From Desulfamplus sp. (GTDB taxonomy: Bacteria > Desulfobacterota > Desulfobacteria > Desulfobacterales > Desulfobacteraceae): a DNA stretch of 64,000 bases. This document shows, piece after piece, positions 1 through 64,000 of this stretch; position 1 is the first letter of the stretch; the number at the start of each line of letters is the position of its first letter. The position numbers and the translations under genes were made by a program. The notes under the pieces are model-generated. The model was not told the DNA's origin, did no database searches, and worked only from the letters and a program-made list of their open reading frames with translations. The stretch covers positions 1 to 64,000 of the forward strand of contig JADFZJ010000013.1 in assembly GCA_015232555.1 (NCBI GenBank), in the 5' to 3' direction.

Positions 1-117
1 GTATCGTGAGCTTGAGGCTGTTGCAGCATTTGGAAGTGATCTTGATGCTGCTACCCAGAGACAGTTGACCCGTGGTGAAAGACTTGTTGAAATTTTAAAA
101 CAGCCACAATTCCAGCC
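1..117 (+). repeat. Left arm of a 117-base inverted repeat within atpA
   Basis: Bases 1-117 match the reverse complement of 2200-2316 with a single mismatch (position 20 against 2297). The repeat may extend left of the window. Both arms code for the same part of the alpha subunit in opposite orientations. Confidence 0.95.
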
Positions 118-352
118 GCTTCCAATGGAAAAAGAGGTTCTTATTCTCTATGCAGGAACCAGAGGTTATCTTGATAAATATCCCAAAGCTGCTTTGACGA
201 AATATGAGAAAGGTCTCTATGCTTTTGTTGAGAACAAATTTTCTGATGTATTGACATCGCTTGCAGACAAAAAACAGATTACAACCGAGATTGAAGCCAG
301 AATGAAAACAGCCCTTGAAGCCTACGATGAAGAGTTCAAAGAAACAGTATAA
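2..352 (+). CDS. atpA: ATP synthase F1 subunit alpha, C-terminal fragment (enters from window edge)
   Basis: This is the C-terminal part of the alpha subunit of F1, the non-catalytic partner of beta in the ATP synthase head. The reading frame is already open at base 2 and stops at 352, giving about 116 residues that fit the alpha helical C-terminal domain (YREL near the start, then [10 protein letters not shown]). It is followed by atpG in the usual operon order. Bases 1-117 reappear inverted at 2200-2316 inside the second, minus-strand alpha gene. The two copies differ at position 20, which gives Val here where the other copy has Phe. The alpha family as I know it normally has Phe there, so this copy may carry an error or a variant. 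Confidence 0.9.
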   Translation, partial: YRELEAVAAFGSDLDAATQRQLTRGERLVEILKQPQFQPLPMEKEVLILYAGTRGYLDKYPKAALTKYEKGLYAFVENKFSDVLTSLADKKQITTEIEARMKTALEAYDEEFKETV

Positions 353-442
353 ATTGATTGCTGATTAAATTAAGTCAATATAATATTTAGGTAATGGATT
401 TTATAGTATTGTTATTAACTCAAAGGCTTTAAAGGTAGATTT

Positions 443-1345
443 ATGGCAACGTTAAAGGAAGTAAAAACAAAGATAAGCAGTGTAAAGAAGACCAAGCAGA
501 TCACCTCTGCCATGAAAATGGTTGCTACTTCCAGACTGCGCGGTGCCCAGGAGAGCATGGAGGCTTTTAAACCCTATGCATCCAAGTTCTCTGAAGTGCT
601 GGGAAGTATTGCCGGAAAAGCAGGGGAAGAGGCAAGCCCTCTTCTGGTTCCCAAGGAAGAAGTAAAAAAGGTGAGCGTTATCCTCTGCACATCAGACAGG
701 GGACTTTGCGGTGGTTTTAATGTTAACCTTATCGAAAAAGCTGATAAATTTATCAAGAACAACCTTGCTGGCAAGGAAGTGTCATTGACTTGCTTTGGGA
801 AAAAAGGCAGGGACTGGGCAAAAAAAGTCCCAATGACAATTGATGACCAGTATATCGGAGTTGTAGGCGGTAAATTTGATTTCAGCGTGGCATCAACTTC
901 AGGACAGAAACTGATCAATAGTTTTCTTGAAGGAGCTGTTGACGAGGTATATCTGGTATATTCACATTTCAAGAGCATGGCAAGACAGGAGCCTGTCATC
1001 AAGCAGCTTCTCCCCATTCCATCCCTTGACGAGATGGCAAAAAATGGTGCTGCGACCTCGGCAGGGAAAGATGCTGCGTATCTTGCGGAGCATATCTGTG
1101 AGCCATCATCAGATGTCCTGCTCGGAGAGATGCTTCCAAAGAATATTTTCATTCAGATATATGATGCACTGCTTCAGACCTCAACCAGTGAACATGGTGC
1201 AAGAATGAAGGCTATGGAAAATGCGACCAAGGCATGTCATGACATGATTGGCGAATTGCAGACCATTTTTAACAAGAGACGCCAGTCTGGCATTACATCA
1301 GATCTGATGGATATTGTGGGGGGTGCAGAGGCACTTAAAGGGTAA
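443..1345 (+). CDS. atpG: ATP synthase F1 subunit gamma
   Basis: Gamma is the central rotor shaft of F1. It couples proton flow through the membrane sector to catalysis in the alpha/beta head. The 300-residue length is normal. The N-terminal helix (TLKEVKTKISSVKKTKQIT, then AMKMVA) and the C-terminal helix with ARMKAMENAT and a KRRQ..IT stretch are the family hallmarks; together they form the coiled coil inside the head. It sits 90 bases after the alpha fragment and 81 bases before atpD, in the standard alpha-gamma-beta order. It looks intact, so the disturbance of the operon lies on either side of it. The identification is very secure. Confidence 0.97.
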   Translation: MATLKEVKTKISSVKKTKQITSAMKMVATSRLRGAQESMEAFKPYASKFSEVLGSIAGKAGEEASPLLVPKEEVKKVSVILCTSDRGLCGGFNVNLIEKADKFIKNNLAGKEVSLTCFGKKGRDWAKKVPMTIDDQYIGVVGGKFDFSVASTSGQKLINSFLEGAVDEVYLVYSHFKSMARQEPVIKQLLPIPSLDEMAKNGAATSAGKDAAYLAEHICEPSSDVLLGEMLPKNIFIQIYDALLQTSTSEHGARMKAMENATKACHDMIGELQTIFNKRRQSGITSDLMDIVGGAEALKG

Positions 1346-1405
1346 TATTGCCCTCAGCTAATATTGATCTTAAATGATAATATTTTGAATATACATAGAA
1401 TTTAA

Positions 1406-3478
<2,073 letters not shown>

Positions 3479-3479
<1 letters not shown>

Positions 3480-4030
3480 TAGACAATTTCACCTCTTTTT
3501 AATGATTCTCTCATATTGAACAGTTGAGTTCTTACGCTGCCATCCAGAACAAGGTCTCCAATCTTTGTAATAATGCCACCGATAAGAGCAGGGTTCTGCT
3601 CAACATCTAAAATAATATCCTTACCAGTTTTTTTAGCAAGTCCTTGTCTTATCTTTTCAGTAGCCTCTTCAGACAACTGCGTTGCAGAGACTAAAGTTGC
3701 ATGGACAACACCCTTTAACTCATCAGCAAGTTTTTTATAGAATTGACAGATTTCACGCAAAAATCCAATACGTCCTTTATCAAAAAGCAACATCATAAAG
3801 GACTTGATGATGCGGGAAGAGTCGGTCTTTTCAATAACAGCAGCAAGAACTTTTCTTCTGTCATTTTTATCAAACAGTGGGTTTGTTATTGCTTTTTCAA
3901 GTTCTACACTGCCATCAAAAAGATTAACAAAAGAATCAAGTTCATAAGTGTACTGTTCTGCCTGACCATCCTCTTTACCGATAAGCATCAACGCTTTGGC
4001 ATAACGCCTTGCAACAGCTAAATTTTTCAT
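3479..4030 (-). CDS. atpH: ATP synthase F1 subunit delta
   Basis: Delta (the OSCP-like subunit) ties the top of the F1 head to the peripheral b stalk. Its 183 residues match the family. The N-terminal helical domain begins with [10 protein letters not shown], and the C-terminal part has the typical [20 protein letters not shown] segment and ends near LKR. It overlaps atpF upstream by 4 bases and atpA downstream by 1 base, which suggests translational coupling along the operon. Nothing is unusual in the gene itself. Identification rests on these motifs and on its position between b and alpha. Confidence 0.96.
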
Positions 4031-4635
4031 GATGCCACCACCTTATCCAAGTATTCGTCAACTAATCGATCCTGATCATCAGAAGAAATTGAGGATTTTA
4101 CGAGCAATTCTGCTTGTATAAGGGCTTTTTCAGCAATTTCCCGCTGCAATTTGAATTTTGCGGACTTAAATTCCTGATCAATATTGCGTTTGGCACTCTC
4201 TTCAAGTTTTGTAGCCTGTAATTCAGCTTCAGCAAGAATTCTCTTTTTTGCCTCTTGACCCTGTCGAACATAGTCTTGCACAATCCTTTCAGATTCTTTG
4301 CCCAAATCTGCAATTTTGCTCTCATACTCAGCTAAAGACTTCTGTGCATCCGCCTTTTTCTGCTCAAGATCTGCAATCTGCAATTCAATACCCTTTACAC
4401 GGGATGAAAAAAACTGTGCAACAGGCTTCCTGGCAATATAAAAAAGAGCACCTGCCAGAACAAGAAAGTTCAGAACTTTATAAGTGTCCGTTGCCACCCA
4501 TCCTTTAGGGGCAGCTTCTTGTCCGCCGCCTGATGACGCTAAAGCAATACCTGCAAATACAAAGAATATAGCAGTAGCGGCCGGAAGAGTTATTTTGCAA
4601 AGGCTTTTAATCGTTCCTGCAATCTTCATCAGCAC
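4027..4635 (-). CDS. atpF: ATP synthase F0 subunit b, long form with signal-like N-terminus
   Basis: This is the peripheral stalk subunit of F0. The 202 residues are longer than the usual 155-165 because of an N-terminal hydrophobic, signal-like stretch (residues 15-33, ending IALASSGGG) ahead of the real membrane span (about 53-68, FLVLAGALFYIARKP). The rest is a charged coiled coil of about 120 residues that dimerises with b' and reaches delta. The extended N-terminus is, as I recall, common in deltaproteobacterial b subunits. It overlaps atpF' by 7 bases and atpH by 4 bases. Confidence 0.95.
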   Translation of the reverse strand: MLMKIAGTIKSLCKITLPAATAIFFVFAGIALASSGGGQEAAPKGWVATDTYKVLNFLVLAGALFYIARKPVAQFFSSRVKGIELQIADLEQKKADAQKSLAEYESKIADLGKESERIVQDYVRQGQEAKKRILAEAELQATKLEESAKRNIDQEFKSAKFKLQREIAEKALIQAELLVKSSISSDDQDRLVDEYLDKVVAS

Positions 4636-5054
4636 GCCCTCCCCAGTATTTTTTCACCAATTGCTTTGGCAAAAGCATCAACCTCTTTTTCCAGTGCAAG
4701 GCGAGCCTTTTCACTCTCTTCAGCTACCTGATTACGAATTGCCGCAAGGTTTGCCTGAGCCTTTTTGTTGATTCGTTCAAGTATTTCTTTTTCCTCCTGA
4801 GATGCCTGCTCCACAAAAGTCTCTTTTTGTTTGAGTCCTTCTGTTCTGGCAAGTTTAAGACCTTCCTTATAGGAATTGTCCTTATCAGACGCCTTTGATG
4901 AAAGGGATTGAATACCCTTGTCAAGGCTGTCTATCTTCTCTTTACGTTCAAGAAGAATTTTCCGGACGGGCTTAAAAAGAACCAGATTCAGGGCATAAAG
5001 GAGAAAAAGGAAATTGACGATCTGAATAAACAGCGACCCATCAACACTAACCAT
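4629..5054 (-). CDS. atpF': ATP synthase F0 subunit b'
   Basis: This is a second, divergent b-type stalk subunit. It has 141 residues, one membrane span at about residues 8-27 (IVNFLFLLYALNLVLFKPV) and then a Lys/Glu/Ala-rich coiled coil. Paired b and b' genes mark deltaproteobacteria, cyanobacteria and phototrophs, which form a heterodimeric stalk. It is the first gene of the minus-strand half-operon. No genes for subunits a or c are beside it, so the membrane ring is encoded elsewhere, also a common arrangement in this group. A purine-rich stretch precedes the ATG. Confidence 0.94.
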   Translation of the reverse strand: MVSVDGSLFIQIVNFLFLLYALNLVLFKPVRKILLERKEKIDSLDKGIQSLSSKASDKDNSYKEGLKLARTEGLKQKETFVEQASQEEKEILERINKKAQANLAAIRNQVAEESEKARLALEKEVDAFAKAIGEKILGRAC

Positions 5055-5336
5055 AGATTTCCCTCCGCCAGTTAATAATTAATATTATACTAACACACTA
5101 TTCACTATCCTACACCATTTTCATGGGTATGGATTAAATACAACAATAATTAGATATAAATCAATCAAATAGGAACAAATTGTTCTGCATTATCATCTTT
5201 TTAACCTATAAAGATGCAATTAGGTTAAACAAGCATAAATTCAAAAAAATTGAGTATCACCAAGATGCTTTTTTGTCAACATGCAAATCATATTCAGCCA
5301 TTTAAATTCAATCATCATTTAATACGAATATCAAAC
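5055..5336. promoter_or_regulatory. AT-rich spacer between rodA and atpF' with two small palindromes
   Basis: There are 282 bases without a gene. A perfect 9-base inverted repeat lies at 5200-5229 (TTTAACCTA and its complement), and a short palindrome, GAACAAATTGTTC, lies at about 5173-5185. No run of T follows the hairpin in either direction, so it is not a convincing terminator. The region should hold the promoter for the minus-strand atp genes, but I cannot identify one with confidence. Confidence 0.4.
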
Positions 5337-6458
5337 TCAGACCTTAACAAATCTGCGCATACTAATATTGAGCAATACTCCGATCCCAATCATATTGGTA
5401 ACAACAGAAGAGCCTCCATAACTTATAAGAGGAAGTGGAACCCCGACAACGGGCAGTAACCCCATTACCATACCAATGTTAATAAAAATTTGCCAAAAAA
5501 TCATAATAGTTATACCAAAGGCAAGAATTGAACCAAACATATCCCTACAGCAGTATGAAATGTTCAACCCCCATAAAAGAAGCATAAAGTATAAAAACAG
5601 AAGCACACAGCACCCGAGAAGTCCCCACTCTTCTGCCAAAACAGATAATATAAAATCAGTGTGGTGTTCAGGAAGAAAAGCCAGTGCATTCTGAGTGCCT
5701 TTCAAAAAACCTTTACCGGAAAGCATTCCAGAACCAATAGCAATCTTAGACTGAATAATATGATAACCTGCACCTAAAGGGTCTCTGTCAGGGTCAAGAA
5801 AAGTAAGAACTCTCTCCTTCTGATAGTCTTTTAAAGCAAAACCCCATGCAAGAGGAATTGCAGCAACTGCAATAACTGCACAGGAGAAAAATACACTTTT
5901 TTTCACTTTAACAAAAAGTGTTATTGAAGTTGCAATAAATAGAAGAAGCAGAGCTGTACCAAGATCAGGCTGAAGCACTATTAATAAAAATGGAAAAAAA
6001 AGAAGTAACGCTGGTTTAATAAGATATTTAAAAGGAAGTCCATATTCAGAAATAATCCCTGAATATACAGATGCAAGTACAAAAATCAGTGACAGCTTCA
6101 TCAGTTCAGATGGCTGCATAGTAAATGGACCCAATGCAAGCCACCTTCGTGAACCAGCCACATATTTACCGAAAATAAGAACCGCAATCAAAAGACCTAC
6201 GCAAATCAGATATGCAATAAAACTTCCTCTATCAAACAATTTATAAGGAATAAACAGGGACAAAAGGACAATCACAACACTTCCTGTAATCCAGATCATC
6301 TGCTTTTGAAAAAACAAATGCATTGCACCTCCAGGATCACCAGCATTAACAGCACTATAAAGCACGCCTAAGCCAACTATGCCAATCAGAAATGTGATGA
6401 TCGTTAATCCCCAGTCAAAATTTTCAAGAAGTCGTCTGTCAAACACAAAACCATCCAA
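5337..6458 (-). CDS. rodA: Rod shape-determining glycosyltransferase RodA
   Basis: RodA is the SEDS-family peptidoglycan glycosyltransferase of the elongasome and works with PBP2. The 373 residues contain about ten membrane spans and family motifs: RRWLALGPFTMQPSE near residue 105-118, the FLPEHHTDFI loop and, near the C-terminus, the GVPLPLISYGGSS motif. Length and topology are normal. It is the last gene of the mre-mrd operon, 66 bases after mrdA. In the cell it polymerises lipid II at the inner membrane, guided by MreB filaments. Confidence 0.97.
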   Translation of the reverse strand: MDGFVFDRRLLENFDWGLTIITFLIGIVGLGVLYSAVNAGDPGGAMHLFFQKQMIWITGSVVIVLLSLFIPYKLFDRGSFIAYLICVGLLIAVLIFGKYVAGSRRWLALGPFTMQPSELMKLSLIFVLASVYSGIISEYGLPFKYLIKPALLLFFPFLLIVLQPDLGTALLLLFIATSITLFVKVKKSVFFSCAVIAVAAIPLAWGFALKDYQKERVLTFLDPDRDPLGAGYHIIQSKIAIGSGMLSGKGFLKGTQNALAFLPEHHTDFILSVLAEEWGLLGCCVLLFLYFMLLLWGLNISYCCRDMFGSILAFGITIMIFWQIFINIGMVMGLLPVVGVPLPLISYGGSSVVTNMIGIGVLLNISMRRFVKV

Positions 6459-6524
6459 AAAAAATTAAATTAAATGATACTTAATAAATCATAATTCAAT
6501 CTTTGTTTTAATTATTACGCTATA

Positions 6525-8363
6525 TTATTTTTTAATACTTGGAAGCATTCCTTTTATCTCAAGCCACGCCCGTATAACTTCGCTCGCTACAGGTGCTGCG
6601 GCAGTTGAGCCATGTTCACCATGCTCAATAATTATAGCAACCGCAATAACGGGATTCTGAGCAGGGGCGTAACAGACAAACCAGGCATGATCCCTTAAAT
6701 GGCGGGCAAATTTACGCTTACTATCCCTGTCACTTTTTTTAAGAGTAAATACTTGAGCAGTACCAGTTTTACCTGCAATATCAATACCTTGAATACGAAT
6801 TTTCCTTGCTGTTCCACCTTCACTTTCAACCACATTTAGAAGCCCTTCCTTTACAAGTTCTAAAGTCTGGCTGCTGGCAGGAAGACCGCCTGATATTTCA
6901 GGCTTCAACTCTTTGTGAATATCTATAGCTTCATTATATTCCTGAATTGATTTTAAAATTCTGGGACGATAAATAGTTCCATTATTTCCAATTGCAGCAA
7001 GGAGTGCTGCCATTTGTAGCGGTGTGGTTAAATTAAATCCTTGACCAATAGCAACTGAAAGAGTCTCTCCTCCTTGCCATGGAGTACCAAAACGTTTTTT
7101 TTTCCATGCACCTGTTGGTATAAGTCCTGGACGTTCATTGGCAAGTTCAATGTTCGTAACTTTCCCAAGTCCGCAACCAATCGCATACTTCGCCAAAGTA
7201 TCTACACCAACAGCCTCTCCTGTTCGGTAAAAAAATACATCACACGATTTTTCAAGAGCCTTTACAATATTCACCCTGCCATGTCCACTTTTTTTCCAAC
7301 ATCTATATTCTCTATTACCATATTTATAATATCCGGGACAAAAATGGGTAGTGTGGATATCTACTACACCCTCTTCAAGAGCTGCAATTGCTGTAACAAT
7401 CTTATATGTGGATGCAGGAGGATATTCACCTTGAATAGCCTTGTTTGCTATCGGCTTATCAGGGTTTGAAATAAGAGATTTCCATTTGTCGTTTGATATA
7501 CCGCCAATAAAATCATTGAGATCAAATGAAGGTACGCTTACCATAGCCAGTACATCTCCATTAGATGGATCTATGGCAACTACTGCACCAGTTTTATCCT
7601 CCATTATAGACTCTATTGTTTGCTGAAGTTTAGAATCAATGGTCAGCAGAATATTTTTACCTGGAAGAGGATTTACTGTATTAATAACACGTACCAAGCT
7701 GCCACTGGCATCAACTTCTATCTGTCTGCCTCCCCGTTTACCGCGAAGAATATCCTCAAAAGATTTTTCTGCACCATATCTACCAATGGAATCGCCTGAT
7801 TTTACATCAGGATAAGTGTTGTTTTCAATTTCTTGTGAATTTATCTCCCCAAGATAACCAATCAGATGAGCAGCACTCTTTTTATAAATATATTTACGCA
7901 TAAGCTCAACATCTACCTTGACACCAGGAAGATCAAAAGCATGAGCCTCAACCACAGCAAGCTGATCTCTTGTAATATTTCTTTTCAAGAGCAACGGTTT
8001 ATAAATTGAAACTTTTTTTCCTGAATCAACACGTTCCATAAGTTCTTCAACAGGAATAGAGGTAAAATCCGCCAGCTTTTGAATAGTCTCATCAACTGGC
8101 TTTGCATCTTGAAGTACAATTTTCAAATCAAATGAGGGTATATTATCAGCTAACAGCGTGCCGTTTCTGTCATAAATAAGCCCCCTTGAAGCAGGGATGC
8201 TTTGAAGTCGAATACAATTATTTTCTGAAAGCCTGCGATACTCATCACCTTCAACTACTTGAAGATATACAAACCGAAGCAACAAAACAGAAAAAGAGGC
8301 TAAAATTATTACGGTTGAATTCATAAGTCTTTTTTTGAGCCATTCTCTATCTGGATTTTTCAT
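6525..8363 (-). CDS. mrdA: Penicillin-binding protein 2 (elongation transpeptidase)
   Basis: PBP2 crosslinks new peptidoglycan during side-wall growth. The 612 residues have one N-terminal membrane anchor (about 16-35), a dimerisation domain beginning near the SRGLIYDRNG motif (59-68) and a transpeptidase domain. All three catalytic motifs are present: STYK at 318-321 (nucleophile Ser318), SCD at 373-375 and KTG at 532-534. It overlaps mreD by 4 bases and precedes rodA, its glycosyltransferase partner. Nothing looks degraded. Confidence 0.97.
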   Translation of the reverse strand: MKNPDREWLKKRLMNSTVIILASFSVLLLRFVYLQVVEGDEYRRLSENNCIRLQSIPASRGLIYDRNGTLLADNIPSFDLKIVLQDAKPVDETIQKLADFTSIPVEELMERVDSGKKVSIYKPLLLKRNITRDQLAVVEAHAFDLPGVKVDVELMRKYIYKKSAAHLIGYLGEINSQEIENNTYPDVKSGDSIGRYGAEKSFEDILRGKRGGRQIEVDASGSLVRVINTVNPLPGKNILLTIDSKLQQTIESIMEDKTGAVVAIDPSNGDVLAMVSVPSFDLNDFIGGISNDKWKSLISNPDKPIANKAIQGEYPPASTYKIVTAIAALEEGVVDIHTTHFCPGYYKYGNREYRCWKKSGHGRVNIVKALEKSCDVFFYRTGEAVGVDTLAKYAIGCGLGKVTNIELANERPGLIPTGAWKKKRFGTPWQGGETLSVAIGQGFNLTTPLQMAALLAAIGNNGTIYRPRILKSIQEYNEAIDIHKELKPEISGGLPASSQTLELVKEGLLNVVESEGGTARKIRIQGIDIAGKTGTAQVFTLKKSDRDSKRKFARHLRDHAWFVCYAPAQNPVIAVAIIIEHGEHGSTAAAPVASEVIRAWLEIKGMLPSIKK

Positions 8364-8869
8364 ATAACACCTTTTGAATCCAATCTGTCACATATATTGT
8401 GTGCACCATAAAGAACTACACAACATGTCGGAATCAAAAAAAAAGCCCATATACTATGCTCTAAAGCAACAAGTAGCTCCTGGAATGAGAAAGCTTCTCT
8501 GCCGTAACGAATAAAAAATGAAAAAAAAAGAAAGCCATTCTCCATCATCACAGAGAAGGCACTTATAAATGGTAAAAAAATTATATTGCCCCTGTGTACA
8601 AATTTTTTAAGCACTTGTACCATTATAAATATCCATATATAGGCAATAGTGTAAAGCCCCAAAGGTGCACCTGAAAGGCTGTCCATACACCAGCCTATCA
8701 AGAATACTGCTAATATAAGTGCATAACTGGAGAACATCAGAGATAAAAAAAGAATAATAATAAGCAGCATGTCAAAGCTGTGAGAAAAAAATGACAAGGA
8801 AGGAAAGACAGATGTCTGTATAACAATAAGGCTTAGAGAGAGAATAAAGTAGAAAATGAATTTTATCAT
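8360..8869 (-). CDS. mreD: Rod shape-determining protein MreD
   Basis: MreD is a small integral membrane protein of the elongasome with no known enzymatic activity. The product is 169 residues, almost all hydrophobic, with about five membrane spans. Sequence in this family is poorly conserved, so the call rests on length, topology and its place between mreC and mrdA. It overlaps both neighbours by 4 bases, so the proteins are probably made by coupled translation. A central WCMDSLSGAPLGLYTI stretch resembles the family core. Confidence 0.9.
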   Translation of the reverse strand: MIKFIFYFILSLSLIVIQTSVFPSLSFFSHSFDMLLIIILFLSLMFSSYALILAVFLIGWCMDSLSGAPLGLYTIAYIWIFIMVQVLKKFVHRGNIIFLPFISAFSVMMENGFLFFSFFIRYGREAFSFQELLVALEHSIWAFFLIPTCCVVLYGAHNICDRLDSKGVI

Positions 8870-9810
8870 TCTTCCTCTTTTCTGTGCTGTTTTACCACAC
8901 CCTCTCTATGCACATTTTTAGAGGTTATATTCTCTGTTTTTAGTGATGTCTCCTTCTCCTCTTCCTCTATGAGATAAGATTCACCGTTTTGGGAAAAAAT
9001 CTCAGATGTGCCAGAAACAAGAACCTCTTCTAATTTATCAAAATCAACAAACGTCCTAATAAAAATCATCTGAAAAAGATCAGAATTTTCTTTTTTGATC
9101 TCTAGTACATCTCCAATACGCAATCCTTTTGGAAAAACCTGATCCAGACCAGATGATATTATAATATCTCCTTGAGCAATCTCATCTTTTCGTAAGACAT
9201 ATTTTAAAAGACAGTAATTTGTGTTATTGCCTTGAACAATACCTCTTGCCCTTGATCTTTGCACAAGGGCATCAACAGCACTATTGCGGTCAGTAATCAA
9301 AAGTACTCTGGAAAATTTTTCAGCTACATCTACAATCTGACCTACCACACCTTCTGCAACGAAAACAGGTAAACCCTTAATAATTCCATCGCTCCTCCCT
9401 TTGTTAATCATAAGAGTTTTAAACCAGGGGGAAGGGTCTCTTCCAATAACTTTTGCTGAGATAATAGGATTCTCAGAATCATTTTTGAAATCGATAAACC
9501 GCCTAAGCCTGATGTTTTCAAGTTCAATTTCACGGCATTGAGTCTGTGCAGCCATTGCAAGTGCAAGCTGCCTTTTTAACTCACTGTTTTCTTGACCTAC
9601 AGAAACAGTTGCAAAATAAATTCTCCATATATCAGTACACCAGGTAAATGAAGCTGAGACTACTGTTTGAAAAGGGGAAATGAGGGATATAGCAATCCGT
9701 TCCACAAAATTTTCAGACATAGCACCACGGCTACTGACCGTTAATATTGTAAAAGATGTTGCTATGAAAAGGACAATCCCTATAAGAAATGCCGTTTTTC
9801 TGGAGAACAT
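8866..9810 (-). CDS. mreC: Rod shape-determining protein MreC
   Basis: MreC is a periplasmic scaffold that activates the PBP2-RodA pair. The 314 residues have one N-terminal span (about 8-26), a coiled coil at about 75-110 and the beta-rich MreC domain with VIGRDPSPWFKTLMINKG and GLPVFVAEGVVGQI motifs. The C-terminal tail after about residue 275 is short, charged and low in complexity (EEEEKETSL, then KNVHREG), a non-conserved extension. It lies 4 bases after mreB and overlaps mreD by 4 bases. Confidence 0.95.
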   Translation of the reverse strand: MFSRKTAFLIGIVLFIATSFTILTVSSRGAMSENFVERIAISLISPFQTVVSASFTWCTDIWRIYFATVSVGQENSELKRQLALAMAAQTQCREIELENIRLRRFIDFKNDSENPIISAKVIGRDPSPWFKTLMINKGRSDGIIKGLPVFVAEGVVGQIVDVAEKFSRVLLITDRNSAVDALVQRSRARGIVQGNNTNYCLLKYVLRKDEIAQGDIIISSGLDQVFPKGLRIGDVLEIKKENSDLFQMIFIRTFVDFDKLEEVLVSGTSEIFSQNGESYLIEEEEKETSLKTENITSKNVHREGVVKQHRKEEE

Positions 9811-9814
9811 TGAA

Positions 9815-11107
<1,293 letters not shown>

Positions 11108-12319
11108 TCATCTAAAAAGAGTTTGAATAATCAGATCATGGATATTTGGGCGAAACTCTTTGATTTTCTGATTGTTTCTGGTTGGATGTACCCTGTTGGA
11201 CAGTAGCACTACGATAATAGATTTGAGAGGATCAAGCCAAAATGACGTACCAGTAAAACCAAGATGCCCGATACTTTCTGATGAAAAATATCTGCCAGAG
11301 GAAGAGTCTGACAATGAAGGAGTATCAAATCCTGCAACCATATCAAATATATCATAACTGCCATTCTGCTCTCCTATGCTCATCTTCTTTACCAAAAAAC
11401 TTCTTAAAACATCTCTATTGACAATATAACTCTCTTGTCCATTTATCAGCCTCATGATCTCAACAAGAACTTTCCAGACACCCAAAGAAGTTCCAAAAAG
11501 TCCAGCATGTCCCTCAACTCCCCCAACTGACCATGCATTGTCATCATGCACCTCTGCCCGAAGTATCTTTTTTCTCCATGGGCACATTTCAGTTGGGACA
11601 AACAGTATGTCTTTTTTAAAATCTATCTTATCTAAATGGTTTTGGTTTGAAAAATTTTTATCCACTACATCTTTATTGTTACCAATTGGCATGAAAAAGA
11701 GTTCTTTCACTCCAAGTGGCTGATATATCTCTTTATATGCGAAGCTATCAAGACGGCATCCTGCTACCTTTTCAATAATCCATGCAAGAAGAATGTAGCC
11801 AAGATCGCTATAAATTTGCTTTTGACCATGCTCTGCAACAAGAGGTTCATTTAAAATAAGCTGCCTCATAAAATCACGCCGTTCTTCATCAGGCTTAAGA
11901 ATAACCTGCTCATAAAAAGGTCTATGAGCAGGAAGTCCTGATGTGTGCCTTAATAAATGATCTATGGTTATATCAGCCTTATCAATTATATTACCGATAT
12001 ACTTAGAGCACAAAGTTTCGTTAGATCTAAATACATCGGTAAATACTTGGAAAAGTTTATTATCAAGATTAAGTGATCTCTTTTCTACCAATTTCATTAA
12101 ACAAAGTGCTGTAGCAAGAGGTTTGGTAAGAGATGCAAGATCAAAAACAGAGTTTTTCTGCATCAGCTGCCCTGACTCAATATCTGCAAATCCAAAAGCC
12201 TCGTGAAACAAAATTTCATCTCTGTAGGAGACCAGCAGAACTGCACCTGGAAAGACTTTGCTGTTGACAGCACTCTGCATCATCCGAGCAACTTTATTCA
12301 TATCTCTATTTAACAGCAT
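11108..12319 (-). CDS. Serine hydrolase of the class C beta-lactamase fold
   Basis: The 403-residue product has the motifs of the class C beta-lactamase/DD-peptidase superfamily: SLTK at 63-66 (nucleophile Ser63) in ASLTKPLAT, YSD at about 170-172 in the YxN position, and an HLGFTGT stretch near the C-terminus replacing KTG. A HTSGLP segment at about 125-130 is also typical. There is no signal peptide or lipobox, so it may act in the cytoplasm. Substrate cannot be told from sequence; esterase or muropeptide amidase/peptidase roles are possible. The next gene upstream in the same direction is an LD-carboxypeptidase, and the pair suggests peptidoglycan recycling. Confidence 0.85.
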   Translation of the reverse strand: MLLNRDMNKVARMMQSAVNSKVFPGAVLLVSYRDEILFHEAFGFADIESGQLMQKNSVFDLASLTKPLATALCLMKLVEKRSLNLDNKLFQVFTDVFRSNETLCSKYIGNIIDKADITIDHLLRHTSGLPAHRPFYEQVILKPDEERRDFMRQLILNEPLVAEHGQKQIYSDLGYILLAWIIEKVAGCRLDSFAYKEIYQPLGVKELFFMPIGNNKDVVDKNFSNQNHLDKIDFKKDILFVPTEMCPWRKKILRAEVHDDNAWSVGGVEGHAGLFGTSLGVWKVLVEIMRLINGQESYIVNRDVLRSFLVKKMSIGEQNGSYDIFDMVAGFDTPSLSDSSSGRYFSSESIGHLGFTGTSFWLDPLKSIIVVLLSNRVHPTRNNQKIKEFRPNIHDLIIQTLFR

Positions 12320-12336
12320 ATTTTATCTTCTATTCA

Positions 12337-13311
12337 TTATATATCAATCTGTACCACGGCACCAAAGCGTAACGAAAGATTTGTTATGCCATGACCCGCA
12401 TCAACGACTGAAACTATAGGCTGTTCAGGATTATCAAATATCTCCAGTATGATTTCATCAATAATTGTCCGTGCCTGGTTAATATTATCAATCTTATTTA
12501 TATCATTATATCCGCACCTTTCAAAAGAGCCTGTAATTACCCCTTTAACTTTGTTGAACATACCTGCAAGTTTCATCTGTGTGAGCATTCTATCTATTTT
12601 ATAAGTAGGTTCTCCTACATCTTCAAGAAACAGGGTAGAGTCATCAAAATTTGGCTGAAATCTTGTTCCTGTAAGATGACACAGCGTTGCAAGGTTGCCG
12701 CCTGTAAGTCTGCCCAAAGCATATCCTTTTCTTAATGTCCTGCAGCCGCAAGAATCTGAACTTATCCCACCGAAGACCTTATCATAATAAATGTGACTAT
12801 TCACATCAGCATCACAAGAACTACAATAAGATGTCAATTGTTGATATAATGATTTTACCGTAGCCTCATTAGCATCTGCAAGTGAGGTAACTACAGGTCC
12901 ATGAACCACCTGAATCCTGCTTCTCTCAGAAATAGCCATAAGAAGTGCAGTGACATCACTGAATCCTACAAAGAGTTTAGGATTTGCTGTTATCAGATCA
13001 TAATCAATATAATCAAGAGTTCTTAAAGCTCCAAAACCTCCTCTTGCACAGACAATCCCTTTAATATTGCTATTTTGAAAAAGCGAGTTGATTACGTCCG
13101 CTCTGAGCTTATCCTCTCCTGCCATATATCTTTTTTTCTGGTATATCTCATCTGGAATATGAAGATTAAAATCCATTGATTTGAGCATATTTATCCCGAT
13201 ATTGAAACGACTGATATCAAATATACCTGACGGAGCACATATTCCAATTGTATCCCCTTGTTTAAGAGACGGTGGCTGTGTATAATTACTTATAACCAAT
13301 TGATATTCCAT
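12337..13311 (-). CDS. ldcA: LD-carboxypeptidase, peptidase family S66
   Basis: LdcA-type enzymes remove the terminal D-Ala from tetrapeptides during cytoplasmic murein recycling. The 324 residues show the S66 layout: GICAPSG near 23-29, ARGGFGALRTLDYID near 89-103, nucleophile Ser118 in GFSDVTAL, a candidate catalytic Glu in FLEDVGEPTYKIDRML and His in DAGHGITNLSL near the C-terminus. No signal peptide is seen. It lies 17 bases upstream of the serine hydrolase, so the two are probably co-transcribed. MccF-like self-immunity proteins belong to the same family, but nothing else for a microcin is near. Confidence 0.9.
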   Translation of the reverse strand: MEYQLVISNYTQPPSLKQGDTIGICAPSGIFDISRFNIGINMLKSMDFNLHIPDEIYQKKRYMAGEDKLRADVINSLFQNSNIKGIVCARGGFGALRTLDYIDYDLITANPKLFVGFSDVTALLMAISERSRIQVVHGPVVTSLADANEATVKSLYQQLTSYCSSCDADVNSHIYYDKVFGGISSDSCGCRTLRKGYALGRLTGGNLATLCHLTGTRFQPNFDDSTLFLEDVGEPTYKIDRMLTQMKLAGMFNKVKGVITGSFERCGYNDINKIDNINQARTIIDEIILEIFDNPEQPIVSVVDAGHGITNLSLRFGAVVQIDI

Positions 13312-13409
13312 AAATTATTTATAATGCTTCTTAAATATGCTTCGTGCTATTTGTAAATTATATTCAAAATATCTAAAAATTGACAATTGCTGTCTGACAA
13401 GAATGTAGC

Positions 13410-13439
13410 TTGACAGAGCATGGAACATTTTGATATATG
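13410..13439 (+). promoter_or_regulatory. Sigma-70 promoter of tRNA-Pro
   Basis: A perfect -35 box TTGACA (13410-13415) is followed 18 bases later by an extended -10 (TGA then TATATG, 13434-13439). Transcription would start a few bases upstream of the tRNA at 13457. Confidence 0.75.
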
Positions 13440-13456
13440 GACAAAATTAATTTAAA

Positions 13457-13533
<77 letters not shown>

Positions 13534-13542
13534 TAACAATTC

Positions 13543-13588
13543 AAGGGCTTACATCAAAGAATATATATAAGGTGTAAGCCCTTTTTAT
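13543..13588 (+). terminator. Rho-independent terminator after tRNA-Pro
   Basis: An 11-base stem (AAGGGCTTACA at 13543-13553, TGTAAGCCCTT at 13573-13583) is followed by a T-rich tail. It lies 10 bases after the tRNA. Confidence 0.85.
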
Positions 13589-13677
13589 TTAATTTATCTA
13601 ACAACGTTTTACAACTTTTCAGCTATAAAATAGCTATATTATAGCGGATAATCTTCTTAAATGGCTTTATGGATTAA

Positions 13678-14796
13678 TCAGCTTAGATGCTCCAACACTA
13701 TTTTTAAAATTCTGCGGATCGGTTCAGCAGCACCCCAAAGAAGCTGATCACCCACCGAAAATGCAGTAAGATACTGTTGTCCTAAATTCATCTTTCTTAT
13801 TCTTCCAACAGGCACAGTCAATGTTCCAGTTACAGCAGCAGGAGTAAGATTTTTGATCGACTCCTCTTTTGTGTTTGGTATTATCTTCACCCAATCGTTA
13901 TTTGCTACAAGCATTCCATTTATCTCATCTAATGGAACATCTTTTTTAAGTTTGATTGTAAATGCCTGACTGTGGCATCTCATGGCACCAATACGGATAC
14001 ACTGCCCATCAATTGGCACAGGATTATTCTGCCTTCCTAAAATTTTATTAGTCTCAGCAAATCCTTTCCACTCTTCTCGAGTCTGTCCATTCTCCATTGC
14101 CTTGTCAATCCACGGGATCAGATTTGCAGCAAGAGGAACAGCCCAGTTATCAACAGGCAGGGCATCTGAACGGATAGTCCGTGTGACGTTTCTGTCAAGA
14201 TCAAGTATAGCAGCATCGTTGTTGCCAAGATATGCCTTTGCACGATCTCCTATCACCTTCATCTGATTTACAAGCTCTCTCATATTTTTAGCTCCAGCTC
14301 CAGACGCTGCCTGATAGGTCATGGAGGTTAGCCACTCAATAAGATCATTTTCAAACAGCCCTCCAAGAGCCATCAGCATTAAAGATACTGTGCAGTTGCC
14401 ACCGATAAAATCTTTAATTCCAGCATCAAGTCCCTCATCAATTACCTTGCGATTCACAGGATCAAGCACAATAATACTATTTGTTTCCATCCTGAGAGTT
14501 GAAGCTGCATCGAGCCAGTAGCCTGACCACCCTTTTTTTCTAAGCTCGCCATAAACAGACTGGGTGTAAGAGCCTCCTTGACAGGTTACAATAATATCCA
14601 TATTTGCGAGAAGATTAAGATCATTGGCATCCCTAAGTAATGGGATATCAACACCTATATCTGGTCCCTTTTCTCCAGCTTGAGATGTTGAAAAAAAGAG
14701 GGGTTCAAACCCTTTGAAATCATCTTCTGCAATCATCCTCTCCATAAGGACTGACCCAACCATTCCTCGCCAGCCCACAAATCCTACTCTCATCAC
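13678..14796 (-). CDS. asd: Aspartate-semialdehyde dehydrogenase
   Basis: Asd reduces aspartyl phosphate to aspartate semialdehyde with NADPH, the branch point towards lysine/diaminopimelate, threonine and methionine. The 372 residues begin with the nucleotide-binding [18 protein letters not shown] segment of the gammaproteobacterial (E. coli-like) class. The catalytic Cys is at about 135 in GGNCTVSLM, and further substrate motifs follow ([12 protein letters not shown]). An AAGGAGG ribosome site precedes the start; two adjacent ATG codons are possible. It stands alone here. Homoserine dehydrogenase, the next enzyme towards threonine, lies at 57955 in this window. Confidence 0.96.
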
Positions 14797-15000
14797 AATT
14801 TCCTCCTTTGATTATTATGATATTAATATCTGTTTCTTTGATAAACCTTTTCAGATAAACCATAATCTAAAAATGATCTATTTTAAAAATTGTTGAAGCA
14901 ATGTAATGTATCCATTTTCATCTGACAACATAATTTTGTACCTAAAACAATCAATCTGGATTAATTCAAAAATAGAGCTTGATAGAGGAGATATCCCACA

Positions 15001-15609
15001 TTGAACTATTATGCGAAAGAGTATGAAACCTATTTTGCAAAGACAGTTCAACTAAATCCTGCATCGTTCCTTTTACCTTTTGTCAAGAGACTACCCAAAA
15101 ATGGTGCAAAGATTTTAGATATCGGATGTGGTTCAGGCAGAGATTTGCGGTGGCTTAAAGAGAGGGGATTTGATGCTGTAGGGATAGAACGCTCTGCCGG
15201 ACTTGCTATGCTTGCCCGTCAATTTTCAGGCTGTGAAGTTATTGAGGCAGACTTTGAAACATTTGATTTTTCAGGAGCAAGTGCAGATGGTCTGCTTCTG
15301 ATTGGTGCTTTGGTGCATATTCCGCATGATCATCTTGAAACGATTTTAAAAAAAATAATCAAAGGAGTCAAGCCTCAAGGGATCATCTATATTTCCATGA
15401 AAAAAGTAGATAAGAGATTAAAATATATTGAATATACAGCCTCTGGTAGAATCTTTTATTTTTGGAGAAGATTTGAATTAGAAGAGATTTTTCAAAGAAA
15501 CAATCTTGAAATTATAAGCTTTTCAGAAAATGAATCTCTGCTTGAGACCAGTGAAAAATGGCTTGGATATATTTTGAATAAAAAAAGCACAACAAATAAT
15601 ATTTATTGA
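15001..15609 (+). CDS. Class I SAM-dependent methyltransferase, substrate unknown
   Basis: This 202-residue protein has a Rossmann methyltransferase core: motif I ILDIGCGSGRDLRWLKERG near residues 38-56, an acidic residue at the end of strand 2 (VGIE) and a later LLIGALVHIP segment. It begins at TTG with a GAGGAG ribosome site about 10 bases upstream; no better ATG exists. The general type is clear but the substrate is not. It is a monocistronic gene between asd and the FKBP gene, and neither neighbour suggests a pathway. Confidence 0.8.
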   Translation: MNYYAKEYETYFAKTVQLNPASFLLPFVKRLPKNGAKILDIGCGSGRDLRWLKERGFDAVGIERSAGLAMLARQFSGCEVIEADFETFDFSGASADGLLLIGALVHIPHDHLETILKKIIKGVKPQGIIYISMKKVDKRLKYIEYTASGRIFYFWRRFELEEIFQRNNLEIISFSENESLLETSEKWLGYILNKKSTTNNIY

Positions 15610-15825
15610 GATATATAATACTTAATATTAAGGTGTGCGATAATATTATTGATAGCGTATTGTGATTATAATACATTTCTGATAGATAAAGAGAGGTGCG
15701 TAAACAGTTGACTACCGATATTTTAAAGCCAGCTCATACTGATAATAGACTTTAGATTGTGTATAATAAAGGATGGTTAACCGCAGACGCAAATTTTATA
15801 ATAACTAACAGGAGATTTTAAGTAG

Positions 15826-16530
15826 ATGATTGGATCAAAAACCGCCATTGCACTGTTTGCATCAGGAGTAATTCTCTTTTCTGGTGTCCAGGTGTTTGCA
15901 GGGGCAACGGGAGAAAAGGCAATGACAACAGAAAAAGAGAAGATAAGCTACGCTTTAGGACAGAACATTGGACAGAACATCAAAAGAGATTTTGAGGTGG
16001 ATGTTGATTCACTTTGCAAAGGACTCAAGGACAGCCAGGAAGGGAAAAATGCCATGACTGAAGAGGAGATGCAGAAGACAATGGAGTCATTCCAGAATCA
16101 GATGAGGGAAAAACAGATGGCACAGATGAAAAAAGCTGCTGAGACCAACAAAGCTGCTGGAGAGGCTTTTCTTAAAGAAAACAAAGCAAAAGAGGGTGTT
16201 GTTACACTTCCAAGCGGATTACAGTATAAGATCATAACAAAAGGAAGCGGTGAAAAACCTACTGCTGACAAAAAGGTAAAATGCCACTACAAAGGCACTA
16301 CCGTTGATGGAAAGGAATTTGACTCTTCATACAAAAGAGGAGAGCCTGCAACATTTCAGGTAGGCGGTGTTATAAAAGGCTGGACAGAGGCTCTTCAGCT
16401 TATGCCAGTCGGCTCAAAGTGGATGCTCTATATTCCATCTGAGCTTGCTTATGGAGAAAGAGGTGCGGGCGGTGCAATTGCTCCTGGTGCCACACTTATT
16501 TTTGAAGTAGAGCTCCTTGGTATTGAATAA
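15826..16530 (+). CDS. FKBP-type peptidyl-prolyl isomerase, exported, FkpA/Mip-like
   Basis: This folding catalyst isomerises Xaa-Pro bonds, probably in the periplasm. The 234 residues have a signal peptide (about 1-25, ending QVFAGA), an N-terminal helical dimerisation domain (about 35-115, EKISYALGQNIGQNIKRDFEVD) and a C-terminal FKBP domain (about 120-234). The FKBP domain has the active-site pattern GTTVDGKEFDSSYKRGEPATF, VIKGWTEAL and the IPSELAYGERGAGG loop. It begins at ATG with AGGAG upstream. The layout matches FkpA and Mip. No neighbour is functionally linked. Confidence 0.93.
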   Translation: MIGSKTAIALFASGVILFSGVQVFAGATGEKAMTTEKEKISYALGQNIGQNIKRDFEVDVDSLCKGLKDSQEGKNAMTEEEMQKTMESFQNQMREKQMAQMKKAAETNKAAGEAFLKENKAKEGVVTLPSGLQYKIITKGSGEKPTADKKVKCHYKGTTVDGKEFDSSYKRGEPATFQVGGVIKGWTEALQLMPVGSKWMLYIPSELAYGERGAGGAIAPGATLIFEVELLGIE

Positions 16531-16553
16531 AAACAAATAATTGCAGCTGATTT

Positions 16554-16629
16554 GCCCGCCCCCTTGCCCCCTCCCCATAAGGAGGAGAGGGGGAACAATA
16601 CCACTCCCTCACCTGTGGAGAGGGCGGGC
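16554..16629. repeat. GC-rich nested inverted repeat downstream of the FKBP gene
   Basis: The outer arms GCCCGCCC (16554-16561) and GGGCGGGC (16622-16629) enclose an inner CCCCCTCC / GGAGGAGAGGGGG hairpin. The base composition is strikingly GC-rich against the AT-rich surroundings, which suggests a dispersed intergenic repeat that could also act as a transcription barrier. Confidence 0.7.
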
Positions 16630-16673
16630 TGGGGCTTTGCGTAACATCAACATTAAAGAGGAAAGAGGATATC

Positions 16674-16865
16674 ATGCCAATTCGTTTTTACAGACGTATA
16701 ACAATTATACCTAATTTATTATATTTGAATATAAGTAAGAGTGGTATCTCATTTTCATTTGGAGTTCGTGGTGCTCACGTTACTGTTGGAAAACAGAAAC
16801 GTGTTACAGTAGGACTGCCAGGCTCAGGGTTGTCCTATACTAAAATCTTTAAAAAAAGGGGATAA
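16674..16865 (+). CDS. DUF4236 family small protein
   Basis: This 63-residue protein fits DUF4236: an N-terminal RFYRRI start, then the LNISKSGISFSFGVRGAHVTVG pattern with repeated Gly-x-Gly, and GLPGSGLSYT near the end. Members are small beta-rich proteins of unknown function, often the N-terminal module of larger membrane proteins. An AGGAAAGAGG ribosome site precedes the ATG. It ends 9 bases before the flavodoxin-phosphatase fusion gene, so the two may be co-transcribed. No function is proposed. Confidence 0.75.
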   Translation: MPIRFYRRITIIPNLLYLNISKSGISFSFGVRGAHVTVGKQKRVTVGLPGSGLSYTKIFKKRG

Positions 16866-16874
16866 AAATCTCTT

Positions 16875-17858
16875 ATGCTGGTTTTAGGATTAAATGCAAG
16901 CCCAAGAATAAAGGGAAACAGTAACTATCTATTATCACTTTTCTTAAAGCAGGCACAAGATAGAGGTTTTGAAACAAAAACTGTAAATGCTGCAACGACA
17001 GATTATCTCCCCTGTATCGGATGCGGCTACTGCGAAAAAAACGGATTCTGCTCAATAAAAGATTCACTTGCAGAGGATATATTTCACTTGTTTAGAAGGG
17101 CTGATTTGATTGTACTTGCTACTCCTGTCTATTTTTATGGAATACCAGCCCGCATGAAGGCGATAATTGACAGAAGCCAGACACTCTGGTCAAGAAAATA
17201 CAAATTTAATATTAATGACCCCAAAGCCTCTTACCGTAAAGCGATTCTTCTCTCAACTGGCGGAAGCAATGGACACTCTCTTTTTGATGGTATCAGATTA
17301 ACCGCAAAATATTTTTTTGATGCTATTGGTGCAGAATTGGCTGGAGAGATATGCTGTCCAGGTGTTGATGAACGTAACGCACTCAAAACACTCGTTAATA
17401 AAAATATCGATGGAACTACCAAAGCGGATATTGAACGATTGGCAGAAAATCTACTCAATCCAATGAATAACAGAAAAAAGATCATGTTTGCCTGCCGTGA
17501 AAATGCGGGAAGAAGTCAGATGGCAGCAGCATTTGCAAGTAATATAGCAGGAGATCGTTATGATATTTTAAGTGCGGGAAGCAAGCCAGGAAAAATTATC
17601 AATCCAGTTGCTGTGGCAGCAATGGCTGAGAAGGGGCTGGATATTGCCTTTAACAGCCCATCTTCAATTGAAGATGCTCTTAAAAGTGCTGGAGGTAAAG
17701 TTGATATGATGGTCACTATGGGGTGCGGTGAGAATTGCCCATTTATCCCTGGCTGCAAGATGATGGAGTGGAATCTTCCAGATCCATCTGGTCAATCAAT
17801 TGAGAATGTAAGACGGATCAGAGATGATATTCTTAAACATGTTGAAGATTTATTGTAA
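16875..17858 (+). CDS. Fusion: NADPH-dependent FMN reductase (flavodoxin fold) plus ArsC-type arsenate reductase/low-MW phosphatase
   Basis: Two enzymes lie in one 327-residue chain. Residues 1 to about 195 are an iron-sulfur-flavoprotein-like FMN reductase: GLNASPRIKGNSNYLL binds FMN phosphate, and a Cys cluster CIGCGYCEKNGFC lies at 47-59. From about 200 to the end is a thioredoxin-dependent arsenate reductase/low-molecular-weight phosphatase domain with the P-loop CRENAGRS (Cys207, Arg213) and two further Cys in GCGENC (284, 288), the redox pair expected of ArsC rather than of a plain phosphatase. Joining a flavin electron donor to ArsC could make it less dependent on thioredoxin; that is inference. 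No arsenic efflux gene or arsR is nearby. Confidence 0.85.
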   Translation: MLVLGLNASPRIKGNSNYLLSLFLKQAQDRGFETKTVNAATTDYLPCIGCGYCEKNGFCSIKDSLAEDIFHLFRRADLIVLATPVYFYGIPARMKAIIDRSQTLWSRKYKFNINDPKASYRKAILLSTGGSNGHSLFDGIRLTAKYFFDAIGAELAGEICCPGVDERNALKTLVNKNIDGTTKADIERLAENLLNPMNNRKKIMFACRENAGRSQMAAAFASNIAGDRYDILSAGSKPGKIINPVAVAAMAEKGLDIAFNSPSSIEDALKSAGGKVDMMVTMGCGENCPFIPGCKMMEWNLPDPSGQSIENVRRIRDDILKHVEDLL

Positions 17859-17920
17859 GTTTAAGAGTCTCACCACATGCTTAAAAAGCACTACAAATAT
17901 TTTAATATTATATAGCTCTC

Positions 17921-18418
17921 TTATATTACATGCCACTTTTTAAAGGGATTTGTAATCAAATTTGAGTTTAAATATCGTGGGTCATCACTCACATCCTCTC
18001 CTGCCCAATGTGGTGTTTCAAATTTTTGTTCTTCTGATTCAAGCTCAATCTCGGCAACCACAAGCCCCTGATTATCTCCTTCAAACAAGTCAATGCACCA
18101 CTCAAAGTCCATAAAATAAACTTGATAACGCACCTTTTCAATCAGAGGATTTTCGCACAGTTTCAGCATCTCAAGGGCATCTTTAACAGGAATCTCATAT
18201 TCAAATTCCAATCGCATAATTGTGCTATTTTTATTTTTCAATAAGCTACCAATTTTTCCCTTTACCGTAATAAATCCCTTTTCGCCCGCAACCCTTATTC
18301 TTACTGACGATTCAGAGCTGTTTTTCAGATATCCCTGCTTTATCTGAACATATTTTATATCAGAAGTCAGCCACGAGTTGTCAGTTACCAAAAATTTGCG
18401 TTCTATTTCAATACCCAT
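17921..18418 (-). CDS. CYTH domain protein (triphosphate tunnel metalloenzyme)
   Basis: This 165-residue CYTH protein has the signature EIERK at residues 4-8 (ExExK) and further conserved charges (VRIRVAGEKGFITVKGK, then MRLEFEYEIP) that line the tunnel. Family members act as inorganic triphosphatases, thiamine triphosphatases or class IV adenylate cyclases. The short single-domain bacterial form without a CHAD domain is usually thought to hydrolyse inorganic triphosphate, so that is the likeliest role, by family only. It is alone on the minus strand between convergent and divergent neighbours. Confidence 0.88.
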   Translation of the reverse strand: MGIEIERKFLVTDNSWLTSDIKYVQIKQGYLKNSSESSVRIRVAGEKGFITVKGKIGSLLKNKNSTIMRLEFEYEIPVKDALEMLKLCENPLIEKVRYQVYFMDFEWCIDLFEGDNQGLVVAEIELESEEQKFETPHWAGEDVSDDPRYLNSNLITNPFKKWHVI

Positions 18419-18535
18419 TTTTTACCTATTTTTAAAAATACCCATTTTGATTTTTTCTTTAGCTTTAATTTTTTTGTGTCATCATCTGCTATGTTTTGAT
18501 ATTGTCATCAAATTGTAAACCCCTTTAATTGAAAA

Positions 18536-18606
18536 TGAGCACGACTGATATCTTACAAGGTGGGGTTCATTGATAGCTTACCTTGATAAAAAATACCACA
18601 TGCTCA
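18536..18606 (+). promoter_or_regulatory. Possible structured leader before the amino-acid binding protein gene
   Basis: Two nested short inverted repeats are present: TGAGCA (18536-18541) with TGCTCA (18601-18606), and CAAGGT (18556-18561) with ACCTTG (18580-18585). They could fold as a branched hairpin about 50 bases before the start codon at 18658. Each stem is only 6 bases, so this is weak. Confidence 0.3.
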
Positions 18607-18657
18607 CTATTGAAGGAAATTAAAATTAATATTTTATTTAAAAAGGAGAAACACAAA

Positions 18658-19452
18658 ATGGACAAAACCAGTTACACGGGAAAAAACAACATTATAAACA
18701 GGACTACCGCTATTTTCTCAATAATAGCGGTTGCACTGATGCTTATGTGCTGTCCTATTGATAGTGCTTTTGCAAAAAATATCACTGTGGCAACAGATAC
18801 CAACTTTCCTCCATTTGAGTTCAAAGACCCAAAAACTGGCAAGCATACAGGCTTTGACGTTGAACTTTGGGATGCCATTGCAAAGCAGATAGGTATTAGC
18901 TATGATCTTCAGCCTATGGATTTTAACGGAATTATTCCGGGGTTACAGTCAGGACAGCTTGATGTAGGTATTGCTGGCATGACTATAAAACCAGAACGCT
19001 CTAAAGTTATTGATTTTTCAGACCCTTACTACAATGCTGGTCTTCTGCTTCTTGTCAAATCAACCACAAAAGATATCAACAAAGTTGAAGACCTTGCAGG
19101 CAAAGTGGTTGCTACAAAACTTGGCACTACAAGTGAGGATTTCCTCAAAAAAAATGCAAAAGCCAAAGAGGTTAAACTATATCCAAATAATGATGCCATG
19201 TTCATGGAGATGATGATGGGAGGAGCTGATGCTGTAATGTTTGACTCTCCAGTTATCTCAAACTATGTCCGTGAAACAGGAAAAGATAAGGTTATGGTTG
19301 TAGGACCTCTTTATATGGGTCAATCTTATGGAATAGGATTTCCAAAGGGAAGTGCTCTTGTAGGAAAAGTTAATGCGGCACTTAAAGCTCTAAAAGATAA
19401 AGGCATATATAGAGAGCTATATTTAAAATGGTTTAACACCGAACCTAAATAA
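18658..19452 (+). CDS. Polar amino-acid ABC transporter substrate-binding protein (GlnH/family 3 type)
   Basis: This is a periplasmic binding protein of family 3. I use the ATG at 18658, which has AAGGAG 9 bases upstream, not the longer frame starting at 18583. The product has a signal peptide (about 1-39, ending DSAFA) and then the ITVATDTNFPPFEFKD start, GFDVELWDAIAKQIG, GLQSGQLDVGIAGMTIKPER and IDFSDPYYNAGLLL, all standard for glutamine/polar amino-acid binders. No permease or ATPase gene is nearby, so it is an orphan; it may serve a transporter encoded elsewhere. Confidence 0.92.
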   Translation: MDKTSYTGKNNIINRTTAIFSIIAVALMLMCCPIDSAFAKNITVATDTNFPPFEFKDPKTGKHTGFDVELWDAIAKQIGISYDLQPMDFNGIIPGLQSGQLDVGIAGMTIKPERSKVIDFSDPYYNAGLLLLVKSTTKDINKVEDLAGKVVATKLGTTSEDFLKKNAKAKEVKLYPNNDAMFMEMMMGGADAVMFDSPVISNYVRETGKDKVMVVGPLYMGQSYGIGFPKGSALVGKVNAALKALKDKGIYRELYLKWFNTEPK

Positions 19453-19559
19453 TCTCACCTTTTTAAAAATGAATTGGAATAAATTTAAAAAAAACTGGGA
19501 CTGTAAATCTTTCAGAGATAAAATAACTTAACTGCTTAAACAGCGATTTTTAAATCAAA

Positions 19560-19611
19560 CATCTCCCTCTTTGTTACACTATCTATTTTAAGATAAGTTA
19601 AGAGGGAGATG
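19560..19611. promoter_or_regulatory. Perfect 12-base inverted repeat between binding-protein and membrane-protein genes
   Basis: Arms CATCTCCCTCTT (19560-19571) and AAGAGGGAGATG (19600-19611) flank a 28-base loop that itself contains a weaker TATCTTA-like inverted repeat. No T tract follows. It could be a terminator relic or the 5' leader structure of the gene at 19649. Confidence 0.6.
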
Positions 19612-19648
19612 ATTACATTAAAATCGAATATTGAAAGGAGTATTTTAA

Positions 19649-20122
19649 TTGCAAACAGATAATAATGATGCTGTTAGAAAGGGGTTTATTAGAATATGGA
19701 TAATCTGGGGGGCTATGTTCTTCTCACTCTTCATTTATGTGGCACTCTGTAATATACTTGAACCTACATGGGTGGCACTTATTACTCTTGATTTTCCTAT
19801 TGATACACTAAGAAACGTACTTTATGGCACTTCTATAATTATGTTTTTAATAGGTGATTATATCCGCAAGTACATTATAAAATCTAACTCCTCGGCTCAA
19901 TTTACACGATTTAACCAGCTCGCTGCCCAGACTAACATTCCAGCTTCTCTTCTTAAATATCAGACTGCTGTAATAATATCTCTTGCTTTCTCGGAAAGTA
20001 TCGGAATATTTGGTTTGATTATATTCCTTCTTAGCAAGGATATTGGTTCCCTCTATATCTTTGTTGGCAGTTCTGCCGCTGCAATGCTTTACCATATTCC
20101 AAGAATCAGCGATATTCATTAG
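19649..20122 (+). CDS. Uncharacterised four-span membrane protein
   Basis: This 157-residue protein starts at TTG with an AAAGGAG ribosome site about 8 bases before. Hydrophobic segments lie at about 13-35, 55-73, 108-131 and 135-151, so it probably has four membrane spans. The third span includes ESIGIFGLIIFLL, faintly like rotor-ring subunit c, but the length and the rest do not match, so I would not name it. It lies between an orphan binding protein and the molybdoenzyme genes, 141 bases before the latter. Function unknown. Confidence 0.65.
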   Translation: MQTDNNDAVRKGFIRIWIIWGAMFFSLFIYVALCNILEPTWVALITLDFPIDTLRNVLYGTSIIMFLIGDYIRKYIIKSNSSAQFTRFNQLAAQTNIPASLLKYQTAVIISLAFSESIGIFGLIIFLLSKDIGSLYIFVGSSAAAMLYHIPRISDIH

Positions 20123-20263
20123 AATTTTCCAAAAAAAATATTGACAATAATATACAGCCATTTTATAAGAAATTACATGCAATATTTCATTACATTCAAT
20201 ATGCAATAGAAATTTGAAAACAGGTCGCATAAAAATGTCAATAATGAGGAGGCAATTTTAAAA

Positions 20264-22876
20264 ATGAACCCCATCAGAACAAAAGACAAAACAGTTTTAC
20301 GGTCCCTCGGACTTGGTGGCTATTTTGGCGGAGGTGCTGAAGGTATGGTGGATGTTATGAACGGTAAAATCGTTCGTGTCAGACCCATGCAATACGGCTG
20401 GAAGTATAAACAGGAAGATGTTAGACAATGGGAGATCAAACGTAATGGTAAAAGTATTAAGCCCGCATGGAAATCTTTGCCTGGTCCATTTTCTCTCTCA
20501 TATAAAAAACGTGTATATTCACCCAACAGAATAAAATATCCTCTTAAACGTGTTGATTGGGATCCGAATGGAGAACGAAATCCACAGAACAGGGGTCAAA
20601 GCAAATATGTCCGTATCTCATGGGATGAAGCCTCAAAAATTATTGCAACTGAGATCAAGCGTGTCCATAAAGAGTACGGCTATAATGCGGTACTTTTACA
20701 AGGTGACGGTCACGGAGAGTGTAAAACCATAAATACACCACATGGTCATGCAGGTGCTCTTTTAGATAATTTAGGTGGTTTTACTCTTCAAGTAAGAAAT
20801 CCAGATAGCTGGGAAGGCTGGTATTGGGGTGCGAAACATGTCTGGGGACAAGGTGCACAGGGTATAATGTATCCTGCTGCAAATATTGTAAAAGACACAA
20901 CAGAAAATGCAGATATGGTGCTATTTTGGGGCTGTGATCCTGAAACCACACCTTGGGGTTTTACAGGTCAGTTTGCAAGTCGTCTCTGCTATTTTTGGAC
21001 AGAAGTTGGAATAAAACAGGTCTATATATGTCCTGATCTTAACTATGGAGCTGCTGTTCATGCTGATAAGTGGATTCCTGTTCTGCCCAACACTGACGCT
21101 GCACTTCAATTGGCGATCATATATATGTGGATCGTAGAAGATACCTATAAAAAAGATTATGTAGATACTCATACTGTTGGTTTTGACAAAGTAAAGGCTT
21201 ATGTAATGGGTGAAGAAGATGGAATACCCAAAACACCTGCATGGGCTTCTAAAAAATGCGGAGTTCCAGAGTGGACAATCAAAGCTCTTGCCAGAGAGTT
21301 TGGAAGCAAAACTACATCTATTGCACATTACTTTGGCGGCGGTATGATAAGAGGTGCATACTCTCACGAACCAGGCAGGCTTGAATGTATCCTTCTTGGA
21401 ATGCAGGGACTTGGCGGACCCGGAGTTCACCAGCATCAGTTGACCTATTTTGGAATGCCACGTGCAGAAGGTCTTGGCGGAACTTTTTTCTGGAACCCTG
21501 AAATTGAAGAGAGACTTGCTGTTCCAGTACTCTCCTCAGTTACATCATGGCAGGAGCAGATTATCCCAAAAACATTGATTCAGCACGCAATACACAGAGA
21601 CGGACCTATCACATTCAGAGGCACAGGTGCTCAAAATGCTCTTGTTCAGGATCAGTTTAACGAATATACATACCCCATAGCAAAAGAGAAAGGCGGCGTA
21701 GATATTCACATGATATGGACAGACACACCATGCAGAATTACATGCTGGAATCACGGCAACGAGACTGAAACTGCAATGAGAAGTCCTCAAATTGAAACGA
21801 TTGTTGCTCAACATCCATGGCTTGAAAATGACTGTTTATATGCAGATATTATTCTTCCTTCTAACACTTTTATGGAAGTTGACGATATCTTGACAAATAT
21901 CCGTCAGGGGACACAGCAGCCAAATATAATGATCGCAGATAAAGCAATTGAGCCAATTGGTGAATCAAAAAGCGATTTTGAAGTTGTTCTTGAAGTTGGC
22001 AAACAATTTGAGGGTATGGAGGAGAGGCTGACTGAAGGAAAGACCATATATGACCTTCAGAAAAAAATCTGGGAATATATGGGGGGCGAAAAATTAGTAA
22101 CATGGGAACAGCTTCTGGAAAAGAAATATTGGATATATAATACAGCATCAGATTGGGAAAATGACCCTCCAGGATTTAGAAATTTTTACAATAATCCTGT
22201 AAAATTCCCGCTTGGAACACCTACTGGTAAACTTGAGTTCTATTCAGAAGCACTTGCAAAAGCCTTTCCTGATGATGATGAAAGACCTCCTATTCCAAAA
22301 TGGATTGAAAAAAGTGCTCTACATGATGAGCGTCTATCCAGCCACAGAGCAAAAATGTTCCCGCTTCTGCTTATGTCCAACCACGGACGATGGAGAGTTC
22401 ATGCTCAGTGCGATGATATCACATGGACAAGAGAGGCTCCAACCTGCAAGGTTACAGGACCGGACGGCTACAAATATGAACCTGTCTGGTTGCACCCGTC
22501 AGAAGCAGCAAAAAGGGGTATCAAAAACGGTGACATTGTTAAAGTATTTAATGAAAGAGGTATCGTATTATGCGGTGCATACGTGACTGAAAGAATCCGT
22601 CCTGGTGTGGCTTCTGTAGATCACGGAGCACGCCACGATCCTATTAAAACAGGTGAAATTGAAAGGGGCGGTGCAATTAACACCATCTCTCCAAGCGGTA
22701 TAACATCTAAAAACTGTGTAGGTAACGTGGTACAGGGTTATCTTGTGGATGCACAGCGTCTGACAGGCAAAGAGATGGATGAGTGGCGTAAAGATCATCC
22801 AGAAGCATTTGCAAGAGAATACGATAAAGCATCAGGGCTTCGTTTTGATGCATGGGTTATTGAAGGAGATAAATAA
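20264..22876 (+). CDS. Molybdopterin oxidoreductase, transhydroxylase-like catalytic subunit
   Basis: This is the large subunit of a DMSO-reductase-family molybdoenzyme with bis-MGD cofactor. The 870 residues and local motifs (RNPDSWEGWYWGAKHVWG, LFWGCDPETTPWG, TWTREAPTCKVTGPDGY) resemble the large subunit of pyrogallol-phloroglucinol transhydroxylase (about 875 residues). It lacks the N-terminal Cys motif that binds an iron-sulfur cluster in most relatives, as transhydroxylase does, and has no Tat signal, so it should be cytoplasmic. Ser182 in the DSWEGW segment is a candidate Mo ligand (inference from the reported Ser ligand of the Pelobacter enzyme). Its stop overlaps the start of the iron-sulfur subunit. 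Whether it transfers hydroxyl groups or acts as a reductase/hydroxylase on another substrate is open. Confidence 0.88.
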   Translation: MNPIRTKDKTVLRSLGLGGYFGGGAEGMVDVMNGKIVRVRPMQYGWKYKQEDVRQWEIKRNGKSIKPAWKSLPGPFSLSYKKRVYSPNRIKYPLKRVDWDPNGERNPQNRGQSKYVRISWDEASKIIATEIKRVHKEYGYNAVLLQGDGHGECKTINTPHGHAGALLDNLGGFTLQVRNPDSWEGWYWGAKHVWGQGAQGIMYPAANIVKDTTENADMVLFWGCDPETTPWGFTGQFASRLCYFWTEVGIKQVYICPDLNYGAAVHADKWIPVLPNTDAALQLAIIYMWIVEDTYKKDYVDTHTVGFDKVKAYVMGEEDGIPKTPAWASKKCGVPEWTIKALAREFGSKTTSIAHYFGGGMIRGAYSHEPGRLECILLGMQGLGGPGVHQHQLTYFGMPRAEGLGGTFFWNPEIEERLAVPVLSSVTSWQEQIIPKTLIQHAIHRDGPITFRGTGAQNALVQDQFNEYTYPIAKEKGGVDIHMIWTDTPCRITCWNHGNETETAMRSPQIETIVAQHPWLENDCLYADIILPSNTFMEVDDILTNIRQGTQQPNIMIADKAIEPIGESKSDFEVVLEVGKQFEGMEERLTEGKTIYDLQKKIWEYMGGEKLVTWEQLLEKKYWIYNTASDWENDPPGFRNFYNNPVKFPLGTPTGKLEFYSEALAKAFPDDDERPPIPKWIEKSALHDERLSSHRAKMFPLLLMSNHGRWRVHAQCDDITWTREAPTCKVTGPDGYKYEPVWLHPSEAAKRGIKNGDIVKVFNERGIVLCGAYVTERIRPGVASVDHGARHDPIKTGEIERGGAINTISPSGITSKNCVGNVVQGYLVDAQRLTGKEMDEWRKDHPEAFAREYDKASGLRFDAWVIEGDK

Positions 22877-23694
22877 TGAAAGCATTTTATATTGATCTGT
22901 CTGTATGTAACGGCTGCTACTGCTGCCAGATTGCATGTAAAGATGAGCATGTTGCCAATGACTGGAGTCCATACTCTAAACCACAGCCAGATACAGGGCA
23001 GTTCTGGATTGGACTTACAGAGTTGGTAAGAGGTCAGGTGCCCAAAGTCAAAGTAACTTATATTCCACAATTATGCCACCACTGTGATGATGCTCCATGT
23101 ATTGCCCAGTGTAAATATGATGCAATAGTTAAACGTGATGATGGAATTGTTCTTATCAATCCTGATAAATGCACTGGCTGCAAACTCTGCAAAGATACCT
23201 GTCCGCACAATGCAATATTCTTTAATGAGAACCTTAATATTGCTCAAAAATGTACTGGATGCACACATCTTCTTGACAATGATGATGAGTGGAAAGTGCC
23301 AAGATGCGTGGATCAGTGTCCAACAGATGCTTTGAGATTTGGAGAAGAGGCAGATTTCAAGGATTTTATAGCACAAGCTGAATTTATCAATCCGCAGGCT
23401 GGAACAAAATCAAGAGTTTATTACAAAAATCTGCCAAAGAAATTTATCGGCGGCACTGTTTATGATCCAGTTGCAAAAGAGGTTATTATTGGTGCTGTAT
23501 GCACACTTAAAGATGACACCTCTGGAGAGACATTTACTGCAACTACCGATAACTTCGGTGATTTCTGGTTTCATAATCTTAAAGATGACGGGATATTTAC
23601 CCTGACAATGGACAAAAATGGAAAGCAGAAAACAATAACTGGTATTGTTACTGACAAAGATTTAAGTCTTGGCGACATTCCAATCAATATTTAA
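22876..23694 (+). CDS. Iron-sulfur subunit of the transhydroxylase-like molybdoenzyme, with C-terminal beta-sandwich domain
   Basis: This 272-residue electron-transfer subunit has ferredoxin-type Cys groups: CNGCYCCQIAC (11-21), CHHCDDAPCIAQC, CTGCKLCKDTCP and CTGC followed by PRCVDQCP, enough for up to four [4Fe-4S] clusters. After GTKSRVYYKNL a non-ferredoxin domain of about 75 residues follows (GAVCTLKDD, FGDFWFHNL), a carboxypeptidase-regulatory-like beta sandwich. That layout, including the RVYYKNL join, is what I know from the small subunit of Pelobacter transhydroxylase, which has three clusters. It overlaps the large-subunit gene by one base. No membrane anchor subunit is present, supporting a soluble complex. 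Confidence 0.9.
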   Translation: MKAFYIDLSVCNGCYCCQIACKDEHVANDWSPYSKPQPDTGQFWIGLTELVRGQVPKVKVTYIPQLCHHCDDAPCIAQCKYDAIVKRDDGIVLINPDKCTGCKLCKDTCPHNAIFFNENLNIAQKCTGCTHLLDNDDEWKVPRCVDQCPTDALRFGEEADFKDFIAQAEFINPQAGTKSRVYYKNLPKKFIGGTVYDPVAKEVIIGAVCTLKDDTSGETFTATTDNFGDFWFHNLKDDGIFTLTMDKNGKQKTITGIVTDKDLSLGDIPINI

Positions 23695-23720
23695 ATATAT
23701 CCCATATCCTCACCTTCCTT

Positions 23721-23753
23721 ACATGCTTGTAGGCATTTTACCTACAAGCATGT
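23721..23753. terminator. Perfect 13-base hairpin after the molybdoenzyme genes
   Basis: ACATGCTTGTAGG (23721-23733) pairs with CCTACAAGCATGT (23741-23753) around a 7-base loop. It lies 27 bases after the stop at 23694. There is no T run on the plus strand, so it may stabilise the mRNA end or be a weak terminator. Confidence 0.6.
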
Positions 23754-23915
23754 AATAAAAACACCTACAAATCCATCCCAAAAAACCTACATGAAAAATC
23801 CGTTTTTCACCGATTGCATAAAAGTCCCTACTCTAATAAATCCATACAAAAATAATTCTTTCCACACTTTTATTAGCTTTTAACTTTATCGTTATAATGA
23901 TACTCAAGTTTTTCG

Positions 23916-23942
23916 ATCGCAATAGGCATACCCAATTGCGAT
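23916..23942. promoter_or_regulatory. Operator-like inverted repeat upstream of icmF
   Basis: ATCGCAAT (23916-23923) and ATTGCGAT (23935-23942) are separated by 11 bases, spacing suited to a dimeric regulator on one DNA face. It lies about 85-110 bases before icmF. The regulator is unknown. Confidence 0.4.
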
Positions 23943-23955
23943 ACTGTATGTAATT

Positions 23956-23988
23956 TATAATACCGTAAATAAACAGTACCGTATTATA
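23956..23988. promoter_or_regulatory. Second inverted repeat upstream of icmF
   Basis: TATAATAC (23956-23963) and GTATTATA (23981-23988) flank a 17-base centre that contains TACCGTA-like direct repeats. The AT-rich arms could also include a -10 box, so this may be a promoter overlapped by an operator. Confidence 0.4.
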
Positions 23989-24025
23989 GTATCTGAAATA
24001 ACGTATAAATATATGAGGAGATACC

Positions 24026-27000
24026 ATGAAGACAGAAATTGAAGCCTATAAACCTGTTAATAACATAAGAATTGTAACTGCAACATCACTTTTTGACGGG
24101 CACGATGCCTCAATAAATATAATGCGAAGAATCTTACAGGATACAGGCGTTGAGGTTATACACCTTGCCCACAACAGATCTGTTCAAGAGTTTGTTGATG
24201 CTGCGGTTGCAGAAGATGTTCAAGGAGTTGCCATGTCAAGCTATCAAGGCGGACACATGGAGGCGTTCAAGTACATGGTTGATCTTCTTAAAGAAAAAAG
24301 TGCATCGCATGTTAAAGTTTTTGGCGGCGGCGGCGGTGTTATTGTTTCTGATGAAATCAAAGAGCTTGAAAAGTATGGCGTAACCAAAATCTATTCACCA
24401 GAAGACGGCAGCAAAATGGGTTTGCAAGGCATGATCAACCACATGGTTGAGAATATGGATTTTTCAACCCTAAACTATCACGAGCTTGATCCTGCTAAAC
24501 TCAATGTTGAAAATACAAAAACCATCTCAGGATTTATTACTGCTGTTCAAGAGGCAAAAGCTGGAACAAATGCAGACAGAGAAAATACTGCTCTTGGAGG
24601 CTCAGAATCTGAACGTAGAGCAGCAAACAGGCAAAAACTTGAAGAGCTTATGGCTGTTATCAACCCTCTTGCAGACAAGCACAATCCACCTGTAATAGGC
24701 ATAACTGGAACGGGCGGTGCTGGTAAATCTTCGCTTACAGACGAGCTTATAATCCGTTTTTTAAATGATATGGAAAATATCACCATTGCAATTATAAGCT
24801 GCGATCCATCAAGACGCAAAACAGGCGGGGCACTGCTTGGCGATAGAATCAGAATGAATGCTATTGCCGCTCCTACTATCTATATGCGAAGCCTTGCAAC
24901 AAGGGATTCAGGAAGCGAAGTTTCAGAATCCCTGCCAGAGGCAATTAAAGTTCTGAAAGCTGCGGGATTTGACCTTATTATTGCTGAAACTGCTGGAATT
25001 GGCCAGGGCGATTCCAATATTGTTAATATGGCTGATATCTCACTCTATGTTATGACCAGCGAATTTGGTGCCCCTTCTCAGTTAGAAAAGATCGACATGC
25101 TTGATTATGCTGATATTGTTGCTATCAACAAATTTGAGAAAAAAGGCAGTGACGATGCTTTAAGAGATGTAAGAAAACAGGTGCAGAGAAATAGAAAAGC
25201 GTGGAGCACAAATACGGCAGATATGCCTGTTTATGGAACCATTGCATCAAAATTTAATGATGATGGCGTTACTGCTCTGTATCACGGAATTGTTGAAACC
25301 ATTAAGCAAAAATGCGGAGATAAGTTAAGCGAACAGATTAAATTAAAACTAATCCCTAAAACTCCCAAACCTGCCCAGAAATTTTCATCTTCAAAAGCAA
25401 TTATTATACCAACAGAAAGAACCAGATATCTCTCTGAAATTTCCGAAACTGTTAGAAGTTACCACAAAACTACAGCAGAACAGTCAGCTTATGTGAGAAA
25501 ACTCTGGCACCTTGAAGAAACGCTTACTGTTCTAACATCGGGTAAAAATGAGGTTGCTTATAACTTACTTGAATCTTTAAAAAAAGAGATTGATGATGTA
25601 TCGTCAAAAATATTGCCAGAGACAAAAGAGATTGTAAAAAGCTGGAGCAGCATAAAGCAGGCATATTCAGGTGATGATTATGTTTACATTGTAAGAGGGC
25701 GTGAAATCAGAGTTCCTCTATACACTGAATCTCTCTCTCATACCAAGATACCTAAAATATCACTTCCTAAATTTAATGACCCAGGCGACATCTATACATG
25801 GATGAGAAAAGAGAATCTGCCAGGACTCTTTCCATACACTGCTGGTGTTTTCCCAATGAAAAGAACGAGCGAAGACCCAACCCGTATGTTTGCTGGAGAA
25901 GGGGGACCCTCAAGAACCAACAAAAGGTTTAAACTTCTTTCAAGCAACTATGAGGCAAAAAGACTTTCCACAGCATTTGACTCTGTAACTCTGTACGGAT
26001 GGGACCCTGCCGAGCGTCCAGATATTTATGGCAAGATTGGAACATCAGGGGTGAGTATCTGCACTCTTGACGATGTAAAACAGCTCTATGATGGGTTTGA
26101 TCTCTGCTCTCCAACAACATCTGTCTCCATGACCATTAACGGTCCAGCCCCAATGATGCTTGCTATGTTTCTTAACACTGCAATAGATCAACAGATTGAA
26201 AAGTTTAAAGCAGATAAGGGAAAACTTCCATCAGACGAAGAGGCAACAGCAATAAAGGCAATGGTTCTGTCAAATGTCAGAGGAACAGTTCAGGCTGATA
26301 TTTTAAAAGAGGATCAGGGTCAAAATACCTGCATATTCTCAATTGATTTTGCCCTTAAAATGATGGGAGATATTCAGGAGTATTTTATCAGGCATAATGT
26401 AAGAAACTTCTATTCTGTATCAATTTCTGGTTATCACATTGCAGAGGCTGGTGCAAATCCAATTACCCAGCTTGCCTTGACCCTATCCAACGGCTTTACT
26501 TATGTAGAATATTACCTCTCACGGGGTATGGATATCAACTACTTTGCACCCAATCTCTCCTACTTTTTCTCAAATGGAATGGATCCTGAATATACAGTTA
26601 TTGGTCGTGTAGCAAGAAGAATATGGTCAATTGCAATGAAAGAGAAATATCATGCCTCAGATGCCTCACGTAAACTAAAATATCATATTCAGACATCAGG
26701 AAGGTCTCTGCATAGTCAAGAGATACAGTTTAACGATATCCGAACAACTTTGCAGGCACTTTGTGCTATTTATGATAACTGTAACAGTCTTCACACAAAC
26801 GCTTTTGATGAGGCAATTACAACTCCAAGTACAGAGTCTGTTAGAAGGGCACTTGCGATTCAGCTTATCATCAACCGTGAGTGGGGGCTTGTAAAGAACG
26901 AGAACATGAATCAGGGCAGCTTTATTGTTGAGGAGCTTACCGATCTTGTTGAAGAAGCAGTTCTAATAGAGTTTGACAGAATCACGGAACGCGGCGGTGT

Positions 27001-27385
27001 AATGGGTGCAATGGAAACTGGTTATCAGAGAGGTAAAATTCAGGAAGAGTCAATGTATTATGAACATCTGAAACACTCTGGAGAATACCCGATTATTGGT
27101 GTAAACACCTTCCGTGATGAGACTGCTGATTATGATGCTATGACCTCTTATCTTGAACTTGCCAGAGCATCTGATGATGAGAAAGATGATCAGCTTGTAA
27201 GGCTGAAAACATTCCATGAACAGCATAAAGAGGAGTCTTCAGAAGCTATCACAAAACTTAAAGCAGCCGCTCTTGGAGGTAAAAATCTCTTTGAAGAGCT
27301 GATGGAGACCGTCAGATCATGTAGTCTTGGTCAGATTACTAACGCCCTTTACGATGCTGGTGGAAAATATAGAAGAAATATGTAA
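24026..27385 (+). CDS. icmF: Fused isobutyryl-CoA mutase IcmF (B12 domain, G-protein chaperone, mutase)
   Basis: IcmF interconverts isobutyryl-CoA and n-butyryl-CoA by an adenosylcobalamin radical and carries its own GTPase chaperone. The 1119 residues run: cobalamin-binding domain (about 15-150, [12 protein letters not shown]), MeaB/ArgK-like P-loop GTPase (GTGGAGKSS near 225-236) and the TIM-barrel mutase (about 590-1119) with [33 protein letters not shown] and the fusion itself separate IcmF from ordinary methylmalonyl-CoA mutase. Some IcmF-like enzymes prefer pivalyl- or isovaleryl-type substrates, so the exact substrate is not settled. Nearby acyl-CoA ligases could supply the CoA thioesters. 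Confidence 0.93.
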
Positions 27386-27434
27386 CTTAATGGTTCAAAT
27401 ATCAAATTCTATATTCAATAACAATTAAATAAGT

Positions 27435-27516
27435 GTAACCTTTTTAGATTTAATCCAAACTGTAGAGACTCAGAGCCGTGCGTCTCTACTTTAAATAAAA
27501 AATGTAAAAAGGCTAC
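27435..27516. repeat. Nested inverted repeat after icmF, with a GTAGAGAC core hairpin
   Basis: The core 27462-27489 has arms GTAGAGAC and GTCTCTAC around an AGCCGTG-containing centre. Outer arms GTAACCTTTTTA (27435-27446) and TAAAAAGGCTAC (27505-27516, one mismatch) enclose it. The core is nearly the same as the element at 42749-42774, including the AAACT before it. Hence a dispersed palindromic repeat. Confidence 0.8.
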
Positions 27517-27564
27517 CCTCTAATAATTAAATAATAAATAACAAAATCACTGGTTGATAAGGTA

Positions 27565-28260
27565 ATGGCAGATAAAAAGAAAATAATGCTGGTTGAAGAC
27601 CACCCAATTTTCAGATTGGGACTTGCAGAGCTTATCAATCAGGAGGATGATCTTATTGCCTGCGGCACTTCAACGGATGTTGATCAGGCGATCAAAGAGA
27701 TGGAAAACCTTGAGCCAAACCTTATCATAGTTGACATAAGTCTTAAAAATTCTGATGGCATTGATCTTGTTCATCATGTCAAAAAGCACAGAGATATTCC
27801 AATTTTAGTTCTCTCCATGCATGATGAATATCTCTATGCCCAGCGTGCCCTCCATGCTGGTGCTAAAGGCTACATTATGAAACAAGAAGCAATGGAATCG
27901 GTTGTTACAGCAATTCACCATGTCCTCTCTGGCAAGGTCTATTTAAACGAGAATCTCAAAGAGCACATTCTTTCCAATATTGCAGAAAATTTCAAAACAA
28001 AAGACAAAACTCCAATGGACAGGCTCACAGACAGAGAGCTTCAAGTATTTAAAATGGTTGGAAAAGGTTTTACGTCAAAGGAGATCGCAATAAGGCTCTT
28101 TCTAAGCATAAAGACAATTGGGACATATAGGGAGAGAATTAAAGAAAAATTGGGTTTGAAAAATGCGAATGAATTGGTGAGATGTGCTGTTCATTTTGAA
28201 AAAACAGGTCAAATTCAATCAGTTAGTGATAATTCAGATTCATCAGACGAAACAAATTAA
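27565..28260 (+). CDS. NarL/FixJ-type response regulator, orphan
   Basis: This 231-residue two-domain regulator has a receiver (about 5-122) with acidic Glu11/Asp12, phosphorylation site Asp57 in IIVDISL and Lys106 in GYIMK. The LuxR-type HTH is at about 160-218 (LTDRELQVFKMVGKGFTSKEIA, then LFLSIKTIGTYRERI). A charged, Ser-rich tail follows. No histidine kinase gene is nearby. It sits between icmF and the first acyl-CoA ligase, so it is a natural candidate regulator of this catabolic block; that link is inference from position. The ribosome site is weak (AAGGT). Confidence 0.92.
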   Translation: MADKKKIMLVEDHPIFRLGLAELINQEDDLIACGTSTDVDQAIKEMENLEPNLIIVDISLKNSDGIDLVHHVKKHRDIPILVLSMHDEYLYAQRALHAGAKGYIMKQEAMESVVTAIHHVLSGKVYLNENLKEHILSNIAENFKTKDKTPMDRLTDRELQVFKMVGKGFTSKEIAIRLFLSIKTIGTYRERIKEKLGLKNANELVRCAVHFEKTGQIQSVSDNSDSSDETN

Positions 28261-28397
28261 GTTTTCAACTGATGCCTTAAATAATAACAAACTATTTTAC
28301 CTTTAAAAGTAAGATAAGAATTAAAAAAGCTGTTTTACAACAACAAATGGCATTTTAAAGTAACAAGTAAGTAAGACAAACAACAAAGGAGAGTAAA

Positions 28398-30026
28398 ATG
28401 AGTCAGAAACACAACATGACAGATTATGATGCAACCTATCGGGAGTTCAAATTGGAAGTTCCTGAGTATTTCAACTTCTCAGGAGATGTGATTGACAAAT
28501 GGGCACAAGACCCTGATAAACTTGCTATGTGGTGGGTAGATGATGCCGGCAATGAGGTAAAGAAGACTTTTCTTGATATCAGTAATGCCTCAAAAAAACT
28601 TGCTAATGTGTTAAAGGCTCAGGGTGTTAAACAAGGTGATGTTATCCTTGTAATCCTGCCGAGAAATATAGAGTGGTGGGAAACTTTTACGGCATGTATC
28701 CGCATGGGTGCTCTGAACTCCCCCGGTACAACTCAGTTGACAGCAAAAGACCTCGAATTTAGAGCAAATAAGGCAGAAGCCGTCTGTATTATCACCAATA
28801 ACGATATTGCTGCAAGATTTGACACAGTATCTGATAACTGCCCCAATGTTAAAACAAAGATCGTTATAACAGAACCAAGAAAGGGTTGGCTTTTTTACAC
28901 TGACGAAGTTGCAAAAGCATCTGACAAGTTTGAAACTGCAAAGACAAAAAGTGATGATCACTGCATCGTCTATTTTACATCTGGAACTACAGGTTTTCCA
29001 AAGATGGCTTTGCACACCCATGCATCATATCCAATCGGACATCAGATTACTGGTAAATTCTGGTTAGACCTACAGCCTCAGGATATGCACTGGAATATCA
29101 GTGATACAGGATGGGCAAAGGCAGCATGGAGCAGCTTTTTTGGACCTTGGAATTGTGGTGCTGCACAATTTATCCACCACACTGACCGTTTTGATCCAAA
29201 AAAGACTCTTGAACTTCTTGCAAAATACCCTGTTACAACAATGTGTGGTGCCCCGACTATCTACAGAATGTTGGTTCTTCAGGACCTTTCACAATACAAA
29301 TTCCCGACACTTCGCCATTGTGTAGGTGCTGGTGAGCCTCTAAACCCTGAAATCATTGACGTTTGGAAAAAAGCTACTGGCTGTACTATCCGTGATGGTT
29401 ATGGTCAGACTGAAACAGTTCTGCTATGTGGCAGTTTCCCCTGTATAGAAGCCAGATTTGGCTCAATGGGCAAACCATCACCAACTATTGACCTTAAGGT
29501 TATTGACGAAAAAGGCGAAATTTTACCTCCTGATACAGAGGGTGATATTGCAATTCGTGTAAAACCAAACCGCCCAGTAGGTCTGTTCAAAGAGTATTGG
29601 AAAGAGCCTGAAAGAACTGCCTCTGTCTATCGTGGTGATTGGTATCTGACAGGAGACAGAGCTTATGTTGATAAAGATGGATATTTCTGGTTTGTAGGTC
29701 GTGCTGACGATGTTATTCTCACATCTGGTTACAGAATAGGTCCATTTGAGGTTGAAAGTGCTCTTATCGAACATCCTGCAGTTGCAGAGTCAGCAGTTGT
29801 TTCAAGTCCAGACGAAACACGCGGAGAAGTTGTAAAGGCATTTGTTATCCTTGCTCCTGGTTATACAGCAAGCGATCAACTTGCAAAAGAGATTCAGGAA
29901 CATGTTAAAAAAGTTACTGCTCCATACAAGTATCCGAGAAAAATTGAATTTGTAACAGCTCTGCCAAAAACTGTAAGCGGTAAAATACGTCGTATAGAGC
30001 TTAGACAGGCTGAATGGGGAAAATAA
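28398..30026 (+). CDS. AMP-forming acyl-CoA synthetase, medium-chain (ACSM-like)
   Basis: This ligase activates a carboxylic acid to its CoA thioester with ATP by way of an acyl-adenylate. The 542 residues show the ANL motifs: YFTSGTTGFPK near residues 192-202, DGYGQTE near 332, YLTGDRA near 416 and the C-terminal hinge and lysine region GKIRRIELR. HWNISDTGWAKAAW and PWNCGAAQF are typical of medium-chain/benzoate-type ligases (ACSM group), so the acid could be a fatty, branched or aromatic one. AGGAG lies 6 bases before the ATG. It is the first of three dissimilar ligases within 7 kb and is followed by a strong hairpin. Confidence 0.9.
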   Translation: MSQKHNMTDYDATYREFKLEVPEYFNFSGDVIDKWAQDPDKLAMWWVDDAGNEVKKTFLDISNASKKLANVLKAQGVKQGDVILVILPRNIEWWETFTACIRMGALNSPGTTQLTAKDLEFRANKAEAVCIITNNDIAARFDTVSDNCPNVKTKIVITEPRKGWLFYTDEVAKASDKFETAKTKSDDHCIVYFTSGTTGFPKMALHTHASYPIGHQITGKFWLDLQPQDMHWNISDTGWAKAAWSSFFGPWNCGAAQFIHHTDRFDPKKTLELLAKYPVTTMCGAPTIYRMLVLQDLSQYKFPTLRHCVGAGEPLNPEIIDVWKKATGCTIRDGYGQTETVLLCGSFPCIEARFGSMGKPSPTIDLKVIDEKGEILPPDTEGDIAIRVKPNRPVGLFKEYWKEPERTASVYRGDWYLTGDRAYVDKDGYFWFVGRADDVILTSGYRIGPFEVESALIEHPAVAESAVVSSPDETRGEVVKAFVILAPGYTASDQLAKEIQEHVKKVTAPYKYPRKIEFVTALPKTVSGKIRRIELRQAEWGK

Positions 30027-30105
30027 CCCTTTTAAGAATAAAACTCGTTTATTAGGCTTTACCTCTTTTGAGGTTGCCCAATAAAAAAATAACCCGCCTA
30101 ATTTG

Positions 30106-30136
30106 AAGTAGAGACAAGGCATGCTTGTCTCTACTT
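30106..30136. terminator. 13-base hairpin after ligase 1 (GTAGAGA family)
   Basis: AAGTAGAGACAAG pairs perfectly with CTTGTCTCTACTT around a 5-base centre (GCATG). It lies 80 bases after the ligase stop and 37 bases before the next gene. Its outer arm resembles hairpins at 27462, 33324, 35064 and 42749. Confidence 0.7.
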
Positions 30137-30172
30137 AATATAAAATCATAACAACAACATGGAGGTATTTTA

Positions 30173-31456
30173 ATGGCCGAGCTTAAACCGCGTTGGGGAC
30201 AGCCCCTGACAGGAATCATTTCTCTCATCTGTTTTACACTCATTGCATGGGGTCTTTGGTATGTTTTCAGTGATCCAAGAGGTTTTGTAGGAGCATTTCC
30301 ATATCCATTTGTAATGTATCTTGCCATGATGATTCTGGTTGGTCTTTGGCAACACATGTTCTGCGGAGACTGGCCCTTTCAAGATATGCCCCAGCCTTTA
30401 AGAGGGGTTGTTGAAACAGTCATTAATCTTGTTTTGACATGGTTTGTAATCCATATAGTTTTTTACAAAGTTCTTGGACTTGGGTTCAATTTTTTAAGTC
30501 AGGACAACCTAAATGCACTCGCAAGCTCAGGAGCACTTGCACCAGATATTGCAACAAAGTTTGCAGAGGCTAATGCAAAGAGTCTGTTTGGACAGAGAGC
30601 TGTAGTTTGCTTTGTTTTGATTGGTTTTTTTACCTATCCTGTTGTAAGTATTCTTTTTGCTAAATGGCCAGTTAGACCAAGCGATCTAAAACAACCTATG
30701 GCAGGACTTGTTGAAATAGGCTGGTGCTCTCTGATTACTCTTTTCTTCTATACAGCCCTTATTGTTCCTTTCTGGGGTATGATTTATGGCAAAGCATTTG
30801 GTAGTTCAATCGGACTAAGCCTTCCTTGGTGGGGCGGTATATCTGGAATCACTCATGTGCATTGGGTATTTGGATGGTGGGAATGGATGATCGTAGCACT
30901 TTTTATGACCGCAAACGTATGGAGAATGAAACCGTGGTCGTCAATTACTCTGCCGCAGCCTCTTAAAGGTTTAGTATCATTCTTTTGTATAGTTGTAATT
31001 GGTTATGTGATGGCTATTATTTGCGTCAAACTCGCTCCATTATGGTTAGGAGATTCTTTTTATCACATTGAAGTTAAGGATGCTGCTGGTGCTGTTGATG
31101 CTGCTAAAACTACAGCAGAACAGACCCGTTTCCTCTGGTATCATGCAGCAGAAATTGCAGGCTTTACACTTATTCCTTTCCTTGCATGGCATCACTACTT
31201 TGATGATATGTCTCCGATGTCAGTTGACTCATGGGGAGGTTTCTGGTTCAGAACCGCTGGTGTTATGGTTCTTTGTGTAATCAACTATATTGTCTTCTAT
31301 TACATTGGATGGGGACAGTGGGGACTTGGAAATCCACATTGGGATCATAAGTTTGTACACGGTGAGTCTCTTATCTGGAATTTCTGGTGGATTATTCCAC
31401 TACTTTGGAACGAGTGGTTCTTCCACAAATGGCCATTCTACACGCATGAACACTAA
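30173..31456 (+). CDS. Tryptophan-rich polytopic membrane protein with a fourfold QPxxG repeat
   Basis: This 427-residue integral membrane protein has roughly ten hydrophobic segments and very high Trp content, especially at 219-250 and 376-421. A short motif, often after Trp-Pro, recurs just before a membrane span at about residues 10 (GQPLTGIIS), 74 (PQPLRGVVE), 174 (KQPMAGLVE) and 262 (PQPLKGLVS), which points to internal duplication of a two-span unit of about 65-100 residues. I do not recognise the family. Its place between acyl-CoA ligases suggests transport of the acid or membrane-linked activation. AGGAGG-like GGAGG precedes the ATG. Confidence 0.75.
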   Translation: MAELKPRWGQPLTGIISLICFTLIAWGLWYVFSDPRGFVGAFPYPFVMYLAMMILVGLWQHMFCGDWPFQDMPQPLRGVVETVINLVLTWFVIHIVFYKVLGLGFNFLSQDNLNALASSGALAPDIATKFAEANAKSLFGQRAVVCFVLIGFFTYPVVSILFAKWPVRPSDLKQPMAGLVEIGWCSLITLFFYTALIVPFWGMIYGKAFGSSIGLSLPWWGGISGITHVHWVFGWWEWMIVALFMTANVWRMKPWSSITLPQPLKGLVSFFCIVVIGYVMAIICVKLAPLWLGDSFYHIEVKDAAGAVDAAKTTAEQTRFLWYHAAEIAGFTLIPFLAWHHYFDDMSPMSVDSWGGFWFRTAGVMVLCVINYIVFYYIGWGQWGLGNPHWDHKFVHGESLIWNFWWIIPLLWNEWFFHKWPFYTHEH

Positions 31457-31464
31457 GTAAAATA

Positions 31465-31495
31465 CCCTTGTTGCCCGTCATTAGGGCAGCAAGGG
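31465..31495. terminator. Hairpin after the Trp-rich membrane protein gene
   Basis: CCCTTGTTGCCC pairs with GGGCAGCAAGGG (12 pairs, one G-U) around a 7-base loop, 8 bases after the stop. It lacks a T tail but is stable and well placed. Confidence 0.55.
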
Positions 31496-31589
31496 CATAA
31501 CAATTGAAGTAAAAAAGATAAGTTTCCTAAAAACAATCCTAAAAGAAAATAATAGGTAAAAAGCACCAATCATCCAAGGAGAGGACACG

Positions 31590-33269
31590 ATGCAGTTACC
31601 CCAATACGAAGTAGGAAAAACAACCATAGGTCAATTAGTAGATATAGTTGCACAAGAGTTCGGTGATAACAATGCACTTGAGTATCACAAACTTGGAATC
31701 AAGTATAATTATCGTGAGCTCAGAGATATATGCAATAATGTAGCAAAAGGGTTGATGGCATTAGGAGTTAAAAAAGGTGAAAAGATAGCAATATGGGCAA
31801 ACAATGTTCCTGAATGGCTGCTTACACAATACGGAAGTTCAAAAATGGGAGCTGTGCTTGTAACGGTAAATACAAATTATCGCAGCTTTGAGCTTGAATA
31901 CCTTATGAAACAGTCAGACAGCACAACAATTCTTATGATAGGAGGTGTCAGAACTCCTAACGAGTATATTGAGGTAATTAATGATGTCTGTCCTGAACTT
32001 GCAACTTCAGAACCTGGTAAGCTAAATAGCGAAAAACTTCCAATGCTTAAAAATGTTATCTTCATAGGAGACGGAAGACCTGCTGGAATGTTCAACTGGA
32101 ACGATATTATGGAGATGGGTAAATCAATCTCTGATGCGGAATTGATAGATAGACAAAACAGCCTTGATCCTGATGATGTTATCAATATGCAATATACTTC
32201 AGGCACAACAGGATTCCCAAAAGGTGTTATGCTTACCCACACCAATTTGATTGGAAACGCCAAAAGTCTTGGAGAGTGTATGCAGCTCTCTTCTGTTGAT
32301 ACTATGTGTATCCCTGTTCCATTTTTCCACTGTTTCGGCTGTGTTCTTGGCACATTAACCTGTGTAGTCTCAGCAGCAGCAATGGCACCTGTTGTGGCAT
32401 TCACCCCTGATGCTGTTCTTGAAACAGTAGAGGCATCCAAATGCACAGCACTTCACGGAGTTCCGACCATGTTTATTGCAGAGCTTGAAGCTATGAAGAA
32501 AAAAACCTACGACACTTCAAAGCTACGCACAGGCATCATGGCTGGCTCTCCATGCCCAATTGAAGTGATGAAGCAGGTCGTTGGAGTTATGGGTGCTTCT
32601 GAAATGTGCATAACTTACGGTCAGACCGAGGCGTCACCTGGTATAACCATGACTACTACAACTGACTCTCTTGAGCGTAGGGTATCTACAGTTGGTAAGT
32701 CACTTCCCAATGTTGAGGTGAAAATTGTCGATCCAGTCACCAATGAGGAGGTTGAGCGTGGGGTACAAGGAGAACTTTGCACCAGAGGCTATCATGTAAT
32801 GAAGGGTTATTACAAAAATCCCGAAGGAACAGCCAAGGCAGTCGATTCCGAAAAATGGCTGCACACAGGAGATCTTGCAATTATGGACAAAGAGGGTTAC
32901 TGCAAGATTACTGGACGTATCAAGGATATGATCATCAGAGGCGGAGAAAATATCTACCCGCGTGAGATAGAGGAGTTTCTCTACACCAATCCTAAGATTA
33001 AAGATGTTCAGGTTGTTGGCGTTCCAAGCATCAAATATGGAGAAGAGGTTGCTGCATTTATTCAGATCAAGGATGGTGAAAAAGCTACAGAAGAAGATAT
33101 GAAAGCATTCTGTAAAGATAAAATTGCATTTCACAAGATTCCTGCATTTTTCTTTTTTGTAAATGAGTATCCAACAACTGCAAGCGGAAAAATCCAGAAA
33201 TACAAACTGCGTCAAAAAGCAACTGCTGACTTAGGACGTGAGGCAGACGCAAAAGTACAGACAGCCTGA
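31590..33269 (+). CDS. AMP-forming acyl-CoA synthetase, second type (fatty-acid ligase)
   Basis: The 559 residues of this ANL-superfamily ligase have MQYTSGTTGFPKGVMLTH near residues 200-217, ITYGQTEASPG near 336, LHTGDLAIMD near 426 and the C-terminal SGKIQKYKLR lysine motif. The PFFHCFGCVLG segment and overall form are those of medium/long-chain fatty-acid ligases (FadD-type). An insertion at about 120-150 with an extra loop (ATSEPGKLNSEKLP) separates it from ligases 1 and 3. An AAGGAGAGG ribosome site is clear. It starts 94 bases after the hairpin following the membrane protein gene and ends before a 33-base palindrome. Confidence 0.9.
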   Translation: MQLPQYEVGKTTIGQLVDIVAQEFGDNNALEYHKLGIKYNYRELRDICNNVAKGLMALGVKKGEKIAIWANNVPEWLLTQYGSSKMGAVLVTVNTNYRSFELEYLMKQSDSTTILMIGGVRTPNEYIEVINDVCPELATSEPGKLNSEKLPMLKNVIFIGDGRPAGMFNWNDIMEMGKSISDAELIDRQNSLDPDDVINMQYTSGTTGFPKGVMLTHTNLIGNAKSLGECMQLSSVDTMCIPVPFFHCFGCVLGTLTCVVSAAAMAPVVAFTPDAVLETVEASKCTALHGVPTMFIAELEAMKKKTYDTSKLRTGIMAGSPCPIEVMKQVVGVMGASEMCITYGQTEASPGITMTTTTDSLERRVSTVGKSLPNVEVKIVDPVTNEEVERGVQGELCTRGYHVMKGYYKNPEGTAKAVDSEKWLHTGDLAIMDKEGYCKITGRIKDMIIRGGENIYPREIEEFLYTNPKIKDVQVVGVPSIKYGEEVAAFIQIKDGEKATEEDMKAFCKDKIAFHKIPAFFFFVNEYPTTASGKIQKYKLRQKATADLGREADAKVQTA

Positions 33270-33323
33270 TTTATTATATACACTAATGTTATTTCAATAT
33301 TTGAATGTCTGATTTTCTGATAG

Positions 33324-33356
33324 TAGTAGGGAAAGAACATTGTTCTTTCCCTACTA
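33324..33356. terminator. 16-base perfect palindrome after ligase 2 (GTAGGGA variant)
   Basis: TAGTAGGGAAAGAACA and its exact reverse complement are separated by one base. It lies 54 bases after the ligase stop and is related in its outer arm to the element at 35064. Confidence 0.7.
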
Positions 33357-33443
33357 AACAAAAATCGATAATTAAATCCTACGAGAACATTAATATCTAA
33401 TTCATATTTCCACATGTAATATTTTATACAGGAGATTGTTAAA

Positions 33444-35054
33444 ATGTCCCTGAACCAAGTGTGTTTTGATATCCTCACCCCAGTCAAGTTTCTCAGCCGT
33501 TCTGCTGAGGTATATGATGATAAAATCGCTGTTATATACGGAGAGAAACGTTATAGTTACACCGAATTCTACAAAAGAGTGAACCGTCTTGCCAGTGCAT
33601 TGAAAAAAATCGGCATTCAAAAAGGGGACAAAGTGGCATTCATCTGCCCAAACACGCCGCCAATGTTAGAAGCACATTATGCAGTTCCCATGATAGGAGC
33701 TGCCTTGGTAAGCATAAATATCCGTCTCTCCGCCGGTGAAATCGCCTATATTCTTGACCATTCAGATGCTAAAGCAGCTTTTGTTGATAATGAATTTGCT
33801 GGTGTGGTTACTCCTGTTATTGCTGATATTCCTAAGGTAAAGACCTTTGTAAATATTTGTGATATCAGCAATGATAAACCTCTTAACGGTATGGAATATG
33901 AAAAATTTTTAGCAACAGGCTCTGATGCTCCAATTGTTCCTGATGTTGATGATGAGTATCAAGTTATGACTATTAACTATACAAGCGGAACAACGGGACG
34001 CCCCAAAGGGGTTATGTATCATCACAGAGGTGGATATTTGAATGCGCTTGGCGAGTTGCTTGAGTTCAATGTAAATTCAACTTCCGTATATCTCTGGACA
34101 CTTCCCATGTTCCATTGCAACGGATGGTGTTTCACATGGGGAATTACCGCTGCTGGAGCTACCCATGTATGTTTAAGAAAAGTGGTTCCGGAAGAGATTT
34201 ATCGCACTGTCGAACAAGAGGGGATAACACATCTTTGTGCTGCTCCTACAATTCTTATCGGAATGTCCTCATATGCCACAACCAACAATATCAGACTGAA
34301 AAAACAGCTTGAGATTATGACTGCTGGTGCACCTCCTGCCCCCACAGTAATACAGAATATGGAAAATTTAGGTGCCAATATCACTCAAGTTTATGGGCTT
34401 ACAGAAGTTTATGGTCCACACAGTGTCTGCCAGTGGCAGGAAAAATGGGATAGCCTGTCTCCTGAAGAGAAGGCTAAGATCAAGGCAAAACAGGGAGTTC
34501 CCTATATTGTGGCTATGCACATGGATGTTGTAAATTCTGAGACCATGGAGCCAGTACCAAGAAATGGTGAAGTGATAGGTGAGATAGTTATGCGTGGCAA
34601 CAATGTAATGCTTGGCTACTATAAAGACCCTGAAGCTACGGAAGCTGCATTCAGAGGTGGTTGGTTCCACAGCGGAGACTTGGCTGTAATGCACTCCAAT
34701 AACTATGCACAGATTATGGATCGTCAGAAAGATATCATCATAAGTGGTGGAGAGAATATATCAACAGTAGAGGTGGAAAGTACCATATACCGTCATCCTG
34801 ATGTAATGGAAGTTGCTGTTGTATCTATGCCAGATGACAAATGGGGCGAAGTACCAAAGGCTTTTGTTGTACCTAAACCAGGTACAAATCCAACAGCCGA
34901 GGATATTATTAACTTTTGCAAGGATAATTTGGCTCGATTTAAAGCACCAAAATTTGTTGAATTTGGCGAGCTGCCCAAAACTGCAACCGGTAAAATCCAG
35001 AAATTTAAATTAAGAGATAAAGAGTGGGAAGGAAGAAAGCGAAAAGTTAATTAA
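33444..35054 (+). CDS. AMP-forming acyl-CoA synthetase, third type (PMFHCNGW subgroup)
   Basis: This 536-residue ANL ligase has INYTSGTTGRPKGVMYHHRG near residues 173-192, PMFHCNGWCFTWG near 221, VYGLTEVYGP near 316, FHSGDLAVMH near 409 and TGKIQKFKLR near the C-terminus. The MFHCNGW and HRGGYLNALGE features place it in the subgroup with short/medium-chain ligases such as DmdB and plant acyl-activating enzymes. It is less like ligases 1 and 2, so the three are probably not recent duplicates and may act on different acids. AGGAG lies 8 bases upstream. It is the last gene of the block. Confidence 0.9.
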   Translation: MSLNQVCFDILTPVKFLSRSAEVYDDKIAVIYGEKRYSYTEFYKRVNRLASALKKIGIQKGDKVAFICPNTPPMLEAHYAVPMIGAALVSINIRLSAGEIAYILDHSDAKAAFVDNEFAGVVTPVIADIPKVKTFVNICDISNDKPLNGMEYEKFLATGSDAPIVPDVDDEYQVMTINYTSGTTGRPKGVMYHHRGGYLNALGELLEFNVNSTSVYLWTLPMFHCNGWCFTWGITAAGATHVCLRKVVPEEIYRTVEQEGITHLCAAPTILIGMSSYATTNNIRLKKQLEIMTAGAPPAPTVIQNMENLGANITQVYGLTEVYGPHSVCQWQEKWDSLSPEEKAKIKAKQGVPYIVAMHMDVVNSETMEPVPRNGEVIGEIVMRGNNVMLGYYKDPEATEAAFRGGWFHSGDLAVMHSNNYAQIMDRQKDIIISGGENISTVEVESTIYRHPDVMEVAVVSMPDDKWGEVPKAFVVPKPGTNPTAEDIINFCKDNLARFKAPKFVEFGELPKTATGKIQKFKLRDKEWEGRKRKVN

Positions 35055-35063
35055 AACTATATA

Positions 35064-35100
35064 TTAAGTAGGGATAAAGAGCTGCTCTATCCCTACTTAA
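35064..35100. terminator. Hairpin between ligase 3 and mqnA (convergent genes)
   Basis: TTAAGTAGGGAT and ATCCCTACTTAA form a 12-base stem, continued by AGAGC/GCTCT after a two-base bulge. It sits 9 bases after the ligase stop and 5 bases from the mqnA stop on the other strand, so it may serve both as a bidirectional terminator. Confidence 0.75.
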
Positions 35101-35105
35101 AGTTA

Positions 35106-35954
35106 TCAAAAAAATTGAACTTCAACTTTCTCAGGCAGCAGTGAATTTTGATATAGAGATAGAAAAAAATATTTAAGTGCCTTAACCTTTAACTCATCTA
35201 AATTGCACTTCAACAATTCAAAATATCTGCCCACATAGCCGTTATCCAGCCCGAGTTTTTTTGCTCCTGCTGCAATAACCTTATCAATATTATTATACCC
35301 CTCCTGACGCGATTTGTATAAGATTTCAAGAGCATCTTTAATCTCATCATAATGAGATATAACAATCTCTCTTCGTACAACCCACAGAGCAAATACAAAA
35401 GGAAGTCCAGTTGTCTCATACCAGAGATTTCCAAGATCAATACGGTATTTAAACCGCTTTTCCCATGGCTGACTCATTGCGGCATCTCCTATAATCATTG
35501 CAGCGTCAGCATCAGAGGGCACATCACTTACAGTTCTTAACTTTCCTGTGATAAAATTGGGGTTTATCCCTTTTTGTATGACAACAAGTTTTACAAGTGC
35601 TGCTGATGTAGCTGAATCCTGAGTTAATACAATGGTCTTACTATCAAGCTCCTCTATTGGATAGTTGGTCATCAAGATTACGCTCAACACCTCACCATGA
35701 CAGGAAATTGAGAGATCAGGAAGAATCATCAGCTCTTTATGGTTCATGCCATAAAATGCTGAAGAGACAGGGCTTATCTCAAGTTGACTATTTTTTATCA
35801 TTGAATTTAAAACTGCTGGAGGACCCTCTATCATCTCAATCCACTCTGGTTTAAGTCCATGATCCAATCCATAATAGACAGGAGATGCATTAATATAGTC
35901 AATTTTACCCATTAACAGTTTTTTTTTAGCTGTCTGCTCTTTTTCTCTGCTCAT
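35106..35954 (-). CDS. mqnA: Chorismate dehydratase MqnA (futalosine menaquinone pathway)
   Basis: MqnA makes 3-enolpyruvyl-benzoate from chorismate, the first step of the futalosine route to menaquinone. The 282 residues have a periplasmic-binding-like fold with the family start KIDYINASPVYYGLDHG (about 17-33), ISPVSSAFYGMN and the IIGDAAM segment. The ATG overlaps the stop of the deaminase gene by 4 bases, so the two are translationally coupled. The first 15 or so residues are a polar extension. mqnE and mqnC lie 16 kb away in this window; mqnB and mqnD are not seen. Confidence 0.92.
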   Translation of the reverse strand: MSREKEQTAKKKLLMGKIDYINASPVYYGLDHGLKPEWIEMIEGPPAVLNSMIKNSQLEISPVSSAFYGMNHKELMILPDLSISCHGEVLSVILMTNYPIEELDSKTIVLTQDSATSAALVKLVVIQKGINPNFITGKLRTVSDVPSDADAAMIIGDAAMSQPWEKRFKYRIDLGNLWYETTGLPFVFALWVVRREIVISHYDEIKDALEILYKSRQEGYNNIDKVIAAGAKKLGLDNGYVGRYFELLKCNLDELKVKALKYFFLSLYQNSLLPEKVEVQFF

Positions 35955-37261
35955 TTTGTGCTCTTATACTCAACTATTCTCATTATTATCTCTGAAATAT
36001 TGTTTTCAGATGTGTTTAACGAAAAGTTTAAAGGGATATAGATAAAATAAGCCCTTTTGCCCTTTTCGATAGTTCCTGCTATTTTGCCAAAACTTAAAGC
36101 CTCAGCACTATTTACCGTTGCCATGGCAAGTATTTCAGATGGATTTATATTTGGAAATTTTTCAGCCACATACAACATCTCATCAAACATGTTTATTGAC
36201 TCTGTACTTGCAAGACTATCAGTTCCAAGGGCTGGCTTAAGACCATATTTGAGAAAAAGGGGGATATCTGGCAATTTTTGGTGAAGGTTAAAGTTGCTTT
36301 TAGGGCAGAACACAGGCTTTGCTTGAGTCTTTGCAATAATCTCAATATCTTGACTATCTACATTAAGCAGGTGCACGGCAAGAGTACTATTGTCAAGAAG
36401 TCCCATATCTTGCAAATATTGAACAGGCGATCTTGAAAGGGCAAACTTACTATAAAAATTTTTATTCAATTGATTTAAATTGTTTGAAGAGCTTTTCCAT
36501 AAAGAGAAGTCAATTCCTCGCTCTTTTAGAAAATCTGCCCATCTGCCTTGTCCAGTTGTTATAAACTCTGTCTCATCATTTGACTCTGCAACATGGATTG
36601 AAAATGGAAGGTTTGCCCTTTTAGTCTGCTGTTTTAAAAGTCTCAAAAGCTCTGGTGAGGTGGTGTGCGGGGCGTGTCCAGCTATTGACCTCTTTTTACG
36701 TTGAATTGAGCTGATATCTTTACCTGATATATTTTTAAAATTCTCTCCAAAACTTCCAAGATACTCCTGAAACCAGACTCCGCCGATATCTGAATCTGCA
36801 AAGATATCTTCTGTGATGCCAAGAGTAGAAATTTCACCGACAAGAGATGTGCCTGTTTCAACTGCTGTTTTTATTGCCTTTTCAGCCTCTAATCGAAGAG
36901 TATCAACTGAACACTCCTCCCGCTGTTTAATAAGCTCTCTTACCCATCCATTAAATCCGATGTTAAAGGGGATTTTTCCCTTTAGAGCAGAAAGTTCAAA
37001 ATGGGTGTGAGCATTGGCAAGTGCTGGCATTAAGATTCCCGGACCGTAATCAATCACTTCTGTGCGAGTATCAGAAGCAGCAGAGGAATAAGAAGATATA
37101 TTATGGTTTGAGTTATTTAGTGATATATTGCTGCGTAATCTATTGCAGGAGTTACCAGCAGAAATATCAACAATGATTCCATTTTCAACAGAGATAAATC
37201 CATTTTCAATTATCTGCCACGGGTTGATGAGCAGATGTCCTGCTCTATGAATTTTCAACAT
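35951..37261 (-). CDS. mqnX: Amidohydrolase, probable aminodeoxyfutalosine deaminase
   Basis: This 436-residue metal-dependent amidohydrolase has metal ligands His85/His87 in NAHTHFELSALKG, further His in GHAPHTTSPELL and HVAESNDETEF, and Asp in LGTDSLAS. Overlap with mqnA, and the need for a 6-amino-6-deoxyfutalosine deaminase in organisms using MqnE, make that role likely (inference from family and context). Residues about 38-67 are a Ser/Asn-rich, non-conserved insertion (NISLNNSNHNISSYSS) between the first beta strands and the metal site. A second low-complexity patch lies at about 256-268. Confidence 0.82.
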   Translation of the reverse strand: MLKIHRAGHLLINPWQIIENGFISVENGIIVDISAGNSCNRLRSNISLNNSNHNISSYSSAASDTRTEVIDYGPGILMPALANAHTHFELSALKGKIPFNIGFNGWVRELIKQREECSVDTLRLEAEKAIKTAVETGTSLVGEISTLGITEDIFADSDIGGVWFQEYLGSFGENFKNISGKDISSIQRKKRSIAGHAPHTTSPELLRLLKQQTKRANLPFSIHVAESNDETEFITTGQGRWADFLKERGIDFSLWKSSSNNLNQLNKNFYSKFALSRSPVQYLQDMGLLDNSTLAVHLLNVDSQDIEIIAKTQAKPVFCPKSNFNLHQKLPDIPLFLKYGLKPALGTDSLASTESINMFDEMLYVAEKFPNINPSEILAMATVNSAEALSFGKIAGTIEKGKRAYFIYIPLNFSLNTSENNISEIIMRIVEYKSTK

Positions 37262-37274
37262 TACACTTTAGTTC

Positions 37275-38480
37275 CTAATACATCTCATACTTAACAAGCA
37301 TTCCATCCAACCCGCCTGCTTTTAAAGCCATTTTCCATGATGCTTTAAGACCCATATTTTTTGTGTATTCAGGCTCTCCAAAATAGATAAACGCCTTTGA
37401 GCCTTTGCAGCGTTGCTTGAGAAAATCCCCTAAATTTTTATGAAACAGCTTTAAATCTTGGTCTTTTCCCATCCGTATTCCATATGGTGGATTTGCAACA
37501 ATAACGCTGTTTTCAATTGACGGGATTTCGTTAAAATCGATCTGCTGTATGGTAACATTACTGCCAAAATGCAAACCCATCAGGTTTGTTTTAGCGGCAC
37601 TAACAGATTCCCTTGATATGTCACTTCCTGCAATCAGATTGGGGGGAAGCTCTTTTATTTTGACATCAGCCTCTTGTTTGACCTGTTGCCAAAGTTCTGG
37701 ATTATAATCAGGAAGCGTCTGAAAACCGAATTTCTCCCTGAAAATAGCAGCAGGAATATTACATTGACGCATCAGAGCCTCGCACAGCAAAGTTCCAGAG
37801 CCACACATAGGATCATAAAGAGGAACAGAGCCGTCCCACTCAGAAAACTTTATAATTGCAGCGGCTATTGTCTCCTGCATGGGAGCAGAGACTGACTCCT
37901 CCCTATAGCCACGCTTGTGCAGAGCTCCTCCTGAGGCGTCAACGCTGATATCTGCAACATCGTTTCTGATATGAAGATTAATTATAATATCAGGCTTTAA
38001 TGTATCAACATTGGGACGTTTACCGGTTCTCTCCCTAAAATAGTCTGCAATAGCATCTTTCAGACGCAAGGAGGCAAACTGGGAGTGGTCAATCACGCTG
38101 TCTGACACATTGGCGACAATTGCAAATGTCATATTTTTGGATATAAGCAGCTCCCATTTAATCTTTTTTGCATTCTTGTAGAGAATATCTGTATGGTTGC
38201 ATGGAAACGACTCAATAGGTGCAAGAACTCTTGATATCAGCCTTGTCATATAGTTGATTTTATAGAAAACAGCTTTGTCAGCACTAAAATATATTCCTGT
38301 ATATGCTGGCTCAATATTTTTTGCACCCAACATTGCAAGCTCTTTGGCTCCTTCATCGCTTAAATTTTCTGCAATCTGTGCAAAGTATTTGGAATCTTGC
38401 TGATATTTGAATCCAGAAGCATACCGTTGATGCTCTCCTGCTCTTTTTCTTATTACCTGTTTTATATTATTTTCTGACAT
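37275..38480 (-). CDS. THUMP-domain RNA guanine-N2 methyltransferase (RlmL N-half/YpsC-like)
   Basis: The 401 residues comprise a ferredoxin-like plus THUMP RNA-binding region (about 20-170) and a class I methyltransferase domain with LHKRGYRE, DPMCGSGTLLCEA (about 227-239) and NPPYGIRMG (about 337-345). The NPPY motif fits an amino-group methyltransferase. This matches the N-terminal half of E. coli RlmL, which forms m2G2445 in 23S rRNA, and the stand-alone YpsC form. It lacks the C-terminal RlmK half. It lies 13 bases upstream of the deaminase gene and may be in the same transcript. Confidence 0.87.
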   Translation of the reverse strand: MSENNIKQVIRKRAGEHQRYASGFKYQQDSKYFAQIAENLSDEGAKELAMLGAKNIEPAYTGIYFSADKAVFYKINYMTRLISRVLAPIESFPCNHTDILYKNAKKIKWELLISKNMTFAIVANVSDSVIDHSQFASLRLKDAIADYFRERTGKRPNVDTLKPDIIINLHIRNDVADISVDASGGALHKRGYREESVSAPMQETIAAAIIKFSEWDGSVPLYDPMCGSGTLLCEALMRQCNIPAAIFREKFGFQTLPDYNPELWQQVKQEADVKIKELPPNLIAGSDISRESVSAAKTNLMGLHFGSNVTIQQIDFNEIPSIENSVIVANPPYGIRMGKDQDLKLFHKNLGDFLKQRCKGSKAFIYFGEPEYTKNMGLKASWKMALKAGGLDGMLVKYEMY

Positions 38481-38571
38481 ATTTTTCTCTGTCCATAGCT
38501 TGAAGTTTTAAAAAAATTGTATGAGTGTTTTTAGCACACTACGCTCCTACAGTTTTATATAAATACATTTA

Positions 38572-39912
38572 TTACATTAATAAATATTGTTTTATTCTAT
38601 TACAGGCAACTGAGGTGCCACCCTGTTTTTTTGCAATGTAATCAAGACTTTTTTTAATAATCTCTTTTCTATCAGGAGGATTTTTCAAGATTGTAACCAT
38701 AAAATCCGCAACACAATCCCTGTTATCTGCTTTTTTAACAATATTTTGAGTAAATATCTCTTCTCCAGCCCATGCAAAGTCATCAATATATGGTCCAGTA
38801 ACTGTTACAGCTCCAGAGGTTAAAGGCTCAATAAAATTGTGTCCTCCTAATGGCTTTAAACTTCCTCCTACAAATGCAACCGTTGCAAACGAATAAGCAT
38901 TTTTTAATTCTCCAAATCTATCCCATAAAATTACTGTTCCTAATGCAATTGGCTTTTTTGTTTTATATATCTCATCATATATCTCAGATACAAGATGCCA
39001 TTTATGATCTGTCTGCGAAAGCCTCTTTTTCCAAAAGTCGATTCTGTGTAGATGTCTTGGAAAGAGTCCTACCACCTGATTTGGAAATTTTTCAAGTATT
39101 TGGTTAATAATGGCAAAAACATCATCTTCTTCCTCTTTTCTTACAGATCCAAGAATTGAGAATGGTATATCTGCTGGCAATATCCTTATATTTGAGTCGT
39201 CAGAATTGGTAAGAATGTTATCAAACTTCATGTTTGGCATTACATCAATTATAGCACATGGAAAAATGTTTCTAAATCTTTGTGCATCTGTATCGCTGAT
39301 TGCAAGAACAGTGTGAGGCTCAATTTTACTCCATAACCATCTGGTCAGCATGTAGTTTCTGTGACTTCTCTTTGACATTCTTCCGTTTATCACAACTACC
39401 TTGACACCATATTTTTTTGCAGCGAATAGAAGTGATGGCCAAAGTTCAGTCTCAAGAAGAACAACAAGAGCTGGTTTTACCTTGCAGATAATACTTTCAA
39501 TTAAATCAGGTATATCAAATGGAAACCATGTTATATTGGTAGATTTAAATTTGGATATGTTGTCATGTGAGGCATAATAACTGCTAATGTCTGATGAAGA
39601 TGAGGGAAGAGAAAGATTTTGAGATAGCAGAGCCAATCCTTGAGAGGTAGTTGAAGTGATTAAAATCTGTTTTTGTTTTTCAAAAGAGATGGAACGTTCA
39701 AAGTCTAAATTATTTACAAGTTGAACAGCAAGAGTCGATTCTCCTGCCGAAGCTGCCTGTATCCAGATATCAGCCTTCTTAAAGTGGTCAGATGAGGTTC
39801 TCTCTTTAATACTGTCACGTAATCTGATATCTTTTCTAAGAATAGGCAGTGCTAACCGCCACAGAAAACGGTAAAGATTCAAAAATAAAAATAGTATTGT
39901 GCTCTTTTTCAT
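38572..39912 (-). CDS. waaA: 3-deoxy-D-manno-octulosonic acid (Kdo) transferase
   Basis: WaaA adds Kdo to lipid A precursor on the inner face of the inner membrane, the first step of LPS core. About 446 residues from the ATG at 39912 (a GTG at 39930 is an alternative). The N-terminal anchor is at about 2-20. The N-terminal glycosyltransferase domain has WIQAASAGE, and the C-terminal donor domain has GSVRKEEEDDV, FPRHLHR and GGSLKPLGGHNFIEP. A Ser-rich insertion of about 20 residues (SSSSDISSYYASHDN) interrupts the N-terminal domain after LSLP. It is divergent from msbA, which exports the lipid A product. Confidence 0.94.
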   Translation of the reverse strand: MKKSTILFLFLNLYRFLWRLALPILRKDIRLRDSIKERTSSDHFKKADIWIQAASAGESTLAVQLVNNLDFERSISFEKQKQILITSTTSQGLALLSQNLSLPSSSSDISSYYASHDNISKFKSTNITWFPFDIPDLIESIICKVKPALVVLLETELWPSLLFAAKKYGVKVVVINGRMSKRSHRNYMLTRWLWSKIEPHTVLAISDTDAQRFRNIFPCAIIDVMPNMKFDNILTNSDDSNIRILPADIPFSILGSVRKEEEDDVFAIINQILEKFPNQVVGLFPRHLHRIDFWKKRLSQTDHKWHLVSEIYDEIYKTKKPIALGTVILWDRFGELKNAYSFATVAFVGGSLKPLGGHNFIEPLTSGAVTVTGPYIDDFAWAGEEIFTQNIVKKADNRDCVADFMVTILKNPPDRKEIIKKSLDYIAKKQGGTSVACNRIKQYLLM

Positions 39913-39979
39913 ATTAAAGTATGGTCTCACATTTTTTGAATATTGACAATACTTCTGAACAGGGAATTAAATAATAACG

Positions 39980-41788
39980 ATGCTTTTAAAGGCAAAACAA
40001 GATGGTCAAAACAGAGAGCGTTATAAATCTCTTCTAAAAATTATAGCTCAGCACTGGCAAAAACTATTTTTTGCAATGCTCTGCATGATTGTTGTAGCTG
40101 GCTCGACTGCTGCATCTGCCTATCTTGTCAAACCGATGCTTGATGATATTTTTGTCAACAAGGACAAAGCTGGTCTTCTTTTTATTCCAGTGGCAGCAAT
40201 TGTGGTCTTTCTATTAAAGGGTCTTGCAACCTATGGTCAACACTACTGGATGAGCTACGTGGGAGAACAGGTTATAAAATCGTTCAGAAATGCACTTTAT
40301 GAAAGAATTATTGATCTGCCGCTTGCATACTTTCATCAAGAGAAGACAGGTACACTGATGGCAAGAATCACAAATGATGTCAATATTGTTAAGGGTATGG
40401 TTTCAAGTGCTGTAACAAGCCTGTTACGTGATTTCTTTACTGTAATTGGTCTGACAGGCGTAATTTTTTACATGGACTGGAGACTTGCAGCGTGGGCATT
40501 TTTGGTTCTTCCCGTAGCTTTTTATCCAATTGTCGCTTTTGGCAGGCGTGTCCGCCGTTTCAGCACAGGATGTCAAGAGGCAATGGCTGAACTTAATGTC
40601 TTTTTGCACGAAACCTTTTCAGGTGCCAAAGTGGTAAAAATATTTACAATGGAAGATTATGAAAAGCAGAGGTTCAGAGATAAAACTGAAAAGCTATTTA
40701 GACTTGAGATTAAATCTGTAGTTGCAAAATCTCTCTCGTCTCCTGTAATGGAGTTTTTAGGAGGAGTTGGCATTGCATTTATAATCTGGTTTGGAGGTTC
40801 AAGAGTTATCAGCGGAGCTTCAACTACTGGAACTTTTTTCTCTTTTCTCACTGCTGTAATGATGCTCTATGATCCTGTCAAAAAACTGACCAACCTTAAT
40901 AACACCATTCAAGAGGGTCTTGCTGCTGTAACTCGTATTTATGATGTTATTGAACAAAAAAGCGAAATTGGAACAGATGAAGATAGAGGCTCTTTTGATT
41001 TAATAGCTCTTGAGCCAGCCAACATGGAGATAAGATTTAACAAGGTCTTTTTTAAATATAGAGATGAGAAAAATATTGATAATTATGATAAAAACAGCGA
41101 GTGGATCTTAAATGATATTAATCTGAATGTAAAGCAGGGGGAAGTTGTTGCTCTTGTCGGCATGAGCGGAGGAGGCAAAACTTCTCTTGTTAATCTGATT
41201 CCAAGATTTTACGATGTTATAGACGGTAAAATAACTATTGGAGATAAAGATATAAGAGAGATTCCATTGCCGCTTCTTAGAAGCAGAATCTCTATTGTTA
41301 CTCAAGAGCCGATTCTGTTCAACGAAAGCGTCAGAGCCAATATCCGCTACGGAAGAGTTGATGCCTCTGATTTTGAGGTCGAAGAGGCTGCAAAATCAGC
41401 TTATGCCCACGATTTTATAACAGGTTTTCCGCAAGGTTATGATACAGTAATAGGAGAGCTTGGCAGCCGCCTGTCTGGAGGTGAACGGCAGAGAATCTGT
41501 ATTGCAAGGGCATTGATAAAAGATTCTCCGATTTTGATTCTTGATGAGGCAACATCAGCTCTTGATATTGAGGCTGAACAGATAGTTCAAAAAGCCCTTG
41601 CCAACCTTATGAAAGGAAGAACTACATTTGTCATTGCACACAGATTATCTACAATAGCACATGCAGATAAAATAGTAGTTATTAGTAATGGTAAGATAGT
41701 TGAAGTTGGAAACCATGAGGAGCTTATGGCAAAAGGTACAGAGTATTTTAAGATGCAGGCTCAAGTTATTAAACACGCAGCAAATTAA
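39980..41788 (+). CDS. msbA: Lipid A export ABC transporter MsbA
   Basis: MsbA flips lipid A-core across the inner membrane. The 602 residues are one half-transporter that dimerises: six membrane spans (about 30-320) and a nucleotide-binding domain with Walker A GMSGGGKTS, signature LSGGERQR and Walker B ILILDEATSALD, followed by the switch His in IAHRLST. A short polar insertion (RDEKNIDNYDKNSEW) widens the loop before NDINLNV. The divergent waaA gene supports lipid A export rather than drug efflux. The ribosome site is poor. Confidence 0.93.
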   Translation: MLLKAKQDGQNRERYKSLLKIIAQHWQKLFFAMLCMIVVAGSTAASAYLVKPMLDDIFVNKDKAGLLFIPVAAIVVFLLKGLATYGQHYWMSYVGEQVIKSFRNALYERIIDLPLAYFHQEKTGTLMARITNDVNIVKGMVSSAVTSLLRDFFTVIGLTGVIFYMDWRLAAWAFLVLPVAFYPIVAFGRRVRRFSTGCQEAMAELNVFLHETFSGAKVVKIFTMEDYEKQRFRDKTEKLFRLEIKSVVAKSLSSPVMEFLGGVGIAFIIWFGGSRVISGASTTGTFFSFLTAVMMLYDPVKKLTNLNNTIQEGLAAVTRIYDVIEQKSEIGTDEDRGSFDLIALEPANMEIRFNKVFFKYRDEKNIDNYDKNSEWILNDINLNVKQGEVVALVGMSGGGKTSLVNLIPRFYDVIDGKITIGDKDIREIPLPLLRSRISIVTQEPILFNESVRANIRYGRVDASDFEVEEAAKSAYAHDFITGFPQGYDTVIGELGSRLSGGERQRICIARALIKDSPILILDEATSALDIEAEQIVQKALANLMKGRTTFVIAHRLSTIAHADKIVVISNGKIVEVGNHEELMAKGTEYFKMQAQVIKHAAN

Positions 41789-41865
41789 ATAACAGACAAC
41801 TTAAATATTTTGATAGATACAATCAATTATGATTAATAATTATAATTTTTTATAGGAGAATGATC

Positions 41866-42039
41866 ATGACAATTTCCCAACAACTTCTTGATATTTTAGT
41901 ATGCCCCAAATGCAAAGGGGAGATTCATTTAACTGAAAACAAAGATGGACTTGTGTGCGAAACCTGCTCTCTTGTGTATGAAATACGAGACGATATACCA
42001 ATAATGTTGATTGAAGAGGCAAAATCTTTACAAAAGTAA
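41866..42039 (+). CDS. Trm112-family small zinc-ribbon-like protein
   Basis: This 57-residue protein begins LLDILVCPKCKGEI, with the paired Cys sets CPKC and CETC and the closing IRDDIPIMLIEEA of the Trm112/YcaR family. Bacterial members usually lie beside lipid A or LPS genes and are thought to act as small partner proteins of methyltransferases or as fold stabilisers; the function here is unknown. AGGAG lies 9 bases upstream of the ATG. It follows msbA by 77 bases, probably in the same unit. Confidence 0.88.
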   Translation: MTISQQLLDILVCPKCKGEIHLTENKDGLVCETCSLVYEIRDDIPIMLIEEAKSLQK

Positions 42040-42101
42040 ATACCTAATCCTACGAACCAGATAGAAAACAAGATATTTAAGAGGTAAAATTTTTAGAAAA
42101 A

Positions 42102-42698
42102 ATGAGTATTCCAAAAAATCCAGACCCTGCAAAATTAGTTATCAGCCTTTTTATGAACAGCAAGGATATATTTGAATCTGCTTTCGTTGAGCTTAAAAGG
42201 CTTTTTGGTGAGGTAGATATGGTAAGTAGTTGGTTTAATTTTGATTATACTGACTATTATTACGCTGAAATGGGTTCTCCTCTGTTTCGTAAGGTTGTTG
42301 CATTTAAAGAGCTTATCGATCAAAGCGACTTGGCACAGATAAAGGAGAATACCAATCTGTTGGAAAAAAAATGGACAGCCGATAATACAATAGATAAAGT
42401 CCGTAATAAAGCAGACGAACCTATAAAAGATGATTCAACAGCGTTAAATTTAAACAGATCATTAAATATTGACCCTGGTTATCTTCTTTTATCAAGATTT
42501 ATCCTTGCAACTGGTAAAGATTACTCTCACAGAATATATATTGGAAGAGGCATTTACGCTGATCTCACCTTAATTTATAAAAAAGGAGGCTTTAAATCTC
42601 TTGAGTGGACGTATCCTGATTATGCGTCAAAAGAGATGTGCGATTTTCTTGAACAGGTGAGAGCTAAATATGCCAATGATTTAAAACAGTCAAGGTAG
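42102..42698 (+). CDS. DUF4416 family protein
   Basis: This 198-residue protein fits DUF4416, a family found mostly in deltaproteobacteria and related anaerobes: AKLVISLFMNS near the start, FDYTDYYYAEMGSPLFRK, DPGYLL, and LTLIYKKGGFKSLEWTYPDY. Residues about 85-110 contain a polar, probably non-conserved insertion (WTADNTIDKVRNKADEP). The function is unknown. The order DUF4416, YicC, RemA, Gmk is a conserved neighbourhood in this lineage as far as I recall, which hints at a link to RNA or nucleotide metabolism. Confidence 0.85.
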   Translation: MSIPKNPDPAKLVISLFMNSKDIFESAFVELKRLFGEVDMVSSWFNFDYTDYYYAEMGSPLFRKVVAFKELIDQSDLAQIKENTNLLEKKWTADNTIDKVRNKADEPIKDDSTALNLNRSLNIDPGYLLLSRFILATGKDYSHRIYIGRGIYADLTLIYKKGGFKSLEWTYPDYASKEMCDFLEQVRAKYANDLKQSR

Positions 42699-42748
42699 GT
42701 TTCAATTATATAACACATAATCACCATGGTTATAGAGATAACGAAACT

Positions 42749-42774
42749 GTAGAGACGCACAGCCGTGTCTCTAC
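42749..42774. repeat. GTAGAGAC palindromic element, second copy
   Basis: The arms are TAGAGAC and GTCTCTA around CACAGCC; the whole reads almost like the core at 27462-27489, including the AAACT before it and CTACTTT after it. It sits between DUF4416 and yicC, 51 bases after the stop. Confidence 0.75.
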
Positions 42775-42810
42775 TTTCACATAAAAAGTATATGGAAAGA
42801 GACTTATAGA

Positions 42811-43755
42811 ATGATAAAAAGCATGACTGCCTATGCAGAGGCATCACATAGCGAGAACTGCATCAGATGCGATGTAGAAATACGTTCATACAACAGCCGA
42901 CATTTGGATATAGCCCTCTATCTGCCAAGATCTTTCAGCAGATATGAGGATGGAATTAAAAAACTTATTTCTTCAAAGTTATCTCGTGGCAGGATTGAGA
43001 TTCGGATTGGAATCGAAGATCAATCTGATGAAGCTGTACAGTTTCAGGTTGATATACCAAGAGCACAGGCATATTACAGAGCACTTGTAGAGTTAAAAGA
43101 GAGATTAGATAAAGTTTCCCTTGATTCAGGCTTTTCTATTAAGTCAGATATCTCCATAGAGCAGATACTTGAGGGCAAGGATATGATTAAATCTGCTGAA
43201 AAGCGACAAGATGACGATCTTCTTATTTGGGAAACAATTTCAAAAGCAGTAGATAGTGCTCTGGACAGCCTTGAAGCCATGCGTGGAAACGAAGGAGATA
43301 ATCTTGCCAAAGACCTTATGGAGCGAATCAACTATATTGAAGACTCTTTGCTTAAAATTGAATCAGAAGCAGCTTCAATGCCTCAGATATATAGAGATAG
43401 ATTGATAGAGCGGGTTGCAGCACTAATAGAGACAGATAATAGTGCTAAGCAATCTGTTACAAACATTGACCATATTATCGATCCTGTAAGGCTTACTCAA
43501 GAGGTGGCTATTTTAGCAGACAAGAGCGATATCTCAGAGGAGATTGTAAGGGTTAAAAGCCATATAAGTCTGTTCCGCAATATTATAAATTCTCCTGAAC
43601 CAGGAGGCAGAAAGCTCAATTTCCTGCTTCAAGAGTTTAACAGAGAGTTTAATACAATGGGTTCTAAATCGGGCAGAGCAGAACTGTCACATATAATTGT
43701 AGATTTAAAATCTGAACTTGAAAAAATAAGAGAGCAGATTCAAAATATTGAATAA
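42811..43755 (+). CDS. yicC: YicC family endoribonuclease
   Basis: YicC proteins are endoribonucleases that help control small RNAs and mRNA decay. The 314 residues start with MIKSMTAYAEA and have the family EIRSYNSRHLDIALYLPR and SRGRIEIRI segments; the C-terminal part has the strongly conserved SHISLFRNIINSPEPGGRKLNFLLQEFNREFNTMGSKS pattern (split around residues 254-292). It is slightly longer than the usual 290. It lies 48 bases before remA and is in the common yicC-remA-gmk order. Confidence 0.93.
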   Translation: MIKSMTAYAEASHSENCIRCDVEIRSYNSRHLDIALYLPRSFSRYEDGIKKLISSKLSRGRIEIRIGIEDQSDEAVQFQVDIPRAQAYYRALVELKERLDKVSLDSGFSIKSDISIEQILEGKDMIKSAEKRQDDDLLIWETISKAVDSALDSLEAMRGNEGDNLAKDLMERINYIEDSLLKIESEAASMPQIYRDRLIERVAALIETDNSAKQSVTNIDHIIDPVRLTQEVAILADKSDISEEIVRVKSHISLFRNIINSPEPGGRKLNFLLQEFNREFNTMGSKSGRAELSHIIVDLKSELEKIREQIQNIE

Positions 43756-43803
43756 AAGCTGATATTTGAATTAAAATAACTCTAATAGGAGTCAAATAAA
43801 CAG

Positions 43804-44103
43804 ATGACTTTCAGAAAACAGGTAAAATTACTTATGGAACAAGAGCTGCTTAATATCGGTTTCGGCAATACTGTGGTTGCAGATAAGGTTGTGACCATAT
43901 TGACCCCTAACACATCACCCATGAAACGCCTCAAAGATGATGCCAAAGAGGATAGACGTCTGATTGATGCCACACATGGAAGAAAAACACGCTCAATAAT
44001 CATAACAGAAAGCAACCACGTTATCCTTTCAGCTATTCAGGCAGAGACAATTTCTCAACGATTTATAGCACTTAAAAAAGATGAAGAAGAAGAGAGCGTT
44101 TAA
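43804..44103 (+). CDS. RemA/DUF370 family DNA-binding regulator
   Basis: This 99-residue protein has the full RemA signature: [58 protein letters not shown]. In Bacillus RemA activates matrix and osmoprotection genes as a ring-shaped DNA-binding protein; in proteobacteria its role is unknown, but it is almost always next to yicC and gmk. The first ten residues ([10 protein letters not shown]) are extra, and an internal ATG at 43834 would give the standard family start; I keep the first ATG because of the GGAG at about 43790. Confidence 0.9.
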
Positions 44104-44115
44104 GGATTTTAAATT

Positions 44116-44709
44116 ATGATTCAACAACAGACTATAAAACAGAACTCAAGAGGTAAAATTTTTGTTGTATCTGCTCCATCAGGTGCGGGTAAAAGTACAC
44201 TTTGCACAAAAATAATCGCCCGATTTCCTGATCTTGCATATTCGGTTTCACACACAACCAGACTGCCAAGAGATGGTGAAAAAGATGGAGTTGACTATTT
44301 TTTCATCACAGTTGAGGAGTTTAAAGATAGGATTAAAAAAAAACTTTGGGCAGAATGGGCAGAGGTTCACGGCAATTTTTACGGAACATCTTTAAAGTTT
44401 ATAGAGGATAAGATAGCTCAAGGTAAACATCTTCTGCTTGATATTGACGTGCAAGGGGCAAAGCAGTTTAAACGCTCATTTCCTGAAGCAGTAACAATTT
44501 TTATCATGCCCCCGTCAATTGTGACTCTTGAACAGAGGCTTAAAAAAAGAGCTACTGATTCTGATGAGGTGATTACGAAACGCATTGCCAATGCTCAAGG
44601 TGAAATAGCACAGAGTTCATTTTATGATCATATTGTTGTCAATGATGATCTTGAGCGTGCTTCAAGTCAGATGTTAAACATTATCAACTCTGAAATTGCA
44701 GACAAATAA
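44116..44709 (+). CDS. gmk: Guanylate kinase
   Basis: Gmk phosphorylates GMP to GDP with ATP. The 197 residues have the P-loop APSGAGKST near 20-28, the GMP-binding SVSHTTRLPRDGEKDGVDYFF segment near 50-70, an AEWAEVHGNFYGT stretch, and the LDIDVQGAKQFK motif. The size is normal. It starts 13 bases after remA and belongs to the yicC-remA-gmk cluster. No rpoZ (omega) gene follows, though omega often does in other proteobacteria. Confidence 0.96.
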   Translation: MIQQQTIKQNSRGKIFVVSAPSGAGKSTLCTKIIARFPDLAYSVSHTTRLPRDGEKDGVDYFFITVEEFKDRIKKKLWAEWAEVHGNFYGTSLKFIEDKIAQGKHLLLDIDVQGAKQFKRSFPEAVTIFIMPPSIVTLEQRLKKRATDSDEVITKRIANAQGEIAQSSFYDHIVVNDDLERASSQMLNIINSEIADK

Positions 44710-44740
44710 AAATAATAGGTATTTAAAGTAGGTATTTAAG

Positions 44741-46012
44741 ATGACACCTGATGATAAAAAAAATCTTCTATCAATTATGTCCCGTTTTTTGGTGTGGAGT
44801 ATGCTCTTTGGGGTTTTATATATTCTCAGATCATTTTTTCTGCTTATCTTTCTGACGTTTGTATTTGCCTATATTCAAGTCAGCATTGTAAGTTATGTTG
44901 AAAAATGGAGATGGTTGGCTAATAGAAAGCTGCGGGTTGTGCTGACAGGCGTTGCCCTGCTGTGCTTTTTAACATCTGTAATGCTCTTTCTTATTCCAAG
45001 CGTAAAAAAGCAGACAGAGGTTTTTATAAGCCAGTTTGGTACCTATATAAATCGTGTAGATCAGGAAATTCTACGATTAAGCCACAAATATCCATCTATA
45101 AACAGGTTGATTATTCAGTTGGAACTTATCAGTGTTAATGACAATTCAATTACCAATGGTTCTGAAGATACGACAACGACAAACCCTGTAAAATCTTCCC
45201 ATTCAGATTCACAAAAAAAATTAAAACTTGAAACAGTCCAACCCGAACAATCAAATAGAGAAAATGGTGACAAGATTGAGATGCCTATCTATTCACCTGT
45301 AACGACTCTTTTTCAAAAGGTGATTGGTATTGATAAAGAGACCACTGGAATTGGCAGTTTAAACCAGATACTTGAGAATTTTCGTAATATTAGCGGTAAG
45401 ATTGCATCTGTAGGTTCTGCTTTTCTTCTTTCTTTGCTCTTTTCTTTTCTGATAGTGTTTGATTTGCCAAATCTTACAAGACTTGTTACTGATTTAGAAA
45501 ATACAAAGCTAAAATTCTTTTATAAAGAGGTGGCAGATAACATCAAAAATTTTGCTCAAGTTCTTGGTAAGGCTTTAGAAGCACAGCTCTCTATTGCAAT
45601 TATTAACAGTATATTAACAGCTTTTGGTCTCTATATTCTTGGAATTGGCAAATATATCGCTTTTTTGTCAGTGATTGTTTTCTTTTGCAGCTTTATTCCT
45701 ATTGTGGGGGTATTTATCAGCTCTGTGCCAATCTGTCTTATAGCACTTCAAAAATCTGGTCTTAACACCATGATTTTAGCAATTATTTTGATTGTGATCA
45801 TACATCTAATTGAGGGCTACATTCTCAACCCTCGAATTTACGGCTCATACATGCGTATAAATCCTGTTCTTGTGCTGATTATTCTTACCATTGGCGGCAA
45901 ACTTTTTCATATATGGGGGCTTATGCTTGGTGTTCCTGTATGCACCTATATTTTTGCTCATGCCATAAGAACAAAAAATGCAACAACAGCGGTGGATAAA
46001 ATATGCTCTTAA
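44741..46012 (+). CDS. AI-2E family permease (PerM-like membrane protein)
   Basis: This 423-residue membrane protein has about seven to eight spans, with the typical N-terminal pair, a long extramembrane segment and the conserved C-terminal part (AIINSILTAFGLYILGIGKYIAFLSVI, SFIPIVGVFISSVP, EGYILNPRIYGSYMRINPVLVL). The family includes exporters of quorum signals and sodium/proton antiporters, so the substrate is unknown. Between about residues 130 and 190 a Ser/Thr/Asn/Lys-rich low-complexity insertion (NGSEDTTTTNPVKSSHSDS) enlarges the soluble loop. Its end overlaps the next gene by 10 bases. Confidence 0.88.
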   Translation: MTPDDKKNLLSIMSRFLVWSMLFGVLYILRSFFLLIFLTFVFAYIQVSIVSYVEKWRWLANRKLRVVLTGVALLCFLTSVMLFLIPSVKKQTEVFISQFGTYINRVDQEILRLSHKYPSINRLIIQLELISVNDNSITNGSEDTTTTNPVKSSHSDSQKKLKLETVQPEQSNRENGDKIEMPIYSPVTTLFQKVIGIDKETTGIGSLNQILENFRNISGKIASVGSAFLLSLLFSFLIVFDLPNLTRLVTDLENTKLKFFYKEVADNIKNFAQVLGKALEAQLSIAIINSILTAFGLYILGIGKYIAFLSVIVFFCSFIPIVGVFISSVPICLIALQKSGLNTMILAIILIVIIHLIEGYILNPRIYGSYMRINPVLVLIILTIGGKLFHIWGLMLGVPVCTYIFAHAIRTKNATTAVDKICS

Positions 46013-46650
46013 ATAAAAAATATAAAATCACTGCCCAAGAGTATCTAATTGCAGAAAAACTCTCTGAATCTAAAAATGAGTATTTCAACGGAGAGATATT
46101 TGCAATGGCAGGTGCAAGCATGGAGCATAATCAGATATCAAGCAATATTGTAAGAGTTTTAGGAAACCAACTGGTGGAATCTCCATGCACTGTGCTTGCA
46201 AATGACATGAAGGTAAAAATAGAGGCAATTGAGAAATATACTTATCCTGATATTGTTGTGGTGTGCGGGAATGGAGAATTTGATCAAGATAAAGAAAATA
46301 ATGATGACACAGCTATTAAAGATGAATATAACAGAGAAAATGATATTTTAATAAACCCGATTGTAATCATGGAGATACTTTCTGCCTCTACAGAAGGTTA
46401 TGACAGAGGGGATAAGTTTTCCCACTACCAATTTATTGATTCGTTTATTGAATATATCCTTATCTCCCAATATGTTTGCAGAGTTGAAAAATTTATACGC
46501 CAAAAAGATAAAACATGGATATATTCAACTTATTCCAATCTTGAAGATGCGGTTAAAATTGAGTCAATCAACTGTCAGCTTCCTGTCGCAGAGATATATA
46601 GAAAAGTTAATCTAAGACCATTTGTGTTAAGGCAGGTCAAAAATATTTAA
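46003..46650 (+). CDS. Uma2 family (DUF820) PD-(D/E)XK-like endonuclease
   Basis: This 215-residue protein has the Uma2 start YKITAQEYLIAEKLSESKNEYFNGEIFAMAGAS, the NIVRVLGNQL helix, the YPDIVVVC aspartate strand, and the VIMEILSASTEGYDRGDKFSHY segment with the Glu and Lys of the nuclease core. These proteins are abundant in cyanobacteria and some deltaproteobacteria; their biological role is unknown and they are often linked to mobile DNA. A polar insertion (about 88-107, FDQDKENNDDTAIKDEYNRE) splits the core. It overlaps the permease gene by 10 bases, suggesting coupling. Confidence 0.85.
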   Translation: MLLNKKYKITAQEYLIAEKLSESKNEYFNGEIFAMAGASMEHNQISSNIVRVLGNQLVESPCTVLANDMKVKIEAIEKYTYPDIVVVCGNGEFDQDKENNDDTAIKDEYNRENDILINPIVIMEILSASTEGYDRGDKFSHYQFIDSFIEYILISQYVCRVEKFIRQKDKTWIYSTYSNLEDAVKIESINCQLPVAEIYRKVNLRPFVLRQVKNI

Positions 46651-46651
46651 C

Positions 46652-47647
46652 ATGACATATCAAACTGAAATTTTATGCGGTATCCACTCCGTTTTAGAGG
46701 CGATTAAAGCAAAAAGAAGAACTTTTGAAAAGATATACATATCAAAAGATCGCACCCTTTCAAGGTTAAATGAGATTATTGATCTTGCAGGGTCAAACAA
46801 GAGCAATTCAGGTAGTAATAATCAATTAGGAAAAACAGATATTGTAGGAAAAATAGAAATTGAATTTGCAGCTCCTGCCTATCTTGATAAGATGAGCAAC
46901 GGAGTAAAACATCAAGGTGTTACTGCAAAAGTTTCTCCATTTCCTATAAAAAAAGCAGAAGATGAGCTTAAAAATTGGGATAATGCAGATTACATTAATA
47001 ATCTATCATCTTCTGAAAATGAGAATACGGCTGATAAAAAAATATCTAATTCATCTAATAAAGAGATAAAAAAAGAGATAAAAGCTGAAAATAGAAATAA
47101 ATTTATTGTGGTGCTTGAAGGCATTGAAGATACCCACAATCTTGGTGCAATAATTAGAACAGCAGTATGTGCAGGAGTTGACCATATCGTAATACCAAAA
47201 GACAGGGCAGTTCAGCCTTCGCCTGCGGTATCGCGGGTATCTGCTGGTGCTATGGAACATGCTGATATTCATGTTGTTACCAATACAGCCGCTTATCTTA
47301 AAAATCTGAAAAAAAAAGGTTTTTGGGTTGCTGGTTTAGATGCTGACGGAGATACATCTCTCTTTAATGCTGATCTTACCAATAACATTGCACTTATTGT
47401 AGGAGGCGAACATCAGGGAATACGACCGCTTGTGAAAAAAGAGTGTGATTTTCTTCTATCTCTCCCGCTTGCCAAAGTAATTACATCTAAAACACCTTCA
47501 GAAAAAATACTATCCACTTCTAACTCAAAAGCAATAATTACAACTACAGAAGGTATAACATCCCTCAATGCCTCGGTTGCCTGTGGAATTGCCATGTATG
47601 AAGTTGTTAGGCAGAGAAACTCGGAAATTGTAGGCAACAACTCTTAA
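46652..47647 (+). CDS. rlmB: 23S rRNA (guanosine-2'-O)-methyltransferase RlmB, with two loop insertions
   Basis: This SPOUT enzyme methylates the ribose of G2251 in 23S rRNA in E. coli. It has an N-terminal substrate-binding domain (about 1-90, GIHSVLEAIKAKRR) and a C-terminal trefoil domain with EGIEDTHNLGAIIRTA, AVQPSPAVSRVSAGA, IVGGEHQGIRPLV and SLNASVACGIA. At 331 residues it is about 80 longer than usual. A Asn/Ser/Lys-rich linker (about 110-150) separates the domains, and a further insertion of about 30 residues (ITSKTPSEKILSTSNSKAII) interrupts the knot loop between SLPL and GITSLNAS, close to the cofactor site. Whether it stays active is worth testing. Confidence 0.9.
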   Translation: MTYQTEILCGIHSVLEAIKAKRRTFEKIYISKDRTLSRLNEIIDLAGSNKSNSGSNNQLGKTDIVGKIEIEFAAPAYLDKMSNGVKHQGVTAKVSPFPIKKAEDELKNWDNADYINNLSSSENENTADKKISNSSNKEIKKEIKAENRNKFIVVLEGIEDTHNLGAIIRTAVCAGVDHIVIPKDRAVQPSPAVSRVSAGAMEHADIHVVTNTAAYLKNLKKKGFWVAGLDADGDTSLFNADLTNNIALIVGGEHQGIRPLVKKECDFLLSLPLAKVITSKTPSEKILSTSNSKAIITTTEGITSLNASVACGIAMYEVVRQRNSEIVGNNS

Positions 47648-47653
47648 TATAAT

Positions 47654-49447
47654 CTAAAGCAGATACTCTGATACGCACCTAAATCCTACTATATTTGATG
47701 TATATTGAGCTTTAAAGAGCGAGCGTGAACTAATAGTTATATTGTCCCGTGCAGTCCAGCCGCAACCTTTGGCAACATGAAATCTATTTTTATCATTAGA
47801 ACGACTATTTGAAGAAAGATTATTATTTTGAGACAACATGCTCTGCTTATTATTTTCTAAAAAAGGGTTGCTAATAATATCAGATGTCCACTCCATAGCA
47901 TTTCCAAGCATATCAGTGATATTGAAAATATTGCTTTTATGTTCGTATTTATCCACAGGCGTTGTGTCAGAAATAGAACTTTTTTCAATATTACAGCTAT
48001 TATCTTGCCACTCATTACCCCATGGATATTTGAAAGCCATGTCTGTTCTTGCTGTTGCTTCCCACTCAGATTCGGTTGGCAATCTTCTACCTATCCATGA
48101 GGCAAATGCCCATGCATCATCAACACTCACCTGAACAACTGGATGGTTTCTTTTGTTGTGCAGAGAGCTTCCTGGTCCTTCTGGCTGATACCAGCAAGCA
48201 CCTTTTACATCAGCATTTTGAATTCCCTGTCTCCATGCAGAATTTTTTGTATCTTTTCTAAAACGTCCATAAAAAACTGTTCCATATCTTTTTTTTTCTG
48301 CGGTTGTCACATATCCTGTCTCTTGAATAAAAATCTCAAAAAGAGAATTAGTTACAGGATATTTTGCAATATATAGTTTTTGCATCTCAATCTGTTGCAG
48401 TTCAAGTCTGTTTTTTGTCTTGCTGATGCTTCCTACTGTATAAATACCGGCAGGAATCACTACATATATATTATATTTTTTATCAGCATCAGCAAGCAGG
48501 TTATCAAACTGGCGTGCAAGCTCTTTATTCTTCTGAAACTCTTTAAAATCTTCAAGTTCATTGTCGTCCATTAAAATTTCTTGACTGTCGTCAATATCAA
48601 CCTCTTCAAACATATCATCTTCATCTGTTATCTCCTGGACATCCTCAAATATCTCTTCATCATCATCAAGCTCCTCAATATCTTCAACATCTTCGATTTC
48701 TTCATCATCAGCATCGATTACTTCAACGTCTTCATCAAGCTCCTCAATATCTTCAACATCTTCGATTTCTTCATTATCAGCATCAATTACTTCAACGTCT
48801 TCATCAAGCTCCTCAATATCTTCAACATCCTCAATCTCTTCCACTTCCTCAACAACATCATCTTTACTTATTTCTTCAATAATTTCGTCACCATCCTGAA
48901 CTTGTTCCTCTAATACAGAATCAGAAATTGACAGAAGCCTGTTTTTTATCTGCTCAAGTGTATCTGAAAATTTTGTATTCTCAGCTCCAGCTTCAATCTC
49001 AATTTTAGAGATCATCTCAGTAATGCTCTTTAAAACATCTGTGATCTGATTCAGGTCTAAATTTGCGTTTCTTGCGACCTCAGAAAAAGAGTTGAGCAAG
49101 CTGTTTTTAGCATCTTCGGTCATATCAAAAATATTTTCTGAAGTGATGGTGAGTTTATCTGGATTTTCAGTTTCAGGCGACAGATTTGCAAGGTCACTGT
49201 TGATTGAAGATATTATGCTGTAAAAATTTCGTTTTTTGGATTTGATCTTTGAAACATCATCTCCTATATCCCAGATAATTTTTATCAACTCATCTGTATT
49301 AATAGATTTCAATTGAGATACTGCATCATCAGATGAATAATATTCCCGTATTGCAAGGACAGCTCTCTTTTTTACAGAACTATCTTTATAATTAAGACTT
49401 GCAATAGCCTTATCAACTCCTTTTAAACTAATAGACCCGTTAGCCAC
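47654..49447 (-). CDS. FGE/SUMF1-fold protein with N-terminal helical region and long acidic repeat
   Basis: This 597-residue protein has three parts. The N-terminus (about 1-185) is helical, starting with a HEAT-like helix pair (SSVKKRAVLAIREYY). Residues about 190-285 are almost all Glu, Asp, Val and Ile, with a 23-residue unit (EEIEDVEDIEELDED and so on) repeated about two and a half times. The rest is a formylglycine-generating-enzyme fold with NSLFEIFIQETGY, GSSLHNKRNHPVVQVSVDDAWAFA, RRLPTESEWEATAR, GNAMEWTSD and GFRC. It lacks the paired catalytic Cys expected near the C-terminus, so it is probably a binding protein rather than a sulfatase activator (inference). No sulfatase gene is near. 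Confidence 0.8.
   Translation of the reverse strand: MANGSISLKGVDKAIASLNYKDSSVKKRAVLAIREYYSSDDAVSQLKSINTDELIKIIWDIGDDVSKIKSKKRNFYSIISSINSDLANLSPETENPDKLTITSENIFDMTEDAKNSLLNSFSEVARNANLDLNQITDVLKSITEMISKIEIEAGAENTKFSDTLEQIKNRLLSISDSVLEEQVQDGDEIIEEISKDDVVEEVEEIEDVEDIEELDEDVEVIDADNEEIEDVEDIEELDEDVEVIDADDEEIEDVEDIEELDDDEEIFEDVQEITDEDDMFEEVDIDDSQEILMDDNELEDFKEFQKNKELARQFDNLLADADKKYNIYVVIPAGIYTVGSISKTKNRLELQQIEMQKLYIAKYPVTNSLFEIFIQETGYVTTAEKKRYGTVFYGRFRKDTKNSAWRQGIQNADVKGACWYQPEGPGSSLHNKRNHPVVQVSVDDAWAFASWIGRRLPTESEWEATARTDMAFKYPWGNEWQDNSCNIEKSSISDTTPVDKYEHKSNIFNITDMLGNAMEWTSDIISNPFLENNKQSMLSQNNNLSSNSRSNDKNRFHVAKGCGWTARDNITISSRSLFKAQYTSNIVGFRCVSEYLL
48664..48840 (-). repeat. 69-base tandem repeat coding the acidic segment
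   Basis: A 69-base unit recurs two and a half times in register with codons; for example CTCCTCAAT on the plus strand occurs at 48671, 48740 and 48809. Copies differ only slightly, which suggests recent expansion by slippage or unequal exchange. Confidence 0.9.
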
Positions 49448-49645
49448 TGCATCAATCTCCCTGATATCTTGATTTATTTTACTGTTATTATGTTGTGATT
49501 TTTATGGAAGAAATGACGATATTATATCAGCTTTTTTATCTGTATGATTGAAAAAAAAAAAAAATGGTGTTACCGTCATTTGCATGTTTAAAATTATTAC
49601 AATAATATAGCCAACTGGCAATAAAACAGAGCCAAAGACGCAGAT

Positions 49646-50086
49646 ATGAAGATTACCAGTGCCGAGACCATTCAATCCAGTGAAAAAGAGTTGATAGATT
49701 TCATAAATGCCGAGCTTGACTGGGGTGCAATAGAGGAGATGATTCTTGAGAAGCATAAACTTCAGCTTCAAGATGAGGTAGTTTATAAGCATGGAGATAT
49801 TATTGTACAGGATAACCAAATTGCATATCAACTTGACTTTGATATAAAAGTTTCTCTTTCCCTTATATTTAACAGGCAGGGTGATTGTATAGATATAAAG
49901 ACTCCAGACGGCAGAGATTTAGCGGAACATAATTTATCAGAAGAATTAGAAGAGGATAAGGACGCTGACTATAAGAACAAGAAGTATCCAGAAGAGTCCA
50001 AGAATAATTCAGAGCTGCAGAATAACTGGTCAAAGATGGCATCAAATATAGCTGAAATGATACATGAAATTAATCAGGATACCTGA
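49646..50086 (+). CDS. Hypothetical acidic protein, possible partner of the zinc-ribbon protein
   Basis: I do not recognise this 146-residue protein. It has no signal or membrane segment. Residues 1-90 look folded, with mixed helix and strands (INAELDWGAIEEMILEKHKLQ, then QIAYQLDFDIKVSLSLIFNRQGD), while residues about 95-125 are Glu/Asp/Lys-rich and low in complexity. It ends only 2 bases before the ATG of the next gene, so the two are surely co-transcribed and probably act together. The ribosome site is weak. The divergent neighbour is the FGE-fold protein with its own acidic tract. Confidence 0.65.
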   Translation: MKITSAETIQSSEKELIDFINAELDWGAIEEMILEKHKLQLQDEVVYKHGDIIVQDNQIAYQLDFDIKVSLSLIFNRQGDCIDIKTPDGRDLAEHNLSEELEEDKDADYKNKKYPEESKNNSELQNNWSKMASNIAEMIHEINQDT

Positions 50087-50088
50087 AT

Positions 50089-51852
50089 ATGAATAAAATT
50101 ATACTATCAGATAAAGAAGAGATGGATCCGGCGTTAATCAGATTGCAATTTGATGAAATCCTTGTCAGAGAGGTTACATCACTTATAGAGATCGATTCTG
50201 ATATTGCCATGCTTACTTATAATCTTTCTACTATCTCAACTATTATTATTGCTGTCGAGCGTGAGAGAGAGATCAGGATTACCCCGAATGTGCCTTCTGA
50301 AAGATTTACTTTTGACTCATTGGTTAATGAGCTTGTGGATCTTGGGCTTTACAAAGACGATGATATGTTAAAATCTGTTAGGTCCGTTTTAGAACAGGGC
50401 TATCTTAGCCAAAATTCTAAAGGTGAGCTTAAAGCAGAAGCATCAGCTTATACTATCGTAGGATTTCTTGATAAAATGTTTCCTGGTATGCAGGGAATAC
50501 AGTTGATTGCGTTTGTAATGCAGATGATAGACGAGGTGTTGACAGAACGTAAAACACTTGAATATGCCATGAATAGTTTTGCCATGACCTTAAAAAACAG
50601 CGGAGTTGCAGTTACAAGAGAGAAGGCAGAAAAAAAAGCCCAAGAACTTGCTCTTGATAACTCTGCAAGCAGTAAGATGCGGGAAGTGGCTTTAAAACTT
50701 AAAGAGGCAAATATTAAACGTCTTGCCCAACAGAGGTTTAAACAGAAACTTGCTCTCAACAAAGCAGGTGGCAAACCATCTTTTCATTTTGATGGAGGCA
50801 GCCAGTTAGACAAAGTAAAAATAACATCTGTTTTTGAGCAGGGACCTTCTGAGGAGGAGATTGAAGCTGAAAAAAAGACAAAAGAGGAGGCACAAAAGAG
50901 AGAACGAGAGGAGGCTGAAAGGCAATACCAAGAAGCTATTTTAAAAGCTGCACAAATTGAAGAGCAGAAGAGACGGCTAAAAGAGGCAGAAGAAGCCTCT
51001 GTAAGGGAGCTTGAAAGAAAAGCAGCAGAGCTTGCAGCCAAAGAGCAGGCATTAAGAGATGCTGAAATAGCCGCATTAAAACTTGAGCAGCAGCAGGCTG
51101 AACTTAGGGCAAAAGAGGCTCAGATGGCTGCCCGTGAAGCTGAACTAAAACTCAGGGAAGAGCAGTTGAAGAGTGCTGCAATAAGGGAAGAACAGTTAAA
51201 AGCCAATGCTCAAAAAGAGGCAGAAAACAAAAATATTGCAGATAAGCAGGATAAAGTTGCAGAGACAAAAAACATATCTGACGATGATATAGAGTCCAGA
51301 ATCAGCGGAATTTCTGACGATATAGAGTCAAGAATTGCTGCTTTTGAAGCAGAATTGACCATACCTTGTCCTCTTTGCAAAAACGGCATTATTAAAAAAG
51401 AGAAAACAGAAACGGGCAAAGACTATTTTATCTGTTCTGATAAGAGCTGCCGTTTTGTAAGCTGGTCACAGCCCTATCCTTTTCAATGTCCTTTGTGCAA
51501 AAACTCCTTTCTTGTAGAGTTTCAAAATCCTGATGGTACAAAGGGTCTTAAATGTCCAAGAGCATCTTGCTCATTTTCTCAGAATCATCTTGGTGATCCT
51601 GCAATTGCATATAATCCCCCTCCACAAGCTGTAATTGCCCCACCGCAGCAGCATCAAACTGGTTATCCACAGCAATCAGCTCCTACTGATTACCCACAAC
51701 CACAACAAGGTTATCCTACTTATCCCTCTGGTTATCCACAGCAACCACAAGGTAATGGTTACGCACAACCACAAGGACAACCACAACCTGCCCAAATTAC
51801 AGGTTCTGAGCCACCTAAAAAGAAGCGTCTTGTAAGACGTATCAAAAAATAA
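50089..51852 (+). CDS. Coiled-coil protein with two C4 zinc ribbons and a Gln/Pro/Tyr-rich tail
   Basis: The 587 residues have four regions. About 1-250 is helical, with no family I can name. About 255-400 is a long, charged, Ala/Glu/Lys coiled coil with few breaks. Two topoisomerase-type zinc ribbons follow: CPLCKNGIIKK...CSDKSC at about 425-455 and CPLCKNSFLVE...CPRASC at about 465-495. A disordered tail holds repeated GYPQQ/YPQ units (about 505-575) and ends in a basic KKKRLVRRIKK. An ISDDDIESRIS motif is duplicated just before the first ribbon. The ribbons and basic end suggest nucleic-acid binding; the function is unknown. Confidence 0.75.
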   Translation: MNKIILSDKEEMDPALIRLQFDEILVREVTSLIEIDSDIAMLTYNLSTISTIIIAVEREREIRITPNVPSERFTFDSLVNELVDLGLYKDDDMLKSVRSVLEQGYLSQNSKGELKAEASAYTIVGFLDKMFPGMQGIQLIAFVMQMIDEVLTERKTLEYAMNSFAMTLKNSGVAVTREKAEKKAQELALDNSASSKMREVALKLKEANIKRLAQQRFKQKLALNKAGGKPSFHFDGGSQLDKVKITSVFEQGPSEEEIEAEKKTKEEAQKREREEAERQYQEAILKAAQIEEQKRRLKEAEEASVRELERKAAELAAKEQALRDAEIAALKLEQQQAELRAKEAQMAAREAELKLREEQLKSAAIREEQLKANAQKEAENKNIADKQDKVAETKNISDDDIESRISGISDDIESRIAAFEAELTIPCPLCKNGIIKKEKTETGKDYFICSDKSCRFVSWSQPYPFQCPLCKNSFLVEFQNPDGTKGLKCPRASCSFSQNHLGDPAIAYNPPPQAVIAPPQQHQTGYPQQSAPTDYPQPQQGYPTYPSGYPQQPQGNGYAQPQGQPQPAQITGSEPPKKKRLVRRIKK

Positions 51853-51862
51853 AGTTGCTCTT

Positions 51863-51910
51863 GCTGATTCTTGTGGTTCTATAGAGTAGTTGATTTCCAC
51901 AAGAATCAGC
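51863..51910 (+). terminator. 14-base perfect hairpin between the zinc-ribbon gene and mqnE
   Basis: GCTGATTCTTGTGG (51863-51876) pairs exactly with CCACAAGAATCAGC (51897-51910) around a 20-base loop, 11 bases after the stop. The tail is TTAAAT rather than a T run, so it may be a terminator or a processing signal. Confidence 0.65.
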
Positions 51911-51951
51911 TTAAATAAGCTACAAAAATTAAGAACGTTAAGGAGACGTGA

Positions 51952-53112
51952 GTGAAATGGCAATTTGCCGATAAACGGCTTGAAAAAATATATGACAAAG
52001 TTGAAAAAAGAACCCGTCTTTCAAAAGAGGACGGGCTTCTTCTTTTTGAAACCCTTGATCTTAATGGTGTTGGTATGCTTGCAGACCGAGTAAGGCAGCG
52101 TCTGCATGGCAAAAAAGCATTTTACATATATAATCAACATATCAACTACACTAATATATGCAAAAATCGCTGTCTATTCTGTGCTTATGCTGTAGATAAA
52201 GATGATTCAACTGCATATTCATGGGATATCAAAGAGATTGAAAAGCGGATCATGGAGAGGATTGATGAGCCTGTAAACGAACTTCATATTGTTGGCGGCT
52301 TAAATCCTGATCTTCCATTCTCATATTTTACTGATCTGCTCAAAACCGTAAAAAGATTACGACCCAACGCAAAGATAAAGGCTTTTACCTGTGTTGAGAT
52401 AGATTATCTTTCAAATCTATCAGGGTTATCGATTAATGAAACCATAGCTGTCTTAAAAGAGGCTGGGCTTGATATGATGCCTGGAGGTGGTGCAGAGGTT
52501 ATGAACGAACGGGTCAGAAAGCGGCTATTTCCCCGAAAGATGGGCAAAGATAGATGGCTTGAAATAATGGAGGCTGTTCATCGTGCGGGCTTACCATCCA
52601 ATGCCACCATTTTGTATGGTCATATTGAGACAATTGAAGAACGAGTAGATCATCTTATCGCACTCAGAGAACTTCAGGATAAAACCTGTGGAGTAGAAAC
52701 CAATAAAGAAGGCGGAGTTGGTAGAAACAGCGAATCTCACAAAATAGGAGGATTTTCTGCTTTTATTCCACTGGCGTTTCATTCAACCAACACAAAGCTC
52801 TCCCATATCCCCCCCACAACTGCTGTAGATGATCTGAAAATGGTGGCAATATCACGCCTGATGCTGGATAATTTTCCTCATATAAAGGCTTACTGGGTCA
52901 TGATTGGAGAAAAACTTGCACAGGTTGCGTTAAACTATGGTGCAGATGATTTAGATGGCACTATCATTGAAGAGAGGATAACCCATACTGCTGGAGCAAA
53001 ATCTGCCAAAGGTCTTACTCGTCAACTTATGGAAGATATAATAATAAGTGCTGGTTTTATTCCAGTTGAGAGAGATTCGTTTTATGGAGAGATTCATGCA
53101 AAACATTTATGA
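51952..53112 (+). CDS. mqnE: Aminofutalosine synthase MqnE (radical SAM)
   Basis: MqnE joins 3-enolpyruvyl-benzoate to SAM-derived adenosine, giving aminofutalosine for menaquinone. The 386 residues start at GTG, with AAGGAG about 8 bases before. The radical-SAM cluster motif CKNRCLFCAY is preceded by INYTNI, and the family segments HIVGGLNPDLPFSYF, PGGGAEVMNERVR and GHIETIEERVDHL follow. A short polar insertion (about 245-262, ETNKEGGVGRNSESH) lies between helices. Its 3' end overlaps mqnC by 17 bases. Confidence 0.93.
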   Translation: MKWQFADKRLEKIYDKVEKRTRLSKEDGLLLFETLDLNGVGMLADRVRQRLHGKKAFYIYNQHINYTNICKNRCLFCAYAVDKDDSTAYSWDIKEIEKRIMERIDEPVNELHIVGGLNPDLPFSYFTDLLKTVKRLRPNAKIKAFTCVEIDYLSNLSGLSINETIAVLKEAGLDMMPGGGAEVMNERVRKRLFPRKMGKDRWLEIMEAVHRAGLPSNATILYGHIETIEERVDHLIALRELQDKTCGVETNKEGGVGRNSESHKIGGFSAFIPLAFHSTNTKLSHIPPTTAVDDLKMVAISRLMLDNFPHIKAYWVMIGEKLAQVALNYGADDLDGTIIEERITHTAGAKSAKGLTRQLMEDIIISAGFIPVERDSFYGEIHAKHL

Positions 53113-54421
53113 CGTTAAAACAGATCAGATAGAGGTTGTTAATCCAGAGAATAGGGGGATATTTGCTCCTGTTAAAGTTTATGAACAAGATATTGATACG
53201 ATTATTGAAAAAATTTTAAGCGGAAAACGTATCTCAATCGAAGATGGTCTGATTCTTTATCATCAAGCCCCTTTGTTGACTTTAGCAAATCTTGCTGACC
53301 ATAGGCGTTTTCAGCTTCATCCAGAAAGAGTCATAACTTTTGTGGTTGATCGCAATATAAACTACACAAATATCTGTATGTCAGGTTGTCTATTTTGTGC
53401 ATTTTATAAGATACCGTCAGCAAATGATGGTAAAGAAAGTAATGGACAAGGTGGATATGTTATCTCAAAAGAGAGCCTTCGCGAAAAGATTGAGGAGACA
53501 ATTGACCTGGGTGGAACTCAAATTCTGCTTCAAGGTGGTATGAATCCAGCTCTTGATCTTGATTATTACATCGATCTTTTGAAGTATATCAAAAATAATT
53601 TCAATATTCATGTTCATGGATTCTCTCCTCCAGAAATATGGTGGCTTGCTCAAAAATCATCATTGAGACAGACATCAAAATTAAGAGAGGATTCATCATC
53701 ACCCACTGCATCTTCATCTACAAAATCTCTCTCAGTTAAACATTTAATTACTATCTTAAAAGATGCTGGACTTGATTCCATACCAGGCGGTGGTGCAGAA
53801 ATTTTATGTGATGAGATAAGGCAAAAAGTCTCTCCAAATAAATGCACAACCAACCAGTGGCTTGAAGTGATGGAAAGTGCCCATGAATTAGGGCTTAAAT
53901 CAAGTGCTACAATGATGTTTGGACACATTGAATCTCCTGTTCATATATTTAAGCATCTTGATAGACTCCGCTCTCTTCAAGATAGAACAGGTGGATTTAC
54001 AGCATTTATACCATGGACATTTCAGCCTGATAACACAAATCTTGGCAAATCAACAAGTTACAAGTTATCAGATACTAAACATAGTATTTTGTTTAAAAAG
54101 AATACCAATAATCATACCGAACAGCATCGTAAAATTAGAAAAACCAGTGCAGTGGAATATTTGAGAGTGCTTGCGTTAAGTCGGCTTTTTTTGGATAATT
54201 TTGATAATATCCAAGCATCATGGGTAACTCAAGGTGATAAAATTGCTCAAACAGCCCTGTTTTATGGTGCAAATGATATGGGCAGCACCATGATTGAAGA
54301 GAATGTTGTAGCTTCTGCAGGAGTCGATTTTATGCTTCCCGAAAAAGAGCTTCGCAGGCTTATTGAAGATGCTGGATTTGTACCAAAACAGAGAGACTGT
54401 TTTTATAATTTAATAAGGTAG
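53096..54421 (+). CDS. mqnC: Cyclic dehypoxanthinyl futalosine synthase MqnC (radical SAM)
   Basis: MqnC closes the spiro ring of dehypoxanthinyl futalosine by radical chemistry. I choose the ATG at 53096, with GGAGAG a few bases upstream, over the longer frame from 53048; the product is about 441 residues. Motifs: NINYTNICMSGCLFCAF (cluster), ILLQGGMNPALDLDYYIDLL, GFSPPEIWWL, SIPGGGAEIL and MMFGHIE. It is about 70-80 residues longer than usual because of two polar insertions, one after WWLAQKSS (about 185-210, Ser/Thr-rich) and one before VEYLRVLALSR (about 320-350). Confidence 0.92.
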   Translation: MQNIYDVKTDQIEVVNPENRGIFAPVKVYEQDIDTIIEKILSGKRISIEDGLILYHQAPLLTLANLADHRRFQLHPERVITFVVDRNINYTNICMSGCLFCAFYKIPSANDGKESNGQGGYVISKESLREKIEETIDLGGTQILLQGGMNPALDLDYYIDLLKYIKNNFNIHVHGFSPPEIWWLAQKSSLRQTSKLREDSSSPTASSSTKSLSVKHLITILKDAGLDSIPGGGAEILCDEIRQKVSPNKCTTNQWLEVMESAHELGLKSSATMMFGHIESPVHIFKHLDRLRSLQDRTGGFTAFIPWTFQPDNTNLGKSTSYKLSDTKHSILFKKNTNNHTEQHRKIRKTSAVEYLRVLALSRLFLDNFDNIQASWVTQGDKIAQTALFYGANDMGSTMIEENVVASAGVDFMLPEKELRRLIEDAGFVPKQRDCFYNLIR

Positions 54422-54503
54422 AATTTGGAATCTATAAAAGTAGAAATAGTTACGATATATTTCAGAATAATTTTTATATCAAAATAATCAATAAGGTATA
54501 AAT

Positions 54504-55529
54504 ATGACTCCAGAAAATCAAAATATTGAACTTCTCGCGGGACAAAGGCTCATGGTAGGATTTGAAGGAACAGAGCTGAATAATGAGCTTAAAACTCTTA
54601 TTAGAGATATTAAGGTGGGCGGCATTATTCTTTTTGCCATAAATATTCAATCAGCCGCACAAGTAAAGGCTCTGTGTAAATCTGCCCAAGAGTATGCAAA
54701 ATCATGTAATCTTCCGCCACTTGTTATTGCTGTTGATCAGGAGGGGGGAGATGTTGCAAGGCTCAAAAAACCAGATTTTACAGAATTTCCAGGAAACCCT
54801 CACATTACAGATATTGATAGTGCAAAAATATTTGGATCTATCGTGGCAAATGAGCTGAAATCTGTCCATATCAACATGAATTTCGCACCCGTGATGGATT
54901 CTATCCCTAAACTAAATACAATGCCTGCTAATTTCAAAAGCGTTATGCTCAACCGTGTATTTCCTGGCAACCCTGAAAATGTTGCAACACTTGGCTCTCA
55001 TGTCATAGATGCCCTTCAAAAAAACGGTATAATGGCTGTTGCCAAACATTTTCCAGGCATTGGAAGAACAACAAGGGATTCACACCTTGAATTACCTGTT
55101 CTAAAGACAGAGGAGGCAGATCAAAATTTGATGGAAAAATCTGATTTTATTCCATTTAAAGCTGCAATAAAATCAAATGTTGCGGGAATCATGCTCTCAC
55201 ACATTTTATACACATCAATGGATAACGAGTGGCCAGCCAGCCTCTCCTACAATATTGCAAAAAGAGTACTTCGTGATCAGATGGGATATCAGGGGGTTGT
55301 AATGACTGATGATTTGGACATGAAGGCTATAAAATATGATATAAAGACCAGTATAAGACAAATTTTAAATGCAGATATAGATATCGCTATGATTTGCCAT
55401 AAAAGTTCTGCCATTGAGACAGCATTTAATGAGATTGTAAAGCTAATTACAACTTATGAGGAATTTTACCGAAAGGCTCTTAACTCATCACTGAGAATTG
55501 ACTTACTCAAGAAAACATATCTTGTTTAG
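54504..55529 (+). CDS. nagZ: Beta-N-acetylhexosaminidase NagZ (GH3)
   Basis: NagZ removes N-acetylglucosamine from anhydromuropeptides in cytoplasmic murein recycling. The 341 residues have the GH3 pattern: VDQEGGDVARL near residues 76-86, KHFPGIGRTTRDSHLELP with the acid/base His on the flexible loop, and the nucleophile Asp in VMTDDLDMKAI. No signal peptide. A GGTATAA-type weak ribosome site precedes the ATG. Its stop overlaps that of tsaD, which is convergent. It complements the LD-carboxypeptidase at 12337 in recycling. Confidence 0.92.
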   Translation: MTPENQNIELLAGQRLMVGFEGTELNNELKTLIRDIKVGGIILFAINIQSAAQVKALCKSAQEYAKSCNLPPLVIAVDQEGGDVARLKKPDFTEFPGNPHITDIDSAKIFGSIVANELKSVHINMNFAPVMDSIPKLNTMPANFKSVMLNRVFPGNPENVATLGSHVIDALQKNGIMAVAKHFPGIGRTTRDSHLELPVLKTEEADQNLMEKSDFIPFKAAIKSNVAGIMLSHILYTSMDNEWPASLSYNIAKRVLRDQMGYQGVVMTDDLDMKAIKYDIKTSIRQILNADIDIAMICHKSSAIETAFNEIVKLITTYEEFYRKALNSSLRIDLLKKTYLV

Positions 55530-56626
55530 ATTCTTATGCGGGAAAAGACATCATCCTCAAGATAGCATAAATTTTCATCTTTAATCATTTGATAGCCTCT
55601 TGCAGCGATCATTGCAGCATTATCACCGCAAAGAGAAATAGGCGGAAGATGGAGTTTTAAATCTTTGATTCTGTTTGGTGCTCCAGATTTACCTGATGAT
55701 GATCCGCCAAAATCTGATGAATGGATATATGAGAGAAGTTTTCTTTTTAAAGCAGAATTTGCAGCAACACCACCAGCTACAGCAATATGTTTGACACCTT
55801 TATTTAATGCAGCATTGATAAGTTTCTGAGCAAGCACATCTATTACAGACTCCTGAAATGCTGCGGCAATGTCAGCAGCAATATTTTTATTACAACCACA
55901 TCCACTCCTCAGACTATCATTTCCTGCAACATCACTGAGCCTTGAACCTCCATGCTCATGGATATAACGTGCAACCGCAGATTTAATTCCGCTAAAGCTA
56001 AAATCAAAACTATCTTTTTCAAGGTAAGATTTGGGAAAGGTAATTACAGAAGTATCTCCTTGCAGAGCTAATCGTTCAATTACAGCACCACCCGGATAAC
56101 CAAGTCCTAACATCTTGGCAACTTTATCAAACGCCTCACCAGCAGCATCATCACGAGTTTGTCCCATCAGCTCAAATTTATTATACGATGTGACATAATA
56201 GATATTTGTATGACCTCCTGAAGCTAACAGAATAACAAAGGGAAATTCTGGGGGGACATCTGAAAGCAGCACAGAATAGATATGACCTTCAAGGTGATTG
56301 ACACCGGTTAAAGGGATACCTCTTGACCATGCAAATGATTTGGCAAATGAGAATCCTACTAATAGAGCACCTATTAATCCTGGACCTCTTGTAGCTGCGA
56401 CACCATCAATCTTATTAATTGTGATATCGGCTGATTTAATGGCATCACTTACAACAGGGATAATGGATTCAATGTGCATTCTTGATGCAAGTTCAGGAAC
56501 AACACCGCCGTATTTGTGGTGAACATCTACCTGTGACGAGACCACAGAAGAGAGGATAAATTTTCCATCCTCAACAACTGCGGCTGCTGTTTCATCACAT
56601 GAAGATTCAATGCCAAGTATAATCAT
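55526..56626 (-). CDS. tsaD: tRNA threonylcarbamoyltransferase TsaD
   Basis: TsaD transfers the threonylcarbamoyl group to A37 of tRNAs reading ANN codons. I start at the ATG at 56626 (MIILGIESSCDETAAA); a TTG three codons earlier opens the frame further. Motifs: the ASRMHIESIIPVV metal site, NHLEGHIYS, LASGGHTN, DDAAGEAFDKVAK, FSGIKSAVARY and GGVAANSALK. Two polar insertions, at about 240-262 (GNDSLRSGCGCNKN) and about 312-330 (SSDFGGSSSGKSGAPN), make it about 25-30 residues longer than the norm. It converges on nagZ with a 4-base overlap. Confidence 0.94.
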   Translation of the reverse strand: MIILGIESSCDETAAAVVEDGKFILSSVVSSQVDVHHKYGGVVPELASRMHIESIIPVVSDAIKSADITINKIDGVAATRGPGLIGALLVGFSFAKSFAWSRGIPLTGVNHLEGHIYSVLLSDVPPEFPFVILLASGGHTNIYYVTSYNKFELMGQTRDDAAGEAFDKVAKMLGLGYPGGAVIERLALQGDTSVITFPKSYLEKDSFDFSFSGIKSAVARYIHEHGGSRLSDVAGNDSLRSGCGCNKNIAADIAAAFQESVIDVLAQKLINAALNKGVKHIAVAGGVAANSALKRKLLSYIHSSDFGGSSSGKSGAPNRIKDLKLHLPPISLCGDNAAMIAARGYQMIKDENLCYLEDDVFSRIRI

Positions 56627-56741
56627 TAATGCCAAATAAGCTGTTACAGGGAGTAGTTTGATTTGATTGAAAATATTTTGGGAATTGCGGTCAGATGGTG
56701 GTCATATCAGGTAATTCAAGAAAATTAATGACTGTTTCACC

Positions 56742-57785
56742 TTATACCCATTCTACCTGACTTTCTGACTCTGTTCTGGATGCAATCTCTCCAATAATGT
56801 ATGCTTTCTCTTCCATTGCATTGAGTCTGTCCATAAAATCCTGGGCTGAATTTTCAGGAACAACAGCAATCATGCCAATACCATTATTAAATGTTCGGTG
56901 CATCTCATGATCTTCAACATCACCTGCATCTTGGAGAAATTTAAAAATTGGGGGTATTTCCCAGCTCCCTTTATTTATAAGAACCTTGCAGGCATCGGGT
57001 ATAACCCGAATTATATTCTCATTAATACCACCGCCGGTAATGTGTGCAAGACCGTGAACAGGCAGATCACGGATAAGCCCAAGCACAGTCTGGACATAAA
57101 TTCTGGTTGGAGAGAGAAGCTCTTCGCCAAGAGTCTTGCCAAGCTCAGGAATGTGGGTCTCAACAGTGTAACCGCATTTGTCAAAACATATCTTACGTAC
57201 AAGAGAAAAACCATTGCTATGAACACCGCTTGATGCAAGACCAATCAGCTTATGACCGTTTCTAATCTCTGAGCCATCTATGATTTTAGAGTTATCTACA
57301 ATACCGACAGTAAAACCAGCCATGTCATATTCGCCTTCATGGTATATCCCTGGCATCTCGGCAGTCTCTCCACCAATCAGGGCACATTGTGATTCGCAGC
57401 ACCCCTGTACAACCCCTTCAATAATCTGCCCTGCGACTTCGTTATTTAATTTACCCATAGCAAGATAATCAAGAAAAAAGAGCGGCTTTGCACCTTGGAC
57501 TATAATATCATTTACGCACATCGCAACTAAATCAATACCAATAGTATTATGCTTATCCATTGCAAAGGCTATTTTGAGCTTTGTCCCCACGCCATCTGTG
57601 GAGCTGACCAGCACGGGATGGGCATAGTGGGAAAGATTCAACGAAAAAAGACCGCCAAATCCACCGATTTCACCCATAACGCCTGATCTTGGTGTTGTTT
57701 TGGCAAGCTGTTTGATGACATGAACAAGATCATTTGCTTTACTTATATCCACACCAGCATCAGCATAAGTCAACGATTTACCCAT
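56742..57785 (-). CDS. purM: Phosphoribosylformylglycinamidine cyclo-ligase (AIR synthetase)
   Basis: PurM closes the imidazole ring in purine synthesis with ATP. The 347 residues show the family LTYADAGVDISKAN start, GVGTKLKIAFAMDKHNTIGIDLVAMCVNDI, GCCESQCALIGGETAEMPG, GLASSGVHSNGFSLVR and HITGGGINENIIR. Length and motifs are normal. It is divergently transcribed from hom, with a palindrome and a likely hom promoter in the 169-base gap. No other pur genes are adjacent. Confidence 0.96.
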   Translation of the reverse strand: MGKSLTYADAGVDISKANDLVHVIKQLAKTTPRSGVMGEIGGFGGLFSLNLSHYAHPVLVSSTDGVGTKLKIAFAMDKHNTIGIDLVAMCVNDIIVQGAKPLFFLDYLAMGKLNNEVAGQIIEGVVQGCCESQCALIGGETAEMPGIYHEGEYDMAGFTVGIVDNSKIIDGSEIRNGHKLIGLASSGVHSNGFSLVRKICFDKCGYTVETHIPELGKTLGEELLSPTRIYVQTVLGLIRDLPVHGLAHITGGGINENIIRVIPDACKVLINKGSWEIPPIFKFLQDAGDVEDHEMHRTFNNGIGMIAVVPENSAQDFMDRLNAMEEKAYIIGEIASRTESESQVEWV

Positions 57786-57855
57786 TGAAAACTCCTAATT
57801 ATTACAGACATAAGTTTAAAATTTAAGTGAAAAACAGTAAACTTATTAAGCCAAA

Positions 57856-57876
57856 ATGTCAAAACCTTTTTGACAT
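57856..57876. promoter_or_regulatory. Perfect 9-base-arm palindrome between divergent purM and hom
   Basis: ATGTCAAAA and TTTTGACAT are separated by three bases. The right arm contains the TTGACA -35 box of the likely hom promoter, so a protein bound here would block or modulate it. It could instead be a short hairpin. Confidence 0.5.
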
Positions 57877-57898
57877 CACCCCTTTGATATTGTATTTA
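57870..57898 (+). promoter_or_regulatory. Likely hom promoter
   Basis: A perfect -35 box TTGACA (57870-57875), a 17-base spacer and a weak -10 TATTTA (57893-57898). It lies about 57 bases upstream of the hom start. The -10 matches the consensus at only three positions, so confidence is moderate. Confidence 0.45.
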
Positions 57899-57954
57899 AA
57901 CCACATTTTGAATTACTTATTGGCATTATTCAGGCAATCAGGGGATTTTTTAAA

Positions 57955-59295
57955 ATGAGAAAGATCAATATAGCTATTTTAGGATGCGGGATTGTGGGAA
58001 CAGGGGTAGCAAAACTCCTCATGGACAAGCAGAAAGTGCTTGAATCAAAAATTGGGGCATCTTTAAATCTGAAGTATGTTGCAGACCTTGATACCCAGAC
58101 TGACAGAGGCATTAAGTTTAGAGAGGGTGTCTTTATTTCAGATGCCGCAAAAGCAATAGACGACCCTGAGATTGACATTGTTGTTGAGCTTATTGGAGGA
58201 AAAAACGTTGCAAAAGATTTTATCCTCAGAGCACTGAAAAACGGCAAACATGTAGTAACAGCAAACAAGGCTCTTATTGCAGAATATGGAAATACCATTG
58301 TCAGAACAGCAGCAACCAATAGTGTCGATTTTGCCTTTGAAGCAAGTGTTGGTGGTTGTATGCCAGTGATCAAGACAATCAGAGAATCTCTTGTGGCAAA
58401 CCGCATTAACTCAATTACAGGAATTCTCAATGGAACATGCAACTACATTCTCACTAAAATCTCACAAGAGGGATGTCCGTTTGATGTTGCCCTGAAAGAG
58501 GCTCAGGCAAAGGGTTATGCTGAGGCAGACCCATTTCTTGATATTGAGGGGCATGACTCTGCTCATAAACTTTCGATAGTTACAGCACTTGCTTATGGTA
58601 TGGAGATTAACATCAAGGATATCCATGTTGAGGGGATAAGCAGAATCACACCTATGGATATCGAATTTGCAAGAGAGTTTGGATATACCATCAAGCTGCT
58701 TGCCATCAGCAAGAACAATACAGACAAAGTGGAAGCAAGAGTGCATCCTACCATGATACCAACAACTCATCCACTTGCACATGTTCATGGCTCAATGAAT
58801 GCTGTTACTATCAACGCTGACGCTACAGGAGAGACCATGCTCTATGGAGCTGGTGCTGGCATGATGCCAACTGCAAGTGCTGTTTTAAGCGATATTACAG
58901 ATATTGCCAGAAATATCATGGTCTCAAGCCAAAATGAGACATCATCTGCTACAAGCAGGAGAAGGGTTCCAATTCTCGGCTTTCAGGATAGTAACATTAC
59001 ACAAATTCCCATCATGCCTGTTACTGAGATAAACACATGCTACTATATCAGGCTCGCAGCAGTGGATCGTCCAGGGGTTTTATCAAAAATTACAGGCATA
59101 CTTGGCGATCGAAGTATAAGTATTCAATCTGTTCACCAGAAGGGCAGACGATATAATGGACCAGTCTCTATTGTTATGATTACACATGTGGCAATTGAGA
59201 AAGATGTTCAACTTGCCTTAAAAGAGATTGCAAATCTTGATGTTATACCAGAGGAACCAGTTGTGATTAGAATTGAAGATGATATTACAGCATGA
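57955..59295 (+). CDS. hom: Homoserine dehydrogenase
   Basis: Hom reduces aspartate semialdehyde to homoserine for threonine and methionine. The 446 residues have an NAD(P)-binding start (AILGCGIVGTGVAKLL), VTANKALIAEYG, the catalytic segment GILNGTCNYILTKI, the EGHDSAHKLSIVTALAYG motif and a C-terminal ACT domain (about 355-440, RLAAVDRPGVLSKITGILGDRSISIQ) for feedback by threonine. A short Ser/Thr linker (NETSSATSRRR) joins the catalytic and ACT parts. It is followed 185 bases later by thrH, which can provide homoserine phosphate. Confidence 0.96.
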   Translation: MRKINIAILGCGIVGTGVAKLLMDKQKVLESKIGASLNLKYVADLDTQTDRGIKFREGVFISDAAKAIDDPEIDIVVELIGGKNVAKDFILRALKNGKHVVTANKALIAEYGNTIVRTAATNSVDFAFEASVGGCMPVIKTIRESLVANRINSITGILNGTCNYILTKISQEGCPFDVALKEAQAKGYAEADPFLDIEGHDSAHKLSIVTALAYGMEINIKDIHVEGISRITPMDIEFAREFGYTIKLLAISKNNTDKVEARVHPTMIPTTHPLAHVHGSMNAVTINADATGETMLYGAGAGMMPTASAVLSDITDIARNIMVSSQNETSSATSRRRVPILGFQDSNITQIPIMPVTEINTCYYIRLAAVDRPGVLSKITGILGDRSISIQSVHQKGRRYNGPVSIVMITHVAIEKDVQLALKEIANLDVIPEEPVVIRIEDDITA

Positions 59296-59480
59296 TATTT
59301 TTATACTTTTAATTAACTACCAGTGGCAAACTATTGGAGATTAGAGCATAACAATGGTTAAATCATGGTATATTTATGATATATAACTTATGTTAAATAT
59401 TGCACAATATACTTATTAAAGACTATAAGAGTCTGAATATTTAAACAGGCTCTCAAGACTATATTGATGAGGAAAACACA

Positions 59481-60080
59481 ATGAAAATAATCTGTTCTGA
59501 CCTTGAAGGCGTTTTTATACCTGAAATATGGGTCAATGTTGCAGAGAAAACGGGTATTAATGATCTCAGACTTACCACAAGAGAGATAAGTGATTATGAT
59601 GTTCTGATGGCAAAGCGGCTTGAGGTTCTTGATAAACATGGTCTGAAGCTAAAGGATATTACAGATGTCATTGCGACTATAAAACCGCTTGACGGTGCTT
59701 TGGAAGCCCTAAACTGGATAAGAGAGCGTGCTCAGATTATTATTCTCTCAGATACATTTGAAGAGTTTGCCAGACCTTTAATGAAAAAACTCAACTACCC
59801 TGCCCTTCTTTGCCACAGTCTTGTTATCGACAATGAAGGAAAAATTGCAGATTACAAACTGAGACAGGCAAATCAGAAAAAACAGGCTGTAAAGGCATTT
59901 AAAGGGCTTAATTATAATGTAATTGCCTTTGGTGACTCTTACAATGATACTGCCATGCTTAAAGAGGCGGATTATGGTTTCTTCTTCAGACCACCTGACA
60001 ATGTGGTAAAAGAGTTTCCTCAATTTGATGTAACACACACATACGATGAAATAAAAGCTAAGCTTAACTCCTTAATATAA
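59481..60080 (+). CDS. thrH: Bifunctional phosphoserine phosphatase/homoserine phosphotransferase ThrH
   Basis: ThrH is a HAD enzyme that dephosphorylates phosphoserine and can move the phosphate to homoserine, replacing homoserine kinase. The 199 residues have the HAD motif I variant CSDLEGVFIPEIW (a catalytic Asp in DLE), motif II IILSDTFEEF, and the late motif IAFGDSYNDTAML. ThrH is known from Pseudomonas and many deltaproteobacteria. Its place just after hom supports the homoserine role. Ribosome site GAGGAAAA before ATG. Confidence 0.93.
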   Translation: MKIICSDLEGVFIPEIWVNVAEKTGINDLRLTTREISDYDVLMAKRLEVLDKHGLKLKDITDVIATIKPLDGALEALNWIRERAQIIILSDTFEEFARPLMKKLNYPALLCHSLVIDNEGKIADYKLRQANQKKQAVKAFKGLNYNVIAFGDSYNDTAMLKEADYGFFFRPPDNVVKEFPQFDVTHTYDEIKAKLNSLI

Positions 60081-60143
60081 TAGCCTATTCTGATTTAATA
60101 TGAGATATTAGTTGGAAAACGCAGTGAAAAAATTAAAATAGGC

Positions 60144-60172
60144 TTGACCTTGAATATTTTTTCATCTATATT
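60144..60172 (+). promoter_or_regulatory. Sigma-70 promoter of tRNA-fMet
   Basis: -35 TTGACC (60144-60149), an exact 17-base spacer and -10 TATATT (60167-60172). Transcription would start about 5 bases before the tRNA at 60184. Confidence 0.8.
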
Positions 60173-60183
60173 GTCTGAATTGC

Positions 60184-60260
<77 letters not shown>

Positions 60261-60269
60261 TTTGATACC

Positions 60270-60303
60270 AAGGGGATTGGCATTTTGCCAGTCCCCTTTT
60301 TTG
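60270..60303 (+). terminator. Rho-independent terminator after tRNA-fMet
   Basis: An AAGGGGA-T-TGGCA stem pairs with TGCCA-G-TCCCCTT (one internal mismatch) and is followed by six Ts. It begins 10 bases after the tRNA. Confidence 0.9.
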
Positions 60304-60411
60304 GTTTTAAACAACTTAAATCAGAAATTTAATCGCAGCAAAATAAAATTTAACGGTCTATTTTCTCCAGTTTCTAATTTCTATCCATGACAAATCTTCC
60401 ATAATACTTCA

Positions 60412-61164
60412 ATGATATTTAACAGAGAAAAATTCAAACGAACAGAACTTCTACTTGGTTCAAAGGCAATGGATAGACTTGAACAGTCAACCGTCGCTGT
60501 TATAGGACTTGGTGCTGTAGGCTCTCATGCAATTGAGGCTCTTGCTCGAAGTGGTATTGGCAAGTTGAAAATTGTAGATTTTGACGCTGTTGGTATTAGT
60601 AATTTCAACCGCCAGCTGCTTGCGTTAGAATCTAACATTGGACGCCTTAAAACTGAAGCAGCATTTGAGCGGTTAAAGCAGATAAATCCTGATATGCAGG
60701 TTGAGTGTTTTAATACACTCTGCCATAAAGAGACATTTAACTATGTATTTAAATCAGGCACTGATTTTGTAATTGATGCAATTGACAGCCTCAATCCAAA
60801 GGTCAATATTCTTTATGAATTAGTTCAAAGGAATATACCCTTAGTTTCAAGCATGGGAGCTGCACGCCGTAAAGACCCTACAGCCATAAAAACAGGTGAT
60901 ATTTCAGAAACAATGGGATGCCCGTTAGCAAAATCGGTAAGAAAGAGATTAAGAAGAATGGGTGTTGATAGCGGTATTCACTGTGTCTATTCCACTGAAA
61001 TCGCAAATAAAGATAGTGTTTCTCATAACCTTGAGGCTAATTACTTTGACAGTGGAAGGCTTAGAAATCCAATGGGAAGCCTCTCCATGATAAGCGGCAT
61101 TTTTGGTTATATTGCCGCTCTTGAGGTAATTAAGATGATTTTACATGATATTGTTGAATGGTAA
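60412..61164 (+). CDS. tcdA: tRNA threonylcarbamoyladenosine dehydratase (TcdA/CsdL, E1-like)
   Basis: TcdA uses ATP to cyclise the t6A base at position 37 of ANN-decoding tRNAs to ct6A. The 250 residues have an E1/ThiF fold: GLGAVGSHAIEALARSGIGKLKIVDFD (about 32-58), the adenylation Arg in NFNRQL, and DAIDSLNPK. SSMGAARRKDPTAIKTGDI distinguishes TcdA from MoeB/ThiF. It acts on the product of TsaD, encoded at 55526. It begins a run of tRNA-modification genes with cmoA and cmoB. Confidence 0.92.
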   Translation: MIFNREKFKRTELLLGSKAMDRLEQSTVAVIGLGAVGSHAIEALARSGIGKLKIVDFDAVGISNFNRQLLALESNIGRLKTEAAFERLKQINPDMQVECFNTLCHKETFNYVFKSGTDFVIDAIDSLNPKVNILYELVQRNIPLVSSMGAARRKDPTAIKTGDISETMGCPLAKSVRKRLRRMGVDSGIHCVYSTEIANKDSVSHNLEANYFDSGRLRNPMGSLSMISGIFGYIAALEVIKMILHDIVEW

Positions 61165-61175
61165 ATTAAGAGAAA

Positions 61176-61937
61176 ATGAAAAAAGATAATATATTTGCAT
61201 TTAAAAATGACCCTGTAGATGCTTTTGAATTTAATGAAGAGGTTACATCTGTATTTGATGATATGATAAAACGTTCAGTACCGTTGTATATGGAGAGCCT
61301 TATACGACAATCTCAGCTTACATATCAATTTTACCAAAGCAATACGCAAATATACGATCTTGGCTGCTCTCATGGCAATCTTGGGATTATGATACATGAT
61401 ATTTTTAAAGTTCGCCCATACTCTATGATTGCAGTTGATAGCTCTGAACACATGATTCAAAAATACAAAAAAAGGCTTGAGAAGATTGGTATTTCTCAAT
61501 TTGAGCAAGTTAATAGCACAACGCAAACGTCCAAAAATATCATCCTTATATCTGATCTTGCGGAAGATATAGAAATCTCAAACTCATCTGTTGTTATTGT
61601 CAATCTTACAATGCAGTTTATTAAACCTGAAAAAAGAGATAAATTTATTTACGGTATTTATCAAGGTCTGACTAAAGGGGGGATTCTTCTGCTCACTGAA
61701 AAGGTTATACATAATAATAGGACAATTTTAGAAGTTGAGCAGGATTTTTATAAAAGATTTAAATTAGAAAATGGATATTCAGAACTTGAAATAAGCAGAA
61801 AAAGAGATTCGCTTGAAAATATTTTAATTCCTGAAACTATTGAATCTCATACAGAACGCCTCAAAAATTCAGGCTTTAACATGATAGATGTCTGGCTTAA
61901 ATGGTTTAATTTTGCATCAATAATTGCGATTAAGTAA
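61176..61937 (+). CDS. cmoA: Carboxy-SAM synthase CmoA
   Basis: CmoA converts SAM and prephenate to carboxy-S-adenosylmethionine, used by CmoB to make the wobble base cmo5U. The 253 residues fit the family: FNEEVTSVFDDMIKRSVPLYMES near 19-41, the SAM motif YDLGCSHGNLG, AVDSSEHMI, and NLTMQFI. It begins 12 bases after tcdA and runs directly into cmoB. The order cmoA-cmoB is the standard one. Confidence 0.95.
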   Translation: MKKDNIFAFKNDPVDAFEFNEEVTSVFDDMIKRSVPLYMESLIRQSQLTYQFYQSNTQIYDLGCSHGNLGIMIHDIFKVRPYSMIAVDSSEHMIQKYKKRLEKIGISQFEQVNSTTQTSKNIILISDLAEDIEISNSSVVIVNLTMQFIKPEKRDKFIYGIYQGLTKGGILLLTEKVIHNNRTILEVEQDFYKRFKLENGYSELEISRKRDSLENILIPETIESHTERLKNSGFNMIDVWLKWFNFASIIAIK

Positions 61938-61950
61938 CTTTGTGAATATT

Positions 61951-62997
61951 ATGGAAAACTTGATACTACAATCTGACAAACTACACTTGACTCCATTTAT
62001 TGAAGAACTTACAAAACTTGTCGCAGTACAACGTGAAATGCTTGCTAATCCTAAAGGTAATCCTTTAAAATATACATTAGCACTTGAAAAATTACCTGAA
62101 ATATCTTCATCATGCAAAATATTAAACAATATAACTGTAACAGCAGGTAGCAGAGATGATCTTTTGATGATGGCTCAAATAAAAGAAAATATTTCAGATA
62201 AATATTCTTCTAATAAAACAGACGAATCTTATTTAGATAAAATTCAAGACAACTTTAAAGCAAACTTGATGCAACTTGCACCATGGAGAAAAGGTCCATT
62301 TGAGCTTTTTGGGATAAAAATCGATTCTGAATGGCAGTCTTGGATTAAATGGAATCGCTTTATAGATAAAATTGCTCCGCTTACAAACAGGCGGATTCTT
62401 GATATTGGTTCAAGTAATGGCTATTACATGTTCAGAATGGCAGCATTTAATCCTAAAATGGTGCTTGGTCTTGAACCGCAATACGCATTCTATTTTCAAT
62501 ACCTTGCACTCCAAAAATATCTCAATTTAGACAATATATTCTGTCTGCCAATTCCGTTTGACGAGCTTCCAAACATAACCAACTATTTTGATACTATTTT
62601 TTGCATGGGAGTTCTCTATCACAGAAAATCACCGTTAGATATGCTAAAAAAAATAAATGATTTAATGAAAAGAGGCGGAGAGTTAGTTTTAGAGACTTTA
62701 ATTATAGAAGCTGGTGATAATGAGCATATATGCCTCTTTCCAGAAGATAGGTATGCTAAGATGCGAAATGTCTTTTTCATTCCAACAATAAAAGTTTTAG
62801 AGTCATGGCTAAAAAGGACGGGATTTGGAAAGATAAAATGTCTTGATATCTCAAGAACAGAATCTGAAGAACAGCGAAAAACTAAGTGGATTCAAACAGA
62901 ATCTTTGACGGATTTTCTTGATCCAGAAAATCCGTCAAAAACTGTAGAGGGTTATCCCGCACCAGTCAGGGCAATTGTATCTGCACATGTGATATAA
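61951..62997 (+). CDS. cmoB: tRNA U34 carboxymethyltransferase CmoB
   Basis: CmoB transfers the carboxymethyl group from carboxy-SAM to 5-hydroxyuridine at tRNA position 34, letting tRNAs read more codons. I use the ATG at 61951; the frame is open from a TTG at 61924 inside cmoA. About 348 residues. Motifs: APWRKGPFELFGIKIDSEWQSWIKWNR, ILDIGSSNGYYMFRMA, GLEPQYAFYFQY, and MGVLYHRKSPLDML. It lies 13 bases after cmoA and meets prkA tail to tail, 4 bases between stops. Confidence 0.93.
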   Translation: MENLILQSDKLHLTPFIEELTKLVAVQREMLANPKGNPLKYTLALEKLPEISSSCKILNNITVTAGSRDDLLMMAQIKENISDKYSSNKTDESYLDKIQDNFKANLMQLAPWRKGPFELFGIKIDSEWQSWIKWNRFIDKIAPLTNRRILDIGSSNGYYMFRMAAFNPKMVLGLEPQYAFYFQYLALQKYLNLDNIFCLPIPFDELPNITNYFDTIFCMGVLYHRKSPLDMLKKINDLMKRGGELVLETLIIEAGDNEHICLFPEDRYAKMRNVFFIPTIKVLESWLKRTGFGKIKCLDISRTESEEQRKTKWIQTESLTDFLDPENPSKTVEGYPAPVRAIVSAHVI

Positions 62998-63001
62998 ATA
63001 A

Positions 63002-64000
63002 TCATTGAAATTTTGTAGCAAGATTACTGTCAATTACATAGATACAGACCTCTTTTGCACCCTGCTGAGTATATCCAAATTTTGACACCATATTATTGAT
63101 GAGAAATTCAATATCCGCTTTAATCCGCTTATCATAAGTTTTAAAATTAGATGTATCAAAATCTTTAATTCCGCGGCTAAAATTTTCATTTCCAAGAAAT
63201 GGCTCAAGTACTCTTTTTTTCAAGCTGTGAACATATCTTTCATGCAGAGAGTCAAAAAGTTTAGTCGCGGATATCTCTTTGCCTTCAATCATTATTTCAC
63301 GAGTCAAAGCGTTGGTTGTGTATTCTTTAAGAACATCTCGTCTCATCTCCTGACGTTTAGTAGGGCTAAAATTCTCAGCAGAGAGCCGATTCTCAATGCT
63401 TTCAAGAAACACATTAGTAATATGCAACATCTCTTTAGTAAAAAGACACTTTTCTGATGAACCAATCTCAAAATTAACAGCAGAAATATAGTTCTTTATA
63501 TCTTTTGAAATCTGCTCCTCATTATAATAATAGAGAGACTCTTTGACTTGCTGCAATACATTATAATCATACATACGCAATAGAGATTCAAGAAAACCGT
63601 CAGGGATCATCTTTGGCATCTCAGTCATCAAATTTCTGAAAAAAGAACAGATTGCAGGCATGTTGATTAGTCTATCTTCCCTTGCAAATCGAGAATAAAA
63701 CTGATCAAATATCCTTATTGAATCTCTGCCTGAAAAACCGCTATTGCCTTCAGTTTCTGACTCTGCAAGAATTTTTCTCCACATTTTGGCTGTAAGAGCT
63801 TTTCTATCATCACTATCAAGCCACTCGGGAAGTTTTCCTGAATAGATCTCCATTTTCAGAAGCATCAACTGTTCATCACAGTAAAGCCTATATTTTGAGC
63901 TATTTCTTATCCACTCCATAAGGCTTTCAGATTTTGCCTTTAAGCGTGAGGAGACAATAACTCTGGCAAAATTCTCCATAGCCATTGGAAGAAAACTATC
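63002..64000 (-). CDS. prkA: PrkA family serine protein kinase, C-terminal part (runs off the window)
   Basis: The 332 codons seen are the C-terminal region of a PrkA-type kinase (full length about 650-750 residues). The frame stays open through base 64000 (DSFLP before the first Met), so the ATG at 63985 is not the true start. Recognisable segments: MAMENFARVIVSSRL, LLRMYDYNVLQQVKESLYYYNEEQI, EYTTNALTREIMIEGKEI, FKTYDKRIKADIEFLI and the end GYTQQGAKEVCIYVIDSNLA. The N-terminal AAA-type ATP-binding part lies outside. PrkA is linked to stress and starvation responses and often precedes a yeaH-like gene, not visible here. Confidence 0.92.
   Translation of the reverse strand, partial: DSFLPMAMENFARVIVSSRLKAKSESLMEWIRNSSKYRLYCDEQLMLLKMEIYSGKLPEWLDSDDRKALTAKMWRKILAESETEGNSGFSGRDSIRIFDQFYSRFAREDRLINMPAICSFFRNLMTEMPKMIPDGFLESLLRMYDYNVLQQVKESLYYYNEEQISKDIKNYISAVNFEIGSSEKCLFTKEMLHITNVFLESIENRLSAENFSPTKRQEMRRDVLKEYTTNALTREIMIEGKEISATKLFDSLHERYVHSLKKRVLEPFLGNENFSRGIKDFDTSNFKTYDKRIKADIEFLINNMVSKFGYTQQGAKEVCIYVIDSNLATKFQ

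Follow-up and report, generated by a model that had tools for sequence, protein, structure and literature searches.

F1, a putative short-chain carboxylate importer encoded beside acyl-CoA-activating enzymes in Desulfobacterota

Introduction

In anoxic sediment, a main route of carbon is the oxidation of fatty acids by sulfate-reducing and syntrophic organisms. It is often unclear which uptake systems they use for propionate, butyrate and isobutyrate when these acids are scarce. We analysed a stretch of 64,000 nucleotides from Desulfamplus sp. (contig JADFZJ010000013.1; termed the window here), in which the gene for a tryptophan-rich membrane protein, F1, is located among genes for acyl-CoA ligases. 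A prediction made from the sequence alone had recognised no family and had offered two functions for this protein, a new type of carboxylate transporter or a membrane anchor for vectorial acylation. Which of these, if either, fits the protein and its surroundings?

Results

The F1 gene and its family status

In the window F1 is part of a cluster with the gene order IcmF, RR, ACS1, F1, ACS2 and ACS3, all on the + strand (Table 1). The F1 open reading frame has the coordinates, strand and length given in the original prediction, and its ligase surroundings were confirmed, with ACS1 before and ACS2 and ACS3 after F1.

Table 1. Features of F1 and of its neighbouring genes in the window (positions within the 64,000 nucleotides).
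Feature	Positions	Strand	Basis
IcmF, fused isobutyryl-CoA mutase/GTPase	24026..27385	+	NF045497, 1867 bits
RR, NarL/LuxR-type response regulator, same cluster, kept in relatives	27565..28260	+	NCBIfam matches below cut-off
ACS1, AMP-forming acyl-CoA synthetase	28398..30026	+	best NCBIfam model MbcS, below cut-off
F1 protein, 427 aa, 10 predicted TM helices, putative short-chain carboxylate importer	30173..31456	+	ORF, 71-row alignment, AF2
Unit 1 (residues 5-70): GQPLTG, TM1, loop, TM2, ...GDWPF	30185..30382	+	motif; F4 unit HMM
Unit 2 (residues 71-170): PQPLRG, TM3, long loop, TM4, ...AKWPVRP	30383..30682	+	F4 unit HMM
Unit 3 (residues 171-258): KQPMAG, TM5, loop, TM6, ...WRMKPW	30683..30946	+	motif, helix phase
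Unit 4 (residues 259-349): PQPLKG, TM7, long loop, TM8 with His324-xx-Glu327	30947..31219	+	F4 unit HMM
His324-Ala-Ala-Glu327, ionisable pair in TM8	31142..31153	+	widely conserved among F1-F3
Unit 5 (residues 350-427), degenerate: DSWGGF replaces QPxxG, TM9, loop, TM10, ...FHKWPF	31220..31453	+	helix phase, F4
ACS2, AMP-forming acyl-CoA ligase	31590..33269	+	best NCBIfam model PRK12583, below cut-off
ACS3, AMP-forming acyl-CoA synthetase	33444..35054	+	PRK08162, over cut-off

The statement that the protein falls into no recognised family holds for the libraries searched. Pfam returned no family even at E ≤ 10, profile searches of NCBIfam, PHROGs and PDB sequences gave no matches, and nothing pointed with confidence to a known transporter family that lacks internal symmetry. 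Pfam matches of two proteins of the related subfamily F2 (Ureide_permease, E 0.0012; TMEM_230_134, E 0.044) and of a divergent F1 protein (E 1.3) were below the cut-off and were taken as noise; the one F3 protein scanned gave no Pfam match. We found no recognisable treatment of the family in open papers, which means little for a family without a name. We class F1 as a new family, as yet without a name, whose probable task is of a known kind.

The motif QP(L/M)xG is present four times, as predicted, at residues 10, 74, 174 and 262. From the composition of the protein 0.047 copies of QPxxG are expected, and none of 100,000 shuffles gave even three. The Gln, Pro and Gly of the motif are invariant or at least 90% conserved at all four sites among 71 F1 sequences. 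Two further parts of the prediction fared less well: Trp-Pro precedes the motif within 13 residues at just two of the four sites and not at most of them, and tryptophan, which accounts for 31 of the 427 residues (7.3%), is not significantly enriched at the edges of the membrane (17 Trp lie no more than four residues from the end of a predicted helix, where 13.1 would be expected; P = 0.098).

Predicted helices and fold searches

AlphaFold2 models were obtained for the window protein (71 sequences including that of the window; pLDDT 83.8, pTM 0.82) and for a homologue of 401 aa (L090; pLDDT 86.5, pTM 0.87). The transmembrane helices were read from the helices of the model together with hydrophobicity and are predicted at residues 12-32, 46-63, 76-100, 139-161 and 176-196 (TM1-5) and 230-249, 264-287, 320-342, 354-378 and 400-416 (TM6-10). 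Each QP(L/M)xG motif begins a predicted helix (helices 1, 3, 5 and 7), in agreement with the membrane span that had been expected behind it. Stretches containing Trp and Pro follow helices 2, 4, 6 and 10. In the model the outer loops have about 13-38 residues. Among the 71 sequences Lys and Arg are more frequent on the motif side (0.112) than on the other side (0.065), which suggests that the motifs and both termini are cytoplasmic, as for a 10-TM carrier; Asp and Glu are likewise more frequent on the motif side (0.086 against 0.066), so that the charge bias is modest.

Foldseek searches of the PDB with the two models gave no match at E ≤ 0.001 (509 and 406 matches at E ≤ 10). None of the 126 matches to viral models reached this threshold either. 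TehA was not among the 50 matches listed in each PDB search, an absence that does not exclude TehA. The best VIA comparisons, with Z 4.2 (172 residues, rmsd 6.4) and Z 5.2 (101 residues, rmsd 4.9), were both with GPCR chains and were judged to be noise. Neither model thus gave a reliable match to a solved fold, so that the case for a transporter does not rest on structure.

F1 is predicted to consist of two-helix units

We place F1 in a superfamily, proposed here, that comprises no fewer than three further subfamilies, F2 (approximately 470 aa, e.g., L126), F3 (approximately 410 aa, e.g., L171) and F4 (L176 and L177, 363 aa). F4 has shorter loops than F1 and consists of five explicit units. 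Four of these begin with QPxxG and one with HPxxxG, and two hydrophobic stretches come after each of these motifs. The feature of the superfamily, ten TM helices with a repeated QPxxG-TM-loop-TM-WP arrangement, is found in F1, and F4 has the unit pattern. Profile comparison with HHalign aligned F1 end to end with F2 (probability 99.0%) and with F3 (99.8%). The comparison with F4 (68.5%) is in a shifted register, residues 10-90 of F1 (unit 1) lying on residues 222-300 of F4 (unit 4), as expected since both are repeat proteins.

The fourfold repeat of the original prediction stands as far as the four motif-bearing units are concerned; the protein is better described by five two-helix units, the fifth of which is degenerate. 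When F1 was examined for ten TM helices in five tandem hairpins, the predicted helices showed this arrangement. It suggests a layout of five units of QPxxG, TM, outer loop, TM and WP, the fifth without QP. Four units are clear; the fifth, with which the protein ends (...FFHKWPF), is recognised by helix phase and by F4, and its sequence supports it weakly.

An HMM of the unit was built from the F4 units and searched against the 4744 ORFs of the loci L001-L100, some of which are duplicated. It found 62 ORFs at E ≤ 0.1, all within the 103 F1/F2 ORFs of this set. Of the 71 F1 proteins, 70 have a domain of this HMM (i-E ≤ 1) that begins at residue 10, 61 have one that begins at residues 73-75, and 67 have one that begins at residues 261-262; the HMM did not detect units 3 and 5 of F1. 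As an additional approach, the similarity of non-overlapping units was compared with shuffles that preserve hydrophobicity classes. The units of the window protein are alike among themselves with z 5.1 (none of 500 shuffles as high), with z still 3.0 if F1 is cut off-phase, and they resemble the F4 units with z 7.7; the F4 units among themselves reach z 6.5. As a control, a symporter of the SSF family was divided into five pieces, which gave z 0.7 among themselves and -0.3 against the F4 units. For unit 5 the values are z 3.1 with unit 1, -0.3 with unit 4 and 0.1-1.5 with the F4 units.

Proteins of F2 and F3 are approximately 22-25% identical to F1, and His324, Trp250 and Pro421 are common to all. 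The QPxxG motif is eroded there, with two to three copies retained in F2 and none to two in F3. His324 is present in 71 of 71 F1, 7 of 7 F2 and 7 of 7 F3 proteins, and Glu327 in 71 of 71, 7 of 7 and 5 of 7, respectively. Further ionisable residues (His61, His228, Glu237, His340, His341 and Glu398) are invariant within F1 and are not kept outside it.

Acyl-CoA genes accompany F1

A pattern-based scan of genome contigs found 86 stretches encoding F1, of which the best 80 were kept; some of these loci are pieces of one genome (e.g., JACRBZ). Neighbour clusters of F1 in relatives were identified with Pfam as methylmalonyl-CoA mutase, acyl-CoA dehydrogenase, thiolase, CoA-transferases of families III and I, acetyl-CoA hydrolase/transferase, 3-hydroxyacyl-CoA dehydrogenase and enoyl-CoA hydratase. 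For counting, a panel of 13 acyl-CoA proteins was searched with tblastn within 5 kb of F1, because calling the longest ORFs confuses antisense ORFs in G+C-rich loci. A panel gene was found at 61 of all 80 loci. Among the loci with flanks of at least 8 kb it was found at 41 of 49, compared to 1 of 32 control stretches (Fisher P 1e-13). Since the panel proteins had themselves been taken from the surroundings of F1, this contrast is partly circular and somewhat inflated, and related loci do not count as independent cases. The controls were 10-kb stretches from eight F1-bearing genomes, the short stretches L198 and L199 being left out. Eight of the 49 loci have no panel gene. No acyl-CoA panel gene lies near F1 at L037, L044, L085 and L091, and at L085 and L091 the gene looks stand-alone.

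An activating enzyme was found at 35 of the 49 loci: an AMP ligase only at 19, a CoA-transferase only at 15, and both at one. In a tree of 71 F1 proteins both kinds of partner are scattered: the label "ligase" requires 11 changes, all 11 forced by branches with good support, and the label "CoA-transferase" requires 12, of which 10 are forced in this way; loci ended by a contig edge count as "none" here, and some of these changes are not real swaps. What would remain constant while the activating chemistry varies is the need to bring the free acid into the cell.

F1 and sodium:solute symporters occupy the same operon slot

An ACS1 orthologue (at least 72% identity) is present in 22 of 58 genomes. 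In eight of them F1 is directly downstream, at a distance of 45-196 nt; in one genome (G008) ACS1 and F1 are found on different contigs. The other 13 genomes lack F1, and their 13 ACS1 regions contain none. At 11 of the 12 readable ACS1 loci without F1 the next large membrane-protein gene codes for a sodium:solute symporter. These symporters are 529-545 aa long where complete; one is ended by a contig edge. Two representatives belong to PF00474 (E 1e-43 and 8e-36), and the others are 76-90% identical to these in tblastn. The remaining slots hold an enoyl-CoA hydratase and neither transporter (G049) or end at a contig edge (G027).

In one genome of the same genus as the window (G009), IcmF, RR, ACS1, ACS2 and the start of ACS3 are kept with 85-95% identity to the window; F1 is replaced by a small protein of 105 aa, an SSF symporter and a protein of 306 aa. 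The best scores of this symporter (L264) were with the VC_2705-type, ActP and MctC models, all below the cut-off.

The same exchange occurs in a second, unrelated kind of operon. Orthologues of a CaiB-type CoA-transferase (at least 79% identity) were found in 12 genomes around Desulfacinum hydrothermale (G241). The gene upstream is F1 in five of the 12, and in another five the place is taken by a small protein, an SSF symporter and a gene for a protein of approximately 300 aa; one genome has neither transporter (G470) and in one the contig ends (G405). Three of these genomes, G241 with F1 and G217 and G448 with the symporter, belong to one genus, and in all three a mutase gene is located on one side and two CoA-transferase genes on the other. 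A search of the G217 assembly for F1 gave no match. Relatives of the displaced symporters were not found within 5 kb of F1 in the sequence available at the 80 loci.

The twofold non-orthologous replacement in operons that are otherwise kept, and within genera, is strong circumstantial evidence for an equivalent function. A shared partner, instead of a shared activity, could also cause such a replacement.

SSF symporters are uptake systems with the LeuT fold, in contrast to the ten predicted helices in five hairpins of F1. Those of the ActP/MctC/VC_2705 branch of SSF/SSS (PF00474) are integral membrane proteins of a size similar to F1, occupy the same slot next to the same ligase or CoA-transferase and presumably have the same substrates. 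They differ from F1 in sequence, since no profile similarity was detected (HHalign probability 0.2% with 10 SSF proteins), and in their surroundings: the SSF_a version has a small partner gene, for which the gaps around F1 in the window (less than 150 nt) leave no room. F1 probably works like ActP and MctC, yet it is not a member of their family.

Subfamilies F2 to F4 have other neighbours

A panel acyl-CoA gene was found near F2 or F3 at 2 of 14 loci and near F4 at none of two. At all 14 F2/F3 loci the neighbour is an MBL-fold protein, which has a TAT signal according to NCBIfam (one protein scanned). F2 loci also contain a CobW-type GTPase (6 of 7) and a GntR-type regulator (2 of 7). F3 loci contain a protein of approximately 300 aa without Pfam match (7 of 7), a CxxCH protein (3 of 7) and a GntR regulator (1 of 7). 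F4 has PEP-synthase-like neighbours and adjoins PPDK_N, PEP-utiliser and UPF0261 proteins (one locus scanned). The common chemistry of the superfamily may thus not be carboxylate import, since F2-F4 are located beside enzymes that do not act on CoA. These contexts agree with an importer encoded next to the enzyme that starts a pathway, and also with a membrane partner of an enzyme.

Discussion

Proposed function and its alternatives

We consider it likely that F1 is a 10-helix secondary transporter of the inner membrane, which imports short-chain monocarboxylates that are then trapped as CoA thioesters by the co-encoded enzyme. Of the two functions originally offered, the carboxylate transporter is the candidate well supported by gene context, namely the acyl-CoA neighbours and the replacement by SSF symporters in two kinds of operons. 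The protein would be built of five two-helix units, and a QPxxG turn on the cytoplasmic side would begin each of them except the fifth, which has lost it. It would carry the acids inward, the AMP ligase or CoA-transferase would convert them to CoA thioesters, and IcmF or the enzymes of beta-oxidation would take over the CoA esters. The presence of IcmF and of the MbcS-like ligase makes isobutyrate- or butyrate-type acids the likely substrates of F1 in the window. Judged by the same kind of evidence, the substrate is probably propionate where F1 is located beside a mutase and CaiB-type transferases, and probably butyrate beside sets of thiolase and dehydrogenase genes. The replacement of Na+-type SSF symporters together with the conserved His-xx-Glu in TM8 suggests coupling to H+ through His324-Glu327, a proposal in which our confidence is low.

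If F1 were instead a membrane anchor or docking platform for a CoA-activating enzyme, with the acid crossing by diffusion, its direct and co-directional adjacency to ligases or CoA-transferases at many loci would be accounted for. The partners, however, are unrelated enzymes (ANL ligases and CoA-transferases of families I and III) scattered over the F1 tree, which speaks against a ligase-specific anchor; loci with only a CoA-transferase are about as frequent as those with only a ligase, and what otherwise occupies the slot is a transporter. Ten conserved helices with invariant ionisable residues also exceed the needs of an anchor. This second function of the original prediction is therefore disfavoured and very improbable. 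The MBL-fold and CxxCH proteins near F2 and F3, together with the conserved His residues in or near the helices of F1, might indicate a membrane-bound component of a redox or hydrolase complex that was recruited to acyl-CoA metabolism, for instance an electron-transfer anchor. We regard this as extremely improbable, since no redox membrane partner is present among the ten F1-neighbour clusters identified by Pfam and the conservation of His61, His228, His340 and His341 does not extend beyond F1. Transport in the opposite direction, with F1 as an efflux valve or exporter that releases acids when they accumulate (product export that can be reversed), would agree with the loci that have no acyl-CoA panel gene nearby, and secondary carriers can run in both directions. 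F1, however, trades places with uptake systems and is linked to degradative genes (IcmF, acyl-CoA dehydrogenase, thiolase) in fatty-acid oxidisers, and export is quite improbable.

A passive or gated channel for carboxylate anions, with five hairpins around a central pore, overlaps with the importer and would resemble TehA/SLAC1 in build without kinship in sequence. The ten helices of TehA are tandem repeated hairpins with quasi-fivefold symmetry, and the outer loops of SLAC1 have 1-5 residues, according to PMC3172217. F1 shares with the TDT/TehA/SLAC1 proteins (PF03595) the ten helices in five tandem hairpins, with QPxxG at the opening of helices 1, 3, 5 and 7. It differs from them in its longer outer loops, and HHalign comparison with 15 PF03595 proteins (from 16 loci, L286 having given none) yielded a probability of 0.1% for F1 and of 0.1-2.8% for F1-F4, the highest value being reached within F2/F3. 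We therefore rejected detectable homology to TehA/SLAC1 and kept the analogy; that F1 is such a channel is unlikely. The TDT family includes carboxylate carriers. To our knowledge it has no QPxxG/WP signature, and five-hairpin internal repeats are rare among transporters, TehA/SLAC1 being the case we know of.

On the side of secondary transport, we tentatively suggest that F1 represents an unrecognised transporter class with five tandem two-helix units, possibly pseudo-fivefold and with a new fold. It would have been swapped repeatedly with Na+-dependent SSF symporters in anaerobic fatty-acid degraders, and the wider superfamily would import the substrates of other activating or hydrolysing enzymes. 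If the importer function is correct, F1 supplies a carrier for many Desulfobacterota whose F1 protein has no family assignment, and the known transporters gain a family whose internal repeat is odd-numbered. The swap of a Na+ symporter and F1 in one slot within a genus would then be a natural experiment on the selection of the coupling mode.

Distribution of F1

By record name the hosts are sulfate-reducer or syntroph lineages, or MAGs named unspecifically as Deltaproteobacteria, Proteobacteria or "bacterium". The nearest named relatives of the window protein are from Desulfamplus MAGs (87-93% identity). Cultured organisms with F1 include Desulfacinum hydrothermale DSM 13146, Desulfobulbus elongatus DSM 2908 and Desulfocicer vacuolatum DSM 3385. 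Neither F1 nor F2 gave a match in 72,556 plasmids. The distribution of F1 is patchy. When 395 genomes were drawn evenly from the phylum, F1 (E < 1e-190) was found in 16, including the genome of the window, and nine more contain remote relatives only. Among the 58 genomes used for the ACS1 comparison, again including the window's own, 14 encode F1; six of the 10 genomes of the genus are among these, one of the six with a partial gene.

Gene neighborhoods of F2, F3, and F4

Neighborhoods of F2 and F3, two remote subfamilies of the superfamily of F1 (the Trp-rich protein and putative carboxylate importer of the window), were counted in the loci L164-L175, L181, and L182. An MBL-fold protein accompanies the 10-TM-type F2 or F3 protein in all 14 loci. 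A CobW-type GTPase is encoded near F2 in six of the seven F2 loci; an unknown protein of approximately 300 amino acids is present in all F3 loci (7/7) and a CxxCH protein in three of the seven. This gene set looks like an operon that deserves description.

F4, the subfamily with five explicit two-helix units, lies beside PEP-utiliser and PPDK_N proteins that are encoded separately (L176, L177) and resemble the two parts of phenylphosphate synthase. A 255-aa hypothetical protein shares 31% identity with residues 89-357 of F4. Three Klebsiella plasmids encode it, as do 13 of 5426 E. coli genomes. Its gene is directly adjoined by an IS5-type transposase gene in both records viewed (L184, L185).

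Features at the loci compared and in the window
Feature	Locus	Positions	Strand	Remark
cNMP-binding/CBS/DUF294 protein	L029	2178-4127		upstream of ACS1
~100 aa similar to F2 N-terminus	L180	6035-6334		
F4 cluster: PEP-utiliser, PPDK_N, UPF0261 proteins	L176	2511-8531		Pfam
F4 cluster: PEP-utiliser, PPDK_N, UPF0261 proteins	L177	4076-9640		by eye
255-aa hypothetical protein, F4-related	L184	9037-9804		Klebsiella plasmid NZ_CP110524.1
255-aa hypothetical protein, F4-related	L185	9001-9768		E. coli NZ_CP075480.1
Two genes, MqnA-like and amidohydrolase	window	35106-37261	-	by eye

Other genes at the loci compared and in the window

The operon version with SSF_a, a sodium:solute symporter type in the F1 slot (L264, L277-L280), additionally contains genes for a small membrane protein and a protein of approximately 300 amino acids, which, judging from its N-terminus, appears to be secreted. 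Between F1 and its neighbor genes in the window no gene of such size is present.

Some F1 loci carry a cNMP-binding/CBS/DUF294 protein gene upstream of the acyl-CoA synthetase gene ACS1; proteins of this type also occur beside actP. The F2-like piece in L180 adjoins ORFs that by eye resemble a sodium:solute symporter and an AMP ligase. By inspection, the MqnA-like and amidohydrolase gene pair of the window looks like menaquinone genes of the futalosine pathway.
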